This document shows, piece by piece, positions 1 to 64,000 of a DNA stretch of 64,000 nt. The DNA is from a virus: positions 1 through 64,000 of the IMG/VR virus record IMGVR_UViG_3300037875_000559, one strand, 5' to 3'. Within the stretch, counting starts at the first letter, position 1, and every line of letters starts with the position of its first letter. A program made the translations under genes and the position numbers. Under the pieces are notes generated by a model, which was not told where the DNA came from, did no database searches, and saw nothing but the letters and a program-made list of their open reading frames with translations.

Positions 1-2438
1 TTGGAGCAACCGTTGAGTGTGCTGTTGAAAACGGTCGTCTTGTCTTCACTCTAACTACCGTAGCTGGTGGTGATGTTGCTTATGGATACATCGAGTTTGT
101 AGCCAACGCAGTCGCCACAAAAGACTTTGCTTCTATTGCAGGTATTGATACTGATGTTGCGGTAAGTGGTACTCAGACTAAGTGGGGTATTCTCCCTATC
201 GCTGAAGCTATTTCTACTGCATTAGACTCAGATGGTACTAATACAAAGAAAGATCGTTTAGTGCTAAGAAATAGAACTCTCATTGGAGATAACTATTTCC
301 CACCTGTTGATCTTGGTGTTGTAGTTGTCGGTGGAGACATTCTTCCTAAACTTGGTTTGTCTCTTGGTTCTGTAAAGGCAGAGAGACAAGCTGTGGTTGA
401 GTCTGCTTCTGTTTCACTCCGACCAAGTTGGGCTGGACTTCAAGTAGATACCGATGTTGCAGTTAAGTTCTATAATGGAGATGGGGATTTCCCTGCAAAC
501 AATGTTCTAAGACTTAATGTGTCAGGCGTATCTCAAGAAATAACTTTTGTGGGTTCTGCGGGTGGAACTCTTACTAGCATTAACGGTGATGTTTTCACTG
601 CTCTAAATGTCAATGGTTTAGCGAATGTGTCAGTTCTGAGAGAGGGCATCAATCTTCGTATTGTAGATACTCTTGAAACTGTAGACTCTTTCATTGAAGT
701 TCTCGATGGCAGTGCGAATGCTCTGTTTGGTCTTTCTGAGGGTGAGACCTCCACTTCTCGTTTTGTATCTGCTAGTGCAGTTTCGTCTGCTCTCAACAAC
801 AACTATGGTGATGCAACCGCAGTTGCTTGGGCGATGCTTGATGGTGTTGAAGCGGATATGTTCCGAAAACATGGTATCTCTTACACTACAAGCACCGAAT
901 CAGGTTCAGAGTTTGTCACATTCGAGTGTTTGACAGCAGGTGTTTCTTCTGTGATTGACTTTACAGGCACTGGAAATGCTGTTTCTACTGTTGGAAATGG
1001 TTTGAAGATTACTACAGCAGACGGTGCTGTCGGAGAAGCCGCTATTCAAGGCTTCTTTGTCAAATCTTCTGTCTCTAATGGTTCAGGTTCTGCCAATACA
1101 TCTACTCTTAATGATGGTGTAGGTGTAGACGGTGTGATTGGTCAGACTTATGTAGACAGTGTGACAGGTTTCACTTTCACACTTCTTCCTAGAGATGGAG
1201 ATCAACCATACCCTTCAGGTGCTAACGCAACTATGACGTTTAATGTCTCTAAGACTATGACAGCAAATGCAAATGTGCCTGCAAATGTAGTTCCCGGAGT
1301 TCAACTGTTCGTTAGTAATACTCTTGGTACTGCTGTTGGAGATACTGCGATTGTTGAGACTTTTAATAAGGGTGGTGAAGAACCTTCTGTAGGTACACTT
1401 TACTATATGAACCTTGTCCGTAAGAAATCAGTATTTGGAACAAGTGTATTTACACGTCTTTCTGATGTTGTATCTGCGTTTGGTGATGTTGGTGCAGAGA
1501 ATCCTCTTTCTTTGGGAGCTTATCTTGCATTCTTAAACGGAGCAAATGCAGTAGCTCTTCATCAAGTTCCTCTTGAAGATGGTGCGACAAGCTTAACTTC
1601 TCTACAGGTTGCAAATGCACTGGTTGATGTCGAAGGCGATATTGTCCAAAATCAGATACAAGCTAACATCATTGTTCCTCTTGTACCTGCGGATGAGATT
1701 CTTCTTTCTGAAATCTCAAAGCATTGCGATGTACAGTCTAGTCTCAGATTTAGATCAGAGCGTACTGCGATTCTAGGTATGAGTGCTGGGACTACACCTG
1801 AGCAAGCAAGCCACCTTGCTTCTGTAACAAGAAATGCAAGAGTTCGTTTGGTTTACCCTGACATTTTGAGTTTAACTTTCACGAACACTCAGGGTGTTTC
1901 TCAGAGTTTGATCGTGGATGGTCGCTATTTGGCAGTTGCAGTAGCTTGTGCTACTACTTCTTCAACTATAGACTCTGCAACTCCTTGGACTAATCGTCTT
2001 GTGGTTGGTTTTGACTCACTGTTGCGAACTCTCGATGCTGTGGATGCAAATCTAGTAGCGAACTCCGGGGTGAGTGTTTTAGTTCCGTCAGGAAATAATC
2101 TGAAGATCCGACATGGTTTGACCACTGATATTTCTTCAGTGCTGAGAAAAACTCCAACTGTAGTACAGATTGCAGATGATGTTCAGCTACGAGCAAGAAC
2201 TTTGCTAGAGAGTTATATTGGTCAGAAATACCTTTCATCTGTCTTAGGTCAGATTGAGGGTAGGGTGAATATGCTCTTTAAGGATCTTGTGAAAGAGCAG
2301 ATTATTGATTCTTACACAGGTCTTTCTGTGGTAAGAGATCCTGAAGATCCAACAGGTCTTCTTGTAGAGGTTTACTACAAGCCTGTATTCCCACTACTCT
2401 ACATCCAGTTTACGTTTAATATCCGTAGCTCGATCTGA
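1..2438 (+). CDS. Tail sheath protein (5' end outside window)
   Basis: The reading frame is open from base 3, giving 811 visible residues with no start, so the gene begins left of the window; the in-frame GTG at 261 is not a credible start because coding-like sequence continues upstream of it. The sheath surrounds the tail tube and contracts to drive it into the host. The C-terminal 250 residues look like sheath domain IV: a long mixed alpha/beta region closing with a conserved-looking end, VYYKPVFPLLYIQFTFNI, matching the Tyr/Pro/Leu/Ile-rich last strand of phage sheath proteins. The N-terminal part is Val/Gly/Ser/Asn rich and beta-like, as in the large extra domains of jumbo-phage sheaths. 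It abuts the oppositely directed thymidine kinase gene with no spacer. Identification is from the C-terminal pattern and the tail context. Confidence 0.8.
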   Translation, partial: GATVECAVENGRLVFTLTTVAGGDVAYGYIEFVANAVATKDFASIAGIDTDVAVSGTQTKWGILPIAEAISTALDSDGTNTKKDRLVLRNRTLIGDNYFPPVDLGVVVVGGDILPKLGLSLGSVKAERQAVVESASVSLRPSWAGLQVDTDVAVKFYNGDGDFPANNVLRLNVSGVSQEITFVGSAGGTLTSINGDVFTALNVNGLANVSVLREGINLRIVDTLETVDSFIEVLDGSANALFGLSEGETSTSRFVSASAVSSALNNNYGDATAVAWAMLDGVEADMFRKHGISYTTSTESGSEFVTFECLTAGVSSVIDFTGTGNAVSTVGNGLKITTADGAVGEAAIQGFFVKSSVSNGSGSANTSTLNDGVGVDGVIGQTYVDSVTGFTFTLLPRDGDQPYPSGANATMTFNVSKTMTANANVPANVVPGVQLFVSNTLGTAVGDTAIVETFNKGGEEPSVGTLYYMNLVRKKSVFGTSVFTRLSDVVSAFGDVGAENPLSLGAYLAFLNGANAVALHQVPLEDGATSLTSLQVANALVDVEGDIVQNQIQANIIVPLVPADEILLSEISKHCDVQSSLRFRSERTAILGMSAGTTPEQASHLASVTRNARVRLVYPDILSLTFTNTQGVSQSLIVDGRYLAVAVACATTSSTIDSATPWTNRLVVGFDSLLRTLDAVDANLVANSGVSVLVPSGNNLKIRHGLTTDISSVLRKTPTVVQIADDVQLRARTLLESYIGQKYLSSVLGQIEGRVNMLFKDLVKEQIIDSYTGLSVVRDPEDPTGLLVEVYYKPVFPLLYIQFTFNIRSSI

Positions 2439-3002
2439 TTATTTCAGAGTAAACTCGGATCGGGTTGTAGGGGAGTAATGGAAGCCTACCTCAATGGAGT
2501 CCCCACCTTGGACTTCATTGCCTTGCTCATCTCTCTTTTGATTGAAGATAGCCTTCTTACCACTATTTCCAAAAGTAGATATTTCTTCTATTTCGTCAGC
2601 CCAAGCGAAAAGGTACTTACTACCCTCAAATGGTTCTCCTTTAAAGTCGGTACGAAGACCATAAGCGTATACAGGTATTTCTAGTTGAGAGACGATGTTT
2701 GAAAGTTGAAGTACTTGATTTCTGGTTAAGAATTGTGCCTCGTCTACAAATAAGATGAGGTCTTTCTTTCCCTCTACTAGTTTTTGGATTGTTTTCTCTA
2801 AGAGGTTGTCCTCTTTTGATATAGACACCGCTTTCTTTGTAAATCCTATTCTTGAAGACACTTGGTTTTGCCCATCCCTGTCCGAAGCTATTTCAGGGAC
2901 ATAAATAGTATGAGCGATGTGTTGTTCTGTGCAAGTGTATGATCTCATTAGTAAGTTTGCAGTTTTTCCTGCATTTACTGTTGAGTAAATGAAAGTTAGC
3001 AT
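2439..3002 (-). CDS. tdk: Thymidine kinase (type II), zinc-site cysteines missing
   Basis: Phosphorylates thymidine to dTMP with ATP, salvaging precursors for phage DNA synthesis. 187 residues, the usual length for the TK1-like family. Seen: P-loop STVNAGKT at residues 7-14, Walker-B-like VDEAQ at 86-90, and the family motif YGLRTDFKGEPF from 114. In the C-terminal lasso, where bacterial and human enzymes carry four zinc-binding cysteines, this protein reads STFGNSGKKAIFNQ and later SPTTRSEF, so all four are absent. It starts with ATG at 3002 and overlaps the end of the sigma-like gene by 7 bases, so the two are probably co-transcribed. Confidence 0.9.
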   Translation of the reverse strand: MLTFIYSTVNAGKTANLLMRSYTCTEQHIAHTIYVPEIASDRDGQNQVSSRIGFTKKAVSISKEDNLLEKTIQKLVEGKKDLILFVDEAQFLTRNQVLQLSNIVSQLEIPVYAYGLRTDFKGEPFEGSKYLFAWADEIEEISTFGNSGKKAIFNQKRDEQGNEVQGGDSIEVGFHYSPTTRSEFTLK

Positions 3003-3655
3003 GGTGCGACTCCAAGGGGGATTAAGATTCTTTTAATCTTTTCAATGTGTAGCTTTATTTTACGACTATCTAACCCACGACAACGAGATATGTGGGAGAC
3101 ATTATGTCCAAGCAATAAATCATTAAAAATATCCAGCAGATTTCCTGTGAGATGCTTTCTTATATCGTCTATGAGTATTTTTGTATCATAGTCTTCAGAT
3201 TTACAACTATGTGCAATCGCATAGTCTGTGTTTTCTATCGTGTCTTCCACACCTACAACTTCTTTTTCGGATCTCCTTCTTTTTTTGTTTATGTAGTTTG
3301 CAGTCACACATCTGCTGACCATGACAACATAAGTTGAAAAAGCTGATTTTTTAGCATCGAAAGGGCAAGTGCCTCTATTTCTTATTAGGATACCCTTATA
3401 TACTTCCATTAAGACTTCTTCTGCATCGCAATGTGTGTCTAAACACATCTTTCCACAATACTTATAGAACAGTTTTTTCACCTCTATATGTTTCTCACTG
3501 AGATCTATCCCCAATTCCACACCCTCTTCTCTGATAGATGACCGTTGTTTGAGTTTTGTAGGTATTTTTAAAGAAAGCGTTTGAAGAGGTATGATCCCTT
3601 CTTGCCAAGGTTTTCTTTTTATTTTCTGTTTTATACGATATATCTTCTCTGTCAC
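2996..3655 (-). CDS. Sigma-70-family-like transcription factor
   Basis: 219 residues from a GTG at 3655, which has an AAGGAG ribosome site 7 bases upstream; the frame stays open further upstream but that would overlap the divergent gene at 3707. Residues after about 75 resemble sigma region 2: an acidic AEEVLMEVYKGI helix, then a segment with AFSTYVVMVSRCVTANYI and a basic NKKRRRS stretch, as in ECF factors. The C-terminal 45 residues (LLDIFNDLLL to KIKRILI) look like region 4 with a helix-turn-helix. The inferred role is to direct host RNA polymerase to phage promoters, perhaps late ones. It lies upstream of and overlaps tdk. A divergent sigma fold is likely, but exact subfamily is not assigned. 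Confidence 0.6.
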   Translation of the reverse strand: MTEKIYRIKQKIKRKPWQEGIIPLQTLSLKIPTKLKQRSSIREEGVELGIDLSEKHIEVKKLFYKYCGKMCLDTHCDAEEVLMEVYKGILIRNRGTCPFDAKKSAFSTYVVMVSRCVTANYINKKRRRSEKEVVGVEDTIENTDYAIAHSCKSEDYDTKILIDDIRKHLTGNLLDIFNDLLLGHNVSHISRCRGLDSRKIKLHIEKIKRILIPLGVAPC

Positions 3656-3706
3656 TTTAATGCTCTCCTTTGTAGTGGGCGTTCCGATAAAAAAAGGGTT
3701 TTTCTT

Positions 3707-4705
3707 TTGGAAGATGTAAAAACAATTATCTTGAGGCTCAAAGATCTCGAAAAAAGTTCTTCTGGCAATTTTCAAGATGTTATATCTAAGAATGGTATAA
3801 GTAAAGTCAAGAATACTTTAGAGTTGTATGACTCAGGTCTGAAATATGGCTTCTCTGAGAAGGAGTTGTCGAGCATTTTGTCCTCTTTGGTCTCTTTAAA
3901 AGAGGAGGAGGATGTAACACAAGAAGCCGTCTTACCCCCTGTTGAAGCAATGTCAGAGAACGATATTTTGGATTTTTCAAAATGTGTTTTAGATTGGCTT
4001 GGAGAGGATGAGCTATTTCTCTCCCCTTTTGAAGTGTGTCAATTTTATAATCGCACACCCAACACCACTTTGAGAACACGCCTTTGCAAGTACTTCAACT
4101 CAAAAGCCCTGTCCTCTGTTAGAGTAAAAAACAGTAATAAATACACTAAGACCTATCAAACACGCTATAGGATTCCTTTAGAAGAAGAGATTTTCTCAGA
4201 TATAGAAGAAATACTCAGTGCTGTTGAAGAGGATGTCTACTCTCCCTCTTTTTTCAGTGCGTATGATTTCTTAGATGGCACAGAGTGCGAATCTTATCTT
4301 ATAGATCAAGAGGGTGTGCGTTTAAATATTGTTTTAAATTTAAGTTTGGTTTCAGCTTTTGAAAACTTCAACACAAAGATGGATTACTATGTAAAAAAAG
4401 AAGATTTGTATAAAGGTAGTCCTCGGAATCTTTTTCTTTTAAATAGATCCTTGGAGGGAGTGTTCCACACCACAAGTATTTCTAGTCTTTGCAAAGAACT
4501 TATAGCTCCATTGGAAATGAGTCCTTCTGTGGTGAAGGAGATCTCTGATGCGGTTCGTCAAGATATCAAGAACATTAAAGTTAAGACTATGTGGGAGAGT
4601 CAAAAAGAAACTTCCTTAAGTTTTAAAGCTCAAGGCAGAGTTTATTTGCTTGCATATATGCTCATCATGTATAGAGCAGGTGATTTAAAAGATTTAGAAC
4701 TGTAG
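3707..4705 (+). CDS. Hypothetical protein, Ser/Glu-rich helical
   Basis: About 332 residues if it starts at TTG 3707, which has only a weak AAAGGG upstream. An upstream ATG-like start at 3581 would overlap the divergent sigma-like gene by 75 bases and would add a hydrophobic segment unlike the rest, so I reject it. The protein is rich in Leu, Ser, Glu and Lys with predicted helices and no motif I recognise. The segment around FEVCQFYNRTPNTTLRTRLC could be a helix-turn-helix but this is weak. It ends 11 bases before the transglycosylase ATG, so the two and the primase fragment probably form one operon. Confidence 0.5.
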   Translation: MEDVKTIILRLKDLEKSSSGNFQDVISKNGISKVKNTLELYDSGLKYGFSEKELSSILSSLVSLKEEEDVTQEAVLPPVEAMSENDILDFSKCVLDWLGEDELFLSPFEVCQFYNRTPNTTLRTRLCKYFNSKALSSVRVKNSNKYTKTYQTRYRIPLEEEIFSDIEEILSAVEEDVYSPSFFSAYDFLDGTECESYLIDQEGVRLNIVLNLSLVSAFENFNTKMDYYVKKEDLYKGSPRNLFLLNRSLEGVFHTTSISSLCKELIAPLEMSPSVVKEISDAVRQDIKNIKVKTMWESQKETSLSFKAQGRVYLLAYMLIMYRAGDLKDLEL

Positions 4706-4716
4706 AGGTGTTTCCC

Positions 4717-5460
4717 ATGTTAAATCTATTACTTGCAACTTCCATGATTTTTCAATGCTTTGTGGAGGTTGTACATGAGTCTTCAAAGTACCATATTACT
4801 AGACCCTTCAAATTTCATAAAAATAAAAGAGGGGCTAAGAAAAAACGGATAGAGAAACTAGTTAGAGAGGTATGGGAAGAGGGTGGTGCAGATGTTCGAT
4901 TTCTTGCTATTTCTTGGGTGGAGTCTCGATTGCGACTGAAAATAAGAAGAGGTGATAAAGGTAAGGCTTGCGGTACGTTTCAAATCCACGCCCGACATTC
5001 GTACCCCCTTTTTCGTAGAAAAAAAGGGTATGTAGATTGGGATGAGAGTGAAAATAAACCTCAGATAGAAAGAGAGTGCCAAAAGTTAGAGAACATAAGC
5101 TATTCTATAGACACTCAGAGTAGGCTTCTATCTATGATGGATAAAAGAGGGCTTCACACCTGCCACCACAACAGTGGGTTTTATGGGAAGTGCAGTACTT
5201 TTTATAGGCAGAGGATTGACTTTTGGGTTTCTTATTATTCTATTGCTCAATACTTATGTAATGAAAGGTCTTTGATTATGGCTATGTTGAAAATAGGTGC
5301 ACCAGCTCTTGCTACACCTTTAGAGAAGATACAAGGATACCTTGACTCTATAAAGAACAAAGAAGCACAGAGTGACTCTGAACTATATATGGAAGGGTAT
5401 AATCTAGCCTCCAAAGTGAAGCTTGGAGAGGAGTCTGCTCCTGTCTGGGCTCCTACATGA
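4717..5460 (+). CDS. Lytic transglycosylase-like cell-wall hydrolase
   Basis: Cleaves the MurNAc-GlcNAc bond of peptidoglycan, either at lysis or at entry. 247 residues from ATG 4717, chosen over GTG 4708 because GAGG at 4703 is correctly spaced. An N-terminal hydrophobic stretch (LNLLLATSMIFQCFVEVV) may be a signal or anchor. The SLT-like core is visible: ISWVESRL with catalytic Glu about residue 69, GTFQIH about 86-91, and a later HHNSG. Cysteines flanking the core could form disulphides in the periplasm. The last codons overlap the primase fragment (ATGA). It could be an endolysin or a virion-associated lysin; the hydrophobic N-terminus favours an exported endolysin. Confidence 0.65.
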   Translation: MLNLLLATSMIFQCFVEVVHESSKYHITRPFKFHKNKRGAKKKRIEKLVREVWEEGGADVRFLAISWVESRLRLKIRRGDKGKACGTFQIHARHSYPLFRRKKGYVDWDESENKPQIERECQKLENISYSIDTQSRLLSMMDKRGLHTCHHNSGFYGKCSTFYRQRIDFWVSYYSIAQYLCNERSLIMAMLKIGAPALATPLEKIQGYLDSIKNKEAQSDSELYMEGYNLASKVKLGEESAPVWAPT

Positions 5461-6137
5461 GGATAGAGGATTATTTAAGGCAAGGGTTTTGTCAAACTTC
5501 TCTTCAGTATAAACAATATCTCAGTAAGAGATTAGTTTCAGACAGTACAAGCCTAGATTTCTTCTGCTGGCAACCCCCAGCAGAGGTCGCCCCTTGCTCT
5601 AGGTTTACTTCTTCTTTTGGTGCTAGAGGAGAGAAGTTACGAGACTTCCTTATCACCCCAATTTATTCTTATGGTGGAGGCATTTTAGCCTTTGAAGCTC
5701 GTAAGATATTAAAAGAGGATTCTAAGTATGTTCTTAAATACCAAACGGATCGTGCTTCTTGGAATCCTTATCTTTTGGGGGTCAAGAAAGTGACAGATAC
5801 TTTATGGGAGGGTACTGGAGATGTTTGGCTTGTAGAGGGTGTTTTTGATTACACCGCTTTGGAAGTAGCAGTGCCTAAAAGTGATGCTGTCATGTGTACT
5901 CTGAGAGCCGGTATGACCAACCTTACTTTCAATCATATTTTAAGGTTTTACACACCTTCTACTACTCTCAATATTGTGTATGATAATGATGAGGCCGGGA
6001 GAAATAAGTCAAAAATGATACATCGAAAGTTCAACCAAAATGGAGTTCGCTCTGTGGTTTGGAAATATCGAGGTAAAGATCCTAACGAAGTCTTAACCAA
6101 AGGAGGCTTGAAAACTATGCGAAGGATGTTTACTTAA
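5457..6137 (+). CDS. DnaG-type primase, Toprim catalytic half
   Basis: 226 residues carrying the Toprim fold that makes RNA primers in DnaG-like primases. Seen: VWLVEGVFDYTAL with the catalytic Glu and Asp (about residues 123-135) and IVYDNDEAGRNKS with the DxDxxG metal-binding motif (about 173-185). A full DnaG also has an N-terminal CHC2 zinc finger; here that domain is missing and is encoded about 55 kb away at 60527-61051 on the other strand. No helicase domain follows. It starts with ATG overlapping the transglycosylase stop (ATGA), implying translational coupling. Confident for Toprim, good for primase. Confidence 0.8.
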   Translation: MRIEDYLRQGFCQTSLQYKQYLSKRLVSDSTSLDFFCWQPPAEVAPCSRFTSSFGARGEKLRDFLITPIYSYGGGILAFEARKILKEDSKYVLKYQTDRASWNPYLLGVKKVTDTLWEGTGDVWLVEGVFDYTALEVAVPKSDAVMCTLRAGMTNLTFNHILRFYTPSTTLNIVYDNDEAGRNKSKMIHRKFNQNGVRSVVWKYRGKDPNEVLTKGGLKTMRRMFT

Positions 6138-6605
6138 CTATTTCTTCATTCTTTCGATAGCTTCTCCGAGAATATTTTTAATCTCAGAATCTTTGAAGAT
6201 CGGCACATTTGGAAGTGGGGTAGATTTAGAGGCTACGTCTACAGTTTCTCTATCTGAGTGGGGTATTCTTTGCCTGTAGAAATCTTCTCCCATAGTGATG
6301 AGAGCATAGTTAGTTTTATCTAGTTGTCTTTCTATCTCTGACAATATCTGAGGGAGCGATAAAAAGTTGTCTCCACACAGACGGTAGATTTCCTCTCTGA
6401 CGGGAGAAGATTTGATCGCTTTTTCCATTTGGTTGATAGCTACTCTTAGTTTATATGTCTCTACTCTAGCGTCTGATACTCCACCTGCTAGGAGAGACCA
6501 AGATGCTTGGCTAGAAGCTACCTTCTCCACACTACCTAACTCAGGTTGGGTGTTTGTAGGAGAGTCCTCAGTGGTATTACTAGAAGTTTTTGCCATATTT
6601 CTCAT
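6138..6605 (-). CDS. Hypothetical protein, helical
   Basis: 155 residues with a low-complexity Ser/Thr/Asn N-terminus and then a helical region (YKLRVAINQMEKAI and LPQILSEIERQLDKTNYALI). No recognised domain. Its stop is directly next to the stop of the Toprim gene (6137/6138), a convergent pair without spacer. The start is ATG at 6605; an in-frame ATG lies three codons later. The 136-base spacer to the next rightward gene holds a candidate promoter for that gene. Confidence 0.6.
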   Translation of the reverse strand: MRNMAKTSSNTTEDSPTNTQPELGSVEKVASSQASWSLLAGGVSDARVETYKLRVAINQMEKAIKSSPVREEIYRLCGDNFLSLPQILSEIERQLDKTNYALITMGEDFYRQRIPHSDRETVDVASKSTPLPNVPIFKDSEIKNILGEAIERMKK

Positions 6606-6689
6606 AAGATCTACTCTTTTTATATTGGTTATGTCGTATTGTCAGTAGGTGGAGTGGATAAAAAAACAACAAATGTGTGTTGGGTTGTT

Positions 6690-6700
6690 AGTTTATTTAT
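6690..6700 (+). promoter_or_regulatory. Candidate phage promoter element AGTTTATTTAT
   Basis: The 11-mer AGTTTATTTAT ends 41 bases before the ATG of the 6742 gene. The same 11-mer is at 10083-10093 and 56444-56454, each also 41-56 bases before a gene start, and close relatives are at 8398 and 29428. It resembles an AT-rich -10 or T4-late-like element. Function is inferred from position and recurrence only. Confidence 0.4.
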
Positions 6701-6741
6701 TGTGTTCTGTTTATTAATTGAAAACATAGAAAGGTTTCGTC

Positions 6742-7347
6742 ATGTATGAAAGATTAACCTCAGAAGAAAAAAGACTCGTAAGGATTGCTAAAGAGCGTCC
6801 CGACTTGAGAGATAAAATCGCCAAGTACATAAAGAAATCTTCTTCTGAGACGGTTGTACTTTTTCTCGAAGCTGTTTTAGGCGATTCAGAGAAACAAAAA
6901 CTACTTTCTTGGTTGGGTCGGCAAGAAAGTACACCAAGTAATTGGGCGGGGTGGGAAATAATCGCACATCATATGAAAGTGGAGTTCTTTGGAAATAAAG
7001 GTAGACCAAAGAATATACCAAAAGAGTATGTCAACAAAATTGGAGAGACTGTGGGCTTAGAAGTTGTTGGCATTGCAATGGATGAAAAAGCGATTGCTGT
7101 TCTTATTAAACCCCCCTCTTCTCTGGCAAAGTTAGTAAAGAACGAATTTCCTCACATCACCATCGCAGTGGATGGTGTTAAACCACCCTACAGCAACAAG
7201 CTAATAAAAAAATCTATAGAGCGTAAGACTCTTATTACCAAAGACGAGAACGGTAGGAATATTTCTTTTAATATAACTGCAAAAGTAGGGTACTTTGAGG
7301 GACGCACAAAGGCAGATCTCTTTGAGCTACCTTCAGAACTTTTCTGA
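6742..7347 (+). CDS. Possible 2H-phosphoesterase-like protein
   Basis: 201 residues starting at ATG 6742 with AAAGG upstream. The C-terminal 140 residues carry two His-centred strand motifs: IIAHHMKVEFFG (about 73-84) and FPHITIAVDG (about 132-141), followed by KPPYSNK. Paired His motifs on strands of similar spacing are the signature of 2H phosphoesterases (LigT, tRNA-ligase CPDase), which act on 2',3'-cyclic or 2'-5' RNA ends. The first motif has Lys where Thr/Ser is usual. With the HAD RNA-repair-like gene at 51296 it may belong to an RNA-repair set. The assignment is a pattern match and uncertain. The end overlaps the opposite-strand gene by 15 bases. Confidence 0.4.
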   Translation: MYERLTSEEKRLVRIAKERPDLRDKIAKYIKKSSSETVVLFLEAVLGDSEKQKLLSWLGRQESTPSNWAGWEIIAHHMKVEFFGNKGRPKNIPKEYVNKIGETVGLEVVGIAMDEKAIAVLIKPPSSLAKLVKNEFPHITIAVDGVKPPYSNKLIKKSIERKTLITKDENGRNISFNITAKVGYFEGRTKADLFELPSELF

Positions 7348-7590
7348 GATCCATGCTTTTAGTTGCTCGTCTGTCATTTCAAGTCCGTCTAGTTTGTAGA
7401 TTCCTTCCGATTTTTCTATTTTCACACCTTTTTCGATCAACTGCGAAATGAAGAAATAGTAAGTGATGGGGTCTTCCAAGTCTGGTACGCAAGAAGAATA
7501 ATTTCCATTTTTATGTGTCCTTATTTTCTGAGTTCTCTTAAAATGTGGGTATACTAGTATGCCCTCTACGTTTTTCCATGAAAATCTCAT
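7333..7590 (-). CDS. Hypothetical small protein
   Basis: 85 residues, ATG at 7590 with AAGGG 8 bases upstream. Aromatic- and Lys-rich, no motif recognised. It overlaps the end of the 6742 gene by 15 bases and is divergent from the 7606 gene with only 15 bases between the two start codons; that spacer encodes a ribosome site for each strand. Any promoter must therefore lie inside the divergent neighbour. Confidence 0.6.
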   Translation of the reverse strand: MRFSWKNVEGILVYPHFKRTQKIRTHKNGNYSSCVPDLEDPITYYFFISQLIEKGVKIEKSEGIYKLDGLEMTDEQLKAWISEKF

Positions 7591-7605
7591 AGGAGTACCC
7601 TTATC

Positions 7606-7878
7606 ATGTCAAATCAAAAAAGAGAATCGAGACAACTGAAAGTGAGACTCTCCAACAGTTCAGATTCTCTGAGATCTGTAAAATCGTATCTCGTTAGGAA
7701 CAATGTAAACTGGCTCCCAAGCGACTTTCTCCCTCGGATAAATGCTACCTTAAAAAATATAACTTCTTGCATGGAGACACTTGGTGAAATAGAGAAACAT
7801 TCTAAGAACCAAGAAATAGAAATAAAACAAGAAGACAAGAAGACAAGAAGACAAGAAGACAAAAAAAAGGATCGCTGA
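7606..7878 (+). CDS. Hypothetical small basic protein with repeat-encoded tail
   Basis: 90 residues with AGGAG 10 bases before ATG 7606. The first 70 residues look helical (SDSLRSVKSYLV, INATLKNITSCMETLGEIE). The C-terminal 16 residues (QEDKKTRRQEDKKKDR) are encoded by an 8-bp tandem repeat read in all three frames, so any change in unit number would shift the frame and alter the end. The stop overlaps the next ATG (TGATG), so the zinc-ribbon gene that follows is probably translationally coupled. Confidence 0.55.
   Translation: MSNQKRESRQLKVRLSNSSDSLRSVKSYLVRNNVNWLPSDFLPRINATLKNITSCMETLGEIEKHSKNQEIEIKQEDKKTRRQEDKKKDR
7834..7865 (+). repeat. 8-bp tandem repeat inside coding sequence
   Basis: Three perfect copies of GACAAGAA (7834-7857) and a degenerate fourth that runs into an A tract. 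It forms the 3' end of the 7606 gene. Eight is not a multiple of three, so slipped-strand changes would alter the C-terminus and could fuse or uncouple the next gene. Confidence 0.8.
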
Positions 7879-8057
7879 TGCCACTTTACCATTATCGCTG
7901 TAAAAAAGAAGAGTGTAAGCAAGAGTTTGAAAAACAACTCAAAATGTCAGACCCGAACCCCCCATGCCCTAAGTGTGAAGGCGAAGTTGATAAACTAATA
8001 CTACCGTCTACTTTCATTCTTAAAGGAAAAGGTTGGTTTAACAGTGGTGGTTATTAA
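7878..8057 (+). CDS. FmdB-type zinc-ribbon protein
   Basis: 59 residues: it starts MPLYHYRCKKEECK and has a second pair CPKC about residue 34, giving a two-knuckle zinc ribbon of the FmdB/CxxC-CxxC regulatory type (PLY.Y.C at the N-terminus is typical). It ends with ILKGKGWFNSGGY, again typical of the family. The ATG overlaps the stop of the preceding gene. A longer paralogue sits at 8967. The family is thought regulatory or metal-binding; the role in phage is unknown. Confidence 0.75.
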   Translation: MPLYHYRCKKEECKQEFEKQLKMSDPNPPCPKCEGEVDKLILPSTFILKGKGWFNSGGY

Positions 8058-8385
8058 CTTCCCTACTCAATATGTTCTTCCTGTTTCCATGATCTTTGTT
8101 GCCAACTGCGTTTTTTGGTTTAAGGGAAACTCAAAAGAGCTTTTTGACATAGATTGGTCGCCTTTTAGATGGTGGCTTTCAACGAGCTTGTTTACAAATT
8201 ATTTAACTTTGATCGCTTGGTGGAAACTCATTGAAATAGGAGATGTGTGGAAAGCAGGTGTAACTTGGGGTTTTTGCTCTTTAACCGTAGATCTTATTCT
8301 TAATTGCTATTTCTTTGGTTTTAATATGAAAGGTGTAATAGCTTTAGGTTTATGTGCTATTGCAGGAGTTGTTTCCCACATGTAG
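8044..8385 (+). CDS. Multi-pass membrane protein
   Basis: 113 residues from GTG 8044 (a second GTG follows directly; ATG 8080 is an alternative). Three to four hydrophobic segments: YVLPVSMIFVANCVFWF, STSLFTNYLTLIAWW, AGVTWGFCSLTVDLILNCYFF and GVIALGLCAIAGVVSH. The pattern recalls small four-helix membrane proteins, but no family motif is visible. It overlaps the zinc-ribbon gene by 14 bases. It may act in the host inner membrane, for example in exclusion or lysis; this is speculation. Confidence 0.55.
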   Translation: MVVINFPTQYVLPVSMIFVANCVFWFKGNSKELFDIDWSPFRWWLSTSLFTNYLTLIAWWKLIEIGDVWKAGVTWGFCSLTVDLILNCYFFGFNMKGVIALGLCAIAGVVSHM

Positions 8386-8397
8386 TTGCATTTTTTA

Positions 8398-8406
8398 TTT
8401 ATTTAT
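8398..8406 (+). promoter_or_regulatory. Candidate promoter element TTTATTTAT
   Basis: TTTATTTAT within an AT-rich stretch, 47 bases before the small reading frame at 8454. It matches the core of the repeated AGTTTATTTAT element at similar spacing from a start. It could also be chance in an AT-rich spacer. Confidence 0.3.
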
Positions 8407-8453
8407 ATTAGTCAAAGTCCTCATATTTCAAAGTTTTATATAGTGGGTTTCTA

Positions 8454-8540
8454 ATGTTGTATTTATGCGTGTTTGGTCTCTTTTACACTTACTCAAGTAT
8501 TTTTGTGGTTGCGTATCGTTCTTATCTCGATTCAGAGTAA
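8454..8540 (+). CDS. Possible 28-residue membrane peptide
   Basis: A short frame encoding a mostly hydrophobic peptide (MLYLCVFGLFYTYSSIFVV then a charged end SYLDSE), compatible with one membrane span. There is no convincing ribosome site (GGG 6 bases upstream). Support comes mainly from the promoter-like element about 50 bases upstream and from the gap it fills before the 8588 gene. It may be spurious. Confidence 0.25.
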   Translation: MLYLCVFGLFYTYSSIFVVAYRSYLDSE

Positions 8541-8587
8541 TAGTCTTTTTATCTTCTTTGTGGTTTTAGATATTGGAGTTTATAAAC

Positions 8588-8953
8588 ATGAAGAAACTTT
8601 CTGCGACTAAAAAAGAAATCTTAGTGGGTCTGAGTCAAGAAATACTTAATAGGGCAGCTAGTCTTACTGTGATCGCAAACTTTGAGCGTAAAATCATGGC
8701 TCGTCCTTTAGAGTTTTTTGTGGATGGGCATACTGTCTTAGTGAAGACACAAGGTTCTATAGTACAGCCTGACTATCTCATAACTTGTGACTGCAAGTTC
8801 TTTCGATATTCAGGGCCTGAATACTATGCTTACACAAATGGACACCTTTTAGGAAATCCGAGGGGCTCTGTTTCTTCTCCTAAAAAACGAGATCCAGATG
8901 GTATAAACAGAGTGTGTAAGCATATCGCTGCTGTTATGCGTGACTATTTCTAG
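8588..8953 (+). CDS. SWIM-like zinc-binding protein
   Basis: 121 residues from ATG 8588, preceded by GGAG at 8575; an upstream TTG at 8573 lies on the ribosome site itself. The C-terminal half has CDC at about 72-74 and CKH near residue 111, with a proline- and glycine-containing insert between, the CxC...CxH arrangement of SWIM zinc fingers. SWIM domains bind DNA or proteins. The preceding part is a strand-rich region (EFFVDGHTVLVKTQG). No enzyme domain is attached, so the role is unknown. Confidence 0.6.
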   Translation: MKKLSATKKEILVGLSQEILNRAASLTVIANFERKIMARPLEFFVDGHTVLVKTQGSIVQPDYLITCDCKFFRYSGPEYYAYTNGHLLGNPRGSVSSPKKRDPDGINRVCKHIAAVMRDYF

Positions 8954-8966
8954 GAAAGTAAAAACC

Positions 8967-9356
8967 ATGCCCTCGTATACATATCTTTGCAAGCCACCTT
9001 GTCAAAATGAATATGAAATTAACAATGTGCCGATGAAGGACTATAAGAAGGAAAAACCTTGTCCAAAATGTGGTACGATGAACATTAAGATTTTCCAACC
9101 AACAAAAAACTTTATTCTCAAAGGAGATGGTTGGGCTGGAAAAAACCATAGGATAAGTCAACAGATGCGAGCTAAAAATAAGAAACTAGATGCTCGTACT
9201 GCTGAGATGAAGCGTGATGCTCCAAATGTGACTCTCGCTCCTAATGTTGATGGAGAGCGAGTCGGTAGTTGGTCTGAAGCTCAAAAGCTGGCAAAATCCA
9301 AAGGGAAAGAAACAAGTTCTTACGAGCCTTTAATAGCGAAAGAGAGTAAAAAATGA
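8967..9356 (+). CDS. FmdB-type zinc-ribbon protein, longer paralogue
   Basis: 129 residues from ATG 8967 with AGGAAAG upstream. The N-terminal 55 residues parallel the 7878 product: MPSYTYLCKPPC, then CPKC, then FILKGDGWAG. The C-terminal 75 residues are a Lys-rich helical tail (RISQQMRAKNKKLDARTAEM) absent from the short copy. Two ribbons within 1.1 kb suggest local duplication. The stop overlaps the ATG of the next gene (ATGA). Confidence 0.7.
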   Translation: MPSYTYLCKPPCQNEYEINNVPMKDYKKEKPCPKCGTMNIKIFQPTKNFILKGDGWAGKNHRISQQMRAKNKKLDARTAEMKRDAPNVTLAPNVDGERVGSWSEAQKLAKSKGKETSSYEPLIAKESKK

Positions 9357-10081
9357 GTAGAGGGAGATTAATACCAAGTCTTAATTATAGAAACAAAGAG
9401 TTCATAGATATGCACTTACCCTCCGATTCTTTAAGAAATATGGATGGTATAGAACTATATGCAGCTTCTAATCTGACAGATGCTCAAACGAACCCTGCTT
9501 TTATTTTCTTTGTTTCTTATCAGTCTACGTTTTTTTCAGAGACAATCAGAAGAACAAATAGAAGAGGTGCATACGAGTCTACAAGAGGTCAAACGAGATT
9601 TATTTTCAATCTCAATGATTTCTCAAATGTCCCACAGGCAAACCAAACGAGGATTCCTCCCGATGGGGATATCGCCTATATCAGAGTTAGAGGCAGATAT
9701 AAAGACGGTACTTTTAGTCCATTGGGCCCTATAGTGGGTGTGCCTTCTTATGACTTTTTTGGAGTAACTGCACCAGTATTTACAACTATCGGTACTGCTC
9801 CAAACTTAGAGACTAATGGTGTGATACCTGATGTTTTAGGTGAAGGTTGTATGAATTTCCACCTCCCCTATTTTAGTCAGACCTTAAACCTTCAGAATAT
9901 TTCTTCCGCCCAAGGTGGAAGTAACTTATTCTTTTCTTGCGGTGCAGGTATGTCTCCTTCTATTTTGCGACCCGGAGAGAATTTCACTCTTACAGGGAGT
10001 GCAGTGCCAGAGTTTTTCTTAGGTGGTGAGGATGGAACTCCCCTATTCACAATAAGGTGTTCTCTTGTAAATAGAGGCTGA
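9353..10081 (+). CDS. Probable virion structural protein
   Basis: 242 residues, ATG overlapping the upstream stop. Predominantly beta-strand and loop composition rich in Asn, Ser, Phe and Pro, with segments such as PDGDIAYIRVRGRYKDGTFSP that look like fibronectin/Ig-type strands. No recognised family. Its position directly before three tandem virion-like paralogues suggests a tail-fibre or decoration protein. The call rests on composition and context. Confidence 0.45.
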   Translation: MSRGRLIPSLNYRNKEFIDMHLPSDSLRNMDGIELYAASNLTDAQTNPAFIFFVSYQSTFFSETIRRTNRRGAYESTRGQTRFIFNLNDFSNVPQANQTRIPPDGDIAYIRVRGRYKDGTFSPLGPIVGVPSYDFFGVTAPVFTTIGTAPNLETNGVIPDVLGEGCMNFHLPYFSQTLNLQNISSAQGGSNLFFSCGAGMSPSILRPGENFTLTGSAVPEFFLGGEDGTPLFTIRCSLVNRG

Positions 10082-10082
10082 T

Positions 10083-10093
10083 AGTTTATTTAT
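10083..10093 (+). promoter_or_regulatory. Candidate phage promoter element AGTTTATTTAT
   Basis: Exact 11-mer AGTTTATTTAT, 55 bases before the ATG at 10149, just after the stop of the 9353 gene. It would drive the three-gene paralogue cluster. See also 6690 and 56444. Confidence 0.4.
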
Positions 10094-10148
10094 GACCTTC
10101 CCTATTTCGTGAAAAAATAATAAGTTCTCTTTCTTAAGGAGTGATGAG

Positions 10149-10871
10149 ATGCCTACTCAAGTTTACGTTGTAGCAAGAAGACCCGAAATACAAAACGGAT
10201 CTGTCATGGTTACAGATCTATTTCCTAATAAAAGTCAATCAAACCCAACAATTGACCCTGCTCCCCAAAGTCCTCTTTATATAAAGATTCCTTCAATGGG
10301 GAAAAATGTGAATCTGTCAACACCTGTTGCGGGGACTTTGAAAGTTCGATTTCCTTCAAGAGGTCTTGTTCCTTTCCTCCTGAAAAATATTCAGCATGGT
10401 GCAGGTACTGCTTTATCGTTAGCAGAAGCTATCGTAGTTGCGGATTCGATCCTGCTTGCAGTTCGTGGTGGTGATACACTCAATGAAAATGCGATCAATA
10501 AGTTTCTCGAAGATGCGACCAATAATGTTTTGACTGTTCTCGATGATGGTGCTGGTAATAGTACCTCTGTCGCTACCGTTGAAGATATATTAAGAGTTCT
10601 TTCAGGTGAGACATATGAAGTTTCAGCGAATACTACTATTCAAGTCAATAATGTATTCGTCCCTGACATTAACCATCTTTACGGATTTAAAAAAGATCAG
10701 AAACATTTAGTTCCTGGAGACGACTCTTGGGTTATTTCCTTCAGAGAAGGTGGACTCAAAGGTTTGACCTCTGTTCGTGATGCCGTTTACGGTGATCTTT
10801 TTGCAGGTGTGAAATCAACTTCTCCTCTTCTTACTGTCTATGTTTCAGATGGTTCTTTGTTTGCCCTTTAA
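10149..10871 (+). CDS. Virion protein paralogue A (DLFPNKSQ family)
   Basis: 240 residues, with AAGGAG before ATG 10149. First of three tandem homologues. Shared features: an N-terminal strand pair followed by VTDLFPNKSQSNPTIDPAPQ (about 23-42), a central Ala-rich helix region, and an end with YVSDGSLFAL. The fold looks like a small oligomeric structural protein. The family function is not known to me; adjacency to other virion genes suggests a head or tail decoration or fibre subunit. It is the longest of the three. Confidence 0.55.
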   Translation: MPTQVYVVARRPEIQNGSVMVTDLFPNKSQSNPTIDPAPQSPLYIKIPSMGKNVNLSTPVAGTLKVRFPSRGLVPFLLKNIQHGAGTALSLAEAIVVADSILLAVRGGDTLNENAINKFLEDATNNVLTVLDDGAGNSTSVATVEDILRVLSGETYEVSANTTIQVNNVFVPDINHLYGFKKDQKHLVPGDDSWVISFREGGLKGLTSVRDAVYGDLFAGVKSTSPLLTVYVSDGSLFAL

Positions 10872-10888
10872 GAAATAGGAGATTTTCT

Positions 10889-11584
10889 ATGCCTTTTTTA
10901 TGTACTCCAAGAGTTTTAAACTCTACAGATGGTCGTGTTTCTGTTCAGATTACCGACTTATTTCCTAACAAATCTCAACACAGTGCTGTAATGACTCCTA
11001 ACTTCCAAGGGCCTGCTTATCTTCATGCTCATGGTAGGAAGTTGACAGAGACTGTTGCTTTGGATGGCGATTTCGCAACGACTACAGACTTAAGTGGGTT
11101 AGCAGTATATTTCTTGACTACTCTCATAGATAGTGATGGAGGTGGTGTTGCTCTTACTGCGGTTATGGCGAATGCTATTGCAAATGCTGTTATCGAAAGA
11201 ATGGAAAGTGGTCTCAGTCTTACAAAGGCTGATATGAATACCATCATTGTTGCAAAGACAGGTGGTGCTAACAATAATATGGATCTTGGAACTGCATCTG
11301 TTCTTGAGGTTCTTCAGATTGTTAGTGGCTATAAAACTTTCTCTGTACCCACAGGTCAAGATGTTGAAAACGGTGGTGCACAGGTAGCTTTAGACGCAAA
11401 TGTCCAAGCTGGCTTCTTCTCAACCCCGTATGACGCTAGTAAGTTGTTCTCTAAGTTCGACTCATCTTTCTTTGTTTCAGCTAGAAGTGGACAACTTAAG
11501 ATTGCCCAACTTCGTACTGACGCTAAAGGTAACCCAACGCCACTCGTTGTCTGTTATGCAGATGACGGTTCGCTCATCCAATAA
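10889..11584 (+). CDS. Virion protein paralogue B (DLFPNKSQ family)
   Basis: 231 residues, second tandem homologue, 17 bases after A with AGGAG upstream. It carries ITDLFPNKSQHSAVMTP at about 23, then YLTT-like LTTLIDSDGGG, a helix with ANAIANAVIERME, and ends YADDGSLIQ. It differs from the neighbours mainly in the central third. All three keep the same domain order and C-terminal DGSL, so they arose by tandem duplication and then diverged. Confidence 0.55.
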   Translation: MPFLCTPRVLNSTDGRVSVQITDLFPNKSQHSAVMTPNFQGPAYLHAHGRKLTETVALDGDFATTTDLSGLAVYFLTTLIDSDGGGVALTAVMANAIANAVIERMESGLSLTKADMNTIIVAKTGGANNNMDLGTASVLEVLQIVSGYKTFSVPTGQDVENGGAQVALDANVQAGFFSTPYDASKLFSKFDSSFFVSARSGQLKIAQLRTDAKGNPTPLVVCYADDGSLIQ

Positions 11585-11596
11585 GGAGACATAATC

Positions 11597-12244
11597 ATGG
11601 CAAGTCCTGTAATATGTATTAGAGATACTTCTATAAAAAATGGTCAGTTAATGGTTTCTGATCTTTTCCCCAACAAATCACAAGCAAGTGCCGTAATCGA
11701 CCCTGCTCCCCAAGGCCCTAGATACCTAAGAGTAGTTGAAGACGGAACTCCTGTTGTAGCCAACGATGTTGTTACTAGAAATGTTAGTGGTCTTACTGCA
11801 TATCTATTGACCACAATAGACGTTGAACAAGGCGGAGCTAATCCTACTCCTGCCCAAGCTGGTGAAATGTCAGCCACGTTATTAAAAAGAATGAGAAATG
11901 GGAATGAACTCACTCACGCCAAAATAAATGAAGCGATCATATCCGCAGGAGGCCAAGGAGGAGATTTTGATAATACAGGTCTTGGTTTAGGTGCTTCCAC
12001 TGCTACTGTTCAGAATATCTTGAGCATTCTTGGTGGTGCGAACTTTACTGTTTCAGCGGGTACGAGTGTAGATGGTTCTTATCTCTCTGTTGTAGATCAA
12101 GCTAGTCTTTTTGACTCTACGGTTTATGCTCCTGTCTTGGATGAAGACTCAAGCTTCCATATTTCTCGTGTAGAGGGCTTTCTTTCAAAAGCTAAGAGTG
12201 CTAACTTAGTTGTAGTTTATGCAGGGGACGGTAGCTTACTTTAA
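11597..12244 (+). CDS. Virion protein paralogue C (DLFPNKSQ family)
   Basis: 215 residues, third tandem homologue, 12 bases after B with AAGGAG upstream. It carries VSDLFPNKSQASAVIDPAPQ at about 19, LTAYLLTTIDVEQGGA in the middle, a helix with EMSATLLKRMRNGNELT, and ends YAGDGSLL. The N-terminus is closer to paralogue A (PAPQ) while the centre is closer to B (LTT, ERM/KRM region). Likely part of the same structure, perhaps a heteromer. Confidence 0.55.
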   Translation: MASPVICIRDTSIKNGQLMVSDLFPNKSQASAVIDPAPQGPRYLRVVEDGTPVVANDVVTRNVSGLTAYLLTTIDVEQGGANPTPAQAGEMSATLLKRMRNGNELTHAKINEAIISAGGQGGDFDNTGLGLGASTATVQNILSILGGANFTVSAGTSVDGSYLSVVDQASLFDSTVYAPVLDEDSSFHISRVEGFLSKAKSANLVVVYAGDGSLL

Positions 12245-12254
12245 GGAGTAATAG

Positions 12255-12470
12255 GTGAAGATCACTTTGCTAGATAGAAAAGCAATTGGAGCTTTCTTAG
12301 AGAAAAAGAATTTCGATGGACGTGTTATTTTTTCACAAGGGTCTGAGCTAAGAGCGTCTTGGGGCAAGAAGCCTCTCATAGCAAAGTGGGACAAACGAGA
12401 TAAACTTATCCTCATCCCTTCAGAAGATAAGGGTGTGAGGAAAGTCCAAGACTTTATGGGAAGAGAATAA
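12255..12470 (+). CDS. Hypothetical small protein
   Basis: 71 residues from GTG 12255, with AAGGAG 8 bases upstream overlapping the preceding stop region. Lys-rich alpha/beta composition (RVIFSQGSELRASWG, DKLILIPSEDKG). No family recognised. It sits 6 bases before the DUF5659-like gene, so they share a transcript. Confidence 0.6.
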   Translation: MKITLLDRKAIGAFLEKKNFDGRVIFSQGSELRASWGKKPLIAKWDKRDKLILIPSEDKGVRKVQDFMGRE

Positions 12471-12476
12471 AGTCTT

Positions 12477-12740
12477 ATGTTGAATGGTGTTGAAGAAATA
12501 GAGGATCAGTATAAGACCTCAGACTTATACTTTGCAGCCTATTTGAAGGTTGCAGGGTTAGAGTTTCTTTTTACAGAGAAGCAAGGTCGCAAGGTTATAT
12601 TTGTTTTCAGAAAAACAGATTCCATACAAGACTTGAAGAGAGGCTACTTTAATCGTTCGACTAAAGTCTTAGCTCTAAATTATGTAGATGAAATAAGGTC
12701 TATGAAGTCTCTCACCTACATGGCTAAATCAGACGTATAA
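12477..12740 (+). CDS. DUF5659-like protein
   Basis: 87 residues with the pattern I know from DUF5659: a YKTSDLYFAAYLKVAG start, a short strand pair (GRKVIFVFRKTD), YFN in the middle and a closing helix with EIRSMKSLTYM. Such proteins occur in phages and genomes as small stand-alone units; their function is unknown, possibly nucleic-acid binding. It is followed by a 44-base spacer with an inverted repeat before the outer-membrane protein gene. Confidence 0.65.
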   Translation: MLNGVEEIEDQYKTSDLYFAAYLKVAGLEFLFTEKQGRKVIFVFRKTDSIQDLKRGYFNRSTKVLALNYVDEIRSMKSLTYMAKSDV

Positions 12741-12756
12741 ACATAGTTTTCTTATA

Positions 12757-12775
12757 TCTCTCTTTTAAAGAGAGA
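12757..12775 (+). promoter_or_regulatory. Inverted repeat next to a ribosome binding site
   Basis: TCTCTCTTT and AAAGAGAGA face each other around one T, directly before GAGG, the probable ribosome site of the 12785 gene. A hairpin here could limit translation of the outer-membrane protein. Structure only; no experimental support. Confidence 0.35.
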
Positions 12776-12784
12776 GAGGTATTT

Positions 12785-13567
12785 ATGTTTCGTCTGATGT
12801 TTGTTTTATTTCTTTTAAGTCCATTTACTTCACATGCTCAAGTAAATATTGAAAACCAGAGATCTGGTAAAAAAGGGTTTCTTACGACTGTTACTGTTGG
12901 TTCTCAGTTGAAGAAAGGGAATAGTGATGTGTTTGATCTTAAGTCTTCATTAAGACTAGATCATAACACACAACACAACCATTTTTTCATCCTTACAGAC
13001 TATGAGTATGGACAGAGCAATGGTGAAGATTACAAGGGATCAAAATTCTATCATGTAAGAAATACATATAGGTTTCTTAGAGGTTTAGAAGGGGTGTTAC
13101 ATAAGTCAAATCTTGGAGTTGAAGGCTTTACTCAATATCAGAGTAATGTTTTCAGTGATTTAGAACTCCGTCAACTTCTAGGTTTTGGTCTTAGGTATGA
13201 AGAAGTAGATGACAGGGGGGTTAAGGTTTCAGCGAGAGATGTTTATGCTTTTGGTTTGGCCGGTATGTTAGAGTATGAGTCTCTGATTTCTGGCGAGGAG
13301 GGTGGCCTTTCTTTAAGGATGACAAGTTATATTTCTTTTAGAAAAACAACAGAAGGAAAAAACGCTTTCTTTTTGGTAGCCTATTTCCAACCCAAGGTAC
13401 TAAATTTAAAGGACTTCAGGGTCCTTTCAGAGTGTGGTGTGGAGTTTAAGTTATCTAGAAACGCTTTTATTCGCAATGCTTTTCAGTTTAACTATGACTC
13501 AAGACCTCCCACAGAAATAGAGAAATATGATTTATCAAACCTCGTTTCTTTGAAACTTGATTGGTAG
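12785..13567 (+). CDS. DUF481-like outer-membrane beta-barrel protein
   Basis: 260 residues with a clear signal peptide (hydrophobic LMFVLFLLSPF, cleavage after about SHA at 18). The mature part is made of alternating-polarity strands, with the DUF481 opening pattern GFLTTVTVGSQLKKGNSD, repeated Arg/Tyr-rich strands (KFYHVRNTYRFL, LGFGLRYEEVDD), and a final LVSLKLDW with the aromatic C-terminus needed for insertion by the BAM complex. It is predicted to sit in the host outer membrane. In a phage it may block receptors against superinfection or aid envelope disruption. A short inverted repeat overlaps its translation start region. Confidence 0.65.
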   Translation: MFRLMFVLFLLSPFTSHAQVNIENQRSGKKGFLTTVTVGSQLKKGNSDVFDLKSSLRLDHNTQHNHFFILTDYEYGQSNGEDYKGSKFYHVRNTYRFLRGLEGVLHKSNLGVEGFTQYQSNVFSDLELRQLLGFGLRYEEVDDRGVKVSARDVYAFGLAGMLEYESLISGEEGGLSLRMTSYISFRKTTEGKNAFFLVAYFQPKVLNLKDFRVLSECGVEFKLSRNAFIRNAFQFNYDSRPPTEIEKYDLSNLVSLKLDW

Positions 13568-13608
13568 CTTTTCAATGTTTTCTTTATTTCTTGCTGTATT
13601 GATATACA

Positions 13609-14592
13609 ATGCGGAATCTTTTAATTGTGGGGTGTAATACGCTAATGAGAAATATTATAAAAAAAGTAGCAAGTCATAAATATCAACGGACAAAGGTTGC
13701 AGAGAAGCATATCTATAAGACTTTTCAGAAAAAGGCTTGTGTGATAGCTCATGTGAACTCCGAAGGTTCTAGAGTTTTGTTTAAGAATAGAGATAGAAAC
13801 TATTCTCCAGAACTAAAAGTGTATCATACGCTTCGTAGGGGGGTAGAAATAGTCTACATGAAAGATGAGAATACAGGGTGGGTAGAAGGTGTAAATGAGT
13901 TTGGTATAGGTTTAGTGAACTCCGCCTTAATGGTTCTTTGGGATGAGAAAGAGGGTGGCAAAGGAAAAGGTAAAAAAAATGACTCTGCTACTTTGGGCAT
14001 TGTGGGGTCTAAAGACGCTAAAAGAATTCTTAGAGCATTGGAGTGTGAGACACTAGAAAAAGCGATGGAAGAACTTATTTCTTTTGAAGGAGGTATTCGA
14101 GGTCATACAATAGTTTCCGATGGTGTCCGAGCATTCTCTCTTGAACATACTGCAAAACACGCTCCCTATTACCAAGAAATATTAGAAGACGAAATCTTAG
14201 TTCGTAGTAATCATGGGTCGAAGTATCCTGATGCAGGTTATACAATAGGAGAGAACGCTCTTAGTAGTAAGCGTAGGATGCAAATCACTCTTGAGACACT
14301 TCCAAATCTTAAAATTGAAGAGATCGCACCCTCTCTTTATTCTCAGAAATATGTGGACGTGGGGAGTCCTTTCAATGTTGTCCGTAAAACGGACAATATG
14401 TACACTAGCTCTCAAATTGTATTAGATCTAAAGAGTAGGAAGATGGTGCTTTATCTGATCCCAGAAGAAGCGAGTTTTTTGGGTGTCTCTATAGATAAAG
14501 AAATAGAACAAGCCAAATGCTCTTTTGAAGTCAAAGAGTTCTCATTCTTTGATGAAGCAGGTGGTTTTGAAATCAAAAATGTCGTTTATTGA
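13609..14592 (+). CDS. Ntn-hydrolase (C45 / NRDE-like)
   Basis: 327 residues from ATG 13609; ATG 13645 is an alternative, and neither has a strong ribosome site. Seen: Cys44 followed by VIAHVNSEG and LFKNRDRNY, the nucleophile region of C45/NRDE-type N-terminal-nucleophile hydrolases; then GWVEGVNEFGIGLVNSAL, the family's GxNExGL...NS motif; later HTIVSDGVRAFSLEH and VRSNHGSKYPD, equivalent to substrate-pocket and NH motifs. These enzymes cut amide bonds and usually free the catalytic Cys by autoprocessing, which would remove the first 43 residues here. The substrate is unknown; cell-wall, signalling or antibiotic amides are possibilities. Confidence 0.65.
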   Translation: MRNLLIVGCNTLMRNIIKKVASHKYQRTKVAEKHIYKTFQKKACVIAHVNSEGSRVLFKNRDRNYSPELKVYHTLRRGVEIVYMKDENTGWVEGVNEFGIGLVNSALMVLWDEKEGGKGKGKKNDSATLGIVGSKDAKRILRALECETLEKAMEELISFEGGIRGHTIVSDGVRAFSLEHTAKHAPYYQEILEDEILVRSNHGSKYPDAGYTIGENALSSKRRMQITLETLPNLKIEEIAPSLYSQKYVDVGSPFNVVRKTDNMYTSSQIVLDLKSRKMVLYLIPEEASFLGVSIDKEIEQAKCSFEVKEFSFFDEAGGFEIKNVVY

Positions 14593-14601
14593 GGCTTAAG
14601 T

Positions 14602-15498
14602 ATGTCTGTATTGTTTAAAAAAAATCAAACCCTTGGTCGTGGCGATTTAGATATTTTTCTCACTAATAGTAATGGGAATGTTTCTAATGCTTCAGAAATA
14701 ACATACGCACTTTTCTTTGTAGATCCGGGCCCTCCAGAAGCAGATGTTCTTATAGGAGACCCTGTGAGGATACCTGAAAACCCTAGTGTTGGTGAATACT
14801 ATGCTTCAGTAAGAATCCCGCCATCTGCGAGCTATGGCACTTATCGGATTAGGTGGTCTTTGAAAGAACTTGTGAATAGTCCTGTTCAAACAGTTGTTCA
14901 AGAGTTTCAGATTATCCCAGAAAACGCTTCTTTTGGGATCTCTTTAAATAAAGCAGAGAAGGGGATGATAGATAAACTTAGAATGCTACTTCGAGATCAA
15001 AATCCTGATAAATACTATCACTTCAGACCTCCAGAGCATGAAGCGAACATTGGTGCATACAACAGAGTATTTGGTCAAGTATGGGAGGACGCTGAGTTCT
15101 TAGAATATCTTGAAAGGTCTTTAGATTGGTGGAATATGCAACCCCCTGAAACGGAGAACTTAACTACAATCCAAAACCTTGTGGATCGAAAGCCTGTTTG
15201 GAGGACACCTGTACTCCAAGGAGCGATACAGTTTGCAGCTATGGCACTCCAAGCTAATTGGATTGTAGATGAGTTTGACTACTCTATTGGTGGGATAAGT
15301 CTGAACATAGACCGTTCTTCTAAATATGAGAGTTTGAAGTCAAGTGCAGAACAGATGTGGAGTCAGAGCGTTGAAGCAAAAGCTCGAACTACAAAGTTTA
15401 TGAGAGGGCTTTCCCAACCGAAATATGGGATCGGGATTCGGTCGGCCTTTGGGCCCCACGTTGGTCGAGGTGTTTTATCTCCTCGTAACTTCATGTAG
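14602..15498 (+). CDS. Virion protein with N-terminal Ig-like domain (neck or tail-related)
   Basis: 298 residues. Residues 1-110 form a beta domain ending in GTYRIRWSLKELVNSPVQ that resembles the stand-alone 48018 product (GEYYVEWTIQRTQNSPLE), so the two share an Ig-like module. The rest is helical, with DNPDKYYHF-like and WVDEFDYSIGGISL segments. The last pattern is common in phage neck or head-tail connector proteins that carry a domain over the portal exit. It stands at the head of a run of neck-type genes to 18433. Role inferred from context. Confidence 0.5.
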   Translation: MSVLFKKNQTLGRGDLDIFLTNSNGNVSNASEITYALFFVDPGPPEADVLIGDPVRIPENPSVGEYYASVRIPPSASYGTYRIRWSLKELVNSPVQTVVQEFQIIPENASFGISLNKAEKGMIDKLRMLLRDQNPDKYYHFRPPEHEANIGAYNRVFGQVWEDAEFLEYLERSLDWWNMQPPETENLTTIQNLVDRKPVWRTPVLQGAIQFAAMALQANWIVDEFDYSIGGISLNIDRSSKYESLKSSAEQMWSQSVEAKARTTKFMRGLSQPKYGIGIRSAFGPHVGRGVLSPRNFM

Positions 15499-15507
15499 GA
15501 GATAACA

Positions 15508-15855
15508 ATGTCTGAACAAATACAACAAACAGAAGAGAGGGTGCAAAAGAAACTTTTAGATTTATTTTTCAAAGGTCTTTCCGCTCTAATGTTGCCTGTT
15601 CTAATCTGGGCGTACTCTGTTTCTTTGGATATCGCTATAATTAAAGATTCTGTTTCAGACCTAGAAGGTGACCTGGGTCAAGAGAGTGTGAGAATCAAAA
15701 CGAATACTTCTTCTATATCCACTAATAATAGTAAGATTGGTGATCTTAAATATGTTGAGAAGTACCAAAAAAAGATGGAGAAAGACTTAGACGATACTAA
15801 GAAATCTCTAGAAAAAATCCATATCGCTCTTGTTAAGATTCTTCAAAAAAAGTGA
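15508..15855 (+). CDS. Single-span membrane coiled-coil protein
   Basis: 115 residues: a short charged N-terminus, one membrane segment about 22-42 (LSALMLPVLIWAYSVSLDI), then a coiled coil to the end (SDLEGDLGQESVRI, KKMEKDLDDTKKSLEKI). This is the layout of i-spanins and of XhlA-like lysis proteins. The next gene encodes an exported coiled-coil protein, so the pair may be a spanin set, but that partner lacks a lipobox. AGGAG precedes the ATG. Confidence 0.5.
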   Translation: MSEQIQQTEERVQKKLLDLFFKGLSALMLPVLIWAYSVSLDIAIIKDSVSDLEGDLGQESVRIKTNTSSISTNNSKIGDLKYVEKYQKKMEKDLDDTKKSLEKIHIALVKILQKK

Positions 15856-15864
15856 GTCGCTTCC

Positions 15865-16176
15865 ATGAAAACTCTTTCCTATATTTTCATACTGTTTTTC
15901 TCTTTAGTTGCTCTTTCTGCCTTTCCTACACAAGGTGAAAGGAGTAAGAAGAGGGGTTTGCAAGAGAGCCAAGCAGAGGTTCTCCAAACAGTAGAAAATC
16001 GTTTGGAAGAAATAGGGGTAGACACTGAAACAAAAGTGCTTAAAACTAGAACAAGCTCGGTAGAGTCTCTTAGTCCTCAGAGTAAGAGGGTAGAAAATCT
16101 AGTTGTCACCACAAAAAACATAAAAGAAAAATGTAAAGAGATTCAAAATCTCTTGGAGGAATATAATGAGCGTTAA
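15865..16176 (+). CDS. Exported coiled-coil protein
   Basis: 103 residues with an N-terminal signal or anchor (YIFILFFSLVALSAF) and a charged helical remainder (QAEVLQTVENRLEEIG, TKNIKEKCKEIQNLLEEY). There is no cysteine at the signal end, so it is not a classical lipoprotein. Nine bases after the membrane coiled-coil gene and overlapping the next by 11 bases. It may pair with the upstream product across the periplasm. Confidence 0.5.
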   Translation: MKTLSYIFILFFSLVALSAFPTQGERSKKRGLQESQAEVLQTVENRLEEIGVDTETKVLKTRTSSVESLSPQSKRVENLVVTTKNIKEKCKEIQNLLEEYNER

Positions 16177-16462
16177 CACTCAGCCTGTACAAGTTGGAAA
16201 TCTGAATGAAGAAGAGCTTTCTGAATTCACTCGTGTTCGCAATCTTGCATCTCAAATGATTCAACAACTTGGAACTTTGGAGCTTCGTAAGGCAAGATTG
16301 GTTTCAGATTTGAACACGAACGAAGAGTCTGCACAAGCTCTTTTAAGCGTTGCGAGAGAGCGAGTCGGTGTCGCAGAAGACACCCCTTGGCAGATCCGAG
16401 ATGATGGCACTATCTTTGTTATGCAAGCTTCAGAAGAAGAAGCTGTTAGCGAAGAAGGTTAA
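16166..16462 (+). CDS. Hypothetical protein, helical
   Basis: 98 residues, ATG inside the end of the preceding gene with GGAGG upstream. Mainly helical (LNEEELSEFTRVRNLASQMIQQLGTLELRKARL) in the style of small virion or chaperone proteins, with an acidic tail ending EEEAVSEEG. No family assigned. Its place between spanin-like and neck-type genes does not settle the role. Confidence 0.55.
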   Translation: MSVNTQPVQVGNLNEEELSEFTRVRNLASQMIQQLGTLELRKARLVSDLNTNEESAQALLSVARERVGVAEDTPWQIRDDGTIFVMQASEEEAVSEEG

Positions 16463-16482
16463 GAATGAAAGAGAGGTAGCAT

Positions 16483-17844
16483 ATGACAGCAGGTTGGTAT
16501 TACTCTAGGAGTCCTTATCCTTTACCTCCTACTTCAACAAGTGCAACCTCTCCTTTCATAAGAGGTCTTATCGACCTTCGTTGGGACAATCCTTCTTCTC
16601 GACATGAGAATGAAGGTTGGCTAGTTAGAGGTGTAAATGTATATCGCTCCCAGAGTTCAGATGTAGGTCCTTTTCGTAGGGTGAATCTGAGTCCTGTGGG
16701 AGGCACTTTCTATCGTGACGGAGATTGTACTGAGACTATACATGATGAAATAGTAGATAACTGGATTTCTTTCAACAATCAGGGCGAAAGACCTTATCGG
16801 TTCAAAACCAAATATGCTATTTCTAGTGTTTCTGTAGTTGGGGAGGCTTCGACTTCACCTAAAGATGTTGTAGTAACTGTTAATGGTGTAGTTATTCCTG
16901 TCATGTCGGTTTTAGGGCAGACAGGCGAAGTTTCTCTTGCAGAATACCACATAGAAGACCCTAAGAATCTTAGGGTGGAGTCCTATCCTCCTCTTATAAA
17001 AGAGGGAGATGAGGTTGTTATTTCTTATGTGGCTTACTTTTCTGATAGAAAAGTAAACACGGGTATAGACCGTAGAGATTACTATCGTATTTCTACAGTA
17101 GCAGAAGACCCAAAAACAGGTTCTTTGTATGAAACTCCATTAGAGTTCTGTCCTCCTTTCTCAGATAGAGAAATAGAGAGGGTGGATTATATGTGGAAAG
17201 AGGGCATACGGAGAAATAACTGGATACTAGAACAAGGTGGAGAGAGGGTTAAGCTTTTCAATAGGAGGTTGAATGGAGAACCTTGTGGCTGTGTCGCTTT
17301 TAATAGAGAAACTTTAGAATATGCAAAACAACCCGACTCTCTTTGCAAGACCTGTTTTGGTACAGGAATTAAAGGGGGTTATGACGGACCTTATGATATT
17401 ATTGTAGGTCCTGATGAGGGAGAGAAACGTATTTCTCAAGAAGAAAGAGGTCGTAGGAAAGAACACAACTATGGTGTGTGGATCGGACCTAGTCCAATCG
17501 TTGCTCAGAAAGATTTCATTGTGAAATTGAACAATGAGAGGTTTTCCATAGGGGCGATCACTTATTCTTCTAATCGTGGAAATATACTACATCAAGCTTT
17601 TAACATCGCATATCTAGATCAAGGAGACATACGCTATAAAGTGCCAATACATGGTGTTCCAGTGAGCTGGCCTCAAACAAGGTATTCACGTTGGCATATA
17701 AGAGAGACTTATGACGCTAGGTCAGACGCTCCTTATTCTTTGGGTGTTGACAATTCTTATCCTATGGAAACAGATCGCCCTGACAAACCTAATCAGTTTG
17801 AAGTGAGTGGTAGAACTGCTACATGGGAAAACCACAATTCATAG
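16483..17844 (+). CDS. Virion structural protein with zinc-knuckle loop (neck-type)
   Basis: 453 residues. The N-terminal 130 residues have a Trp/Arg-rich beta domain like fibronectin type III (GWLVRGVNVYRSQSS). Around residue 268 there is a four-cysteine loop, CGC...CKTC followed by FGTGIKGGYDGPY. This C.C...C..C.GtG..gGY pattern appears in phage proteins next to head-tail joining genes. The C-terminal part is again beta-rich. Probable part of the neck or head-tail connection. The family match is from memory of the motif, so moderate confidence. Confidence 0.55.
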   Translation: MTAGWYYSRSPYPLPPTSTSATSPFIRGLIDLRWDNPSSRHENEGWLVRGVNVYRSQSSDVGPFRRVNLSPVGGTFYRDGDCTETIHDEIVDNWISFNNQGERPYRFKTKYAISSVSVVGEASTSPKDVVVTVNGVVIPVMSVLGQTGEVSLAEYHIEDPKNLRVESYPPLIKEGDEVVISYVAYFSDRKVNTGIDRRDYYRISTVAEDPKTGSLYETPLEFCPPFSDREIERVDYMWKEGIRRNNWILEQGGERVKLFNRRLNGEPCGCVAFNRETLEYAKQPDSLCKTCFGTGIKGGYDGPYDIIVGPDEGEKRISQEERGRRKEHNYGVWIGPSPIVAQKDFIVKLNNERFSIGAITYSSNRGNILHQAFNIAYLDQGDIRYKVPIHGVPVSWPQTRYSRWHIRETYDARSDAPYSLGVDNSYPMETDRPDKPNQFEVSGRTATWENHNS

Positions 17845-17854
17845 GGCTTGAGTT

Positions 17855-18433
17855 ATGTCTCAGGGAAGAAGCCAAAGAAGAACAGACGGCAAGTTTGTTT
17901 TTATAAAAAAAATAAAACCGAAGATGGTTTTCAGAAATAGTAATAACTCTATTCTTTCTTCAGCACCAAACTTCGGCTTTACACAAGATGTTTTAAAAGT
18001 GATTGGCGATTACATCTTGATGAGCATCAAAGAAGAAATAGATAGGGTGTCTAATCTAGGTCAAGGTATACCAAGAAATAGCCAATTTAAAGAATCGTTT
18101 TTCTACGAGATCAAGAAAGACACTAAAGGGGTTCTCAGACTATATCTCCATTCGGATTGGAGATGGGTTGGTAGGTATTTGAGTGATCGTGGGGAAATAG
18201 AGATGAAGTGGCTCACAGGGTTAAAGAACAATAGAGGCAAAAGACAGACTATTCCTATCAAAGATAAGAAGACAGGGGAGATGGTTTTTAGAAATGTGCC
18301 TTTAAAGACTAAGAATGCTTGGGTTCATCCTGCAATAAACAAGTACAACTTCATAGAGAACGGTATAGAAAAAGGACAGCGAAGGGCTATTCCTGTTATT
18401 TCTAAGATGATACAGAGAAAGATCAGAACTTAG
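17855..18433 (+). CDS. Putative tail-completion or neck protein
   Basis: 192 residues, basic. A middle helix (VLKVIGDYILMSIKEEIDRV) and a C-terminal NAWVHPAINKYNFIENGIEKGQRRAIPVI recall gp10-like tail-completion proteins, which have a long helix followed by a short strand region and a C-terminal helix. It is the last gene of the neck-type run. No motif is decisive. Confidence 0.4.
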   Translation: MSQGRSQRRTDGKFVFIKKIKPKMVFRNSNNSILSSAPNFGFTQDVLKVIGDYILMSIKEEIDRVSNLGQGIPRNSQFKESFFYEIKKDTKGVLRLYLHSDWRWVGRYLSDRGEIEMKWLTGLKNNRGKRQTIPIKDKKTGEMVFRNVPLKTKNAWVHPAINKYNFIENGIEKGQRRAIPVISKMIQRKIRT

Positions 18434-18506
18434 TTTTAGTTATTAAATAGACAAAAAAGATGTCTATTTAAATTATTTTACTTGAGCTAAGAAAAGTGCG
18501 AGTGGT

Positions 18507-18665
18507 ATGAGAAATCTGTTTGTGTGTGTGTGTGTGCTTATTATTTCTAGTGGAGATGAAGTTCCAAAACCCCCGAATACAAAAGAGTTTTACTCTGAAG
18601 AGGAGGATGGAGACATTCTTTTGGATTTTAACTTTGTATCTCTACAGAATAGAAGATTCGCTTAA
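18507..18665 (+). CDS. Small exported or membrane peptide with acidic tail
   Basis: 52 residues: hydrophobic start MRNLFVCVCVLIISSG then an acidic tail (EFYSEEEDGDILLDF). The Val-Cys-Val-Cys-Val core is encoded by a (TG)8 tract. A similar layout is found at 58775 (hydrophobic start, acidic Glu/Asp/Tyr tail), so small acid-tailed membrane peptides may be a theme. Ribosome site is weak (AGTGG). Confidence 0.4.
   Translation: MRNLFVCVCVLIISSGDEVPKPPNTKEFYSEEEDGDILLDFNFVSLQNRRFA
18521..18536 (+). repeat. (TG)8 dinucleotide tract in coding sequence
   Basis: Eight TG units within codons 5-10 of the 18507 gene. Loss or gain of one unit would shift the frame near the start, so expression could vary by slippage. 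Confidence 0.8.
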
Positions 18666-18768
18666 GAGATTTTTATGTTAAGATTTTGTCTGCCTAGTAA
18701 AAAGAGTGTGTACTCCTTTTATTTCCTAGTTTACTTGGAAACTGTTTAAATAAGAATTGAGGGTTCTA

Positions 18769-19176
18769 GTGAGTGAAAAAAAAGAAGTAGCAGAAACACA
18801 TGAAATGGTGGGTCCTCCTAACCCAAATGAAATAAAAACAACAGTGCATATGGTGGACGTTCAACCCCATATGGGACATGTCTACCTTATAGTTGTGGCG
18901 GCGATTGTAAGTTATGGGATTACAGAAGTTGTTAAACCTTTTATAGCCCTCACCTGTAAAGAAAAGTCTGAGGCAGTAACTCGACTCGTGTCTGTTATCA
19001 TTGGAGGTATAGTTGGATATACGCTTTCCTATGAGATCCTAGACCTATGGTTAGGGGCTTCAGCTGGAGCTTTAAACGTCTATATTGTTAAGGTTGTGAA
19101 GTCTAAGATTAAGTCAACACTTGGTGTGGATCAAACACCTGCCACAGAAGCTGAAAAACCAAAGGATAATCCATGA
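18769..19176 (+). CDS. Holin-like membrane protein
   Basis: 135 residues from GTG 18769, spaced 6 bases from GAGGG; TTG 18757 would start before that ribosome site. A 35-residue soluble start is followed by HVYLIVVAAIVSYGITEVV and VSVIIGGIVGYTLSYEIL, with a third weakly hydrophobic stretch (LWLGASAGALNVYIV), then a Lys-rich tail. Two to three spans with charged ends on about 130 residues is the holin layout, which would release the endolysin. The stop codon overlaps a second ATG (ATGA) that opens a truncated copy of the nuclease gene, showing that the nuclease once followed directly. Confidence 0.5.
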   Translation: MSEKKEVAETHEMVGPPNPNEIKTTVHMVDVQPHMGHVYLIVVAAIVSYGITEVVKPFIALTCKEKSEAVTRLVSVIIGGIVGYTLSYEILDLWLGASAGALNVYIVKVVKSKIKSTLGVDQTPATEAEKPKDNP

Positions 19177-19229
19177 AATATCTATACCACTATAAAGCTG
19201 AAGTCCTTTCCTTGATGGCATCGCACTAG
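19173..19229 (+). pseudogene. Truncated duplicate of the SNase gene start
   Basis: Bases 19173-19211 match the first 39 bases of the nuclease gene at 20506-20544 with two differences. The frame then diverges and stops after 18 codons at TAG 19227. It overlaps the holin-like stop as ATGA, the coupling used elsewhere in this genome, so this was the original nuclease start. The intact nuclease now lies beyond the fibre gene. Confidence 0.8.
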
Positions 19230-19279
19230 AATACTCAAAACATCCCTACGCTAATAATAGAACCTATGGAGAATAAACT

Positions 19280-20503
19280 ATGTCTAAGACAATCACACTA
19301 ACACATACAGGCAAAGGTTCTATCGACCCTCGCTCTAAAATTGAACTCTCAGGAGAAGGGTATACTCTCTATTTCAATGATCTTGCAGATAACCTCGATC
19401 AGAGTCAGTACACAAGATCAATAGCCCCTCCCTCAAGTCTTACTTACACCACAGGTGGGAATAATACAGTCTCTATGGCTCTCACAGATAGAGTGGAACT
19501 ATCTATCGAGAGTGGGTCAATCGCTAACTATCTCGCTAACGGATATGTTACGGCTGTTTATAGTGGTTCTGAGGGAGGTTCTCTTGAAGTTGTGGAAGGT
19601 ATTACATTATACGCCACAGACCCCACAGGCAACGGAGGAGAAGATCCCGATGTGAACGATCAAGGTATCAGAATTAATGGAAAGAGCGGGGTCAGTAATG
19701 GTTATATAGACTTTTTCTATGACGATGATGACTCAATGTTAAGAGTCATCGCACACCCTTCCACTAATATACCTAATGACGCAGGTGATGCCGATATGGT
19801 ATTTATGACATCAGCAGGGTACGCTGTGGGAAATGACAGTACAGGGGGTGGAGAGTTTCGAGTCAAGACAGGGTATGGTTTGGATTCTAATGCCCAAGAC
19901 GCAAACGGTAAAAACGGAGGTGATGTTGAGATTTTAACTGGAAGTGGTGGAGAGTTTGGGGGGAAAGGGGGTACGATTTCAATCACAACAGGACAGGGGC
20001 ATGGAGATAAAGGTGGAGATATTCTGATCGTGACAGGCGAGGATCGCATAAACGGTAACGGAGGGGATATCTACCTTGAAGCAGGAGCAGGCTTAGGCGT
20101 AGGCAATCGAAGTGGTAACATCACTCTAGCACCTATGACGGGTATAGCAGGGGCTACTAGCGGCAATCTTAAAATCGCAAACATGGATCATGGGCTACTT
20201 TCTATTGATGGGAACTCTAATGTAGTATCCACAGGGAATGGTTTCCTCGTAAAGAAAGAAACTATTAATGTTGCTATTGGTCCACTCACCCAACACATCA
20301 TTGCAGATGCAGACTTTCAAAATGTACTCCGAGCCGAAAGTATTATCACTGTAACACTCCAAACCGTAGCAGGTGTAACTGTAGCCACTGCACCTTATGT
20401 TTCAGACATACAACCAGATACAAACTTCACTGTAGGGTTCGATCTCACAAATGGTAATGTTGGGGCAGTTGATATTTTTATTAACTACATGATTGTAGGA
20501 TAA
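19280..20503 (+). CDS. Gly-rich tail fibre or spike-like protein
   Basis: 407 residues. The N-terminal 110 are beta-rich; residues 190-290 contain short Gly-rich repeats of the type GGDIxIxTGxG (GGDVEILTGSGG, GGTISITTGQGH, GGDILIVTGEDR, GGDIYLEAGAG), a ladder typical of beta-helical or trimeric fibre shafts. A C-terminal 100-residue beta domain (ETINVAIGPLTQHII to INYMIVG) could be the receptor-binding or trimerising head. It lies between the two copies of the nuclease start and contains no AGAAATA heptamer, both suggesting it was inserted as a cassette. GGAG precedes the ATG. Confidence 0.6.
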   Translation: MSKTITLTHTGKGSIDPRSKIELSGEGYTLYFNDLADNLDQSQYTRSIAPPSSLTYTTGGNNTVSMALTDRVELSIESGSIANYLANGYVTAVYSGSEGGSLEVVEGITLYATDPTGNGGEDPDVNDQGIRINGKSGVSNGYIDFFYDDDDSMLRVIAHPSTNIPNDAGDADMVFMTSAGYAVGNDSTGGGEFRVKTGYGLDSNAQDANGKNGGDVEILTGSGGEFGGKGGTISITTGQGHGDKGGDILIVTGEDRINGNGGDIYLEAGAGLGVGNRSGNITLAPMTGIAGATSGNLKIANMDHGLLSIDGNSNVVSTGNGFLVKKETINVAIGPLTQHIIADADFQNVLRAESIITVTLQTVAGVTVATAPYVSDIQPDTNFTVGFDLTNGNVGAVDIFINYMIVG

Positions 20504-20505
20504 CT

Positions 20506-20874
20506 ATGAAATACCTATATCACTATAAAGCTGAAGTCCTTTCCGTATATGATGGAGATACTGTCACCCTCATGATAGATCAAGGCATGAAGCACTTTGC
20601 TCGTGTGAAAGTAAGAATGATTGGGATAGACACTCCAGAAATACGAACTAAAGACCTCGAAGAAAAGAAAAGAGGGTATGACGCTAAAGACTACCTCAAG
20701 TCTCGCATCGAGGGTAAAACCATCATTGTACAAACACAGAAAAAAGGAAAGTTTGGGCGATGGCTTGGTGTGCTGTGGGAGTATTCTGAAGATTCAGAGG
20801 AGCTAGGTGAATCACTCAATGACGAAATGATCCGTATGGGTCATGCCAAAGCGTATGATGGTGGTAAGAGATGA
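20506..20874 (+). CDS. Staphylococcal-nuclease-like (SNase) endonuclease
   Basis: 122 residues of the thermonuclease fold, which cuts DNA and RNA with calcium. Seen: VYDGDTVTL at 14-22, VRMIGIDTPE with Arg37 and Glu45, and GKFGRWLGVL with Arg85, equivalent to the catalytic Arg35, Glu43 and Arg87 of Staphylococcus nuclease, then LNDEMIRMGHAKAYDGG. No signal peptide, so it probably acts in the cytoplasm, perhaps on host nucleic acid. The first 39 bases are duplicated at 19173. The stop overlaps the ATG of the GNAT gene. Confidence 0.88.
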   Translation: MKYLYHYKAEVLSVYDGDTVTLMIDQGMKHFARVKVRMIGIDTPEIRTKDLEEKKRGYDAKDYLKSRIEGKTIIVQTQKKGKFGRWLGVLWEYSEDSEELGESLNDEMIRMGHAKAYDGGKR

Positions 20875-21515
20875 ATCCTCGTTCCTCTCCTCACGCAACA
20901 AGTCGGGAAGCACTTAGAGTTTGGAAATCTCTAACTCGTAAATATGACAACGAGGACGATGTGCTTGCCATTACACATAGACCACACAATGTAGAGAAAA
21001 AGTCAGCGTCTTCAGTCCTTAGAGACTTAGAAATAAGAGTCGCAAGACTTGAAAGACAATCTTCCCCAAGAGTTAGTTTTGAGCGAGAAGAAGAGACCCT
21101 ACGACTGAATAGGAAATACAACTTAAAGTATATTTATATAATCGCCAAGAATGAAGCAGACGAAGAGATGGGGTTTGTGGCTGCTAAACTAGAGACCATA
21201 GATTACAGTCGAGATTGTAGTGATGATCTCAAAGCACTACAATCTAAGTATCCTCAACTACAAGAGCGAAAATCTTTAATCTTATACTGGAGTAGTGTGG
21301 CAAAGGAATATCAAGGGCAAGGTATAGGGTCGAAGCTATACTATGAGAGTATAAAAGAAGGATGGCGGGAAAATAAAAATAAACCCTTCATCTTTGTTCC
21401 GCATTACTGCAAACATAATGGGTCTACTAGCGAAGAAGCACTGAGGGTTTGGAACTCACTTGTTCGTAAATATCCCTCCTCTGGTCATTGTATTGCCATT
21501 CTCAAAAAACCATAA
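20871..21515 (+). CDS. GNAT-like acetyltransferase with fused remnant at N-terminus
   Basis: 214 residues. The acyl-CoA-binding region is SVAKEYQGQGIGSKLYYESI (about 143-162). The C-terminus SEEALRVWNSLVRKYPSSGH is shared with GNATs at 56827 and 61121. Oddly, residues 8-38 (SREALRVWKSLTRKY and so on) are a second copy of that same C-terminal segment, so the protein starts with the tail of another GNAT. Between them lies VLRDLEIRVARLERQSS, an amphipathic helix like those opening the 21619, 24282 and 49674 proteins. The likely history is deletion or recombination between GNAT genes. Substrate unknown. Confidence 0.65.
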   Translation: MNPRSSPHATSREALRVWKSLTRKYDNEDDVLAITHRPHNVEKKSASSVLRDLEIRVARLERQSSPRVSFEREEETLRLNRKYNLKYIYIIAKNEADEEMGFVAAKLETIDYSRDCSDDLKALQSKYPQLQERKSLILYWSSVAKEYQGQGIGSKLYYESIKEGWRENKNKPFIFVPHYCKHNGSTSEEALRVWNSLVRKYPSSGHCIAILKKP

Positions 21516-21618
21516 GGGTATGTTTGGCTTCCTACTCTTACACCTTAAGCTTTAATAATTTTCTGATACCTCTTTCTTTCGTAGTCTTCTCAAACACCAT
21601 CCTATAAGGAGAATCTTA

Positions 21619-21960
21619 ATGAACCGATCCGCATCTGAAATAATTCTCAACCTTGAGAACAGGGTTACAAGACTTGAAAATCGGATTGCTAGTGAGGCCG
21701 TAGATCTGCGTTATGTTCACGATCTTGCCAAGCAAAAACTATCAAACAGAAATGTTGTTGATGTGCAAAGAGGGAAGGACCCTACAGGTCGAGAGATGGT
21801 TTCTATCACTCTTTCTAATGGTGTAGAAATAAGCTACTCAAAATACCATAATATTATTATGACAACATCTACGGGTGACGCTTTAGATATTGGAAACCCG
21901 CCTCATGGAATGATGAATGAACAGATGGATTCAGACATAGCTAAATACAGTCGTTTTTGA
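21619..21960 (+). CDS. Small protein with N-terminal amphipathic helix
   Basis: 113 residues, AGGAG upstream of ATG 21619. The first 25 residues (SEIILNLENRVTRLENRIAS) form an amphipathic, coiled-coil-like helix shared with other genes here. The remainder is alpha/beta (REMVSITLSNGVEISYSKY). No enzymatic motif. The shared N-terminus suggests a common destination, possibly packaging in the capsid. The end overlaps the opposite-strand GIY-YIG gene by 20 bases. Confidence 0.5.
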   Translation: MNRSASEIILNLENRVTRLENRIASEAVDLRYVHDLAKQKLSNRNVVDVQRGKDPTGREMVSITLSNGVEISYSKYHNIIMTTSTGDALDIGNPPHGMMNEQMDSDIAKYSRF

Positions 21961-22285
21961 GTCCTATTTCTTTACGGCCTCGACACCATTTAGAGTCTTC
22001 AACTGTCCAAAGTAACCTTTTACGTCCTCTTTTGCGTTTAAGAGCTAACTCTGCTTTCATAGCTTCAGATCTGTTAGCGTATGTGCCGTAAGTACACATG
22101 AGCTTCCAAGGTCTGTGTTTTGAAGTATATTTCCCTCCGCCCTTTATTTCTCCATTATGTTGGCGTAGTCTACGATTAACATCGGTAGTACAACCGACAT
22201 AAAAGAAGCCTTCAAGTTGTTTTCCTGTCTTTGCTGACTTTCTTAATTGTTGGCTTTGTATGACGTATACGACCCATTCACTCAT
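21941..22285 (-). CDS. GIY-YIG nuclease domain protein
   Basis: 114 residues. The GIY-YIG core is visible as VVYVIQS (5-11) and FFYVGCTTDVNRRLRQHN (about 27-44), including the catalytic Tyr and Arg, followed by KHRPWKLMCTYGTYANRSEAMKAE, the conserved Glu helix of the UvrC/SLX1-like branch. Stand-alone enzymes of this size nick or cleave branched DNA or act as small homing endonucleases. It lies opposite to its neighbours, at a locus with other recombination scars. Confidence 0.8.
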   Translation of the reverse strand: MSEWVVYVIQSQQLRKSAKTGKQLEGFFYVGCTTDVNRRLRQHNGEIKGGGKYTSKHRPWKLMCTYGTYANRSEAMKAELALKRKRGRKRLLWTVEDSKWCRGRKEIGLKNDCI

Positions 22286-22336
22286 CTCTGTAGTTCCTTT
22301 ATCTAATCTCTTACATATATATTATAGGAGAGTCTC

Positions 22337-22387
22337 ATGGATGTAATCCGAAAAATCGCAACATTACACATACAAGCGAAAAGCTAA
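22337..22387 (+). CDS. Leader mini-ORF (16 residues)
   Basis: MDVIRKIATLHIQAKS with AGGAG 7 bases upstream, the best ribosome site in this region. Its stop overlaps the ATG of the 588-residue gene (TAATG). The peptide resembles the N-terminus of the 24282 product (QKIATLMGRIERLERSAK). Either it couples translation of the next gene or it marks a split N-terminal targeting segment. Confidence 0.45.
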   Translation: MDVIRKIATLHIQAKS

Positions 22388-24153
22388 TGGGAAGTCTAGC
22401 TCAAAGGGTTGCCTACACCTATTTAAAAATAGCTGAAGAGAAATCTTTAAATCTTAAAATAGATGAGAAGTTTAAAACGTGGAAAGGGAAGAGTCCTGTA
22501 ACGGAGAATGAAGTAGGTTATTGGACTGTTAAAGGTTGGTTGCAAATAAAAAAGCCAAACAAAAACCAAACAGGGCTTAAAGAATATGCGGAGGAGGTGT
22601 TTGAGAAATTCCGAGAAGCAATAGAAGAGGATGAGGAGTCTGAAAGTGATTCCTCCTCACATGGATCTTTCAAAGGTGAGAAAAAAGCTCCTGGACTAGA
22701 TGGAAAAAGTCAGAAAATCTTAGAGGATGCACAAGAGGCTTTGGGGAAGGAGAACTTTGGTCTTCCAAAAAATGTTTTTGAGAAGAATAAATTTGTTCTC
22801 ACCTCCGCTTCAAAAGTGGAGCGTAAGGAAGTAGAGAAATTTGCCAAAGATATAAGGGATACCTTTAAGACTCCGGGATATAGTCGTGGGGCTATAAAAC
22901 AAAATCTTGATGTTTTGGGGAAGGATGAATGGCTCAAGCGTCATCTTTCAATGGTGGCAAAGCCTATCCAAGCGGCTATTGCTACAATGGGGCCTAAAGG
23001 GGATTTAAAGAAAGAAATGGGAGAGATTTTAGAAAGTAACCCTGAAGTAGCGGGAGCAGCTAAGAATTTAGCATCTAATTGGACACAAAGCACTGTTATA
23101 CCTATGGTGACAGGCACAACGAGTCTTGCAGGTTTAGCAGGGAAAGCGGTGACAGGGGCTATAGGAAAAACTGTTCTTGCTACTATACCTGTTCTTGGGT
23201 CGCCCATTACAGTGGCTACTATTGCTTCTGCTGTTGTAGGTACTATTGCGTATAAGACTCTTTTTCATGGGAGATCAAAAAAAGCCAAGGGAAAACTATT
23301 TTCTGTCAGCTCAGATTTACCTGATTCATATGATAGCTTAACTTCCGATGTATATGCAGGATATGCCACACCTGAGAGTGTAGAGGCAGAGTACAATAAA
23401 AAGCTTGATGAAGTGCTTGAAGATCAGACTTTAGGTGCAGAGGGGCTTCGGGAGAAGGTTTTAAAACTACATAAAGAGTTCGAGGACAATGCCCGACCTG
23501 CCATAGATAAGGCTTTATATCAGTTGGGTAAAACTGAAGGTTCAGGTATGTTTTCTTTCTTGAAGCGAGGCGTAGAAGAAAAGAAAGGTGCTCCTGTACT
23601 CATTAAGCTTCTTAAATTAAAAGATCAATTTGATGCACAAGATCAAATTGCAGATTATATAGAGAATAACTCAGAAGAAGTTGGAGAGCTAATTAAGAGA
23701 GTGCTTCAAGGAGATGAAGAAATACCTCCTGAAGTGATGGATGCACTTAAAGGTAAATGTGATACTGAGTCTTCTTCTGTAGAAGAAGCTCCTTCTAAGA
23801 AAGATAGAAAGGCTTCAAAAATGGATCGAGCTTTTGAAAAAAGCATAAAGGAATTTAAAGATCTTGAAAAGTTCTTACCCGTAAGAAAGATTATACCTCT
23901 AGTTGAAAACCAAATTAGGGATTTCATAAAGAGGTGTAACAGTTTAGATCCTATTGAAGATGTAGAAGTCTTTAAAAAAGCTGTTACAAGAGAGCATTAT
24001 CAGAAGAGAATAAACTTCTTGAAGAACTGGCTTTTAGAGCAAGGTTATTCTTATGATGTAAGAAGAAAGAAAGTCACTCCACTTTCAAGAGAAGAATCTA
24101 AAAGAAGGGTCTTAAGAGTAGCCTGTTTCAGGCTTTTCAGATCAAAATCGTGA
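22387..24153 (+). CDS. Large putative internal virion protein with hydrophobic centre
   Basis: 588 residues; ATG overlaps the stop of a 16-residue leader frame. The N-terminus SLAQRVAYTYLKIAEEKS is an amphipathic helix. Residues 1-200 are Lys/Glu-rich; a stretch around 235-295 is strongly hydrophobic (TTSLAGLAGKAVTGAIGKTV, LATIPVLGSPITVATIASAV), long enough for two membrane passes; the rest is a charged helical region ending in KRRVLRVACFRLFRS. Proteins of this kind in large phages are often internal head proteins ejected with DNA that may insert in the membrane. I recognise no family. Confidence 0.45.
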   Translation: MGSLAQRVAYTYLKIAEEKSLNLKIDEKFKTWKGKSPVTENEVGYWTVKGWLQIKKPNKNQTGLKEYAEEVFEKFREAIEEDEESESDSSSHGSFKGEKKAPGLDGKSQKILEDAQEALGKENFGLPKNVFEKNKFVLTSASKVERKEVEKFAKDIRDTFKTPGYSRGAIKQNLDVLGKDEWLKRHLSMVAKPIQAAIATMGPKGDLKKEMGEILESNPEVAGAAKNLASNWTQSTVIPMVTGTTSLAGLAGKAVTGAIGKTVLATIPVLGSPITVATIASAVVGTIAYKTLFHGRSKKAKGKLFSVSSDLPDSYDSLTSDVYAGYATPESVEAEYNKKLDEVLEDQTLGAEGLREKVLKLHKEFEDNARPAIDKALYQLGKTEGSGMFSFLKRGVEEKKGAPVLIKLLKLKDQFDAQDQIADYIENNSEEVGELIKRVLQGDEEIPPEVMDALKGKCDTESSSVEEAPSKKDRKASKMDRAFEKSIKEFKDLEKFLPVRKIIPLVENQIRDFIKRCNSLDPIEDVEVFKKAVTREHYQKRINFLKNWLLEQGYSYDVRRKKVTPLSREESKRRVLRVACFRLFRSKS

Positions 24154-24281
24154 ATTTCTATTTCGCAGATGGATCTATACTTATAAGGCTTTTTATTTTA
24201 AACTTTTGAATGAAGTTAAATAGTTTTTTTATGTCTCTTTTCTTGTAGTGGTTTTTTTTAATATTCAAACAGGAGTGCCAG

Positions 24282-25016
24282 ATGAGCCTAACACAAAAAA
24301 TTGCAACTTTAATGGGTCGCATTGAGCGTCTTGAGCGTTCTGCAAAGGTCAACTTTGATCGTGACATTAATACGCTTAAGCGTAAGAAATCTATTTCTCA
24401 ACTTTTTGAACTTGCGGAGGAGGTTCTTCTAATCGCCAGAAATAAAGGGTTTATGGGAACGAAAATCCAAGAAGATGGGGACTTACCTGTGGTTGTTCTT
24501 GGGAGAGGAATGTACATTTTCTTGCGACCTACAGAATATGTTTTTGAATCAAATGGTTCTTCTCGAAGTTATCAACATTGGGGAGATCTCATCAGTCGTC
24601 TGAGCCAAGAGCAAGGTGCTTTTGGTAACGAAGAGGCTATGATGGAAGCCACTGACATCATGTCTACAACCCAAGACGTTCTTTCTATTCTCCAAGGAGC
24701 AAGAAACGGTGACGGATTTATGGGAGAGCGTTGGATGCTTTCTTCAGATAATGGGAAGAAAGCTACTTTCACCACAGGTTCAGGATCAATGAGTCTTTCT
24801 GTAGTACTAACGGCTCGTGGCATTAAGTATTCTCTTACAGGCCCTTATGTGAAGCCTAATCAGCCTATGGCTACCTTAAATGGCTTCATTCGAGAAGAAG
24901 GTCGGGCGATGCAACTCAATATGCTTGCATATAAGCTAGATGATATAGTACAAAAAGCAGGTAAGCGTGTTCGCAAAACACGAATGAATGCGATGAAAGA
25001 GCTGAAACTCGTATAG
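24282..25016 (+). CDS. Hypothetical protein with N-terminal amphipathic helix
   Basis: 244 residues, AGGAG 7 bases before ATG. Opens with LTQKIATLMGRIERLERSAK, one of the shared N-terminal helices. The middle (LPVVVLGRGMYIFLRPTEYV) is alpha/beta, followed by a Met- and Ser-rich region and a basic end (KAGKRVRKTRMNAMKELKLV) that could bind nucleic acid. Its stop is one base from the stop of the convergent 25018 gene. Possible internal virion protein. Confidence 0.45.
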   Translation: MSLTQKIATLMGRIERLERSAKVNFDRDINTLKRKKSISQLFELAEEVLLIARNKGFMGTKIQEDGDLPVVVLGRGMYIFLRPTEYVFESNGSSRSYQHWGDLISRLSQEQGAFGNEEAMMEATDIMSTTQDVLSILQGARNGDGFMGERWMLSSDNGKKATFTTGSGSMSLSVVLTARGIKYSLTGPYVKPNQPMATLNGFIREEGRAMQLNMLAYKLDDIVQKAGKRVRKTRMNAMKELKLV

Positions 25017-25017
25017 T

Positions 25018-26121
25018 TCACCAGACTTGGAAAAGCAATCCCAAGCTCAGATTATTTCTTTCGCTAGAAAATAAATAAGAAACATTCGGAGCAAAGTTTA
25101 AGTACTTACCTCCAAGTTTAGGGTGGTAAGAAATAGAGAGTCCTGCTCCAAAGTAGGTGTTGGAAATATAACCTACTCCTCCCATTCTTAGTTTAGCGTC
25201 TAATAAGTTTAAGAAGCTCCCCCCCACTTGAACGCCCATGTCGTACTCTTGGTTTGGGAGTGTGCTTAATCCTGCGTAGTAGGCAGGCTCAAAGGTCTTA
25301 TATTTCTTTGAGTGTCCATAAGGCACAGTAGGTACATAGAAGAACTTAGGGTCTAGGTTTGGGTCGCCTTCTAGCATTTTGTCTTCTACTAGAGTGATGA
25401 ACTCCCCACTTTCAGAGAAATATCCTGCTTTTATATACACGCCTTGGTTTTGAACACCGCCACTACCTAAACTATCTTGGTTTTCACCATAAGTGACGAC
25501 ATCAATTTTAAAAGCTAGATTGAGGTCTAAGTTTCCAAAATCAGATAGCCACAAGTTCTCTGTTCTAAAAGCCCCTACAGGTTTCCCTCCATTTTTATAG
25601 TTTGTTTCCCAAGAATAAGAAATACTAGGGCACTTATCAGGGTCATAGTAGTGTACACAGGTTAAGAAATCATCTGCATCTATACCGTTCCATTCTGAGG
25701 TTGGTGCTTTTATTTCTTCTGTTGTTTTTTGACCTGTGATTTGGACTTTTATTTTCCCACCTTTCAGAGTTTTTTCGATCCTAGAGAAACGCTGTGAATA
25801 AGAGAGGATCTTGGAGTCTGTTTCATTGAGGTGTTTTTCAAGAGCTTCTGTCTTATTTCCTATTTGTGAGATAATGTCTTCCGTTCTGTTCTCCATGTCA
25901 GAGTATGAGATCATCTTTGACTTTGCAGAGTTTATGTTTTCTTGTAACTCAGAGATCTTGGTAGCATTTGCAGTCAACACACCTTCAAGTTGCAAAGAAA
26001 TAGTATCTTCTAGCTTTTGTTGTTTATAATTGTTCCAAATCTGTAGTCCTGTTGAGAGAAATAGAGCCAAAGCTAATAAATATTTCGGAAGTTCTGCATA
26101 AGCTAGTATATCTTTCCACAT
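25018..26121 (-). CDS. Membrane-anchored coiled coil with outer-membrane-like beta domain
   Basis: 367 residues from ATG 26121 (AAAGG 9 bases upstream); an ATG at 26166 is also in frame but has no ribosome site. Residues 13-30 (PKYLLALALFLSTGLQIW) are one membrane span; about 35-145 form a long coiled coil (KISELQENINSAKSKMI, TEALEKHLNETDSKIL); the C-terminal 220 residues are alternating-polarity strands ending in NNLSLGLLFQVW, with a terminal aromatic residue as in outer-membrane barrels. This layout would bridge inner and outer membranes, like a one-gene spanin, though the beta domain is larger than any spanin I know. Confidence 0.45.
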   Translation of the reverse strand: MWKDILAYAELPKYLLALALFLSTGLQIWNNYKQQKLEDTISLQLEGVLTANATKISELQENINSAKSKMISYSDMENRTEDIISQIGNKTEALEKHLNETDSKILSYSQRFSRIEKTLKGGKIKVQITGQKTTEEIKAPTSEWNGIDADDFLTCVHYYDPDKCPSISYSWETNYKNGGKPVGAFRTENLWLSDFGNLDLNLAFKIDVVTYGENQDSLGSGGVQNQGVYIKAGYFSESGEFITLVEDKMLEGDPNLDPKFFYVPTVPYGHSKKYKTFEPAYYAGLSTLPNQEYDMGVQVGGSFLNLLDAKLRMGGVGYISNTYFGAGLSISYHPKLGGKYLNFAPNVSYLFSSERNNLSLGLLFQVW

Positions 26122-26209
26122 AAGTCTGAACCTTTCGTAATAATGTAGAGACAAGATACTAGACATTATAAAAGAGAAATAAGCTAGTGTAGACCTCTAT
26201 TAATAAAAC

Positions 26210-26243
26210 TTTTAAGGGGGGCTGGACTTAAACCCCTCTAAAA
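26210..26243. promoter_or_regulatory. Hairpin in divergent spacer
   Basis: TTTTAAGGGG pairs with CCCCTCTAAAA with one bulge on each side of a 13-base loop. It lies between the divergent genes at 26121 and 26289 and could control either. No U tract follows. Confidence 0.35.
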
Positions 26244-26288
26244 AGTATATAGAACACTTACCCTCCCTAACATAAAGGAAAAAAGCGT

Positions 26289-27830
26289 ATGTTGTACTCT
26301 TGTGCAGTTGTTCTAGTAGGTGGAGAGAAGACCTATGCCAGTCAATTTAAACTAAAAGCCATGAAGCATGGCATCTATTTAAACATTGTGTCTCATATAC
26401 ATTGGGATCAGAAAGTGAAAACACTACCGACTAGTGGTGTAGACGCTGTTATTGTCCTTAAAGATATATGTAACCATAACCTCAGAGATTGGGCTTCAGC
26501 CGAAGCAAAAAAACATGGGATGAAGTTCTGTGAGATCAGTCAGAAGATCTCCATTGGGATTGCAAGATTAAGAATCGTCTTGGGTATGGATTTCACACCT
26601 ATCGGGTTGGACTTAGAAGACGAAGGTCTTATGGCTACAGGAGTTAAGTCCGAGGTGTCGACTCTTCATGATATAATAGAAGCCAACCCTGAGTTTCTAC
26701 TACCTAAAAACAGAGCATCGCTTTCTTCAAAAAAGAAGTATGTGTCTTATATTTGTAAGAATTTCATATCTTACTTGAGGGCTGTTGAAGAAACGAATCC
26801 CTTTGATCAATTTCCAAAAGAGGTGCTGACCCACACTCGCTTTAAAGAGCAATCATTACACTGCTTCCATGAACTAAGAAAAATATATGGCTCTGCTCTC
26901 CATCATAAAAAAAATGGGTTTTTAGAGGTCAACGAAATTGCCAAACAAGTCATAGTGTTGATGTGTTTGGATAAGAAGTGGAGTGCTTTCGACATAAAGA
27001 GGACCCTTAGCTTTGGTTTAGGGTATGTACTTACAAAAGAAGAAATGGATACTATAAAAATGACTCTTACTGCTGTTGACGAAGATAAGGATACCTTGTC
27101 ATTGATATTGCGTCATGCTGTCTTGTTAAATCCTGTACGAGCTTTCGGGTTTCATTCAGACCAAGAATCTCGTAGAGATTGTTTCAACACTTTCACACAA
27201 GACTACTCTGAGGGTGTAGACCAAGATGATTCTATCATGGGGAAATTTAAATTTCCTGTCTTGGATGAAGCTAAATACCAAGAGCTTGAAGATAGAATCC
27301 ACACCGTCAGTCGAGATCGAAAACAGAAATCAGACTTGAAGAGAGCCTTAATCGTTGCAAGAGAGGAGTGGTCAAGACACTACCTGTCTCTTAGAGAACA
27401 AGGAACGCTTGCTTTCAGTAATCGAGAGTTCGCTCGTTGTCATAAAGAAACATGGGGCAGTCGTGTATCAGACTCTTTAAGAAAAGAGCTTCACCAAGTG
27501 ACAGAAGAAGTCCAAGTGACAGAAGAAGTTCAAGTGACAGAAGAAGTCCAAGTGACAGAAGAAGTTCAAGTGGCTGAAGAAGTTCAAGTGGCTGAAGAAG
27601 TTCAAGTGGCTGAAGAAGTTCAAGTGGCTGAAGAAGTCCAAGAGAAAATAGAAGCTCTTGGTCAGTGTCTTTCGAGAATAATAATTGGAGATCTAGAGAT
27701 GGTACTCGAAGGCTCTCTCTATATCGAAGAAGTTTCTATGGGTACACAAATTAAGATTTTAGAGGGACAGAGAAAAATCACGATTGATTCTTTTGATGGT
27801 TCTTCTCTTAAAGGGGTGTCTATTCGGTAG
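26289..27830 (+). CDS. DUF2325-like protein with C-terminal hexapeptide repeats
   Basis: 513 residues. The first 95 match the DUF2325 layout: a strand and loop VVLVGGEKTYASQF, a central AVIVLKDICNHNLRDWA, and AKKHGMKFCEIS, a Rossmann-like fold. Residues 110-400 are helical with no motif I know (an ESRRDCFNTF segment and a SFGLGYVLTKEEMD segment). Residues 404-451 are eight copies of V(T/A)EEVQ. The last 60 residues return to alpha/beta. It has no AGAAATA heptamer over 1.5 kb, unlike most genes here, perhaps a recent arrival. AAGGAAAA precedes the ATG. Confidence 0.5.
   Translation: MLYSCAVVLVGGEKTYASQFKLKAMKHGIYLNIVSHIHWDQKVKTLPTSGVDAVIVLKDICNHNLRDWASAEAKKHGMKFCEISQKISIGIARLRIVLGMDFTPIGLDLEDEGLMATGVKSEVSTLHDIIEANPEFLLPKNRASLSSKKKYVSYICKNFISYLRAVEETNPFDQFPKEVLTHTRFKEQSLHCFHELRKIYGSALHHKKNGFLEVNEIAKQVIVLMCLDKKWSAFDIKRTLSFGLGYVLTKEEMDTIKMTLTAVDEDKDTLSLILRHAVLLNPVRAFGFHSDQESRRDCFNTFTQDYSEGVDQDDSIMGKFKFPVLDEAKYQELEDRIHTVSRDRKQKSDLKRALIVAREEWSRHYLSLREQGTLAFSNREFARCHKETWGSRVSDSLRKELHQVTEEVQVTEEVQVTEEVQVTEEVQVAEEVQVAEEVQVAEEVQVAEEVQEKIEALGQCLSRIIIGDLEMVLEGSLYIEEVSMGTQIKILEGQRKITIDSFDGSSLKGVSIR
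27498..27641 (+). repeat. Eight 18-bp tandem repeats (V-T/A-E-E-V-Q)
   Basis: Eight in-frame 18-bp units, the first four encoding VTEEVQ and the last four VAEEVQ, so two expansion rounds. Units alternate GTC/GTT at the second Val codon. Copy number may vary without breaking the frame. Confidence 0.9.
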
Positions 27831-27843
27831 TTTCTACCATTGG

Positions 27844-27889
27844 GGTTCAGCTTCTAAAAATCCCACTGAACCTCTATTTATACTTTTTT
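27844..27889 (+). terminator. Probable rho-independent terminator
   Basis: GGTTCAG (27844-27850) pairs with CTGAACC (27866-27872) across a 15-base loop, and a T6 run follows at 27884-27889. It lies just after the 26289 gene. The stretch between stem and T run (CTATTTATA) also resembles the candidate promoter core and could instead start the kinase transcript. Confidence 0.5.
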
Positions 27890-27974
27890 ATGACTTCACG
27901 TTTTTAATTTATATTTAAATGCTCTTCTAAGTTGGTAGTGTTTACTACTATCTAAAGAGAATGAGGAGCTGAAA

Positions 27975-28553
27975 ATGAAGATAAGCGTAGAGGGTTTAAT
28001 TGGGGTTGGGAAGTCTACATTCGTAAAGCATTTTTGCGAGATGACTTCTTACTCCCCTTTGTATGAGTCTGTTTCAGACAATCCTTTTTTGAATCTGTTT
28101 TATGAAGACCAAAGCAGATGGGCATTTACCCTCCAAATGTATTTCTTGTATGATCGTTGCAAGAACCACATGGTAGAGGGCAATACTCTCCTTGACCGCT
28201 CTATCTATGGAGATATTTGTTTTGCGAACATTCTCCGAGACCAAAAAACAATGGACATACAAGAATTTGAATCTTATATGAGTCATTTCAGTTTGGTTGA
28301 ATCTTTCATTCCAAAGCTGGACGTGTGTATTCACCTTCATATTTCAGAAGAAGAAGCTATGGGTCGCATAGCCAAGAGAAATAGAAGTTTTGAGTCCAAC
28401 ATACCTTTGGATTACTTACAAAGACTACAGGAACAGCTTCAGAGTTTGCCTGAGTATCTCCCAAAACAAACAAAATACATAAGAATAAATTGGGGGGATA
28501 TGTCAGAGAGCGAGATCCGAGAGGAAATAAAGGGCGTTATTTCTACCCTTTAG
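27975..28553 (+). CDS. Deoxynucleoside kinase
   Basis: 192 residues of the dCK/dGK/dNK family, which phosphorylates deoxynucleosides to monophosphates. Seen: P-loop EGLIGVGKST at 6-15, ESVSDNPFLNLFYED at 31-45, the helix RWAFTLQMYFLYDR at 48-61, and LDRSIYGD with catalytic-site DRS at 74-76. The LID-like EEEAMGRIAKRNR at about 123-136 supplies the arginines. With thymidine kinase at 2439 it shows that the phage recycles nucleosides. AGGAG precedes the ATG; the end overlaps the convergent gene by 11 bases. Confidence 0.88.
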   Translation: MKISVEGLIGVGKSTFVKHFCEMTSYSPLYESVSDNPFLNLFYEDQSRWAFTLQMYFLYDRCKNHMVEGNTLLDRSIYGDICFANILRDQKTMDIQEFESYMSHFSLVESFIPKLDVCIHLHISEEEAMGRIAKRNRSFESNIPLDYLQRLQEQLQSLPEYLPKQTKYIRINWGDMSESEIREEIKGVISTL

Positions 28554-29406
28554 TGTTTGCAGGAGTTTGCCACTTCTTTGGATATGGTTTCATTTTCTTA
28601 GGGTCTTTTTGACCTTGGTTCATGAGGTAGTATCTCTTATTTCTTTCGCAATGATCGCTGTTTGGCTCTTTGTATTTGCAGTATATGCTCCAAGCTAATG
28701 CCCAAGCCTTTGAAGTCTCGTAATCTTCTTCTTCTTCAAAGTAGTGTGCTTTTTCAGTGACATACTTAGGGACATCTCTTTCTTTTTTTTCAGCGACGAA
28801 CATCTTTTCTGCATTTCTTGTAGGTAGGGAATGAGTTGAATATCCTCCCCAGGCTTTCTCATAGGAATTGAATGCTAGTTTAAGACTGTCCACATTTCCT
28901 GCAAGGATGGTGTGGTTATTATCTTTTATCCACTGTCCAATAGCCCTCAAATACTCCATATCCCTTTTCTGGTCTCGTATTTCTTGTACCTCTTCTTGCC
29001 ATTTGAAGAAGAGGACTGTGGCTTTATTTATCTTTCTCACTTGTGACCCGTAGATAGTACCGTAGGGTTCTGCGAGAAAACCTGAATCATTCAAAAATGC
29101 TTTTTGACTTCCCGGTAAGTAAATGCGAGCTAAGAAACCTTGACCTGTTTGTTTTGTCCATAGGTTGTGTTTCTGCCCAACTTTCGTTAAGAGTGATGAG
29201 AGCTTCTCTATATTCTCGATGCTTTCCTCTTTCTCCCACTCTTTATTTCTTTTACTCTCATTCAGCTTCCACTTCTTATATTCAGGGGACTTTCGGAACT
29301 TGTACTCTAAAAACTCTTTACTGTCTGAATCCGTTAGATCAAAGGTATGCCCTGATCTCTTCAGATAAGCGTTTCTGACTATTTTTCTTATTTCTCTCTT
29401 ATACAT
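28543..29406 (-). CDS. Conserved-looking phage protein, unknown role
   Basis: 287 residues, highly charged. The C-terminal part has TSKAWALAWSIYCKYKEPNS then HC, a pattern (AWAxxWSxYCKYKxPxSxHC) that I associate with an uncharacterised protein found in many large phages, often in one copy per genome. The middle holds FLARIYLPGSQKAFLND. Its role is unknown; a virion or prohead-assembly function has not been ruled in or out by the sequence. The start is ATG 29406; no clear ribosome site. Confidence 0.55.
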   Translation of the reverse strand: MYKREIRKIVRNAYLKRSGHTFDLTDSDSKEFLEYKFRKSPEYKKWKLNESKRNKEWEKEESIENIEKLSSLLTKVGQKHNLWTKQTGQGFLARIYLPGSQKAFLNDSGFLAEPYGTIYGSQVRKINKATVLFFKWQEEVQEIRDQKRDMEYLRAIGQWIKDNNHTILAGNVDSLKLAFNSYEKAWGGYSTHSLPTRNAEKMFVAEKKERDVPKYVTEKAHYFEEEEDYETSKAWALAWSIYCKYKEPNSDHCERNKRYYLMNQGQKDPKKMKPYPKKWQTPANTKG

Positions 29407-29427
29407 TGTGTGTTCCTTTTAATAGTA

Positions 29428-29435
29428 TATTTATA
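29428..29435 (+). promoter_or_regulatory. Candidate promoter element TATTTATA
   Basis: TATTTATA, 49 bases before the tail tube ATG at 29485. It is the palindromic relative of the AGTTTATTTAT element and of the T4 late -10 sequence. It would serve the tail-morphogenesis operon. Confidence 0.35.
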
Positions 29436-29484
29436 GTCTTTCTATGTTTGTGACTATTAAGATTCTATGAAAAGGAGAGAAGAT

Positions 29485-30315
29485 ATGGCTAATACTGACT
29501 CAACCCCCGCAAATGGAGCACAAGGCTCTAGCCACATTTACGATTACAACTCAAGTCCAAACACTAGGGCGGCTATTTCTCAGAAGGTGAGGATTCTTAC
29601 TCCTGTGTATAAGCCAGGTCAAGAACAGAACAACTTACTTTATCAGTTAGGTGTGTGTTCTTCTTTCTCTGCTGATTTCAATAGGAGTGTAGAGGACATT
29701 CGTGGTATTGGCTTTGGCGATCAGATTGCAGAGCGAGTTCCAGGTGTTTCTGATCCTGTGGATGTTTCTATAGAAAGAACTCTTATGTATCTTTCTAACG
29801 GACACCAAGCGTTTGGTTTTGCTGGTGGTGTAGATGGCCCTGTTAGAACTCTTCAACATCACAGATGGCCTTTTGACATTGAGCAACAGTTGGTTTTCTC
29901 ATCTATTGCAGATACTGAAACACCTACCGCAGTTTTTGAGAATCAGCAGGGCTTAAGAGATATTGACTTTAGTGGTCAAAGTGTGACAGGTGCTTCTGAT
30001 TACTATACCGAGCAAAAACACAAGGCTATAATCACTTATTTCGAGGCTTGTTGGATGACTTCCATAAGTGGAGCGAATCCAACTGCTGACTCTTCACTTA
30101 TGGCTCAGAGTATTTCAGCAGCAGCTCAAGATGTACACGATCTGTTCTCAACTTATGGTGAGTTCTTACCAAGCGGTAATGACCCTACTATCGGTCAGAA
30201 CGCCACTATTCGCCACAACAATGTAAGTGTTGCTTCAGGTAACGACGCTCTTTCGAGATCAGGAGCTGAAGATGTTGAAGGATCTAGTGGTGGTGTTGCA
30301 GATGGTGGTCTTTAA
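29485..30315 (+). CDS. Putative tail tube protein
   Basis: 276 residues from ATG 29485, 6 bases after AAGGAGAG; the upstream in-frame ATG 29467 precedes that site. The core has SADFNRSVEDIRGIGFGDQI and PVDVSIERTLMYLS, like the beta sandwich of myovirus tubes (a defined register of strands joined by a loop with RxxGxG). It is separated from the tape measure by two genes in the place of tail assembly chaperones, the standard order tube, chaperones, tape measure. The tube polymerises inside the sheath and carries DNA. Call based on pattern and strong context. Confidence 0.6.
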   Translation: MANTDSTPANGAQGSSHIYDYNSSPNTRAAISQKVRILTPVYKPGQEQNNLLYQLGVCSSFSADFNRSVEDIRGIGFGDQIAERVPGVSDPVDVSIERTLMYLSNGHQAFGFAGGVDGPVRTLQHHRWPFDIEQQLVFSSIADTETPTAVFENQQGLRDIDFSGQSVTGASDYYTEQKHKAIITYFEACWMTSISGANPTADSSLMAQSISAAAQDVHDLFSTYGEFLPSGNDPTIGQNATIRHNNVSVASGNDALSRSGAEDVEGSSGGVADGGL

Positions 30316-30391
30316 TACCTAAAGAAATAGAAGTCTTTGGGTATTATAGGGTAGCCGTACCCTCTAAACAAACGGACAGGATTAAAAAATA

Positions 30392-30982
30392 ATGATTACA
30401 TTAAAAGATTTAGAGAGTGCTTTTGCACCTCTTTCAGAAATAGGTCACAAAGAAAAAGTCTTTGATCTTTTTGGTATGAAGATCACTCTCTCCACTCTTA
30501 CTCCTTCACAAGAGTCTGCTGTACAACGTGCTGTCTCAGATAGTCAAGAAGACACAGATGCTCTTGCTTTAGAGTTTGTAGATAAGTTTCGCTCCGAAAC
30601 ATTAAGTCGTTGTATTGCTCAGATAAACGACTTTGATCTAAGATCTTCTCATGTTCTTACAGGAGAAGTCTTAGATAATGGTGTTGGAGTTAGAATAACA
30701 AAAGAGGAGGCAGTATTTGGTATTATTTCTTCTTGGAGTAGAGCAGTTATTTCTCAAGTTTTTAACTCGTATGCTCTTCTCGTAGAAGAAGTTGAAAAAG
30801 AGCTAGACGCTAAGTTTGATCTAAAGAAACTTGATGTTGAAGACGAAAAAGAAAACCTTCAAAACAGACTTAAGATAATTGAGAGTGCCGAAGCTGTTGA
30901 AGAAGTTTCAGACACTCCAAAAGAAAACATAGAGGTGGCAAAGTCTGAATACTCAGATGCCTTAAAGGGTATGGGGCAATGA
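30392..30982 (+). CDS. Tail assembly chaperone (first)
   Basis: 196 residues. The start (KVFDLFGMKITLSTLTPSQE) has the small beta domain and Thr-Pro-Glu turn common to tail chaperones such as the lambda gpG-like and T4-like analogues, followed by helices. Such proteins coat the tape measure before tube assembly and are not in the mature virion. In many phages the second product is a frameshift extension, but here the next gene is in the same frame after TGA and TAG, so it is made by separate initiation. Confidence 0.55.
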   Translation: MITLKDLESAFAPLSEIGHKEKVFDLFGMKITLSTLTPSQESAVQRAVSDSQEDTDALALEFVDKFRSETLSRCIAQINDFDLRSSHVLTGEVLDNGVGVRITKEEAVFGIISSWSRAVISQVFNSYALLVEEVEKELDAKFDLKKLDVEDEKENLQNRLKIIESAEAVEEVSDTPKENIEVAKSEYSDALKGMGQ

Positions 30983-30985
30983 TAG

Positions 30986-32110
30986 ATGTCCGACCCATAT
31001 CAAGAAATAAGACACCTCATATATGATGGGTTCTTACAGAACCATATAATTATTTCTGAGGGTGATTTCTTTTTGAAACTTAGAAATCCTTCTAATGAAG
31101 ATTTAGATTGGGTTTCAGAGTATTCTCCCACTTTAATGTGGAAGAAAGAAATAGCCTTGGTTGGCAGGAGTATACATTCTGTCAATGGTAGGAAGATTGA
31201 CAGAGAAAACATATTTGATCTGATACGTTTTTTCTCCACTTTTAATACTCAAACGATTAGTCGTATTTCTTCCATAACCTATCGTCTTATGGAATCCGCA
31301 AAAAACGCTCACCGCTACCTGGAAGCGTACTGCTATGAAGACGAGTCTAGGTCTTTGTGGAATATGTGGATGGCTAATCAAAAGTTTGGCTATTCTCCTA
31401 TAATAAATCAGACTAAGCTCAATGAACTACAAACCTCTTGGGTGAATTGGAACTTAGCTGAAGATGACCGTAAGTCTTCTCGGAGAGATTGGGATCAGTC
31501 TCTCTTGATCACATCTAGTATGAACCACAAGGGTGCTAAAGAAATAAGCTCTAAATGGGAAGCTACTGATAAACGAGAAGAAGAATATCGTCAAAATATA
31601 AAGAAATCCGCTAAAGAAGGACATCTAAATAAAGAGTCCGTATCTAAGTTAAGAAATAATCTCGATACTTTTGATGACCTCAAAGAAGAAATGCGAAAAT
31701 GGGTGGCAGGGGAAGAAGACGACCATGATCGTATTGTTAGAGAATATAAAGAGTCGATGTACCGCAAAATCGAGGATAGTAAACTAAGAGCTGAAAACAT
31801 AAGAAGAGACAATGAAGAGCGGAGAAAAGATTTATCAATATTTAATGATCCTTCCTATAGAAGCAGTCCAGTAGTTGCACTATCAGATGAAGAAGTTAAG
31901 AAAATGGTATCTTCCACAAAGAAATATAAAATCTCAGATGACCACGAAGAAAAGTTTGAACACGTTAAAGATCGTTATATTACGGCACATCAAACAAGTG
32001 GTCATTTGAAGATAGACGAAGATGGAAATATTGTAGACACTAAAAAATCTGAAAAGCAATCTTTGATGAGTCAGCTAAAGAAACGGCCTACCGTATTAGG
32101 AGATAGATGA
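30986..32110 (+). CDS. Tail assembly chaperone-position protein (second)
   Basis: 374 residues, beginning 3 bases after the previous stop. Its opening (SEGDFFLKLRNPSNEDLDWV) is again chaperone-like, then a helical middle with Trp-rich ESRSLWNMWMANQKFGYSP, and a long charged helical tail (KWVAGEEDDHDRIVREYKES). The stop overlaps the tape-measure ATG (ATGATGG), consistent with coupled synthesis of chaperone and tape measure. Much longer than lambda gpT, so it may have added functions. Confidence 0.5.
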   Translation: MSDPYQEIRHLIYDGFLQNHIIISEGDFFLKLRNPSNEDLDWVSEYSPTLMWKKEIALVGRSIHSVNGRKIDRENIFDLIRFFSTFNTQTISRISSITYRLMESAKNAHRYLEAYCYEDESRSLWNMWMANQKFGYSPIINQTKLNELQTSWVNWNLAEDDRKSSRRDWDQSLLITSSMNHKGAKEISSKWEATDKREEEYRQNIKKSAKEGHLNKESVSKLRNNLDTFDDLKEEMRKWVAGEEDDHDRIVREYKESMYRKIEDSKLRAENIRRDNEERRKDLSIFNDPSYRSSPVVALSDEEVKKMVSSTKKYKISDDHEEKFEHVKDRYITAHQTSGHLKIDEDGNIVDTKKSEKQSLMSQLKKRPTVLGDR

Positions 32111-35100
32111 TGGCTAGTGAAAGTGCAAAAGTAGCAGAAATAGGAAACAACTTAGACGCTGTTATTTCCAACCTGCAAAAAGCAGGGAAGATGGACATCA
32201 TCGGTGCAGGTGATCTCCAACGTATGAAGGCTATGGAGAAGCTTTCAAAAGATGTGTCCAAGACATTAGTTGAAGGTGGGGCTAAGAATTATAGACTCAT
32301 GACTCAAAACTTGGAGGCTATTTCTCATAGAATAGGTGGGCTTCAAAAAGAGCAGATGAAATACCTGACCATATATGACAAAGCAGTCAAGTCAGGTAAT
32401 GAGAACATGATCAAGCTCGCTGAGAAAAGACTCAAATTAGCTAACAAACAAATGGAAGCGAGGCAGAAAGAAATAGAGCTTGAGCAAAAAAACTACACAT
32501 ACGAATATCAGAAGCTCAAAGACCTAAAGAAAGAATTAGAGTTCGCAGGGTCTAATATGCAGGGTACGATGTTCGACCCCGACCTTAACTTCAGAAATAT
32601 AGATAAAGTTGCAGAGTACGCAGAAGGTCAGTTTGATCATGTAGCCGGTGCTTTTGGCGATGCGATGAGTGGGAGTCTTGATAATGTTGCAAGTAGAGGT
32701 ATTGGGATTACAAGAGGTATTTCTAAAAGACTAAGAATTGCAGGTCAGCAGATTGAGGCTAGGGATGAGAAAAGTGGAGGACACTCCAAACTAGGAGGTA
32801 TGATTACCAAGCTAGGTAAAGGTTTAGCTGTTTTTGGTGGTATCGCCGCAGGTTTATTCGCTGTAGCTAAAGCCATGCAAGCTGTTGAGGAAGCACAGAA
32901 AGGTGCGAACAAAGAACTCTTAGACTCTGTGGGTGGCACAGACCTAATGGTCTCTGGTACAAACAATCTTTATGACGCAGTAAATACACTGAGGAAAAGT
33001 TTATCAGACGGTTCGTTTGCTAACTCAATGGGTATGTCTCTCGATGAAGTAAGAGGGTTAGTAGGTGAGCTTCATAGTGTAGATATCACTATGAGAAGTC
33101 TCCAAGGAAATACTTATGCTCTTAAAGACATTATGAAGGATTTCCAAGGTAATGCTAAAATGCTTGGTGTTTCTTTTGCAGACGTTGCTGATTATTCTAA
33201 TAACTTTAGAATGGAACTCGGCTATGCCGCTCAGGATGCGTCTTTCTTAGAAAGAATGGCAGATCAGTTCAATACTATTAGAGATTTAGCCCTCCAATCT
33301 GGTTATAATACTAACAAGTTCTTTCAGACTGTGAAGAAACTTACGGATGGCGTAGACAACATGAACTATCGTGTAGGTCAAGCAGGTAAATTATTTCTGA
33401 ATCTCTCTAAAGTGTTAGGGCCTAAAGCTGCTGAAGCATTTGCAGAAGGCTTGGCAGGTGGCTTCAAAGGTGAGGGTGTTGTCGATAGATACAAAAGAAT
33501 AATTCTTACAGGTGGAAAGAAATCGAAGAAAATTATTAAGAGCGTAGCTGAATCGGCAGCCGCTAACTTCAAGAAAACTTTCCAAGGGTCGGGAGAAGAT
33601 GACTTTAGTAAAGAGAAAGAAATACTTCAGAAATACGGTATTAACGTAGAAGGAGACAAGAGATCAATAGTGCAGGCTCTAGCGAGCAAGTCAGATAAAG
33701 AACGTCAGATGATAATGGGAGAGTTGCAGACTACAGGAGGTAAGGGTCAAGGTATGTCTCGTCAACTTATGGGCATGTTTGACTTGGCTAAAGGCTCAAA
33801 AGGTGGTCTTTCTAATATGGCGATGGCTCTTGGTCAAATGGACATGATGGGCAGTATGCAAATGCAAATGGCTCAAGTGAACGCATTTCTTGGGGATAAG
33901 GGTTTTGCAGGAGCAAGTGCTACACAACTCGAAGCTCTCTCACAGTACACAGGGAAGAGCATGGAAGAACTTGAGAATATGCGTCAGATTGACTTTATGA
34001 TGAGAGGTCAATTCATGGAGCTTGAGAAAATAAGGCAAGGTACAGGAGATGATGCAACCAAAAAGGCGGAACTAGAAAAGAAGGGCTTCAAAGGTCTGAC
34101 AGTCAAAGACGGCAAGATACTTACAGACACAGGAGAAGAAATAACGAATCTTAATGAATATATGGCTTCTCAAGGTTCTGTAATGGAAGACATGAAGATG
34201 GACACAACAACTCAGAATCAACTTTTGAGAGATCAAACAGATGCAACTCTTACTTCGGCACAAATGATTAACAATCATTTAGGTGGAATCATGCAGAACG
34301 CCACAGATGTTTTGGGGCAGATGCTACGCCATCAAACAAAAGACGATGACATCGCTCAATACCAACAACAATATATAGCGGAAACACAGGCTCAAATAAC
34401 AGAGCAAAAGAAGCTACTTGAAAAAGAAACATCTAAAGGTAAAAAAGAACTAAATGAACTTATCTCTTCCAAAGAGGGGGTTAAAGATGCCAACGCTCTC
34501 AGAGAAATAAACAGCAAGATAAAAGAAAAGAGATCACAGATCGAAGGAGGTTCAAGCCAAAGAAAACAAACTTTGGCGAGATTACGAGCACGAAAAAGAG
34601 GGCTATCCGGTTCTTCTGGCTATGCGATGTTGGAGAGTTTACAAAAACAGGGTGGTGGAGATGTTAGTAACTTTGATGAAAAGGGTTTAGATAATGTTTC
34701 AAAAGAAGACTTGATTAAGAAATATGGCTATTCTCCCGAAGAAGCTAATCAGATGGTGGCTCGTAGGGCTTTAAGAAAAGCAGGCGGAACTCTAAAGGGT
34801 CAGATAACAACCAAAGAGCAAGCAGATAAGGTTCTTAAAGATTATGAGCAACAAGATGGTCATTTATCAAGAGCTGGGGGTAAAGGGGCAGAATCCGAGC
34901 GTATTAGGAAAGCAACAAGCTCGTGGGGGCCCGGGGGTGCGACACAATATAGTGACGTTATGAGTAGTGTAGGGTCTGCTTTGAGAGGTGCAGGGGTTGA
35001 GAGAAAAAGAGAAGGTGCTTTTAATAGATCAGGGGGTACAAGTAGTTTGGTTGCAGAAGATGGAACTGTAATAAGCAGATCTAAAAGCAAAGGGAGAAAT

Positions 35101-35748
35101 ACGGGTGTGCTTCAAACTAAAGAATTAAAAACCGAAGATGCGAAACAAAAAGAGCTAAGAGAAGGAAATGCTCAAAAAATCGCTGATGAAATCAGTACTT
35201 TAAAAGATAAAATGACCAATGAGACCGATGAGAAGAAGAAAGAAAAAATACGTCAAGAAATGTTCGCTAAGAATAAGAAATTGAAAGATTTCTATGCAGA
35301 TGCAGCCGTTCTCGCACAAAGGAAAATAGCAAGAGAGAGAGGTGAGGGTGTTGTTAAGAACATTTTAGGTCAAGACACTAAGCTCGACTCTAAAAACAGA
35401 CGTGATCAAGCGATGAAAAAGCTTCAACGTCAGCTGGCAGACCCATCTTTAGATGATCAAGGCAGAACTAGAATACAAACAGCGATGGATGCTTTAGGTG
35501 CAAATGAAGTGTTCTATAGTACAGACTCAAGAAGTGCTTCAACTAGCAACAAACCTATGCTCTTTAGGAGAGGTACTCTTACGGTAGGTCAACCATACGA
35601 TCAAGTCGATATGTACGACCCAAGAGGAGGAGGAGGTAGTGGAGGAGGTGCTTCTCCTGTCATTAATATTTACGGAGGAGATGAAAAGAGAGTCTTTGAT
35701 GTCGTTAAAAGAGCAATGAAAGCTCAGTCTAATACTATGATGGGATAA
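32107..35748 (+). CDS. Tail tape measure protein
   Basis: 1213 residues, by far the typical profile: long amphipathic helices at the start (EAISHRIGGLQKEQMKYL, KQMEARQKEIELEQKN), one hydrophobic segment about 236-258 (GKGLAVFGGIAAGLFAVAKAM), Gly/Met-rich middle, more coiled coil (EEITNLNEYMASQG, KKLLEKETSKGKKEL) and a flexible Gly-rich end (GGGGSGGGASPVINIYGGDE). It sets tail length and is ejected with DNA. At about 0.15 nm per residue the tail would be near 180 nm. Twelve AGAAATA copies occur in this gene. Confidence 0.85.
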   Translation: MMASESAKVAEIGNNLDAVISNLQKAGKMDIIGAGDLQRMKAMEKLSKDVSKTLVEGGAKNYRLMTQNLEAISHRIGGLQKEQMKYLTIYDKAVKSGNENMIKLAEKRLKLANKQMEARQKEIELEQKNYTYEYQKLKDLKKELEFAGSNMQGTMFDPDLNFRNIDKVAEYAEGQFDHVAGAFGDAMSGSLDNVASRGIGITRGISKRLRIAGQQIEARDEKSGGHSKLGGMITKLGKGLAVFGGIAAGLFAVAKAMQAVEEAQKGANKELLDSVGGTDLMVSGTNNLYDAVNTLRKSLSDGSFANSMGMSLDEVRGLVGELHSVDITMRSLQGNTYALKDIMKDFQGNAKMLGVSFADVADYSNNFRMELGYAAQDASFLERMADQFNTIRDLALQSGYNTNKFFQTVKKLTDGVDNMNYRVGQAGKLFLNLSKVLGPKAAEAFAEGLAGGFKGEGVVDRYKRIILTGGKKSKKIIKSVAESAAANFKKTFQGSGEDDFSKEKEILQKYGINVEGDKRSIVQALASKSDKERQMIMGELQTTGGKGQGMSRQLMGMFDLAKGSKGGLSNMAMALGQMDMMGSMQMQMAQVNAFLGDKGFAGASATQLEALSQYTGKSMEELENMRQIDFMMRGQFMELEKIRQGTGDDATKKAELEKKGFKGLTVKDGKILTDTGEEITNLNEYMASQGSVMEDMKMDTTTQNQLLRDQTDATLTSAQMINNHLGGIMQNATDVLGQMLRHQTKDDDIAQYQQQYIAETQAQITEQKKLLEKETSKGKKELNELISSKEGVKDANALREINSKIKEKRSQIEGGSSQRKQTLARLRARKRGLSGSSGYAMLESLQKQGGGDVSNFDEKGLDNVSKEDLIKKYGYSPEEANQMVARRALRKAGGTLKGQITTKEQADKVLKDYEQQDGHLSRAGGKGAESERIRKATSSWGPGGATQYSDVMSSVGSALRGAGVERKREGAFNRSGGTSSLVAEDGTVISRSKSKGRNTGVLQTKELKTEDAKQKELREGNAQKIADEISTLKDKMTNETDEKKKEKIRQEMFAKNKKLKDFYADAAVLAQRKIARERGEGVVKNILGQDTKLDSKNRRDQAMKKLQRQLADPSLDDQGRTRIQTAMDALGANEVFYSTDSRSASTSNKPMLFRRGTLTVGQPYDQVDMYDPRGGGGSGGGASPVINIYGGDEKRVFDVVKRAMKAQSNTMMG

Positions 35749-35754
35749 AGAAAT

Positions 35755-36393
35755 ATGGCTAAGATTATTAAAACACCATTTCGATCTCATGAAGATCAGT
35801 TTTTAAATCAGAATAAGCGACCTGTTGTTTTTGACATCATAGCCCCTGACGGTAGAGATACTATGCTCCCCGATGGGATAAAATTAGTATGTCATTCCAA
35901 TCCGAAAGACTTAAATTTCAGCTATACAAAGAAAGTCTCACGCTCTCCAACAATTGGTGGTTGGGTTGAAACTTATTGGGGCGAAGAACCCTACACTATT
36001 TCTTTATCTCTTTCTTCGGGAGGCTTTATTCGACTTGGTTCTGGTTTGTCTAATGTTACTGGTTCAGTTCAGACTCAGGGAAGTAAACTCGACTCTAAAG
36101 AAACTTTTGGAGAAAACTTAGGTGGAAATAGGCGAGAGACGATTACTTATGACAAGTATTTAGACCTTCTCTCACTTTTTCACAACAACGGTTCTATCTA
36201 TGACGAGCAAGGCTTCATAGCTTTACAAGGCTCTATTAAGATGTCTTATGATGGAGGTACTTGGTATGGGTGGTTTCAGAGTTTCTCGGTGAGCGAAGCC
36301 GCTGAAAAGCCTTTCACTTTCGATATGAGTTGTGTTTTCCAAGTAGAAAGAGAAATACATGGAGTAAGAACACAAGGGGGAGTATTCAAATGA
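35755..36393 (+). CDS. Baseplate or distal-tail protein, paralogue 1
   Basis: 212 residues directly after the tape measure; AGAAATATG covers its start codon. Pattern: SNPKDLNFSYTKKVSRSPTIGG, then WGEEPYTISLSLSSGGFI, then YDKYLDLLSLFHNNGSI and SIKMSYDGGTWYGWFQSFSV. The next gene has all four segments in the same order. The layout fits LysM-like/gp53-type or distal tail proteins that cap the tube and hold the hub. Role from position. Confidence 0.5.
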   Translation: MAKIIKTPFRSHEDQFLNQNKRPVVFDIIAPDGRDTMLPDGIKLVCHSNPKDLNFSYTKKVSRSPTIGGWVETYWGEEPYTISLSLSSGGFIRLGSGLSNVTGSVQTQGSKLDSKETFGENLGGNRRETITYDKYLDLLSLFHNNGSIYDEQGFIALQGSIKMSYDGGTWYGWFQSFSVSEAAEKPFTFDMSCVFQVEREIHGVRTQGGVFK

Positions 36394-37385
36394 AGGGGAC
36401 TACAGCTACATTTCCTTATGTCAATCTGCCGACAGATGAAGACTTCATATTATTTCCTGAAGACAACATAGGCACTATACCCATAGACGGTAGTCATCAG
36501 AATCTTAGAAGGTTTTCACCCTTTATCTTAGAAGTCATACCTCCTAAGATAAACGATCCTAGTACAGGGCAAGAGCGTGTTATCAACTATGGTCTAGTTT
36601 CAAGAGTAGATGAAAGAAATAAGCCTTTTTCTTCTCCTCTCAGACAAGTCACACAGAGTCGCCCTTCAAGAAGTCCTCATATTTCTCCTAATCTTTCTTC
36701 TTTGGCTTCACAACCTGTAGGTGGAACTAGAACAAGAGCACAAGGAGATGATTTTGTAACTATTTCAGATTCTCTAGGTTCTAAGTTTACAGATAGAAAT
36801 AATCTTTTAGAAGTAGCAAGACAGACTTTCACTTTAGATTTCTTACCTCCGATAGTATTTCTCATCAATCCTGCAAGTTTAGATGTCGCTTATAACGCTA
36901 TTCAGAATTTCTCTGAGCAGACAAGATATGGTTTCATCTTTCAAAGGTGGGGTGAAGAACTGCCTGAACTAACTCTAAGTTGTCGTGTTGGGGGTTTTAT
37001 TGCAGGTAGAGCCCAGAGTGAGTCTGCTGATGAGAATGGGAATCTAAGAGGCGTTTCAGGTCTTCAAATGGCAAGTAAGAAAGACAGTGCTTCTTACAGA
37101 CAGTTGATGTCTTTGCTTGCTATTTATAAGAATGGTTCAGCCCTTGTAGATACTGTAAGTAGGTCGAGAGCTTACTATGCTGTAGGTAGGCAAGCTATTC
37201 ACTATGATGGACAGACATGGGAAGGTAGAATAAATACTTTCTCATATTCAGAAGATGAGAACTCTATACATGGTGGTCTTACTTTAGACATCGGGTTTAC
37301 TGTTTATAAGCATTATTGGCACGATCAAGGTAAAGGGAATATCGAACCACATTTAACCAACGTGGCTAAGAAAGAGGGGGGTTGA
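36390..37385 (+). CDS. Baseplate or distal-tail protein, paralogue 2
   Basis: 331 residues from ATG 36390, 7 bases after GGGGGAG and overlapping the previous stop. The C-terminal 200 residues repeat the paralogue 1 pattern: LINPASLDVAYNAIQNFSEQ, WGEELPELTLSCRVGGFIAG, YRQLMSLLAIYKNGSALVD, AIHYDGQTWEGRINTFSYSE. The N-terminal 120 residues (with many Pro, Ser and Arg) are unique and may dock to the hub. The two probably form a mixed ring. Confidence 0.5.
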   Translation: MKGTTATFPYVNLPTDEDFILFPEDNIGTIPIDGSHQNLRRFSPFILEVIPPKINDPSTGQERVINYGLVSRVDERNKPFSSPLRQVTQSRPSRSPHISPNLSSLASQPVGGTRTRAQGDDFVTISDSLGSKFTDRNNLLEVARQTFTLDFLPPIVFLINPASLDVAYNAIQNFSEQTRYGFIFQRWGEELPELTLSCRVGGFIAGRAQSESADENGNLRGVSGLQMASKKDSASYRQLMSLLAIYKNGSALVDTVSRSRAYYAVGRQAIHYDGQTWEGRINTFSYSEDENSIHGGLTLDIGFTVYKHYWHDQGKGNIEPHLTNVAKKEGG

Positions 37386-37386
37386 T

Positions 37387-40300
37387 ATGTCTGTAGATAA
37401 AAGACCATATGCAGGGAATTGGTCACCTGACATTCTTAATTATAAGAGGAAATACACGACTTGGACACCCGATGCGATTGTTCTTTTCAATGGAGACACT
37501 AAGTTACCGGGCTGTAATGAGTGTAAGAATAAAATAGATTTCCAAGCTTTTATTACAAGTGTCAACTGTAGTGGAGGCACAGACTCAGGCTCTTCTTCCG
37601 CAGATATTTCTTTAGCAATACCTTCTCATTATGGAGACAGTATTTTTAAAGATGGAGAATTTCTCTTCCAAACGGGAGTTGAGGTCAACATTTACTACCG
37701 AGGTTTCTTTGAAGTTAGTGGTTTACGTCCTGAAGGAGAGACCGTTTCAGAGAATATAGGTGGGGAGCAAGTTGAGTTTGATCTTAACAAAGTAGAAATG
37801 CGTCCTTACTACCCTGTATTTCATGGAGTAGTCACATCTGTGAGTTACAGCTTTTCGGGTGGTTTTTATTCCGCTTCTCTTTCCTGTGCAAACATTCTTC
37901 ATTTTTGGAACAATCAAAAGATAAGCACATCCGCCGCATATCTGGCTGCAAAACCCTCTGCGAGTCGTGGGTCTGTAAGATTTAATGGTCATGTCTACAC
38001 GAATATGACACCACATCAGATTATCTATGACTTATATAGAGACTCCTCTGGTTCAGCCGATGGTGTAGGGTGGACATTCTCTAGGAAATCCAATATGACA
38101 GGAAAGACACAACTAGAGGGTAGGTCTGAAAGTCTTTATTCTCTTTCTTTGTTGTATTGGAACAGTCGCTTTGCACAAGGAGCTTATTCTTTAAGAATGT
38201 ACGGAGCATCGGGGGCAGTATATACAGGGCTTCAAACAACGTACTTGGGAAATAAGATAGCTACTTCTAAGAAGCTACAGAAGTTGAGTACATCGGCAAA
38301 GAAATCTAACGCCGCTCAAGAGTTTCAAACTGAGTATGCAATCAAACTTTCGGAGAGAGATGAGAAGCTCAGAGTATTGAGACAACCTGATGGTGATTAT
38401 CTCCCTGCACTCCCTGGTTCTAAAACAGGTGTTTCCGTAGCAGATCAGAAATCTTTTATTACAGATATTTCTGCAATGGGTAGCTTTGAGTTGTTCGATA
38501 CTCAATATGACACGAAATTAGGAATTGCAAGTCAAGTCGCAGACAAAGCAGGTTATGAGTTTTATCAAGATGTAGATGGGTCTTTGGTATTCAAGCCCCC
38601 CTTCTATAACCTAGATACGAGTTCTAGTCGTGTATATAGAATAGAGAATGAGGATATTCTTGATATTTCTTTTGAAAACCAAGAGCCTGAGTATACATAT
38701 GCAGTGTGTAAGGGAGGCTTATTCAGAAATACCGCAGGGCTTGGTATGGAAGGTACTTGGGGTGTTAAGAGCACCTATGTCGATTATAGGCTTGTTGCGA
38801 AATATGGTTGGAAAGCTTTAGAGTTTGACACGACTTTCTTTAATAACAAGACAGCAGCTTACTATGCGGCAGTTGTGGAGCTAGAGAAATCGAATGTAAA
38901 TGTGAATGGGTGTAGTGTAACTATTCCTTTAAGACCAGAGATGAGACCCGGCTATCCTGTTTACATCCCCTACATAGATTGCTTTTATTATGTTACGGCA
39001 ATAAGTCATTCTTTCTCTTTTGGTTCAGACTGTACGACAAGTTTAACTTTGACAGCTCGAAGAAAGAAGTTCCATGCTCCTGCAACTTCATCTAAAAATG
39101 GAATAGAAAGTGTAGACTTAGGTAACCCTGCTCTACCTCCCAAGAGACTCATTTTTAAAGATCAGAGAGGGCATTATAATACAATAGGTTTTCCTAATGT
39201 AGTTATGGCTCTCGACCCAACTAAAGTGAATCCAAACCATTCTTTCTTTAGGTTTGATTTCCATGAGGGGCTTGTCTCTAACAACAGTAAACTTAGAAGA
39301 GCATTTAAGAATGCTCTTATTTTGCAAGCGTATGAGATGAAGATACTAACTCTTTCAAGCTCGGCTAGTGCTGATCCAAATGACGATGGTTTCTTTAATG
39401 GTCCTTGGACTTTGAGTATAGAGGGCGAAAATGGTGGGGCAGAGACAATTAAACTTGGAAGAGAAGTTAGGAGAGTACCTATTTATAAAAAAAACCAAGC
39501 GGGGAAAAAAGTAAAATCAGGAAGGTCTAAAACAGTTGGAGTGGATATTAAAGGCACTTCAGCACTAAGGGGACTCGCTCAGGCAAGAGACAAAAAGATT
39601 TCAGACGCTATGAAAAATAGAAATAAAGCAGACTTTGGTGAAGTAGATAAAGAAGCTAGAGAAGCATATTATAAAGCAAGAAATGATCTTAAAGGGGGAG
39701 ATAATTTTACAGTAATAGACTTAATCGACCTTGTTCAAGATAGTAATCCAAGTGGGGGTCAACCTGACAGTGATAATTCTGCAAGCACTGCTAATATTCT
39801 TAAGTTGTTGGACGACAAGAAATCTTCTTTCAACCCCAATGTGCCAGGCTACTATCGCTATTACTCTAGTTCACACCCGAAACCTGAACATCAAGCTCCA
39901 CTTGATATGGTAGTAGACCCAGAAACTAATAAACTTACGAGTTTAGACCCACAACTCTTGGTTGATGGGGTAGAAGGTTTTGTAATAAAGGATAAGAAGA
40001 CTACCCCCGCATTACCTGACGAAGTTGTAGTACAGAAAGAGACTATCAAGAGAGGTTTTAAAACTAAGACTAAGTATTCTAAGGCAGAGCCAGAAATAGT
40101 CCCTACGAAAGACATCCTTCATCTTTCTTTCCAATATCATGGTGCTTACAAGAAGAAGGGGATTTATACTGACGCTATTAAAGTGAAGCGTAGTCCTAAG
40201 AGTATAATAAGAGACATTAGAAAGGCAGTTACAAGCGGAGTAAATAGGGCTTTCAAGGGAAAGAAATCTATTCTATCTAGTGCTTTAGTGCTGAGTGTAT

Positions 40301-41361
40301 TTCCTAATACAGGCCAAAAAAGTCAAGCTCTAGGAAACCAGTTGAAAACCGCTCAAGTTCGATTTAAGGATGAGCATATCTCTATTACGGATAAACACAA
40401 AACTGTTGTTCCTAAAGACAAGAGAGGGATTATTTCTCAAACTATTAAAGGGGTAGTCGCAGGAGTTAAATCCGACCATGCACCTATTTTCATAAATATG
40501 AAAAATCTTACAGAAGCACAGTATAAAACAGAGGTAAACAAGATTGTTCTAGACCTAACTCTAATCTTTGGGGTAACAAACATAAAAGGTTCAAAAGGTA
40601 TTTCGGGGAAATCCAGAGTAGGAGAGACCAATAAGTTTAATGGTTATGTCTCACCCATATTTCCTATTTCTGATGAAAAAGGTTATGAGGTTTTCGGGGC
40701 ATATCAATATGGTAGAGGTTTGGACATAATCCCCAATGGGGAGTTTGATTCACTCTTAAAAAGAGATGCTACTTTGCTTCTCACAAATACTGAGTCAGAC
40801 CAACTTCTTGAGGGGGTGAAAGAAGGGAATGGACGATTCGCCTATCTTACCGTAGCAGGAGCTGTTTACAAGAGACTCAATGGAGACGGTGCATCAATAG
40901 GGCAGGAGTTAAAAGACGTTTATTTCAGACTGACAGGAAAAGAGGCTCCAGGTGAAAAAAAGAACTTAATTAGAGGTATTGCTACTGCCTTAGAAAAATC
41001 GGATCGTGGAGATCAAATTGTAGTGAACACACCGACAAGGTTGAGAGATCTACGACCTTTATTACAAGAGAAAGAGGCGTGTGATTGTCGTGCAGATAAC
41101 GCAGACATTCAGATTATTTTGGCAGAGGAGTTCCTTCAACCTGTTGAAGGAGAGGAACAAGAGAGTGCAATCGTAAGAGCACAGAAAGCCAAGATAGAGA
41201 GCAAAGTAAAAGATTGGTCAGACAGACAAGCTTCTCTTCAAGGAGAAACAGAGTCTTCTTCTTCAGCTTTACCTACAAACATTGGTAGTAGAATAGAGGG
41301 GGCGATTAAAGACTTTAAGTCTCTGAGTGATTTCCCATTACCTAAGCCACCAAAGGATTAA
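37387..41361 (+). CDS. Large baseplate hub protein
   Basis: 1324 residues. Residues 1-180 hold a beta domain (FQAFITSVNCSGGTDSG, PYYPVFHGVVTSVSYSFSGG). Residues 360-560 contain LGIASQVADKAGYEFYQDVD, then EDILDISFENQEPEYTYAVC, and IPLRPEMRPGYPVYIPYID with YYVTAISHSFSFG. This set of patterns belongs to phage gp27/gp44-like hubs. The last 750 residues are an extension rich in Lys and Ser with KPEHQAPLDMVVD and DCRADNADIQIILAEEFLQP, which may recruit further proteins. Located between distal-tail paralogues and the spike, as expected for the hub. Confidence 0.65.
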   Translation: MSVDKRPYAGNWSPDILNYKRKYTTWTPDAIVLFNGDTKLPGCNECKNKIDFQAFITSVNCSGGTDSGSSSADISLAIPSHYGDSIFKDGEFLFQTGVEVNIYYRGFFEVSGLRPEGETVSENIGGEQVEFDLNKVEMRPYYPVFHGVVTSVSYSFSGGFYSASLSCANILHFWNNQKISTSAAYLAAKPSASRGSVRFNGHVYTNMTPHQIIYDLYRDSSGSADGVGWTFSRKSNMTGKTQLEGRSESLYSLSLLYWNSRFAQGAYSLRMYGASGAVYTGLQTTYLGNKIATSKKLQKLSTSAKKSNAAQEFQTEYAIKLSERDEKLRVLRQPDGDYLPALPGSKTGVSVADQKSFITDISAMGSFELFDTQYDTKLGIASQVADKAGYEFYQDVDGSLVFKPPFYNLDTSSSRVYRIENEDILDISFENQEPEYTYAVCKGGLFRNTAGLGMEGTWGVKSTYVDYRLVAKYGWKALEFDTTFFNNKTAAYYAAVVELEKSNVNVNGCSVTIPLRPEMRPGYPVYIPYIDCFYYVTAISHSFSFGSDCTTSLTLTARRKKFHAPATSSKNGIESVDLGNPALPPKRLIFKDQRGHYNTIGFPNVVMALDPTKVNPNHSFFRFDFHEGLVSNNSKLRRAFKNALILQAYEMKILTLSSSASADPNDDGFFNGPWTLSIEGENGGAETIKLGREVRRVPIYKKNQAGKKVKSGRSKTVGVDIKGTSALRGLAQARDKKISDAMKNRNKADFGEVDKEAREAYYKARNDLKGGDNFTVIDLIDLVQDSNPSGGQPDSDNSASTANILKLLDDKKSSFNPNVPGYYRYYSSSHPKPEHQAPLDMVVDPETNKLTSLDPQLLVDGVEGFVIKDKKTTPALPDEVVVQKETIKRGFKTKTKYSKAEPEIVPTKDILHLSFQYHGAYKKKGIYTDAIKVKRSPKSIIRDIRKAVTSGVNRAFKGKKSILSSALVLSVFPNTGQKSQALGNQLKTAQVRFKDEHISITDKHKTVVPKDKRGIISQTIKGVVAGVKSDHAPIFINMKNLTEAQYKTEVNKIVLDLTLIFGVTNIKGSKGISGKSRVGETNKFNGYVSPIFPISDEKGYEVFGAYQYGRGLDIIPNGEFDSLLKRDATLLLTNTESDQLLEGVKEGNGRFAYLTVAGAVYKRLNGDGASIGQELKDVYFRLTGKEAPGEKKNLIRGIATALEKSDRGDQIVVNTPTRLRDLRPLLQEKEACDCRADNADIQIILAEEFLQPVEGEEQESAIVRAQKAKIESKVKDWSDRQASLQGETESSSSALPTNIGSRIEGAIKDFKSLSDFPLPKPPKD

Positions 41362-41366
41362 GAAAT

Positions 41367-43679
41367 ATGAGTCCAAAAAATCCTGTTAGCAGAGCTAAAA
41401 TGTCAGCCAATGAGCTGAACTTAGAAATAAAAACAAGAGCACCTAGAAGTAAAGATCCAGGAAATAACTTTGGTTTAGCTATAGCGAGAATTACACATGT
41501 CTATTGGGAAGAAATGCGTGTTTCCATAGAGACTGTATTCGGAGATTCTGATAGGACACCTTATAATGGTGTAGAAATAACTCAAGCTTCTATTGGGTCT
41601 AGACATTTCTTAGGGGCAATGCCCGAAATAGGGGATTTCTGCGTTGTGGGTTGGTTTGGAGCTAATACAGGAGGCGGAGCAGGAAAGAAATCGCCTGCTA
41701 TTCTTTCTTGGATGCCTAGACCTTCTTATTTCGGCTATGATTGGCTTCCTGTTCAAGACTATGGCTCTGATGAGGGTGTGATGGAAACACCTGCTCAAAG
41801 AGAAGAAATAGAGTCTCATGCAAATCGCTTAAGGTTTAAGATGAGACATTGGGAGCCAGGGATGGTGGGTGCGAGTTCATCTCAAGGTTCAGATTTAGTA
41901 TTAGACGAGAGTGTCTTACTGACAAACCGAAGAGCAAATGAAATCTTACTTAGAGATCAAGACCAAGCGATTGTAATGAGGTCTCTTCAACAGTTTCATG
42001 CTATGTCAGGAGCTAGGATTTATGGTGGCATGGTACAGAGAGATGCTCAAATGCTTCCTAAAGAAATGGTGTATGAAGATACTCTTTGGGATATCAAAGA
42101 AGTCTTAGACGAAGATGGGTTTCCTGCTGAGAACACAGATACAGACCAAGATAAAATAGGACACCTGAATCCACACCCATTATTTCTTAAAGGTACAGAT
42201 GGTAAGACAGACATAGAGAGAGAGCGAGGGGATACACTCCCTTCTACAATCGACCCATATTCTTTCTTTCTTGATGCGGGGGTTATTTCTTCTGATGGAC
42301 AAGTTCTTTTCGATTACGACAAGGGTGTAGTCTATGGGGGCAAATCTATCCTCAGAATAAACAAGGTCGGGGATTCAGCAACTACAGAGTCTTTGACAGA
42401 ATATCGTGTTGAGCTTTCCCATACTTCTAAAGGTACACTACCTGTAACAGAGGAGACAGATGGCTTTGATGTAGATAAGCAGGAAGACAAAGAGCGATAC
42501 ATTGAAAATGTGTTAGGTTCTGTCGTAGGTAATGACCCTTTCGGAGATGAATCTGAGCTATATGGCATACCACTAAAAGCAGTGGTGGATGATGAGGGTG
42601 CTAGAATTGAAGCCGAGACTTCGGAACTAGGAGATCAAAGTGCTACTTTGTTCAGATTATTTCCGATAGATGAGCCGGAACAGTCTGCGACTTTCACATC
42701 TTTCAAAAAAGATGGTTCGTTTATAGCAAGTATAGGTTCGCTATCTTCTGAAGCAGTGAACATAAATGTTGAGGGTGGTTTAAAAGTACGCTCAAGGACT
42801 ACTACAGAAATAAAAGCATCTAAAGTTAGTCTTGTCGGTGGAGTAGACGAGGGAGACGGGGTGGAGATTTCATCGGGTCAAGGTGTAGTTGTAATCAAAG
42901 GTGAGGGCAGTCAAGAAATAGGGGGTCAAGGTTTAGGTTCAGATTTAAAGAAGACTAGTATTTCTTTGCAAGCGAAAAAGAGTATTTCTTTACAGTCTAG
43001 TACTGCGATAGTAATGGATGCTCCGATGGTTGACTTTTCAAACGTGAAGAGTTTCAACTTTTCAGCTCAAGACCAAATGGCTTTAAAAGGCGGAAGACAA
43101 GTAAAGATAGACACCGAGAACTTGCTTGTGAACTCATCAGGACCAAAAAGAGAACTTATTTCTGGCCCAAGCCAAGGTATACCGATAAACGATCAGGGTG
43201 AGAGTAAGATAATCGCTTGTTCTCCTGCTACGGGTTCTGTAGGTGGTGTTGTTAAGAATACGACACTTGTAGCAGGCGATGAGCTAAAGACTCAGATAGG
43301 TCCGGGAAACAACACTACGTTGATGAGTGCAGGTACACATTCAACTGCGGTTGGGACAGGGGCTATTTCTCAAACTGTGGGTGTGAATAATACACTAACG
43401 AGTCCTGTGGGTGTGGTTCAGACTTTAGGAGCAGGCAACTCGATAGTGAATGTGTCTACAGGAGCACACAGTGTGAACTCAACTGTTGCAATAGGTATGC
43501 GAACAGTAGGTGTGGCTAATCTTTCGGGAGCGTCTTTAGTTTTAGAAGCTACTGCAAGCCCGTCTGTTGTAGGCCCTATAATGTGTGGTTCAGATATCCA
43601 CCCTTTGATAGGACTACCTTATGCCGCTCTAGGTATGTTGCCTAGATCCCAGGTTTTAGCACCGAAGGTTGCCCCTTAA
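41367..43679 (+). CDS. Baseplate spike (OB-fold plus beta-helix, gp5/VgrG-like)
   Basis: 770 residues. N-terminal OB-fold: FGLAIARITHVYWEEMRVSI (about 31-50) and FLGAMPEIGDFCVVGWFG, the GD.V.v pattern of gp5/gpV/VgrG. Residues 450-640 consist of short repeating strands (GGLKVRSRTTTEIKASKVSL, SISLQAKKSISLQSSTAIVM) like the triple-stranded beta-helix shaft. The end (GAHSTAVGTGAIS type repeats, then VVGPIMCGSDIHPLIGLPY) may form a tip. It pierces the outer membrane. No lysozyme domain is present, unlike T4 gp5. Confidence 0.75.
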   Translation: MSPKNPVSRAKMSANELNLEIKTRAPRSKDPGNNFGLAIARITHVYWEEMRVSIETVFGDSDRTPYNGVEITQASIGSRHFLGAMPEIGDFCVVGWFGANTGGGAGKKSPAILSWMPRPSYFGYDWLPVQDYGSDEGVMETPAQREEIESHANRLRFKMRHWEPGMVGASSSQGSDLVLDESVLLTNRRANEILLRDQDQAIVMRSLQQFHAMSGARIYGGMVQRDAQMLPKEMVYEDTLWDIKEVLDEDGFPAENTDTDQDKIGHLNPHPLFLKGTDGKTDIERERGDTLPSTIDPYSFFLDAGVISSDGQVLFDYDKGVVYGGKSILRINKVGDSATTESLTEYRVELSHTSKGTLPVTEETDGFDVDKQEDKERYIENVLGSVVGNDPFGDESELYGIPLKAVVDDEGARIEAETSELGDQSATLFRLFPIDEPEQSATFTSFKKDGSFIASIGSLSSEAVNINVEGGLKVRSRTTTEIKASKVSLVGGVDEGDGVEISSGQGVVVIKGEGSQEIGGQGLGSDLKKTSISLQAKKSISLQSSTAIVMDAPMVDFSNVKSFNFSAQDQMALKGGRQVKIDTENLLVNSSGPKRELISGPSQGIPINDQGESKIIACSPATGSVGGVVKNTTLVAGDELKTQIGPGNNTTLMSAGTHSTAVGTGAISQTVGVNNTLTSPVGVVQTLGAGNSIVNVSTGAHSVNSTVAIGMRTVGVANLSGASLVLEATASPSVVGPIMCGSDIHPLIGLPYAALGMLPRSQVLAPKVAP

Positions 43680-43689
43680 TAGCCTTCTT

Positions 43690-43956
43690 TTATATCAAGT
43701 CTTGGTACATCTCTCTTAAAGTCTCGACTATTTCTCTAAAGTCATTCGTCTTAGTTTCAAAAGCAGGCACTTTTATTTCATATTCTCCGTTTATTTCGCA
43801 GTAAACAACTACATCGTCAGGAAACTGATCTTCTTTGAGAAGGAGTTGGTATTTCATACCTGTGAGAGTTTTGGAATCAAACTCAAGTTTAATTCCAAAA
43901 CCACTCGATGAGAGTATTTGGTCAGAGATTATATTTGCTTTTTCTTTTGCTTGCAT
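43690..43956 (-). CDS. Hypothetical small protein
   Basis: 88 residues with an alpha/beta/alpha order: a helix (KEKANIISDQILSSSG), strands (MKYQLLLKEDQF, VVVYCEINGEYEIKV) and a closing helix (DFREIVETLREMYQ). No family recognised. It converges on the spike gene with 10 bases between stops and is the last gene of a leftward cluster that begins at 46017. Confidence 0.55.
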   Translation of the reverse strand: MQAKEKANIISDQILSSSGFGIKLEFDSKTLTGMKYQLLLKEDQFPDDVVVYCEINGEYEIKVPAFETKTNDFREIVETLREMYQDLI

Positions 43957-43973
43957 ACCTTCGTATATTTCTT

Positions 43974-44477
43974 TCAGATTGAGGATAAGATCGAAGCTTC
44001 TTCATTGTCCCAAAGGATTTCTCCTTGAGATAACTTGGCGTGAAGAAGTTTAAGCCTGGCATCGCTTTGGAATCGGGGGCTTGAAGAAATAGCTGACATC
44101 CACTTGGTCTTATACAGATCACGATCAGCGATCTTTTCGTAGAATGTGTGCTTACTCATATACTCTTTTTTCCAATGAGAAATACCTTCCGCCCAAGTGG
44201 TCTTCCAATTAGTAGTCCTCTTGAAGTGCTTTCGATCTCTCGCCTTTCGATTAAGAGTCCAACCATTGACTCTACTAACGAGAGTCAAGTTCATGGAAGC
44301 GAACCCCTTCGTAACGCAGTTGTCGTTTTTGGTTTGAGTAGAAGAAAGTTTGATAGCCACTTTGGGGCTAAGGACAATAAAATAGATTCCTTGCTTATCT
44401 AAATCTCTTGTCCAAGAATAATTCTTGGCGTTGAGCCACGTTTCAAGTTCAGTTCGGCTAATATTAGTGTACGACAT
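43974..44477 (-). CDS. Conserved-looking phage protein, unknown role
   Basis: 167 residues from the second of two adjacent ATGs (7 bases from GGAG). The patterns YFIVLSPKVAIKLSSTQ, GFASMNLTLVSRVNGWTLN and HFKRTTNWKTTWAEGI are ones I associate with a protein found in many large phages of unknown function. It is basic and Trp-containing, maybe RNA or DNA binding. It follows the 44502 gene in a leftward cluster. Confidence 0.5.
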   Translation of the reverse strand: MSYTNISRTELETWLNAKNYSWTRDLDKQGIYFIVLSPKVAIKLSSTQTKNDNCVTKGFASMNLTLVSRVNGWTLNRKARDRKHFKRTTNWKTTWAEGISHWKKEYMSKHTFYEKIADRDLYKTKWMSAISSSPRFQSDARLKLLHAKLSQGEILWDNEEASILSSI

Positions 44478-44501
44478 CATTACGCTCCATTTGTTTGGTG
44501 T

Positions 44502-45404
44502 TTAGAGGTTTTCTAGGAAATCATCAAAGTTATCAGACACATTGTCTTGTTCTACATTCTTCACGGGGGGTGTGGAGTCCAGGTTTTTTTCCTTTTTCCA
44601 CTTTAAGAATTGATCTCGGTTATCTTCATATTCTTTAAAGAGAGCAAAGTTCTCTTTGTCCATAGCGTTTATGGACCAGTACTCTCTAGTCTCTTCACCT
44701 TCGGGACAAACTTTGGCTTGTTTTTTAGTGTTGTGTAGATCTTCGGGGAGAAGACAAGTCCAATATCCCTCTTTATTAGAAAGAGGCACAGCATATACTG
44801 AAACATGGACTTCGGTGATCTCTACTTGTTTGACAGATTGGTCTGCACATTTAGCCCAAAATACATCTCCTTTTCTTGGTATTTCTGTTTCTTTAGAAAT
44901 AACACTACCCTTTATGTTTTTAGGTTGAGTCACATTTATTTTAACAAGACCAGAACCTGAAACATAGTCATCGGGATAGAAGCCCTTCTTATCTCTCTTG
45001 GGTTCTCTGACTGTCTCAGGCACGACTTCTTTTGTTTGAGATGGAGTTTGACTTTTGCTCTGTTTCTTTGTGTCTTTTTGATATGCTTCGTTTAAGCCTA
45101 GTACTTTACTTTCACCAAGAGCGTTATTGAGTAGCTCCACTTCAATATTCAAATCCATGATAGAGGTTTGTTTTTTAGAGCCTGCGACAAGAATGGTTTT
45201 TGATGCGAGAGCTTTATCGTCTCTATGGAATACCCCTAGTTTTTCTCCATGTTCTAAGAGTAAGTTCCAACGAGCATTTCCCATTTTTTTAATGCCCAAT
45301 GCCTTACACGCATATTTCTTCCAATGGTCTGCTTTTTTTCTTTTCCCTTTGTCACTCTTCAGTGCGTCTAAAACTGCATTGCAGGCTTTTGTTTGTATGT
45401 CCAT
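44502..45404 (-). CDS. Hypothetical protein, acidic tail
   Basis: 300 residues from ATG 45404 (AAGGAG upstream); the frame is open to 45470 but without a ribosome site. The N-terminus DIQTKACNAVLDALKSD is helical; residues 40-60 (WNLLLEHGEKLGVFH) suggest a small winged-helix-like fold. A Ser/Thr/Lys linker precedes a beta domain (DVFWAKCADQSVKQVEITEV) and the acidic end NVSDNFDDFLENL. The hydrophobic-acidic C-terminus could be a protein-binding tail. Start overlaps the upstream gene by 53 bases. Confidence 0.5.
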   Translation of the reverse strand: MDIQTKACNAVLDALKSDKGKRKKADHWKKYACKALGIKKMGNARWNLLLEHGEKLGVFHRDDKALASKTILVAGSKKQTSIMDLNIEVELLNNALGESKVLGLNEAYQKDTKKQSKSQTPSQTKEVVPETVREPKRDKKGFYPDDYVSGSGLVKINVTQPKNIKGSVISKETEIPRKGDVFWAKCADQSVKQVEITEVHVSVYAVPLSNKEGYWTCLLPEDLHNTKKQAKVCPEGEETREYWSINAMDKENFALFKEYEDNRDQFLKWKKEKNLDSTPPVKNVEQDNVSDNFDDFLENL

Positions 45405-46017
45405 ATGTTGGTGTCTCCTTGTGTGAGAAAATAAAAAGATGACTTTCGTCTTCGACAATATGTGTAGCATCTCTAAACATAGACGTATCTTTGTAGCCTA
45501 TTTCTGTGAGTCTGTACTCTACACCTAGAATTTTATATACGAGTACTTGGTTTGTGGTTTGTGCCTGTTCTTCAGAGTAGAAGCCACATTGTATTGGACT
45601 CTCTAAAATACGAGCGTGGGTCTTGTCTGATTTTAAGCCGATGTCTTTTCTATTTTTGAAAGGACAATAGCCACAGACATTGTACAAGTATTCTATATTC
45701 TTTTCGGAGGGATCTTGATCCAGATTTAAATCGAGACTTTTTTCTTGTGTCTCCCAATGTAAGGGTGGGGACACAGGTTGAGCAGACAACTTAAGGTAAT
45801 GGTTTAAGAATTTACGATAGAGTTCTTCTTCGCTCATAAACTTAGTTCTACCAGAATAGTCAGAAGCCATGTATTTCCTCTCATATGAAGAGAAGGAACT
45901 ATTTCCATGAAAGACTAAGTTGTAAAAACTAGTGTCGTTTTCTATTAGAGAACACACAGGTCGTGTGTACCCTAGATTTCTAATAATTCTTAAATCAGTA
46001 GGGTTGATGTATAACAT
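45352..46017 (-). CDS. Hypothetical protein with Cys motif
   Basis: 221 residues, TAGGAG 5 bases before ATG 46017. It contains NVCGYCPFKNRKD and QCGFYS about 30 residues later, which may bind metal. The C-terminus (VEYRLTEIGYKDTSMFRDATHI) is beta-like. No family recognised. Overlaps the next gene by 53 bases in another frame, one of the longer overlaps in this compact region. Divergent from the 46069 gene with a 51-base spacer. Confidence 0.55.
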   Translation of the reverse strand: MLYINPTDLRIIRNLGYTRPVCSLIENDTSFYNLVFHGNSSFSSYERKYMASDYSGRTKFMSEEELYRKFLNHYLKLSAQPVSPPLHWETQEKSLDLNLDQDPSEKNIEYLYNVCGYCPFKNRKDIGLKSDKTHARILESPIQCGFYSEEQAQTTNQVLVYKILGVEYRLTEIGYKDTSMFRDATHIVEDESHLFIFSHKETPTYGHTNKSLQCSFRRTEE

Positions 46018-46068
46018 AGGAGACTCCTAAAGTTTTGTTTACTAACATATCTCGTAAAAGGTTTTAAA

Positions 46069-48021
46069 ATGAGCGTAGACCCAGATAAACTCTCTTCTTT
46101 CTTTCGGGACTTATTTAAACGCCCGACATACCGTATGTCCTTATTTGGGCTTTATAATATTGACCGCAATGGAGACATTGAAGAAATAAAGAATGAAATT
46201 AATGGTTTCATAGACCCTGTTTCTTTGGCAAAAAGAGGATATGCGGGTTTTGTGTGGGATCTTAAAGATTTGGGAAAAAAAGAAATAGTTTTCAAGGGTC
46301 AATCTGCTAGTCCAGGAGACGAGTTGAGTTTGTCTCTCAAAAATAACCAAAAGGCGGGGCTTTTTGCCTCACTAGAAGACCTCAAAGCTATTTTCAACTT
46401 ATTGCGTGTTCGATTTCCTCAGAAATTGGACAATATGCTAAAAACAGCAAAAGCTAATGTGAATCCTATTAGGCAACGATCACAATTCACTTGTGTAACA
46501 ACTTCGACCTGCATGGCATTAAATGCTTTAGGTGTTCAATGTTCAGAAGATGATGTGAACAAGGTCATAGGGGCGAAGCCTATGCAGGGTGCCAGATGGG
46601 AAGAAGTGTTAGCTTGTGCTCAGTATTTTGGAGCAAGAGCAACTTTGACGACACCTGCTACTTTAACACAGGTGAAAGAGTGGACAGACGCAGGTAAACC
46701 CGTTCTTATCGCATGGAATCCTGAAGGTAGGGAGTGGAGTCATGCTAGTCTTATCTTTGATGTTACAGGTGAGAAGGGGAGCTATTTAGTACATATCGCA
46801 GACCCCAATATACCTAACCCTGATAAAACGGTAAGACTCGTAGAAGAAGATGAGTTCTATTCTAAATGGTTTGAAAAATGGCCTAACTATTTAGTGCGAA
46901 GACCTGCTCTGATGTTAGATAGAGAAATAACATCTGACGGAAGACAAGTGATGGCAAGCCAAGAAAAAGAAGCAAGTGCAAGAGACAAACCTCGAACTCT
47001 TAAAGGGGGTACGATTAAAGTACCCATTAGAGGGGGTCATGTCCTTATTTCTCAGTGGGTTTTAGATCATGTAATGCACCACAACGAAGTTGGCTCTGGT
47101 TCTGTGTTTTCAAGTGCTATGGATGAGCGAACTTTGATCAAGTTGGCTCAGAAAGCTCCGATCAAAGGCGACGGAGGGCTACACACTATGAAAGCCAATG
47201 GAGTTGGCTATGACTTAGTTATGTCTATAGAGGAAGCACTTTCTTTACCCGACGCAGTTCAGACTGAGGTAGTAAAGGAGGAGCGAGGTAGGAAAGTGAC
47301 TGTTCCTGCTGTTGAAACATCAGCACCTCTCAGATCATTTCAGACTGACGTAGTTACTTTGATTGTCAAACCTAGTAACCCGAAGTTTTTGCCCGATGAT
47401 GCTAAACGTATACCTGCTATTCTTAAAGATGTTCAAGATGGCAGGTCTTATTCAGTTCTCACTGCATTTCCCGGAGACCCCGATGTGCCTGTGGCTTCTC
47501 AGTGGGGGGGACGTTTTGCAGTTGTGATTCCAAACACTCAAGGTAGAATGGCTTCAGAGAAACCTAACTTCTTTTCTGTGGTAAAAGAAATGACTTCTAC
47601 AGTGAGGCATCTCGGCTATCTTATGACTTTTGATAGAGGTTCTTCAAAAATATGCACGAAAGAGCCTTATCTTGTGTTTAAAATCTCAGTTCCAGGTATC
47701 GGACACTATTCGTTAGACTTTGAAAGAAATAATGTTTCTCTCTATGAGGGAGGAGAGCTTCTAAAATCTTTCACAGATGTTAAAGACTTTCCTGATATTT
47801 TAAGATTTCTTCCTAAACAGCTTGCTGACATGAGTTTAAAACCTCAAGTAAAAGAAATGACAGTCGTAGATGGACACACAGTAGAAGAAATAACTGACCT
47901 ATTAAACTCAGACTTACCTAAGCGAGAGAAAGCACATGAGCTTCAAGATCTTATTCCGTCAACAAAAGACAGATTGAGTAAGACAGATCGAGCGTTAAGA
48001 GAGATGAACAAGATTCTTTAG
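46069..48021 (+). CDS. Multi-domain protein with C39-like papain-fold peptidase
   Basis: 650 residues. Residues 1-110 are unassigned. Residues 135-265 match a C39-like cysteine peptidase: QFTCVTTSTCMALNALGVQ with Cys142, WSHASLIFDV with His225, and HIADPNIPNP with Asp245; KEWTDAGKPVLIAW between them is typical. Residues 320-470 form a second beta-rich domain (GGHVLISQWVLDHVM) and 490-590 a third alpha/beta domain. The domains are joined at similar MASQEKEAS and MASEKPN sites, possible processing points. It may mature virion proteins or cut host targets after injection. Confidence 0.6.
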   Translation: MSVDPDKLSSFFRDLFKRPTYRMSLFGLYNIDRNGDIEEIKNEINGFIDPVSLAKRGYAGFVWDLKDLGKKEIVFKGQSASPGDELSLSLKNNQKAGLFASLEDLKAIFNLLRVRFPQKLDNMLKTAKANVNPIRQRSQFTCVTTSTCMALNALGVQCSEDDVNKVIGAKPMQGARWEEVLACAQYFGARATLTTPATLTQVKEWTDAGKPVLIAWNPEGREWSHASLIFDVTGEKGSYLVHIADPNIPNPDKTVRLVEEDEFYSKWFEKWPNYLVRRPALMLDREITSDGRQVMASQEKEASARDKPRTLKGGTIKVPIRGGHVLISQWVLDHVMHHNEVGSGSVFSSAMDERTLIKLAQKAPIKGDGGLHTMKANGVGYDLVMSIEEALSLPDAVQTEVVKEERGRKVTVPAVETSAPLRSFQTDVVTLIVKPSNPKFLPDDAKRIPAILKDVQDGRSYSVLTAFPGDPDVPVASQWGGRFAVVIPNTQGRMASEKPNFFSVVKEMTSTVRHLGYLMTFDRGSSKICTKEPYLVFKISVPGIGHYSLDFERNNVSLYEGGELLKSFTDVKDFPDILRFLPKQLADMSLKPQVKEMTVVDGHTVEEITDLLNSDLPKREKAHELQDLIPSTKDRLSKTDRALREMNKIL

Positions 48022-48338
48022 TAGGAAATAACCCCAAAGTATTTCTTCCCTACTATTTCTAACGGGGAGTTTTGGGTTCTTTGTATTGTCCATTCAACAT
48101 AGTATTCTCCCATTGTCATTGAAGTGGGGATAGCTTCGTTGACATAGTGCCTACCTTCAGAGAATCTAGTGGGAATCCTGTTAGGAAGCCCGACTCTCCA
48201 TTTTCCTCTAGTGTTGCTATTTCCGTAGATAGTATAAGAAATAGCGTAGGGGTCAAAAGGATTCCCTTGTTCATCTTTGAACGTGACAAACAAATCCTTT
48301 TCATTGAGTTGTTGTAGTTGTTGGAATGCGACAGCCAT
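48018..48338 (-). CDS. Ig-like small virion protein
   Basis: 106 residues, mostly strands, with LNEKDLFVTFKDEQGNPFD and MTMGEYYVEWTIQRTQNS. The domain is homologous in pattern to residues 1-110 of the 14602 product. Likely a decoration or fibre-linked protein. Its stop overlaps that of the 46069 gene by 4 bases, so the two converge. Confidence 0.55.
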   Translation of the reverse strand: MAVAFQQLQQLNEKDLFVTFKDEQGNPFDPYAISYTIYGNSNTRGKWRVGLPNRIPTRFSEGRHYVNEAIPTSMTMGEYYVEWTIQRTQNSPLEIVGKKYFGVISY

Positions 48339-48347
48339 TTTATTTCC

Positions 48348-48692
48348 TTAGAAAGAAGTGTAGAATCTTTGTGTGTCTATAGCACCATTAACTACAACCA
48401 CTTGGTTGGAAGTAATCGTAGTTTGATCGTCTGAGAATGTCGCAGAAAACTCACAGAATACTATTTCTCCTTCAAGTCCTTCTGTTATTTCTACTCTAGT
48501 AATGAATCTGTGGTTTTGGTCTGTAGCAACCATAGGGACATCTGCATTCCCTATTAGAGTCTTAACCCCTCCCACATAATAGAATATATTGGCGATGACG
48601 TTCTCTACGTTGAGAGGTCTTCCATAAGGGTCTACCCATGATACTTGAAATGGGTGTGAGTCTCCTACTCTTGCTGTAGTTGTATATGTCAT
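48348..48692 (-). CDS. Ig-like small virion protein
   Basis: 114 residues, nine bases upstream of the other Ig-like gene and co-directional. Strand-rich with GDSHPFQVSWVDPYGRPLN and EGEIVFCEFSATFSDDQ. It shares the D-P-Y-G-x-P/N-P-F-D-P turn style with its neighbour, so the two are probably a duplicated pair of structural proteins. Confidence 0.5.
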   Translation of the reverse strand: MTYTTTARVGDSHPFQVSWVDPYGRPLNVENVIANIFYYVGGVKTLIGNADVPMVATDQNHRFITRVEITEGLEGEIVFCEFSATFSDDQTTITSNQVVVVNGAIDTQRFYTSF

Positions 48693-48808
48693 GTCTCGTA
48701 TCCCTTTCTTTTTAGAAATAACAATCAGATAAACATTCTATAATACTTTCTTTATTATAAGTACGTTTTAGCTAAGATTTCACATTGGAAAAACATAGGA
48801 CAATGAAT

Positions 48809-49669
48809 ATGGACATTTTCGACAAGATTGCAGACGATTTCATCAGTAAAAAAGCTTCTCTCTCGCAACCTCTCAGATTAAGAAGAGACTATGGCGAGGA
48901 AGAAATCACTAAAGAAGCTCAGATGACTAAAGAGAAGTTTGCAGAGCGTATGGAGAATGATCCTGAGTTCGCTGAGAAATGGAACGCTAACAAGAAGACT
49001 AAGAAGCAGGCAGGCGAGGATGAGATTGACCGCATTTCTTCAGAGTTTATTTCTGAGCGTGTAGCTTACGCTAAAGGCTCTAAAGGTTCTAAGGACTTCA
49101 AGAAATATCATGGCTCGAACAAAGATTTTGCCGAAACTTGGGATGGTCAGATCGAAGCGAATAAAGATATGATTAAGTCAAAGGGCAAGAGCGACAGTAA
49201 AAAAATCGACCTCTCTAGTAAGCCAAAGGGTAAGTCTAAAGGTCCTGATATTTCCGCTATGGGTCGTTTAGCGACCGAGAGTGATATTGATCGTATTGTT
49301 TCAGAGTTTATTTCTGAGAGAGTCGCTTATGCTAAAGGCGAAGAAGGTCGCAAGCAACTTGAGGAGAAAAAGAAGAATGATCCTGAGTTCGCTGAGAAAT
49401 GGGAAGAGAATACCGTCCACTCTAAAGAGGAGATGGACGAGAAGATGGGTAAGTCAGCAGGCCATCATGATCACCACAGAGGTTCTTACATGAGTGTACA
49501 GCATCTAGCTGAGATGCAAGACCTTATCGCAGGTATTTCTGATATGGTACATCGTGATGAAGAGCTTCCTAATTGGGTGGATTCCAAAATCGCTCATATA
49601 CATCAAAATCTCTTAGATCTTGTTGGTTATTTCCAATATGGTAATGGCTACCACACACACGAGGATTGA
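48809..49669 (+). CDS. Internal virion-type protein with repeated targeting-like helix
   Basis: 286 residues from ATG 48809 (AGGA 8 bases upstream; ATG 48803 is also in frame). It contains three related amphipathic helices: MDIFDKIADDFISKKASL at the start, DEIDRISSEFISERVAYAKG about residue 72, and SDIDRIVSEFISERVAYAKG about 155. Each is followed by or near a NDPEFAEKW segment. The end has a His cluster (GHHDHHRG). The repeated helix resembles the N-terminal helices of several neighbours. It could be a polyprotein of packaged units. Next gene 5 bases after. Confidence 0.5.
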   Translation: MDIFDKIADDFISKKASLSQPLRLRRDYGEEEITKEAQMTKEKFAERMENDPEFAEKWNANKKTKKQAGEDEIDRISSEFISERVAYAKGSKGSKDFKKYHGSNKDFAETWDGQIEANKDMIKSKGKSDSKKIDLSSKPKGKSKGPDISAMGRLATESDIDRIVSEFISERVAYAKGEEGRKQLEEKKKNDPEFAEKWEENTVHSKEEMDEKMGKSAGHHDHHRGSYMSVQHLAEMQDLIAGISDMVHRDEELPNWVDSKIAHIHQNLLDLVGYFQYGNGYHTHED

Positions 49670-49673
49670 AAAA

Positions 49674-50450
49674 ATGAGCTTCCAACTCGAACAACTAGAA
49701 AGGCGAGTCGCTCTCTTAGAAAAGAGAGCTTCTATGTCTCGTGTAGCTTCAATTCAGAAAATCGCAGGCAAGGCATACTTGTTTGATGAGGGTCTGACGA
49801 AAGCTAAGGTCGGTTCTGGTGAGGGTGCGATGCTTTACAAGATTGATAAAGGCAAGAATCAATCTAAGTATTACGAGATGTTGATTACACCTGTTCGAGA
49901 TTCGTATGGACTCCCCAAGTTTCAACTAAAGAAGCAATGGGGTCGTTTAGGTCCTCGCAATCAGAATAAGGTGGTGACTTTTGACACACTTAGGAGTGCA
50001 AAACAAGCTCTTGCTATTGTTTTAGCAAACAAGGTCAGAGGAGGGTACGTTTCAACGTATGATGCCTCAGTACATAAAACGATTGGAGGTCAGCTTAAGA
50101 GTGGTCAATATCCGATAGGATTGAACGCAAAAGCAGGCCCTTGGAGAAACCAAGAAGTTTCCTCAGAAATAAAGACTTTGCGAAAGCTAAGAAATAGTAT
50201 CAGCGAAACTTTGGATTTACTAGAAGATGGCGTAATGCCTTCAAAAGTTTTAAAGGATTTAGAAAAAGTACACTCTGCGACAGAAAGTTTCGATGAGTCT
50301 CTCACTAGAGAAATAAGAAAAAGACTCAGACCGCCTATGGAAAGATTGAGAGGTACAAATAAGAGATTTGTACGATGCCCAAAGAAGACAGTTCGTGAGT
50401 TGAGGTCGCTTCATAACTATTTAAAAACTCAACTTAGTGTAATCTCTTAA
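49674..50450 (+). CDS. WGR-domain protein
   Basis: 258 residues from ATG 49674 (GAGG 9 bases upstream). An N-terminal amphipathic helix (FQLEQLERRVALLEKRASM) leads into a WGR domain at about 40-125: KYYEMLITPVRDSYG, KKQWGRLGPRNQNK and a helix SAKQALAIVLANKVRGGY. WGR domains bind nucleic acid in PARPs and bacterial regulators. The rest is helical and basic (LRPPMERLRGTNKRFVRCPKK). The product could be packaged and delivered with the genome. No PARP catalytic domain is present. Confidence 0.65.
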   Translation: MSFQLEQLERRVALLEKRASMSRVASIQKIAGKAYLFDEGLTKAKVGSGEGAMLYKIDKGKNQSKYYEMLITPVRDSYGLPKFQLKKQWGRLGPRNQNKVVTFDTLRSAKQALAIVLANKVRGGYVSTYDASVHKTIGGQLKSGQYPIGLNAKAGPWRNQEVSSEIKTLRKLRNSISETLDLLEDGVMPSKVLKDLEKVHSATESFDESLTREIRKRLRPPMERLRGTNKRFVRCPKKTVRELRSLHNYLKTQLSVIS

Positions 50451-50547
50451 ACTTTATAAAAAATAACTTTCATGTTGGTATAATAGGTCTGAGTAGTAAT
50501 TGTTCTGCTCAGTCCCCAACACACACACACATGAAAGGTTACTTCCT

Positions 50548-50751
50548 ATGGGCGACAATAATAAGAATGGTTATGAGATCCGAGAGTCTCTACTTGGTAT
50601 GGCTATCGGCATTCTCTCCGAAAGAGACACTAAAGAACGTGAGAATGAATACTTAAAACCTGAAGGCACTCGTAAGCCTGTTTTGGGTTACGATGTGAAG
50701 GAGGTTCTCGAAACTGCGGAACGACTCTATGAGTTCGTAAACCGTAAGTAA
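50548..50751 (+). CDS. Small conserved-looking phage protein
   Basis: 67 residues, AAAGG 9 bases before ATG 50548. Pattern: YEIRESLLGMAIGILSER, a short linker, and LGYDVKEVLETAERLYEFV. Two helices of this kind recur in a small protein I have seen in many large phages with unknown role. The leader contains an (AC)6-7 tract and a short CTGAG/CTCAG hairpin. Confidence 0.6.
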   Translation: MGDNNKNGYEIRESLLGMAIGILSERDTKERENEYLKPEGTRKPVLGYDVKEVLETAERLYEFVNRK

Positions 50752-50770
50752 ACTTGTTTTTTTAGTGCTT

Positions 50771-50812
50771 CTAACACTAACCTATTCCTCCAAAAGAATA
50801 GGTTAGTGTTAG
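50771..50812. promoter_or_regulatory. Perfect 17-bp inverted repeat between convergent genes
   Basis: CTAACACTAACCTATTC at 50771-50787 and its exact reverse complement at 50796-50812, with an 8-base loop. It lies between the ends of the 50548 and 50858 genes. No U tract follows on either strand, so it is either an unusual bidirectional terminator or a protein-binding site. Confidence 0.6.
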
Positions 50813-50857
50813 AATTACATAAATTATGTAGCGGTTGCTCAACCTGTGGGGTTCAGA

Positions 50858-51223
50858 TTAACCTTCTTCTCCGCCCATTGAGCCACCTGAAACACCCATG
50901 TCAGACATCTCAGTTCCTGCCATACTCATGTCAGACATCTCAGCACCTGCTTCAGTAGATTCTCCACCCATCTCAGTTCCTGCTTCGACAGATTCTCCAC
51001 CCATCTCAGTTCCTGCTTCAGTAGATTCTCCACCCATCTCAGTTCCTGCTTCGACAGATTCTCCTCCCATCTCAGTCCCTGCTTCGACAGATTCTCCTCC
51101 CATCATCTCAGCTCCCGCTGAAGAACCTGCCATACCCATGTCAGAGGTTGTTGAGCTAGTTTCTTTGTCTTTTCCACAGGAGGCTAAGACAAAGATAAGA
51201 GTAATAGTAATAAGTTTTCTCAT
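50858..51223 (-). CDS. Repeat-rich lipoprotein
   Basis: 121 residues with a lipoprotein signal: MRKLITITLIFVLASCG (lipobox LASC, Cys16). AAAGG lies 7 bases before the ATG. The mature part is almost only 11-residue repeats of the type MGGESVEAGTE, rich in Gly, Glu, Met and Thr. Such repeats are reminiscent of lipoproteins from Bradymonadales and related bacteria, so it may derive from the host. It would lie in the outer or inner membrane and may act in exclusion. Confidence 0.6.
   Translation of the reverse strand: MRKLITITLIFVLASCGKDKETSSTTSDMGMAGSSAGAEMMGGESVEAGTEMGGESVEAGTEMGGESTEAGTEMGGESVEAGTEMGGESTEAGAEMSDMSMAGTEMSDMGVSGGSMGGEEG
50941..51105 (-). repeat. Five 33-bp tandem repeats in lipoprotein gene
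   Basis: Five 33-base units, each encoding an 11-residue period with either GESVEAG or GESTEAG. The two unit types alternate, so the array probably grew by 66-bp steps. Confidence 0.85.
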
Positions 51224-51295
51224 AAGAAGACCTTTCTAGGTAATGTTTGTTTGCATGGTGTTTAACATACTAGTTAAAAATAGTAAATAGAGATA

Positions 51296-51922
51296 CTATT
51301 GAAACCTATATATATTCATAGGTTTTTGCTCTATAAACCATTTGTAGTCTTCTTCTAATAACCCCTGAGTAGGTGGTTCTATATTAACGAGGTGTCCATA
51401 GAAAGGCATTTCTAGACTTTGGCAAACTTCCTTATAAGCATTGATGTTTTGCTGATTATCTTCCCAAAGATGTACACTTGTAACATTTTTGAGAGTATTT
51501 ATCTTTTTGAGCAATACGCTTACTTTATATTCGATAGTCTCTAAATGTCTTTCTCTTAAGAAGACTTCATCGAAATCTAGATTTCTTGCAGAGAGTATTT
51601 CTGCGATTCTATATCTCAGACCGCCATTATCTTCTCTTGCAGTACACAAGATAGCCCATGTGTTTTGTGAGCTAATGGATTTTTCAGCTTCTTTTACTGT
51701 TTGGGGGATCCAGTGTCTTGCAGATTGAGGGAAATCTGGGATAAAGGGTCTGCCTAAAGAAATAGCTTCTGACTCCCATTCTCCATATTTCTCATCCTCC
51801 CACCATATGGGTTTAGGAGGGCTCTTGAAAAGAGTCCAATCAAAATCATAGACGTGGAGACTCAGATTTTGAGAAGACTTCTTTAAAAACTTGGTAGCAA
51901 CTCTAGCTGTCTTATTTCTCAT
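51296..51922 (-). CDS. HAD-family protein, Swiss Army Knife RNA repair-like
   Basis: 208 residues. HAD motif I is HVYDFDWTLFKSP (Asp26, Asp28). It is followed by the W-rich PIWWEDEKYGEWE and SLGRPFIPDFP, which mark the SAK/RNA-repair HAD branch. ILCTAREDNGG is motif II and HLWEDNQQNI motif IV. These proteins are proposed to process RNA 3' phosphates in RNA repair operons. A phage may use it to counter tRNA-cleaving defence. Expression is leftward, alone, before the repeat lipoprotein. Confidence 0.7.
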   Translation of the reverse strand: MRNKTARVATKFLKKSSQNLSLHVYDFDWTLFKSPPKPIWWEDEKYGEWESEAISLGRPFIPDFPQSARHWIPQTVKEAEKSISSQNTWAILCTAREDNGGLRYRIAEILSARNLDFDEVFLRERHLETIEYKVSVLLKKINTLKNVTSVHLWEDNQQNINAYKEVCQSLEMPFYGHLVNIEPPTQGLLEEDYKWFIEQKPMNIYRFQ

Positions 51923-52004
51923 ATACCTCTCCTTTTTCTATTCTCTACACATAGAATAAAAACAAAAAGGAGCGTTTTCTAGAGTCTACAGGAGCGAACT
52001 TTAA

Positions 52005-52187
52005 TTATTTCTCTCTTGCTTCAAGTACCGCTTTTCGGATTTCCTTACACTCAGCAATCACTTCTTGCATCGTCTTTCTAATACGAGTGCCAGCAGATTT
52101 GTTGCCTTTGTCGCATTTCCCGGCATCTTCTTGAGATTCAGTTAGAAGTTTAGTTAGCTTTTCCATTTTCTCTGTAATAGTACTCAT
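52005..52187 (-). CDS. Histone H1-like small protein (Hc1 type)
   Basis: 60 residues, helical. The pattern KCDKGNKSAGTRIRKTMQEV resembles chlamydial Hc1-type proteins (GNKAAAxRVR) and small bacterial H1-like proteins that bind DNA. It is short, without the Lys/Ala-rich C-terminal tail. A role in phage or host DNA compaction is plausible. Confidence 0.6.
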   Translation of the reverse strand: MSTITEKMEKLTKLLTESQEDAGKCDKGNKSAGTRIRKTMQEVIAECKEIRKAVLEAREK

Positions 52188-52242
52188 AGGTGAGTCCTTT
52201 CTATTTTAAATTGGGTTCTGAACTTCAGACTATACCAACTCG

Positions 52243-52605
52243 TCAAAGAGGTTTTTCTATTTTTTTCAGCTCTTGTAATATTTTTTTCTTATTAGTGCCG
52301 ATTTTTTTCAATATTTCTGAGTCCATTTTAGAGATTGCACACCTAGCATATAGGTCTCTCAGATGTGGCTCACTTTCTTCCATCATGTAAAGAACACCAT
52401 CGTCTGAAACCCAAACTTTTTCTGCACCTTTGGCGATATTTTGAGCAAACAGAATAGTTAGACCATGCTCTTCTATCCATTTCTTTGCTTTTACTATCGC
52501 TTCAGGTTTTTTTTGTAGGAAATCTTCTAATATATCTAAAGGCAATCTACTTTGAGGTTTTACTCTTCGCCAAGAAAGCTCTCCAAATTTGTTTTTCTTG
52601 CTCAT
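52243..52605 (-). CDS. Hypothetical protein, helical
   Basis: 120 residues from ATG 52605 (AGGGAG upstream; a TTG precedes it directly). LDILEDFLQKKPEAIVKAKKW is a helix; KVWVSDDGVLYMMEESEPHL a strand pair; the end is Lys-rich (KKIGTNKKKILQELKKIEK). No family recognised. It overlaps the upstream gene by 59 bases, a sign of compact coding. Confidence 0.5.
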   Translation of the reverse strand: MSKKNKFGELSWRRVKPQSRLPLDILEDFLQKKPEAIVKAKKWIEEHGLTILFAQNIAKGAEKVWVSDDGVLYMMEESEPHLRDLYARCAISKMDSEILKKIGTNKKKILQELKKIEKPL

Positions 52606-52780
52606 CAAAGCTCCCTAGCTTTACAATTTGTTTACCCTCATCTCCTTTTTTTATTTGTTGTGGGTGTGTATAGACCCCTTCCAAAGCAAAAGCGGTTAAG
52701 TGGAGTTTGATTAAATCTTTCTTACCTAAAGCGACTATTCTACCTTTGAGTATTTCCGCTACTATTTCTACTTCTAACAT
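52547..52780 (-). CDS. Hypothetical small protein
   Basis: 77 residues: a strand start (LEVEIVAEILKGRIVALGKK), helix, and a Lys-rich end. No motif. The ATG overlaps the stop of the 52780 gene (TAATG), suggesting coupled translation. The end overlaps the next gene by 59 bases. Confidence 0.5.
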   Translation of the reverse strand: MLEVEIVAEILKGRIVALGKKDLIKLHLTAFALEGVYTHPQQIKKGDEGKQIVKLGSFDEQEKQIWRAFLAKSKTSK

Positions 52781-53289
52781 TAGTTGTCTCCCATTTTGAA
52801 TACCCCCCCAACTTTAACTTCATTTTTAGAAGCTACAGCCCAAGGGTCAGATACCGGCTTTCGTTCTACATTACCACCAACAATGATACTTTGAGCAGGT
52901 ACATTAAAACTTTTTATGTTGGTGGGTTGAGCTTCTTGTGGTGTTTCACTCTTTATTTCTAAAATGACCTTTTTTTCTTCAGAAATGGTTTGAGTAGGAG
53001 GGGGTGTCTCAACAGGATTCTTATTTTCAGAACCCCAAACTTCTACCACTCCAGTATATTCTAATGTCTCAAGGTCTGAAATACCCTCCCAACGAGAGCT
53101 TTCCTCTTTCTTTACAATGTTAGGGTTCACTAGCATACGATCTTCTTGGGTTCTTATTCTTTTGTCCCAAGAAGAGAAAGCCCAATCTGCACGAAAACAT
53201 TCTCTGTTTTTACACCTATCGCAGAAGGTCTGTTTAAACTCTTTTTCAGACAAACCCATATCGTTGCACTCTACATAAAGGTCTTTCAT
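52780..53289 (-). CDS. Small zinc-knuckle protein with disordered tail
   Basis: 169 residues. N-terminal FCDRCKNRECFRADWAFSSW (CxxCxxxxC) probably binds zinc, with a Trp/Arg-rich helix next to it. The rest is low complexity with many Pro, Thr, Glu and Val residues. The C-terminus ends in VGGVFKMGDN. It lies 8 bases downstream of the DNA polymerase gene and may aid replication. No function assigned. Confidence 0.55.
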   Translation of the reverse strand: MKDLYVECNDMGLSEKEFKQTFCDRCKNRECFRADWAFSSWDKRIRTQEDRMLVNPNIVKKEESSRWEGISDLETLEYTGVVEVWGSENKNPVETPPPTQTISEEKKVILEIKSETPQEAQPTNIKSFNVPAQSIIVGGNVERKPVSDPWAVASKNEVKVGGVFKMGDN

Positions 53290-53297
53290 CTTTTATC

Positions 53298-56033
53298 TCA
53301 CAGCAAAGTGTTTATATTTCTTCCTTCAAAAAAGACCTGTGTCTTTTTATCCTTGTTTTCATTTAACCACAAAGCTAGTGCTTCTGCTTCTTTTTTTGTC
53401 AGCTCTTTGATTTCGTATCTCTCTGTAGATTCAGAAATAGTGGTTTTTTCAGTAGCTTCCGTTGTCACTATTTCTTCTTTTTCACTTTCTTTAAATATAG
53501 AATAAAGCTCATCTACTTCATTTTGTGTGGTTTGTCTCTCTTCAGCAGAGTACTTGTAATCTGTATTATGACTATCACATTCTTTACATATAGCTTCAGA
53601 AATAGTGGTTTTGATTTTACCTGTCTCGCCACAATCTAAGCACTTAAATCCTTTAAGTATTTTCTCACCTGCGGTTCGCTCTTTGATGTCTTTTACATCG
53701 TAAGGTACATCCCAACGCTTACCTAGTTCCACATCTACTAGAAGAGGCACAGCCCAATTTTGTGAAGCTATCGCTTTATTTCTAGCCATGATCTTAGAAA
53801 TTATTACGATGGCTTCTTCTAGTATAGAAGAATGTATTTCAAACACGATCTCGTCATGTACTGTAAGAATCATGTGGAGTTTGTCGAACCAATTCTTCTG
53901 CTTAACTGCTTTGTAGATCAAGCTCATAGCAAGTTTGGTTATGTCTGCGGATGTTCCTTGAATCGGGCCATTTACCGCTTTTCTCTCGTCTTTAGATTTC
54001 CTTCTAAAATCTTCAGATTTAATCTCAGGTAAAGGTTGTACTCTACCAAAAGCAGTTCTGACGTAGCCTTGTTTTCTCCCTAGTTTGTGTTGATGACTCC
54101 ACCAACCTGTGAGAGTCTTATAAGTAGATGTAAACTTTCGGAACTTTTCTTCTCCCTCTTCGGCAGTACAACCTTCAATGGATCTTTGTACTGCTTTACC
54201 AGTACCTCCGTAAGAAAGTGCAAAGTTACAACGCTTACCATGCCCTCTCAAGGCTTTCCAACGAGGGTCTTTCTTAGCTTGCTCTCCGTAGAAAGCAACT
54301 GCTGTGATTGTGTGTAGATCCCCAATCTTGTCAGATCCACACTTTGGACAAAAAGGGGGTGTCTCGATGGGTAAATTGTTTTCTACTATTTCTTGGGGTA
54401 GCTCATATCCACACTCAGAACATTGGTAAAATGCTTTGATCCATTTAGGTTCATTGGAGAGGTTTGTTACAAGTCTTAACTCCACTCCTGCATAGTCTAT
54501 GGCTACAAGCCAATTTTCTTTATTTCTCACATCAACACAGCTTCGCATTTGGTTGACTATGCGAGGCTTATTTGAGTCATATGAAGACGGGATTCCTTGA
54601 AAGGGTACACGACACCCTCCGTCTTTGGTCTTTTGTGGGTCTTTTGTAGTCTTACAGCTAAAGCGACCTGTGTCAGCAGAAAACTGCTTAAACGAAGGTT
54701 TGAGCGTACCGTCTCTCCCTACGTCTTCTAAGAATGGTATGAGATACTGATTTAAGGCTCTACTGATATTTCTTAGTCTTTTCATTTTAGCCATAAAGGG
54801 GAACTCTTTATAGGACTTCTCGATCACGTCATCGAGAACATCAGCCCCTGTTTTAACCTGCCCCGACTTTTCAGATAATTGTAAGTTGGGGATATTAAGC
54901 TCACGAAATAGCAAACCTAACTGTTGTGGGGACATAATGTCATATACGAGAGGGAACTCGATATTTTCAGTACCCTCTCTTCCCACATAATTCACTGTTT
55001 TTTGGGTTGTTTGTTTGGGGTCGGGGTATAAGCGTTTTGCTTCTTTACGAGCTTCGTCTAAGATTATCTTATAAAACAAACCGCTCTCAATCTTCTCGGT
55101 ATTGAAATGGTTCTCGCCTTTCAACTCGCCTTTCATAAGTCTAAGAAAGGAGGGGGTGATGTCTCTTTTGAGTATATCTTTAGCACCACGATATACTTCT
55201 AGTAACGAATCCCACCATTCTTGGTGTCCCTCTAAAATAAACTCTTTTGTTTTTACAGGATCTACATGGACACGACAACGGTGCATCCAACGCACTGAAA
55301 CAGCACACGATTTCTCTAAGTTATACATGGAGTCCGAATGCTCAGGGAGTTCAACATATTTCTTTCTCTGTATGTTGAATACTCTTAGCGTACATAGTGG
55401 GTCTGCTCCTGCATATAAAACACTTGGTCGCCATGAGGGGTCTAGTGTGGAGTAGTCTTTAACCTTTGTTTCGGGCAACAGTTCCTTAAGCTCGATCATT
55501 TCCATCCCACAAAGATTTTTAGAAAGAGCTTTGAGTCCACGACCTCCTTTTTCTCGTGGGTTGAGAAGATAAGTCAGAATAAGAGTGTCTTCCCATTTTC
55601 TCCCGCTGTTAAATCTTTCTCTTCCTAAGTTGAAGAATCCATTATAGTCGAGAAACTCTAAGTCAAAGTTAGCGTTGTGGAATACAGGGTTGGCTTCAAC
55701 TTCAGTTGAGAATAAGCGAGCGAACTCCATCCCTAAGACAGACCAAGGAAGATTATGTTCAGAGCCTTGTTTATGTCCTACAGGGAAATAATAGGCTTTG
55801 TCTTCTGTAGGAGCGATACCGATCCCTACAATAGAGTCTATGGTTCTCCCCCCATAGACTCTGCTGTCTAGTCCTGTAGTCTCTATGTCACACCCATAAT
55901 AATCTGAAGCAATACACTCATCTATTGCTTGAGAGATGTTTTCTTTTGTTCCAAGTATTAGCTCTACGTCTGCCATCCAGTCTTTCGGCTTAATGTCGGG
56001 TCGTCTTATTTCTTCTAAAAAATCAGAAAACAT
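53298..56033 (-). CDS. DNA polymerase I (family A) with zinc-ribbon insertions
   Basis: 911 residues. 3'-5' exonuclease: YGCDIETTGLDS (about 46-57) and FHNANFDLEFLDY. Polymerase motif A is AIDYAGVELRLV (about 510), motif B is GKRCNFALSYGGTGKAV with Lys, Phe and Tyr-Gly of the O helix, and motif C is VHDEIVFEI (about 725). The Phe at the sugar-selective site predicts discrimination against dideoxynucleotides. Two additions: a ribbon CSEC...CPKC about 533-565 between motif A and the LHTITA helix, and CLDC...CKEC about 795-815 after motif C, plus a 100-residue Glu/Thr tail. No 5'-3' exonuclease. This is the probable replicative enzyme. Confidence 0.93.
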   Translation of the reverse strand: MFSDFLEEIRRPDIKPKDWMADVELILGTKENISQAIDECIASDYYGCDIETTGLDSRVYGGRTIDSIVGIGIAPTEDKAYYFPVGHKQGSEHNLPWSVLGMEFARLFSTEVEANPVFHNANFDLEFLDYNGFFNLGRERFNSGRKWEDTLILTYLLNPREKGGRGLKALSKNLCGMEMIELKELLPETKVKDYSTLDPSWRPSVLYAGADPLCTLRVFNIQRKKYVELPEHSDSMYNLEKSCAVSVRWMHRCRVHVDPVKTKEFILEGHQEWWDSLLEVYRGAKDILKRDITPSFLRLMKGELKGENHFNTEKIESGLFYKIILDEARKEAKRLYPDPKQTTQKTVNYVGREGTENIEFPLVYDIMSPQQLGLLFRELNIPNLQLSEKSGQVKTGADVLDDVIEKSYKEFPFMAKMKRLRNISRALNQYLIPFLEDVGRDGTLKPSFKQFSADTGRFSCKTTKDPQKTKDGGCRVPFQGIPSSYDSNKPRIVNQMRSCVDVRNKENWLVAIDYAGVELRLVTNLSNEPKWIKAFYQCSECGYELPQEIVENNLPIETPPFCPKCGSDKIGDLHTITAVAFYGEQAKKDPRWKALRGHGKRCNFALSYGGTGKAVQRSIEGCTAEEGEEKFRKFTSTYKTLTGWWSHQHKLGRKQGYVRTAFGRVQPLPEIKSEDFRRKSKDERKAVNGPIQGTSADITKLAMSLIYKAVKQKNWFDKLHMILTVHDEIVFEIHSSILEEAIVIISKIMARNKAIASQNWAVPLLVDVELGKRWDVPYDVKDIKERTAGEKILKGFKCLDCGETGKIKTTISEAICKECDSHNTDYKYSAEERQTTQNEVDELYSIFKESEKEEIVTTEATEKTTISESTERYEIKELTKKEAEALALWLNENKDKKTQVFFEGRNINTLL

Positions 56034-56097
56034 ACACTCTCCTGTTAATATGTTTATATTGCTTCTATGTATATATAGCTAAAAGGAGAAAAGTCAC

Positions 56098-56445
56098 ATG
56101 GCTAATTTTTGGATAAATAAGGAAGGACAGAACACGCTTAAAGGTAGTCACACGAACCCTTCTAATCGTATTTATTTGCCCGACCATCTGATTGCTGAGT
56201 TCCTATTGGACTACCCATATTCAAGAGCGGATTTTTGGAATCTATTTAAGACCATGTTACCAGAAGAGCAGTTTAGGCTACAAGAAATAATAGATGCGTA
56301 CCCAAGTTTGCTTGTAGATCGAGAAGAATACCAACAGGCAGAGGATACTTTTCAAAGTAGAGCAAATAAACAGCGAGTTAACACTATTTCTAAGATTAAG
56401 CCGAAAGAAGATACGCCTAAAAAAACATTGCGAGTGAACAGATAG
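56098..56445 (+). CDS. Hypothetical protein
   Basis: 115 residues, AAAGGAG upstream. LIAEFLLDYPYSRADFWNLF and MLPEEQFRLQEIIDAYP are helices. The tail is basic (KIKPKEDTPKKTLRVNR). No family recognised. Followed by the AGTTTATTTAT element and a membrane-protein gene. Confidence 0.55.
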   Translation: MANFWINKEGQNTLKGSHTNPSNRIYLPDHLIAEFLLDYPYSRADFWNLFKTMLPEEQFRLQEIIDAYPSLLVDREEYQQAEDTFQSRANKQRVNTISKIKPKEDTPKKTLRVNR

Positions 56446-56454
56446 TTTATTTAT
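56444..56454 (+). promoter_or_regulatory. Candidate phage promoter element AGTTTATTTAT
   Basis: Exact 11-mer, beginning at the stop of the 56098 gene and 41 bases before ATG 56496. Third exact copy in the window (see 6690 and 10083). It would serve the membrane protein, GNAT and topoisomerase genes. Confidence 0.4.
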
Positions 56455-56495
56455 CATTTAGTTAAGATAAGAAATAAAATTAAAGGAGAACTCTC

Positions 56496-56840
56496 ATGTC
56501 TCAAGACCCAACACAGCTCGATAAACTACCTCTCAAAAGCAAAAAGTTCCTAGCGTATTTGATTGCTGACATAGGATGGAAGATCCTCATGTTTTATGTA
56601 ATATGGGAGTACCAAACTAAGATTGAGCATTATGCTTTTATGGTTCTTGTTACTATGATCGTAACAAGCGGCTTCATTCAGATCGGCTATATTTTAGGGC
56701 AAGCTGCTCTTGATAAATATACAACCGTTGCTGTTTCTGCTCTCGATAGAGAGGGTAAAAGTCCAACACCACCTTCATCACCTCAGAAAAAGAAAGAGGG
56801 TGCTTCTGAAGAAGGTGGAGACTTTGATGGGACTCTTTAA
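56496..56840 (+). CDS. Two-span membrane protein
   Basis: 114 residues, AAAGGAG upstream. LPLKSKKFLAYLIADIGWKI leads into a first span (ILMFYVIWEY); a second is AFMVLVTMIVTSGFIQIGYI. The C-terminal 35 residues are Pro/Ser/Glu/Gly-rich and cytoplasmic-like. LKSKKFLAYL-AxIGWK is a pattern I recall from phage membrane proteins of holin-like size, with no proven role. The stop overlaps the GNAT start by 14 bases. Confidence 0.5.
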   Translation: MSQDPTQLDKLPLKSKKFLAYLIADIGWKILMFYVIWEYQTKIEHYAFMVLVTMIVTSGFIQIGYILGQAALDKYTTVAVSALDREGKSPTPPSSPQKKKEGASEEGGDFDGTL

Positions 56841-57363
56841 AGAAAGAAATAATGCATCTGCAAAAAGAGTAGCGGAGAAGTTTTCTTCTTCGATTAAGAA
56901 TAAAAACTTCACTCTTCCAATACAATACGAAAAGGATTTAACAGTAAGTCCTTTTGGGATTAGTCTTGTTTTAAATTTGCAGTATGAGGGTGGAGATGTA
57001 GGGTTTATCTCAGGCTATATAGATCCGATAAAACAGACTGGTGTCTCTGCATATCAGTGTGCTTCAGATATTCGGAGTTTGTCCCAACAACACCCCTCTG
57101 TTAATACCAAGAAAGGTGAGATTAGGCTTGTTGCGGTCGGTCAGTCTGAACTATACAAACCATATAGAGGTGTGGGTTTAGGGGTTCAGATGTACACAGA
57201 ATTCCTCCGCTCTGTTTGGGACAAGGTTAGAAAGCCTTTCATATTTATTCCAGATGCTTGTGATGTAGGTAGGACTTCAGACGACGCAAGAAGGGTTTGG
57301 AAGTCTTTAGCTAGAAATAAACCCTCTTCTAATCTTTGTATTACGATCTTGAACCGACCATAA
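56827..57363 (+). CDS. GNAT-like acetyltransferase
   Basis: 178 residues from ATG 56827, 6 bases after GGTGGAG and inside the end of the preceding gene. The CoA-binding region is PYRGVGLGVQMYTEFLR (about 117-133), then KPFIFIPDA and the family end SDDARRVWKSLARNKPSSN with LCITILNRP. A basic N-terminal helix (ASAKRVAEKFSSSI) resembles the targeting-like helices. Paralogues are at 20871 and 61121. Substrate unknown. Confidence 0.65.
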   Translation: MGLFKERNNASAKRVAEKFSSSIKNKNFTLPIQYEKDLTVSPFGISLVLNLQYEGGDVGFISGYIDPIKQTGVSAYQCASDIRSLSQQHPSVNTKKGEIRLVAVGQSELYKPYRGVGLGVQMYTEFLRSVWDKVRKPFIFIPDACDVGRTSDDARRVWKSLARNKPSSNLCITILNRP

Positions 57364-57375
57364 GGAGAAATAGGA

Positions 57376-58731
57376 ATGCCTAAGTACAATTTAAATTTAG
57401 TACAACAAAGAGAGCAAGCCCGTCATGTTACTCAAGCTCTAAGTGCATATACTCGTTTAGCTAGAGAAGTTGTGAGTATGGGTGCTTCAGCGAAAGCAGA
57501 CTCTAATCCAAAAAGAAGATTTACACAGCTTGCTAGATCCTCTTCAAAGGTGTCTGCTTTTTTAGATGCTTTTATAGGGCAACCTACAGACTATTCTGTG
57601 GCATATAGTTTTCGTGAGAAATGTATATATGCTCTTAGAGATCAGCTCTTAGGTTTAAAAACACAGGCTGAAGCCGAAGAAATAATTACTAAGAATGCAG
57701 AGAAGTCCTACATACAAATGTCTGTCTCTTCTGCTCAGAAGAACTTGAGAGGTCTTTTACCACCTGAAATAAAGGCGTTCTTACCTGAGAACATTGTGAT
57801 TGAGACTGACGATGACGGGTCTATTACAAGTATGACGGATGTTTTTGGTAATGAGAAAGACGACCTTCAAACTAAAGTCAATTTAGTTCGTAAAATTGTG
57901 ACTGATTACAATAAGATTGTGAAACAGGTGAAGAAAGATCTAGCTTCAAAGAATGAGCGTACTAAGTTCAAGGCAATAGTGACTTCTATTCTTATGGAAA
58001 CAGGAATCCGACCTGGACGAGAAGGAAATGCGTCTAAAGTAGCAGGGGTGCTAATAGAGACATTCGGGGCTGTAACTTTAGCTCCCGAACACATTACTTT
58101 TGTAAAAAGTAACCTTGCTGAGTTGAAGTTCGTGGGGAAGGCAGGGACTGTGAATGTTGCGTCTCTTTCAGATAATGCTGTGATTAGAGAACTCAAAAAC
58201 TACGCATTAAAAGCTTTAAAAGGTAAATTGAAGCGTGTTTTTGTAGATAGAAATGGTATTTCACTATCTCATGTAGAGATAAACTACTATTTCCAAGAAT
58301 ACTTTGGGTCTATCCGACCTTCTGACTTGAGAAAATATAAAGCTACAGAGCAGATGTTTGAAGCATTGAAAGAAGAGCAACAGAAGTTACAGGCGAATAT
58401 CTTAAAATTCGTAGATGAAGAGGCTGAAGACTTAAAAGAGCGAGTTCTGTCCGAAATAGTGAACACTTTGAATCTTGCAGTCGAGCGAGCGAAATCGTCT
58501 CTGAGTCATTTATCAGGAGCAGATACCGTTGGGTATTATATTAATCCCGATGTCGTCTTGTCTTTTCTCTCACAAGGATTTGTTGACGCAGACTTGAAGA
58601 GTGCGATCATTAAGAATGACCGTACTCTTTCTTTTGATGTGGATGTTTTTGTACAGCATGCACTTTCTAAGAGAGGTTCTTCTTCTCACAATCTGCTTTC
58701 TATTTTCACAGAAATCGAAAATATGTTTTAA
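57376..58731 (+). CDS. DNA topoisomerase IB-like protein
   Basis: 451 residues. Catalytic domain about 190-400: METGIRPGREGN with Arg212, ELKFVGKAGT with Lys255, PSDLRKYKAT with Arg319, and SHLSGADTVGYYINP with His378 and the candidate nucleophile Tyr387 or Tyr388. These fit the Arg-Lys-Arg-His-Tyr set of type IB enzymes, which relax supercoils through a 3'-phosphotyrosine link. Residues 1-120 are helical, with an amphipathic start (RHVTQALSAYTRLAREVVSM). The insert between Arg319 and His378 is longer than in bacterial enzymes. GGAG precedes the ATG. Confidence 0.75.
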   Translation: MPKYNLNLVQQREQARHVTQALSAYTRLAREVVSMGASAKADSNPKRRFTQLARSSSKVSAFLDAFIGQPTDYSVAYSFREKCIYALRDQLLGLKTQAEAEEIITKNAEKSYIQMSVSSAQKNLRGLLPPEIKAFLPENIVIETDDDGSITSMTDVFGNEKDDLQTKVNLVRKIVTDYNKIVKQVKKDLASKNERTKFKAIVTSILMETGIRPGREGNASKVAGVLIETFGAVTLAPEHITFVKSNLAELKFVGKAGTVNVASLSDNAVIRELKNYALKALKGKLKRVFVDRNGISLSHVEINYYFQEYFGSIRPSDLRKYKATEQMFEALKEEQQKLQANILKFVDEEAEDLKERVLSEIVNTLNLAVERAKSSLSHLSGADTVGYYINPDVVLSFLSQGFVDADLKSAIIKNDRTLSFDVDVFVQHALSKRGSSSHNLLSIFTEIENMF

Positions 58732-58774
58732 TCTTCGGTATGCTCCTTTATACAAAGACGAAGGAGGTGTTGTT

Positions 58775-58915
58775 TTGAAGCTGTCTGTTTTTTATTTAGT
58801 TCTGATTCTTATCTTTATTTCTGTTCTCTCTTTTGATGCCGGTTCTGAAACTAGCCAACCCCAAGAAATTCTTGAGGGTTCTGAGGATTACGAAGACTAT
58901 GGGTGTTTTAAATGA
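58775..58915 (+). CDS. Small membrane or exported peptide with acidic tail
   Basis: 46 residues from TTG 58775, chosen because AAGGAGGTG lies 5 bases upstream, one of the strongest ribosome sites in the window. A hydrophobic start (LSVFYLVLILIFISVLSF) is followed by an acidic tail (EGSEDYEDYGCF). The stop overlaps the ATG of the next gene (ATGA). It parallels the 18507 peptide in layout. Confidence 0.5.
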   Translation: MKLSVFYLVLILIFISVLSFDAGSETSQPQEILEGSEDYEDYGCFK

Positions 58916-59514
58916 AAGATAAAAACGATTTTGGTGGTGGAAATAAAAACTCTTTGTACATACCTATGTCAGAGATAGAGCAAGAGTTCATACAAAGGTT
59001 AGTTGAAACACAGAGCTTTAGACTTGTTATCCATGATTGGGGCTATGTGGAAGAGCCAAGAGTGACCTTTGGAGATAAGAATCTTCATGTGTTCTTTAAA
59101 CTGTGTTTTGATCGTCCTGAGAACCCAATGCCTGTACATTATTTTGATTTGGAACTTCAGACAAGATCGGGTGTGACTCTCTCCAAGCAAAGGATGAACA
59201 CTGAATATGGAGGACAGCCTATTTTAGTGAAACAAGGTCTTGATCTTGATATGGTTTGGGATATAGCGATCAAACACATAGATCCTAAACTCTTAAAGTC
59301 TCTTATGCCTTCTGTTACAGGGCTTACTTCAAGACTTCAGGATAGAGATAACCATGAGTTTACAGTTTTCGGTAATATGCGATTAAACAGAGACTTGAAA
59401 GATAAGGCTCTTAAATTAAACCAAGCAGAGAAGAACTTGAAAAGTGTTGAGGCTCAGATCAGAGCAGATGCAAGAAAGAACCCTAGAAATATGTTTGAAA
59501 AAGTTGAGGATTAA
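58912..59514 (+). CDS. Hypothetical protein
   Basis: 200 residues, coupled to the acidic membrane peptide by ATGA. Alpha/beta core: SFRLVIHDWGYVEEPRVTFG, HYFDLELQTRSGVTLSKQRM, with a helical C-terminus (KALKLNQAEKNLKSVEAQI). No recognised motif. Stops 4 bases into the end of the convergent gene. Possibly a virion component. Confidence 0.55.
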   Translation: MKDKNDFGGGNKNSLYIPMSEIEQEFIQRLVETQSFRLVIHDWGYVEEPRVTFGDKNLHVFFKLCFDRPENPMPVHYFDLELQTRSGVTLSKQRMNTEYGGQPILVKQGLDLDMVWDIAIKHIDPKLLKSLMPSVTGLTSRLQDRDNHEFTVFGNMRLNRDLKDKALKLNQAEKNLKSVEAQIRADARKNPRNMFEKVED

Positions 59515-59786
59515 GCTACTTCAAAAGAATGGTCTTTTTCCTTCTCTAAGAGAATACGGATGTCTGACATTATGCAGTACACTGCTTCAGACTTTCTCTT
59601 GTGTAAGTAAAAGCTAGGTATCCACCATTTATCGTATCTCTGATCTCCTTGCTCTACTATCTGTGTTAAAAACCCTATGTATTTCTCTTTTCTCTTTTCA
59701 TCTTCCAACCCGAAGATCATTATTTTTGTGGTGTGTAAGATAATAAAATATCTTGTCTTGTATTTTTTGTTCAGATTTTTAATCAT
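59511..59786 (-). CDS. Hypothetical small protein
   Basis: 91 residues, basic, Tyr/Lys/Ile-rich (TRYFIILHTTKIMIFGLEDE). No motif. Overlaps the start side of the upstream 59779 gene by 8 bases, as part of a leftward cluster of four small genes ending here (61051 to 59511). Confidence 0.55.
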   Translation of the reverse strand: MIKNLNKKYKTRYFIILHTTKIMIFGLEDEKRKEKYIGFLTQIVEQGDQRYDKWWIPSFYLHKRKSEAVYCIMSDIRILLEKEKDHSFEVA

Positions 59787-60201
59787 TCGATACTCTCACA
59801 AGGTTATAATTCTCTCTCCAAGCAGAGATTATTATATAGTTTAATGTAGAATTTTCGATTGAAAAACAATCTGGCATTTTTTTATGGTCTATCTTGCAAT
59901 AACTCTTATGAAAAGAAGCACACTCTTTAGAAGACGCACATATTTTATTTACAGGAGCTAGTTTTAAGCATCCTTTTGGATCTCTCACTTCCCTCATTAG
60001 AGGTGTGGTATCTCCATGTATTGCTCTGTCTAAAAGACTTTCAGAAATAAGAGGAATGAGGTTTTCCCATTCTGATCCCTCTAGCTCCTTAAACACCCCC
60101 CAAGGGTCTTCGTTTACGGGCATTATTCTAGCTATTTTTGGGTTTGACCATATTTTGTCTTTGAGGGTCATAAATACTATCCCGTCTCTTTTGTAAATCA
60201 A
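59779..60201 (-). CDS. Hypothetical Cys/His protein
   Basis: 140 residues. In the C-terminal half there are CASSKECASFHKSYC and PDC, a Cys/His pattern that could bind zinc. The N-terminal half is alpha/beta with LIPLISESLLDRAIHG. It overlaps the 60198 gene by 4 bases (ATGA type) and the next by 8. Unknown function. Confidence 0.55.
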   Translation of the reverse strand: MIYKRDGIVFMTLKDKIWSNPKIARIMPVNEDPWGVFKELEGSEWENLIPLISESLLDRAIHGDTTPLMREVRDPKGCLKLAPVNKICASSKECASFHKSYCKIDHKKMPDCFSIENSTLNYIIISAWRENYNLVRVSND

Positions 60202-60515
60202 TGGACTTCTCCTTTCCTTTTTTCAATGTCTCCTAGTATTTTTTCTACTACCTCATCGTTCATTGTTTCTTCAGAACTTAAATACTCAACCACCTCTTCT
60301 GAAGCAGACCCTATCAGAGCTAGTATTTCTCTCCGTTGCCCCTCCTCTTCAGAGTGTACTATTACTTTTAAGTGTGGAAAATAGTATTCTATTCCAAGTT
60401 TCATCCCTATATTTATCCAAATTCGGATTAGCTCCTCTGAAGTTTCTGCTTCAGAAGTTAATGCCGATATCGTTCTATCGAATAAACTCTTAAGTTCTTC
60501 GTTTGTAAAATCCAT
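60198..60515 (-). CDS. Hypothetical acidic protein
   Basis: 105 residues, helical and Glu-rich (DFTNEELKSLFDRTISALTS, GSASEEVVEYLSSEETMNDE). No family recognised. Encoded 11 bases after the primase zinc-domain gene and overlapping the next gene by 4 bases, so the four genes form a leftward operon with primase. Confidence 0.55.
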   Translation of the reverse strand: MDFTNEELKSLFDRTISALTSEAETSEELIRIWINIGMKLGIEYYFPHLKVIVHSEEEGQRREILALIGSASEEVVEYLSSEETMNDEVVEKILGDIEKRKGEVH

Positions 60516-60526
60516 GTTTTTTTACC

Positions 60527-61051
60527 TCAAGGTATTTTCTTTAAAAGCGTATACCAATGTTTAGACGATTGAAGATCTAATGATTTTATCAAGTCGAATG
60601 CTTCCCATAGTTTGATTGCAGTCGAGAGTTCTATTTCTCTCTTTGTCGTTTTGTCTTTTAATATCTGATGTGTTCTTTTAGCGAGGTTTTCTATTTCTAT
60701 TGTGTTTGGGTTTTTGTCCGTATTTTCTTCAACATAGAGATCTTTCTTTCTCGTCTGAACCCAACCACTCAAGCCATACTTCTTCTCTAAGAGAGTGCAG
60801 GATTCAGAAAAAGAGAGACCTTCTTTTTCTAATACTGTTGAAATTGCATCTCTACTTTTCCCACAAGCAAAACAAAACCAACTGCTTGTTTGAGGGTAAA
60901 CTCTAGCGGAAGGTGCATTGTCCTGCCCATCTCCATGCAGATCGCACCTAAACTGTTGCTCTCCTCCTCCTTCATAAACATCGTACCCATACCCTTGAAG
61001 TACGGACTCTATGCTTATTTCTTCTTTGATTCTATCTGCTCTTTTGTTCAT
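60527..61051 (-). CDS. DnaG-type primase, CHC2 zinc-finger half
   Basis: 174 residues, AAAGGAAG 5 bases before ATG 61051. Zinc finger about 33-63: FRCDLHGDGQDNAPSARVYP then WFCFACGKSRDAIS, the CxxH...CxxC CHC2 layout that recognises single-stranded template in DnaG. The remaining 90 residues are helical without a Toprim motif. The Toprim half is at 5457. Together they would make one primase from two polypeptides. The helical part could include the linker that docks to the other half. Confidence 0.85.
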   Translation of the reverse strand: MNKRADRIKEEISIESVLQGYGYDVYEGGGEQQFRCDLHGDGQDNAPSARVYPQTSSWFCFACGKSRDAISTVLEKEGLSFSESCTLLEKKYGLSGWVQTRKKDLYVEENTDKNPNTIEIENLAKRTHQILKDKTTKREIELSTAIKLWEAFDLIKSLDLQSSKHWYTLLKKIP

Positions 61052-61120
61052 TTCTACTTCCTTTGTTTTTCTTTTATCTCTCTATATCGTTACTAAGAGA
61101 AGAAAAGATGGAGATTAATT

Positions 61121-61639
61121 ATGAAGTCTGTAGAGTCTTACACTTATGATGGAGTGTTACAGTATGAAGAGTACTCTAGGGGTCTAGATGTTGGTGTTAC
61201 ACTATACGCTAATGATAGTGAAATAGGCTACATTCGGGGGCAGAAACTCAATTATAATAACTTTGAGAGCTTACAAAAAGCTAAGACTTGCTACAAGGAT
61301 GTTATCCATCTTGCAGGTCTGGGTGGGAAATCTGTGTGCGATACGGTAAAAGGTACTTCTTGCCTTTTACCTAGAGTTTTTATGATTACAGATGTAGAAT
61401 TAGAGAGTTATGACGACCAAGGAGTGAAGCTTAGAGGTCTTGGTCTTGGTAAGATTCTCTATGAGGTTATTTTTACAGAGTTTTTTGAGGAGAATGGGGA
61501 TTTCATTGCAGTTCCAATGAAATGTATTTTCGGAAGAGATAATACTTCTCCTGACGCACAAAGAGTGTGGGACTCTCTTGCTAGAAATCTGGAATCTTCT
61601 TCGGATCTAGTTCTTGTAGATAGGGCTTTGCACTTTTAG
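61121..61639 (+). CDS. GNAT-like acetyltransferase
   Basis: 172 residues. GLGLGKILYEVIFTEFFEEN (about 108-127) is the CoA-binding turn and helix, and the end has SPDAQRVWDSLARNLESS, shared with the 20871 and 56827 proteins. The N-terminus is a beta region (GVTLYANDSEIGYIRGQKL). Its last 4 bases overlap the stop of the convergent 61636 gene. Target unknown. Confidence 0.6.
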   Translation: MKSVESYTYDGVLQYEEYSRGLDVGVTLYANDSEIGYIRGQKLNYNNFESLQKAKTCYKDVIHLAGLGGKSVCDTVKGTSCLLPRVFMITDVELESYDDQGVKLRGLGLGKILYEVIFTEFFEENGDFIAVPMKCIFGRDNTSPDAQRVWDSLARNLESSSDLVLVDRALHF

Positions 61640-61980
61640 TCTTTCTCCCACCAATCGTCAAAACTGCCAAAAGGGATAAGGTCGTATATTTCTACAGGTA
61701 TGCTACCAACACAATCATAGCTGAACCACTCACCACTCCCTCTCCACCTTTTAAGTGTCTCATGAAGTTCCTTTTCTCTCCACCCTAATCCTTCCAAAGA
61801 TATAATTATTTTCAGAGTGTTAGGGTTACCTGTTTGTAAGTTCTTCAACCTTTTCTGAGGGTGCTTAGACCTGCCTATCTTTATTTCTCCTGTCTTTGAT
61901 GATTGTATGAAATAAAGACAGTCGCCTTTTCTTTTCAGTTTGCTTTTTTTGTAACTAACTATTAGATCATCGTAGTTCAT
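61636..61980 (-). CDS. T5orf172/MUG113-type GIY-YIG-like protein
   Basis: 114 residues: CLYFIQSSKTGEIKIGRSKH (about 21-40), PQKRLKNLQTGNPNTLKII, then KELHETLKRWRGSGEWF, the three segments that define the Mug113/T5orf172 branch of GIY-YIG nucleases. It sits 2 bases after the ABC-GNAT gene and could be part of that operon. A more distant GIY-YIG protein is at 21941. Confidence 0.75.
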   Translation of the reverse strand: MNYDDLIVSYKKSKLKRKGDCLYFIQSSKTGEIKIGRSKHPQKRLKNLQTGNPNTLKIIISLEGLGWREKELHETLKRWRGSGEWFSYDCVGSIPVEIYDLIPFGSFDDWWEKD

Positions 61981-61982
61981 TC

Positions 61983-63134
61983 TTATACTCCAAAGAAGTT
62001 GTCTTGTTTTTTGGAACGGTCTTCTTGTCCTTTTAAAAGTCTAGTCCCATCTCCAATATATTCGTGAGAATAGCAGAGTCGATCAGCATGGGCTTCATAG
62101 TCAAAGCTTGTGTAAGCACCACGCTTTTTGGAGTTATTAGAACCCATTCCTTGATAACTGTTCTTTCTACTCACTTTATTCATGCTTGTTGGCTTCCATA
62201 TTTCAGAGTTATTTCTATGTTCCCCTAGCTTTGGGTGAGCTGTTTTAGAGAAATAACGGCAACCCCTATCATAAAACATCTTTGCTACTGCATTTGAGAG
62301 CTTAGATCCTAGTCCCATCCCTTGAAAATCTGGTAAGATCACAGTCCTATGCTCTCTCCAAGCATTTCTCAAATCTCTGCTAGGGAAAGGGATAGCCGAT
62401 CCAAACCCACAAATCGTGTCATGCTCATTAACAAGCAACCAACAGTGAGCCGACTTATTTATTTCAGAGCTTAAATAGTGATGGTCGCAGAAGACTGACC
62501 ACGCTTCGGTCGAGCAAGGTAGGACTCTAAAATCTGAAGAGAGCCTTTCCGACCTCCCTTCTACGAGCCGTCTCGTTAACGTGTTAGCCACCCAATCAGG
62601 CTCTAACCAATTAATAACATCTTCGTGACAGGTGGCAATGACTACATTTCTATAGCCATAGTGGTCTATTACGTTTCTTACACCTACAGAAATAGAGTGA
62701 GCTAAGTCTCTATTACACACAGATGTAAACTCATCTATCACACAGCCGTCTTTCAGACTTATGGCTATCTCCGCTCTGTGTTTTTCTCCTGTAGAGAGGA
62801 CATGGTAAGGTCTGCAAAGAGAGGGTATGGAAGATAATCCTATTTTCATAAGTAGATTGGGTTCTACTTGTGAAGCTATAGCTAAGTTCCCCTTCCAAAC
62901 TATTTCTTTCACCCCTCCCATTTCTTTAAGGAGAGTTGATTTACCGCTTCCACTAGGGCCGAAAATAACTCCAAGTGAGAAATCTTGAGGTACTTTAAAA
63001 GTAGGTACTGTGAAAGAGCTTTCTCCATTAAACCTATAGTCTGAAACTTCGGCTACTCTCTGAATGGTAGGTTCTAGGTCTACTTTTGAGGTGAGGGTTT
63101 GCCCTCCTATTTTTCTATAATTAAATAAGTCCAA
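61983..63134 (-). CDS. ABC ATPase fused to acetyltransferase (COG2401-like)
   Basis: 383 residues. ATPase half: Walker A IFGPSGSGKST at 57-67, signature VLSTGEKHRAEIA at 112-124, Walker B CVIDEFTS at 131-138, switch His in IATCHEDV at 170. There is no membrane domain, so it is not a transporter. Acetyltransferase half about 210-330: CWLLVNEHDTICGFGSAIP, then LPDFQGMGLGSKLSNAVAKM. This architecture is COG2401 (ABC-type ATPase fused to a predicted acetyltransferase); the GNAT part resembles Mom-like DNA-modifying enzymes. The C-terminus is DNFFGV. It is adjacent to a DNA methyltransferase with the same last five residues. Confidence 0.8.
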   Translation of the reverse strand: MDLFNYRKIGGQTLTSKVDLEPTIQRVAEVSDYRFNGESSFTVPTFKVPQDFSLGVIFGPSGSGKSTLLKEMGGVKEIVWKGNLAIASQVEPNLLMKIGLSSIPSLCRPYHVLSTGEKHRAEIAISLKDGCVIDEFTSVCNRDLAHSISVGVRNVIDHYGYRNVVIATCHEDVINWLEPDWVANTLTRRLVEGRSERLSSDFRVLPCSTEAWSVFCDHHYLSSEINKSAHCWLLVNEHDTICGFGSAIPFPSRDLRNAWREHRTVILPDFQGMGLGSKLSNAVAKMFYDRGCRYFSKTAHPKLGEHRNNSEIWKPTSMNKVSRKNSYQGMGSNNSKKRGAYTSFDYEAHADRLCYSHEYIGDGTRLLKGQEDRSKKQDNFFGV

Positions 63135-63136
63135 TT

Positions 63137-63946
63137 TTAAACTCCAAAAAAGTTCTCAGTTTTATATTTAGGTTCAGGAGCTACACCTTTACTCCAAATC
63201 CAAATTGGTTCGCCAAAAGGCTTTGTTGTTTTTTGCCCCCCACGCTGATAAAGCTCGTAGCCGATTACACCTTCGTAATGAGCGTTAAGATTTTCCATAT
63301 GTTTGAGCATCGGCTCACATAGGTTTATGTTTTTTTTGTCGTTGATATTAATACACATACGACCACCTTCAGATAAATGCTTCCAACACTTTGTTAGGGT
63401 TGGAAATAGAAAACCCTCTAGCCATTTTTCAGGTGTCGTGTATCGCTTCCAACTTTGTGTCTCTTCTTCACTATATCGTTCAATGTTGAAATAAGGAGGA
63501 GAGGTAAATACAAAATCAAACTCTCTCTCTCCAAGATCAACATCTTCAGCAGGAGAACAGATAAACTCTGTTTTCTTTTTTGTGTTACAGAAATCAGAAA
63601 TAGCTTCATATTTCTCATGGAGTTTAGTGTTTGGATCTATGCCTACATAAGAAATAGCGTTTGAAGCATGGAAGCCTACGAGCCGATCTCCCCATCCTGC
63701 TGAGAAATCGAGAACATTCTTAGCATCAAAGAACTCGTATATCCATTTCGCAACTACAGGTCTAAACTGTTGAGCCATATAAGAATGGCTCATGATAGCT
63801 CTCCTTAAAGTCTGGCTGTTTATGCCACCTCTAGTGTAAGGTTCATCGCTTCTAAACCCAAAGAACCCTCTGAGGAAGTTGTTTTTCTTATCTGAGTTCT
63901 CCCACTCATATATAGGAGACTTACTTGAATGATAACCACAGCCCAT
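63137..63946 (-). CDS. SAM-dependent DNA methyltransferase (N4/N6-type)
   Basis: 269 residues. SAM motif I VLDFSAGWGDRLVGF (about 78-92), a following YVGIDPN (motif II), and catalytic motif IV FTSPPYFN (about 149-156; [TN]SPPY class). Later GRMCININDKKN. The target may be adenine N6 or cytosine N4. No target-recognition domain is obvious, so specificity is not predictable from the sequence. It ends TENFFGV, as does the ABC-GNAT gene, 2 bases downstream. Start is ATG 63946; upstream sequence leaves 54 bases to the window edge. Confidence 0.75.
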   Translation of the reverse strand: MGCGYHSSKSPIYEWENSDKKNNFLRGFFGFRSDEPYTRGGINSQTLRRAIMSHSYMAQQFRPVVAKWIYEFFDAKNVLDFSAGWGDRLVGFHASNAISYVGIDPNTKLHEKYEAISDFCNTKKKTEFICSPAEDVDLGEREFDFVFTSPPYFNIERYSEEETQSWKRYTTPEKWLEGFLFPTLTKCWKHLSEGGRMCININDKKNINLCEPMLKHMENLNAHYEGVIGYELYQRGGQKTTKPFGEPIWIWSKGVAPEPKYKTENFFGV

Positions 63947-64000
63947 TCTTATTATTTGTGTGAATTGATCTGAGACTGTCTTGCCTCTGTTATTTCCAAA

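Follow-up and report, generated by a model that had tools for sequence, protein, structure and literature searches.

Clamp-type C-terminal tails on a phage ABC ATPase-GNAT protein and neighbouring methyltransferases: a candidate replication-coupled DNA-modification array

An ABC ATPase fused to a GNAT domain (ABC-GNAT) and the four DNA methyltransferases beside it in a virus genome end in short tails that resemble, to differing degrees, the motif by which bacterial proteins bind the sliding clamp. The window analysed here is the first 64,000 nucleotides of a virus record totalling 84,198 bases (IMGVR_UViG_3300037875_000559). We consider it probable from the sequence evidence that these genes of a large phage form a modification array that docks on the sliding clamp and works in step with replication, marking DNA against restriction. 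The ABC-GNAT would attach an acyl-type group to a base of the DNA, the flexible Q-x-x-[LFY]-F-like tail of each enzyme would bind the clamp, most likely host DnaN, and docking just behind the fork would allow new phage DNA to be modified as it is made and so protected from restriction nucleases. Such an array would be modular, with enzymes swapped between relatives and newcomers bearing the tail.

The genes with their families and intact catalytic motifs are read directly from the sequence, and so are the tails, where they occur and how far they exceed chance. Clamp binding, replication coupling, DNA as the substrate, the acyl chemistry and the anti-restriction purpose are what we infer. That clamp-type tails are common to unrelated modification enzymes is strongly supported as a sequence pattern, and their function in clamp binding moderately so; clamp binding by the FF-form tails of the window itself is the least certain part.

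Genes of the array and their replication setting

The ABC-GNAT gene (61983..63134, minus strand) encodes 383 amino acids from a TTG start, which is supported by the beginnings of its relatives (MDLFDYKK and MQLFNYKK). The initial annotation had recognised both an ABC ATPase and a GNAT domain in this one gene, and this was borne out by a PF00583 match, conserved ABC motifs and an AF2 model that matches both folds. The GNAT domain is above the Pfam cut-off (PF00583, E 1.1e-8), and its acyl-CoA binding motif, R-x-V-x-L-P-D-F-Q-G-x-G-x-G (residues 263-276; 62307..62348, minus strand), falls in invariant columns, R263 and Q271-G-x-G-x-G being conserved in an alignment of 54 homologues such that the motif is intact. 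The ABC part is under its cut-off (PF00005, 22.6 vs 25 bits); in the same alignment Walker A, the signature LSxGE, Walker B DE and the H-loop H170 are invariant or nearly so, with G59/S61/G62/G64/K65 of the Walker A (GPSGSGKS; 62937..62963, minus strand) invariant throughout. The AF2 model (pLDDT 89, pTM 0.83) is confident except for the last ten residues, and a PDB search with it matched ABC nucleotide-binding domains and GNAT acetyltransferases. PHROG 11143 matches the protein at 4.5e-83. Identities to phage homologues are 40% (Aeromonas PX29), 36% (pT24; tblastn, E 1e-55), 34% (Nonlabens P12024S) and 30% (Leptospira LE4), the last matching over its full length in predicted fold (TM 0.75). 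PX29 and P12024S, both cultivable, bear tailed ABC-GNATs. Membership of the MADS defence system was rejected, as mad2/mad3 matches were partial only, covering 31-74 (P-loop) and 189-328.

For a GNAT coupled to an ABC ATPase, a DNA-base acyl modification of uncharacterised kind has already been predicted, Tenacibaculum phage pT24 being the named example; this prediction rests on earlier work by the same group (Iyer/Aravind; PMC7824862). With this example in print, the acyl-modification idea of the initial annotation is an existing predicted role and not a new one, and the window protein is, as judged by homology, a new member of this kind of predicted DNA modifier.

Two bases away lies a type-A DNA amino-methyltransferase gene with the TSPPY motif (393 aa, PF01555; 63137..64318, minus strand, with the window holding the part to 64000). 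The family and motif first assigned to it stand, whereas the start placed at 63946 is an internal ATG and the gene runs on to 64318. The PF01555 match is 30.8 bits against a cut-off of 26.7, SPPY is invariant among homologues, and the nearest folds to the model are Trm11-type RNA methyltransferases and other methyltransferases. The product is assigned to the amino-methyltransferases (N6_N4_Mtase), its nucleic acid and base being predicted by family. Three more methyltransferase genes follow beyond the window in almost gapless order: a beta-class methyltransferase (64315-65079, PF01555 1.8e-41), a D12/Dam-like methyltransferase (65083-65793, PF02086) and a second, paralogous type-A methyltransferase (65797-66993), all on the minus strand. 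The array therefore totals one ABC-GNAT and four methyltransferases (two type-A, one beta-class and one D12).

On the other side of the ABC-GNAT is a 114-aa T5orf172/MUG113 (GIY-YIG type) nuclease-like gene (61636..61980, minus strand) without a clamp-like tail. Both 2-base gaps had been given correctly. The initial annotation had suggested that this gene may be part of the unit; it follows the methyltransferase array with or without an ABC-GNAT, and stands at the array's end in several relatives (L355, L005 and L347). A common N-terminus, M[LF]F[DE][YL] or M[DQ]LF[ND]Y, was observed on array enzymes including the ABC-GNAT (from 63134) and type-A methyltransferases, as well as in L004, L005 and L355, and such a peptide is also on the QueC-like gene of L004. 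This peptide may be a second docking motif.

Downstream of the array there are also a DnaG-type zinc ribbon primase-like gene (60527..61051, minus strand; PF01807 3.9e-10) and a family A DNA polymerase of 911 aa (53298..56033, minus strand), and beyond the second type-A methyltransferase, past the window end, there is a DnaB-like helicase and then an SNF2 helicase. With helicases on one side and nuclease-like, primase-like and polymerase genes on the other, the modification cassette is embedded in a replication operon. The nearest phage record to the polymerase, which bears zinc-ribbon-like CxxC insertions, is an uncultured 485-kb phage (43%). The record is probably a fragment, since this best polymerase match is so large and longer contigs of relatives reach 375 kb. 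No clamp gene was found in it by PF00712, PF02768, PF02916 or PF00705, so the partner of the tails would be the host's clamp or an unrecognised one. The same profiles, across all records searched (possibly fragments), found only the gp45 clamp of phage PX29. The ABC-GNAT of PX29 ends in GLDFMFGI and its polymerase in LTDLFGDW, a single case in keeping with tails matched to their own clamp.

Several other features of the record were observed. These are a type IB (eukaryotic-type) topoisomerase core at 57376-58731 on the plus strand (PF01028 1.4e-14), and two opposite-strand GNAT-like paralogues (56710-57363 and 61121-61639, plus strand) with the common sequence TSxDAxRVWxSLARN and no Pfam or PHROG match. 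Genes at 6742-7347 (plus strand) and 51296-51922 (minus strand) are possible RNA-repair genes with a tRNA-ligase CPD-type domain (PF08302) and a HAD_SAK_1 domain (PF10307), and the first of them has a somewhat clamp-like C-terminus, ADLFELPSELF. In addition, the peptide MRR[ST]ASE[VI][IL]RxLExRIxRLE is the N-terminus of genes of differing length, as if it were a common targeting peptide (21619-21960, plus strand; L004:13154; L005:9757 and 14030; L347:420 and 1249; L268:429; L269:5214).

Form and distribution of the tails

The five adjacent array enzymes end in SDNFFGV, KQVDLFGI, QTQEYFF, TENFFGV and QDNFFGV. A pentapeptide shared by the ABC-GNAT and its methyltransferase neighbour had received only a passing mention in the initial annotation and became the most informative feature: NFFGV does end both genes, with differing codons, and the likeness exceeds chance because NFFGV ends three array genes, with QVDLFGI and QTQEYFF at the ends of the remaining two. 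The ABC-GNAT tail, QDNFFGV (61986..62006, minus strand), is a proposed clamp-binding motif and is predicted to be disordered, residues 374-383 having pLDDT < 50 in the AF2 model. The methyltransferase tail, TENFFGV (63140..63160, minus strand; QDNFFGV or QDNYFGV in relatives), has a pLDDT of about 42 over its last residues. In both models the tails lie in an accessible, flexible segment.

Bacterial clamp-binding proteins include PolC, DnaE and Hda. The bacterial motif is QL[S/D]LF or, more generally, QxxLF (PMC12309361; also PMC9690074), and stands at the extreme C-terminus of B. subtilis PolC as QLSLF (PMC12309361). QVDLF in the D12 enzyme is a canonical form of it. The other array tails depart from it, with FF or YF instead of LF (QDNFF in the ABC-GNAT and TENFF in its neighbour) and with Q absent from its usual place in two of the five. 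In the sister lineage L006, two tandem ABC-GNATs have the tails QESLF and QGSLF, which fit the clamp consensus. Related tails occur in the nearest relatives on type-A methyltransferases and on two LPG-synthase-like paralogues, those of L005 ending in TYFGV; no further relatives of these paralogues were found.

Across viral ABC-GNATs 19 motif variants were seen at the ends, among them QISLF, QADLF, QMDLF, QESLF, QTEMF, QGTLF, QQSLF, QLTLL and QEAFNF. In a first sample of 66 non-redundant proteins, 23 extended 12 residues or more past the conserved core; the strict motif was present in 12 of these 23 and a looser one in 14, against a background for the strict motif of 0.076% of 17,150 internal 12-mers. 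Only 7 of 1158 other genes matched, and five of the seven are methyltransferases of these arrays. In the enlarged set the strict motif occurred in 18 of 42 distinct extensions (mean 0.24, maximum 3, in 2000 shuffles). Relatedness was allowed for with a tree of 97 ABC-GNATs, which needs eight changes of tail state, seven of them forced by well-supported branches and all among viruses. Some relatives have residues beyond the motif (QADLFTG, QQDLFGEQT and QINLFDDGQ), which argues against a signal read from the free C-terminus. Since 119 of the 161 viral ABC-GNATs sampled have no tail at all, clamp docking would not be needed for basic activity.

Similar endings are found on neighbours of other kinds. 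A Mom-family protein (PF25680, 5.4e-38) lies 33 bases downstream of the ABC-GNAT in L084, and the Mom-family neighbours of tailed ABC-GNATs in L084 and L090 end in QQVLF or QFGLF. In the same viral lineage a stand-alone GNAT sometimes takes the Mom position, with QISIF or QFGLF as its C-terminus.

Cellular homologues, which an alignment scan of bacterial genomes found and a single-sequence scan did not, are mostly from Planctomycetes and had a clamp-type tail in none of 68 cases. Immediately upstream they often have a gene of ParB_N type, recognised by Pfam in 13 of 40 and by a purpose-built profile in 23 of 35, a pattern seen in this analysis as a family feature and not a published criterion. 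Many such chromosomal pairs were noted in Planctomycetes (the L108-L187 set, for example L115, L118 and L141), and several temperate phages likewise have a ParB_N gene directly upstream of the ABC-GNAT. No ParB_N-type partner was found near the array of this record or for any of 161 ABC-GNATs on IMG/VR contigs, the ParB-linked homologues sampled had no tail, and no ABC-GNAT sampled had both. This mutual exclusion may simply follow phylogeny.

GNATs often acetylate proteins, and the tails could bind the clamp while the ABC-GNAT has a protein as its target or disturbs host replication there, in place of modifying DNA. Precedents for such activities are phage Rac, which acetylates RNA polymerase (PMC7824862), and SocB, which blocks DnaN through a clamp motif (PMC9690074). 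We regard this as unlikely, because the same tail is on four methyltransferases of the operon and on the Mom-family neighbour of relatives, and because ABC-GNATs with ParB_N genes occur in cells, where host shut-off would be senseless. It also seems improbable that the tail is a tag by which some other partner, such as the enzymes themselves, a phage protein or a protease, docks or sorts its carriers. NFFGV departs from QxxLF and all its carriers are within one operon, as such a tag would allow, but the canonical clamp consensus appears in many lineages, in some with trailing residues.

Appended tails on interchangeable modules

The array enzymes are combined freely among relatives. L355, the closest relative, is syntenic and 82-95% identical in the adjoining helicase genes, yet its array consists of four type-A methyltransferases and lacks an ABC-GNAT as well as D12 and beta-class enzymes; where the ABC-GNAT would stand, next to the same T5orf172 gene, there is a methyltransferase, and no ABC-GNAT was found in the whole L355 record. 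L006 has its two ABC-GNATs and no type-A methyltransferase detected in its 45-kb record. An ABC-GNAT remnant of about 42 residues with one stop was all that two further records with methyltransferase arrays kept of that gene (G011:C1:95996-96121 and G014:C1:76972-77097). These patterns indicate that the enzymes are interchangeable modules and not obligate pathway steps.

The initial annotation had proposed that the pair methylates and then acylates, or uses ATP to choose sites, and had pointed to a survey of gene neighbourhoods. An obligate pathway, in which methyltransferase and ABC-GNAT modify one base in succession or the ABC part chooses the sites of both enzymes, would suit their 2-base adjacency here and a similar pair in a distant 288-kb phage (L313/G005), where a type-A-like methyltransferase directly precedes the ABC-GNAT. 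It is nonetheless quite improbable, as the two genes assort independently in L355 and L006, and as Mom-type acylation needs a base amino group that prior N-methylation would consume. The survey of 80 viral loci did not bear out a link either: by motif count a PPY-type methyltransferase gene is near few of them, so a methyltransferase as general ABC-GNAT partner was rejected, and the neighbours are varied and often replication genes. The broader claim of a role in DNA modification fared better, being supported by the replication operon, the four methyltransferases, the Mom neighbour of relatives and the prior prediction; the obligate pair was not supported.

The tails are additions to these modules. 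Type-A methyltransferases at least 46% identical to the window copy have FF or YF tails, whereas nearly all of those at most 41% identical stop at the catalytic core, as does the nearest phage D12 homologue. In two of the more distant type-A enzymes the last residues are LNKFF, similar to a PCNA-type motif, as is the ABC-GNAT C-terminus of the 288-kb phage (SETLNKFFQF). Searching every IMG/VR contig for exact QDN[FY]FGV plus stop returned 11 stretches, all of them type-A methyltransferases or short remnants of them. Chance overlap with translation signals, GGAGTT/TAA being the Shine-Dalgarno site of the next gene, is a very improbable origin of the shared ending and largely refuted as its full cause: GGAG, which in several genes stands about 7 bases ahead of the following start, could yield at most the final GV, leaving Q-x-x-F-F outside, while FGV is retained where the next start is 98-470 bases off and in L268, where the codons GGT-GTA break the site.

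Further modification genes accompany the arrays of relatives. In very large phages, the type-A methyltransferase array of L347 (376 kb) includes thymidylate-synthase-like, PP-loop and PLP-enzyme genes, which are kinds typical of hypermodification pathways; similar-looking genes are in L356 (290 kb), and QueC-like PP-loop genes in L004 and L005. In L005 a QueC-like PP-loop domain was seen fused to an Asp/Asn beta-hydroxylase-like domain (4763-6826) within the modification array.

Clamp-type tails among known systems

Beyond this record, a wider reading can be put forward tentatively. Phages may keep a 'tool belt' in which unrelated modifying enzymes (ABC-GNATs, Mom-family proteins, stand-alone GNATs and three classes of DNA methyltransferase) independently gained clamp tails for hypermodification at the fork, with ParB-type partners recruiting the cellular and temperate-phage versions. 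How phage modifying enzymes reach new sites ahead of restriction enzymes is mostly unexplained, and a clamp tail would be a concrete mechanism. The tails could also serve as a sequence flag for modification enzymes among phage genes of no known role. Moreover, they support the published prediction of DNA modification by ABC-GNATs and offer a first handle on possible roles of the ATPase part and the ParB partner. No earlier report joining clamp-binding motifs with phage methyltransferases or DNA modification was found in open-licence papers (subscription journals lay outside the search). As far as searched, the shared clamp-type hook is new, and the kinds of enzyme were already known or predicted.

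The closest known systems are the predicted ABC-GNAT DNA modifiers (PHROG 11143, COG2401-type architecture), which the window protein resembles in domain order, homology and intact ATPase and acyl-CoA motifs; it differs from them in having no ParB-type partner, in its place in a methyltransferase array and in its appended clamp-type tail. The Mom family (Mu Mom, PF25680) likewise consists of GNAT-fold enzymes acting on phage DNA, but the comparison with Mu Mom made at the outset stands as an analogy only. The PF25680 and Mu Mom profiles fail to match the window GNAT domain (no PF25680 match at E <= 1; hhalign probability 0.2% to Mu Mom), and a true Mom-family gene is found beside clamp-tailed ABC-GNATs of relatives.

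Bacterial clamp-binding proteins similarly have a short motif ending a disordered C-terminal tail, and this is canonical in the sister lineages and in the D12 enzyme (QVDLF); the carriers here are phage modification enzymes, and for the main window form, QDNFF/TENFF, binding would be by analogy. RecF, likewise a soluble ABC ATPase, has been reported as an interaction partner of DnaN (PMC10287930); it has the ABC fold in common with the ABC-GNAT and lacks a GNAT domain. Finally, in animals the replication clamp PCNA recruits the methyltransferase DNMT1 to new DNA (PMC9690074), a comparison in manner of working only and not in homology, as the clamp, the enzymes and the purpose are all different.
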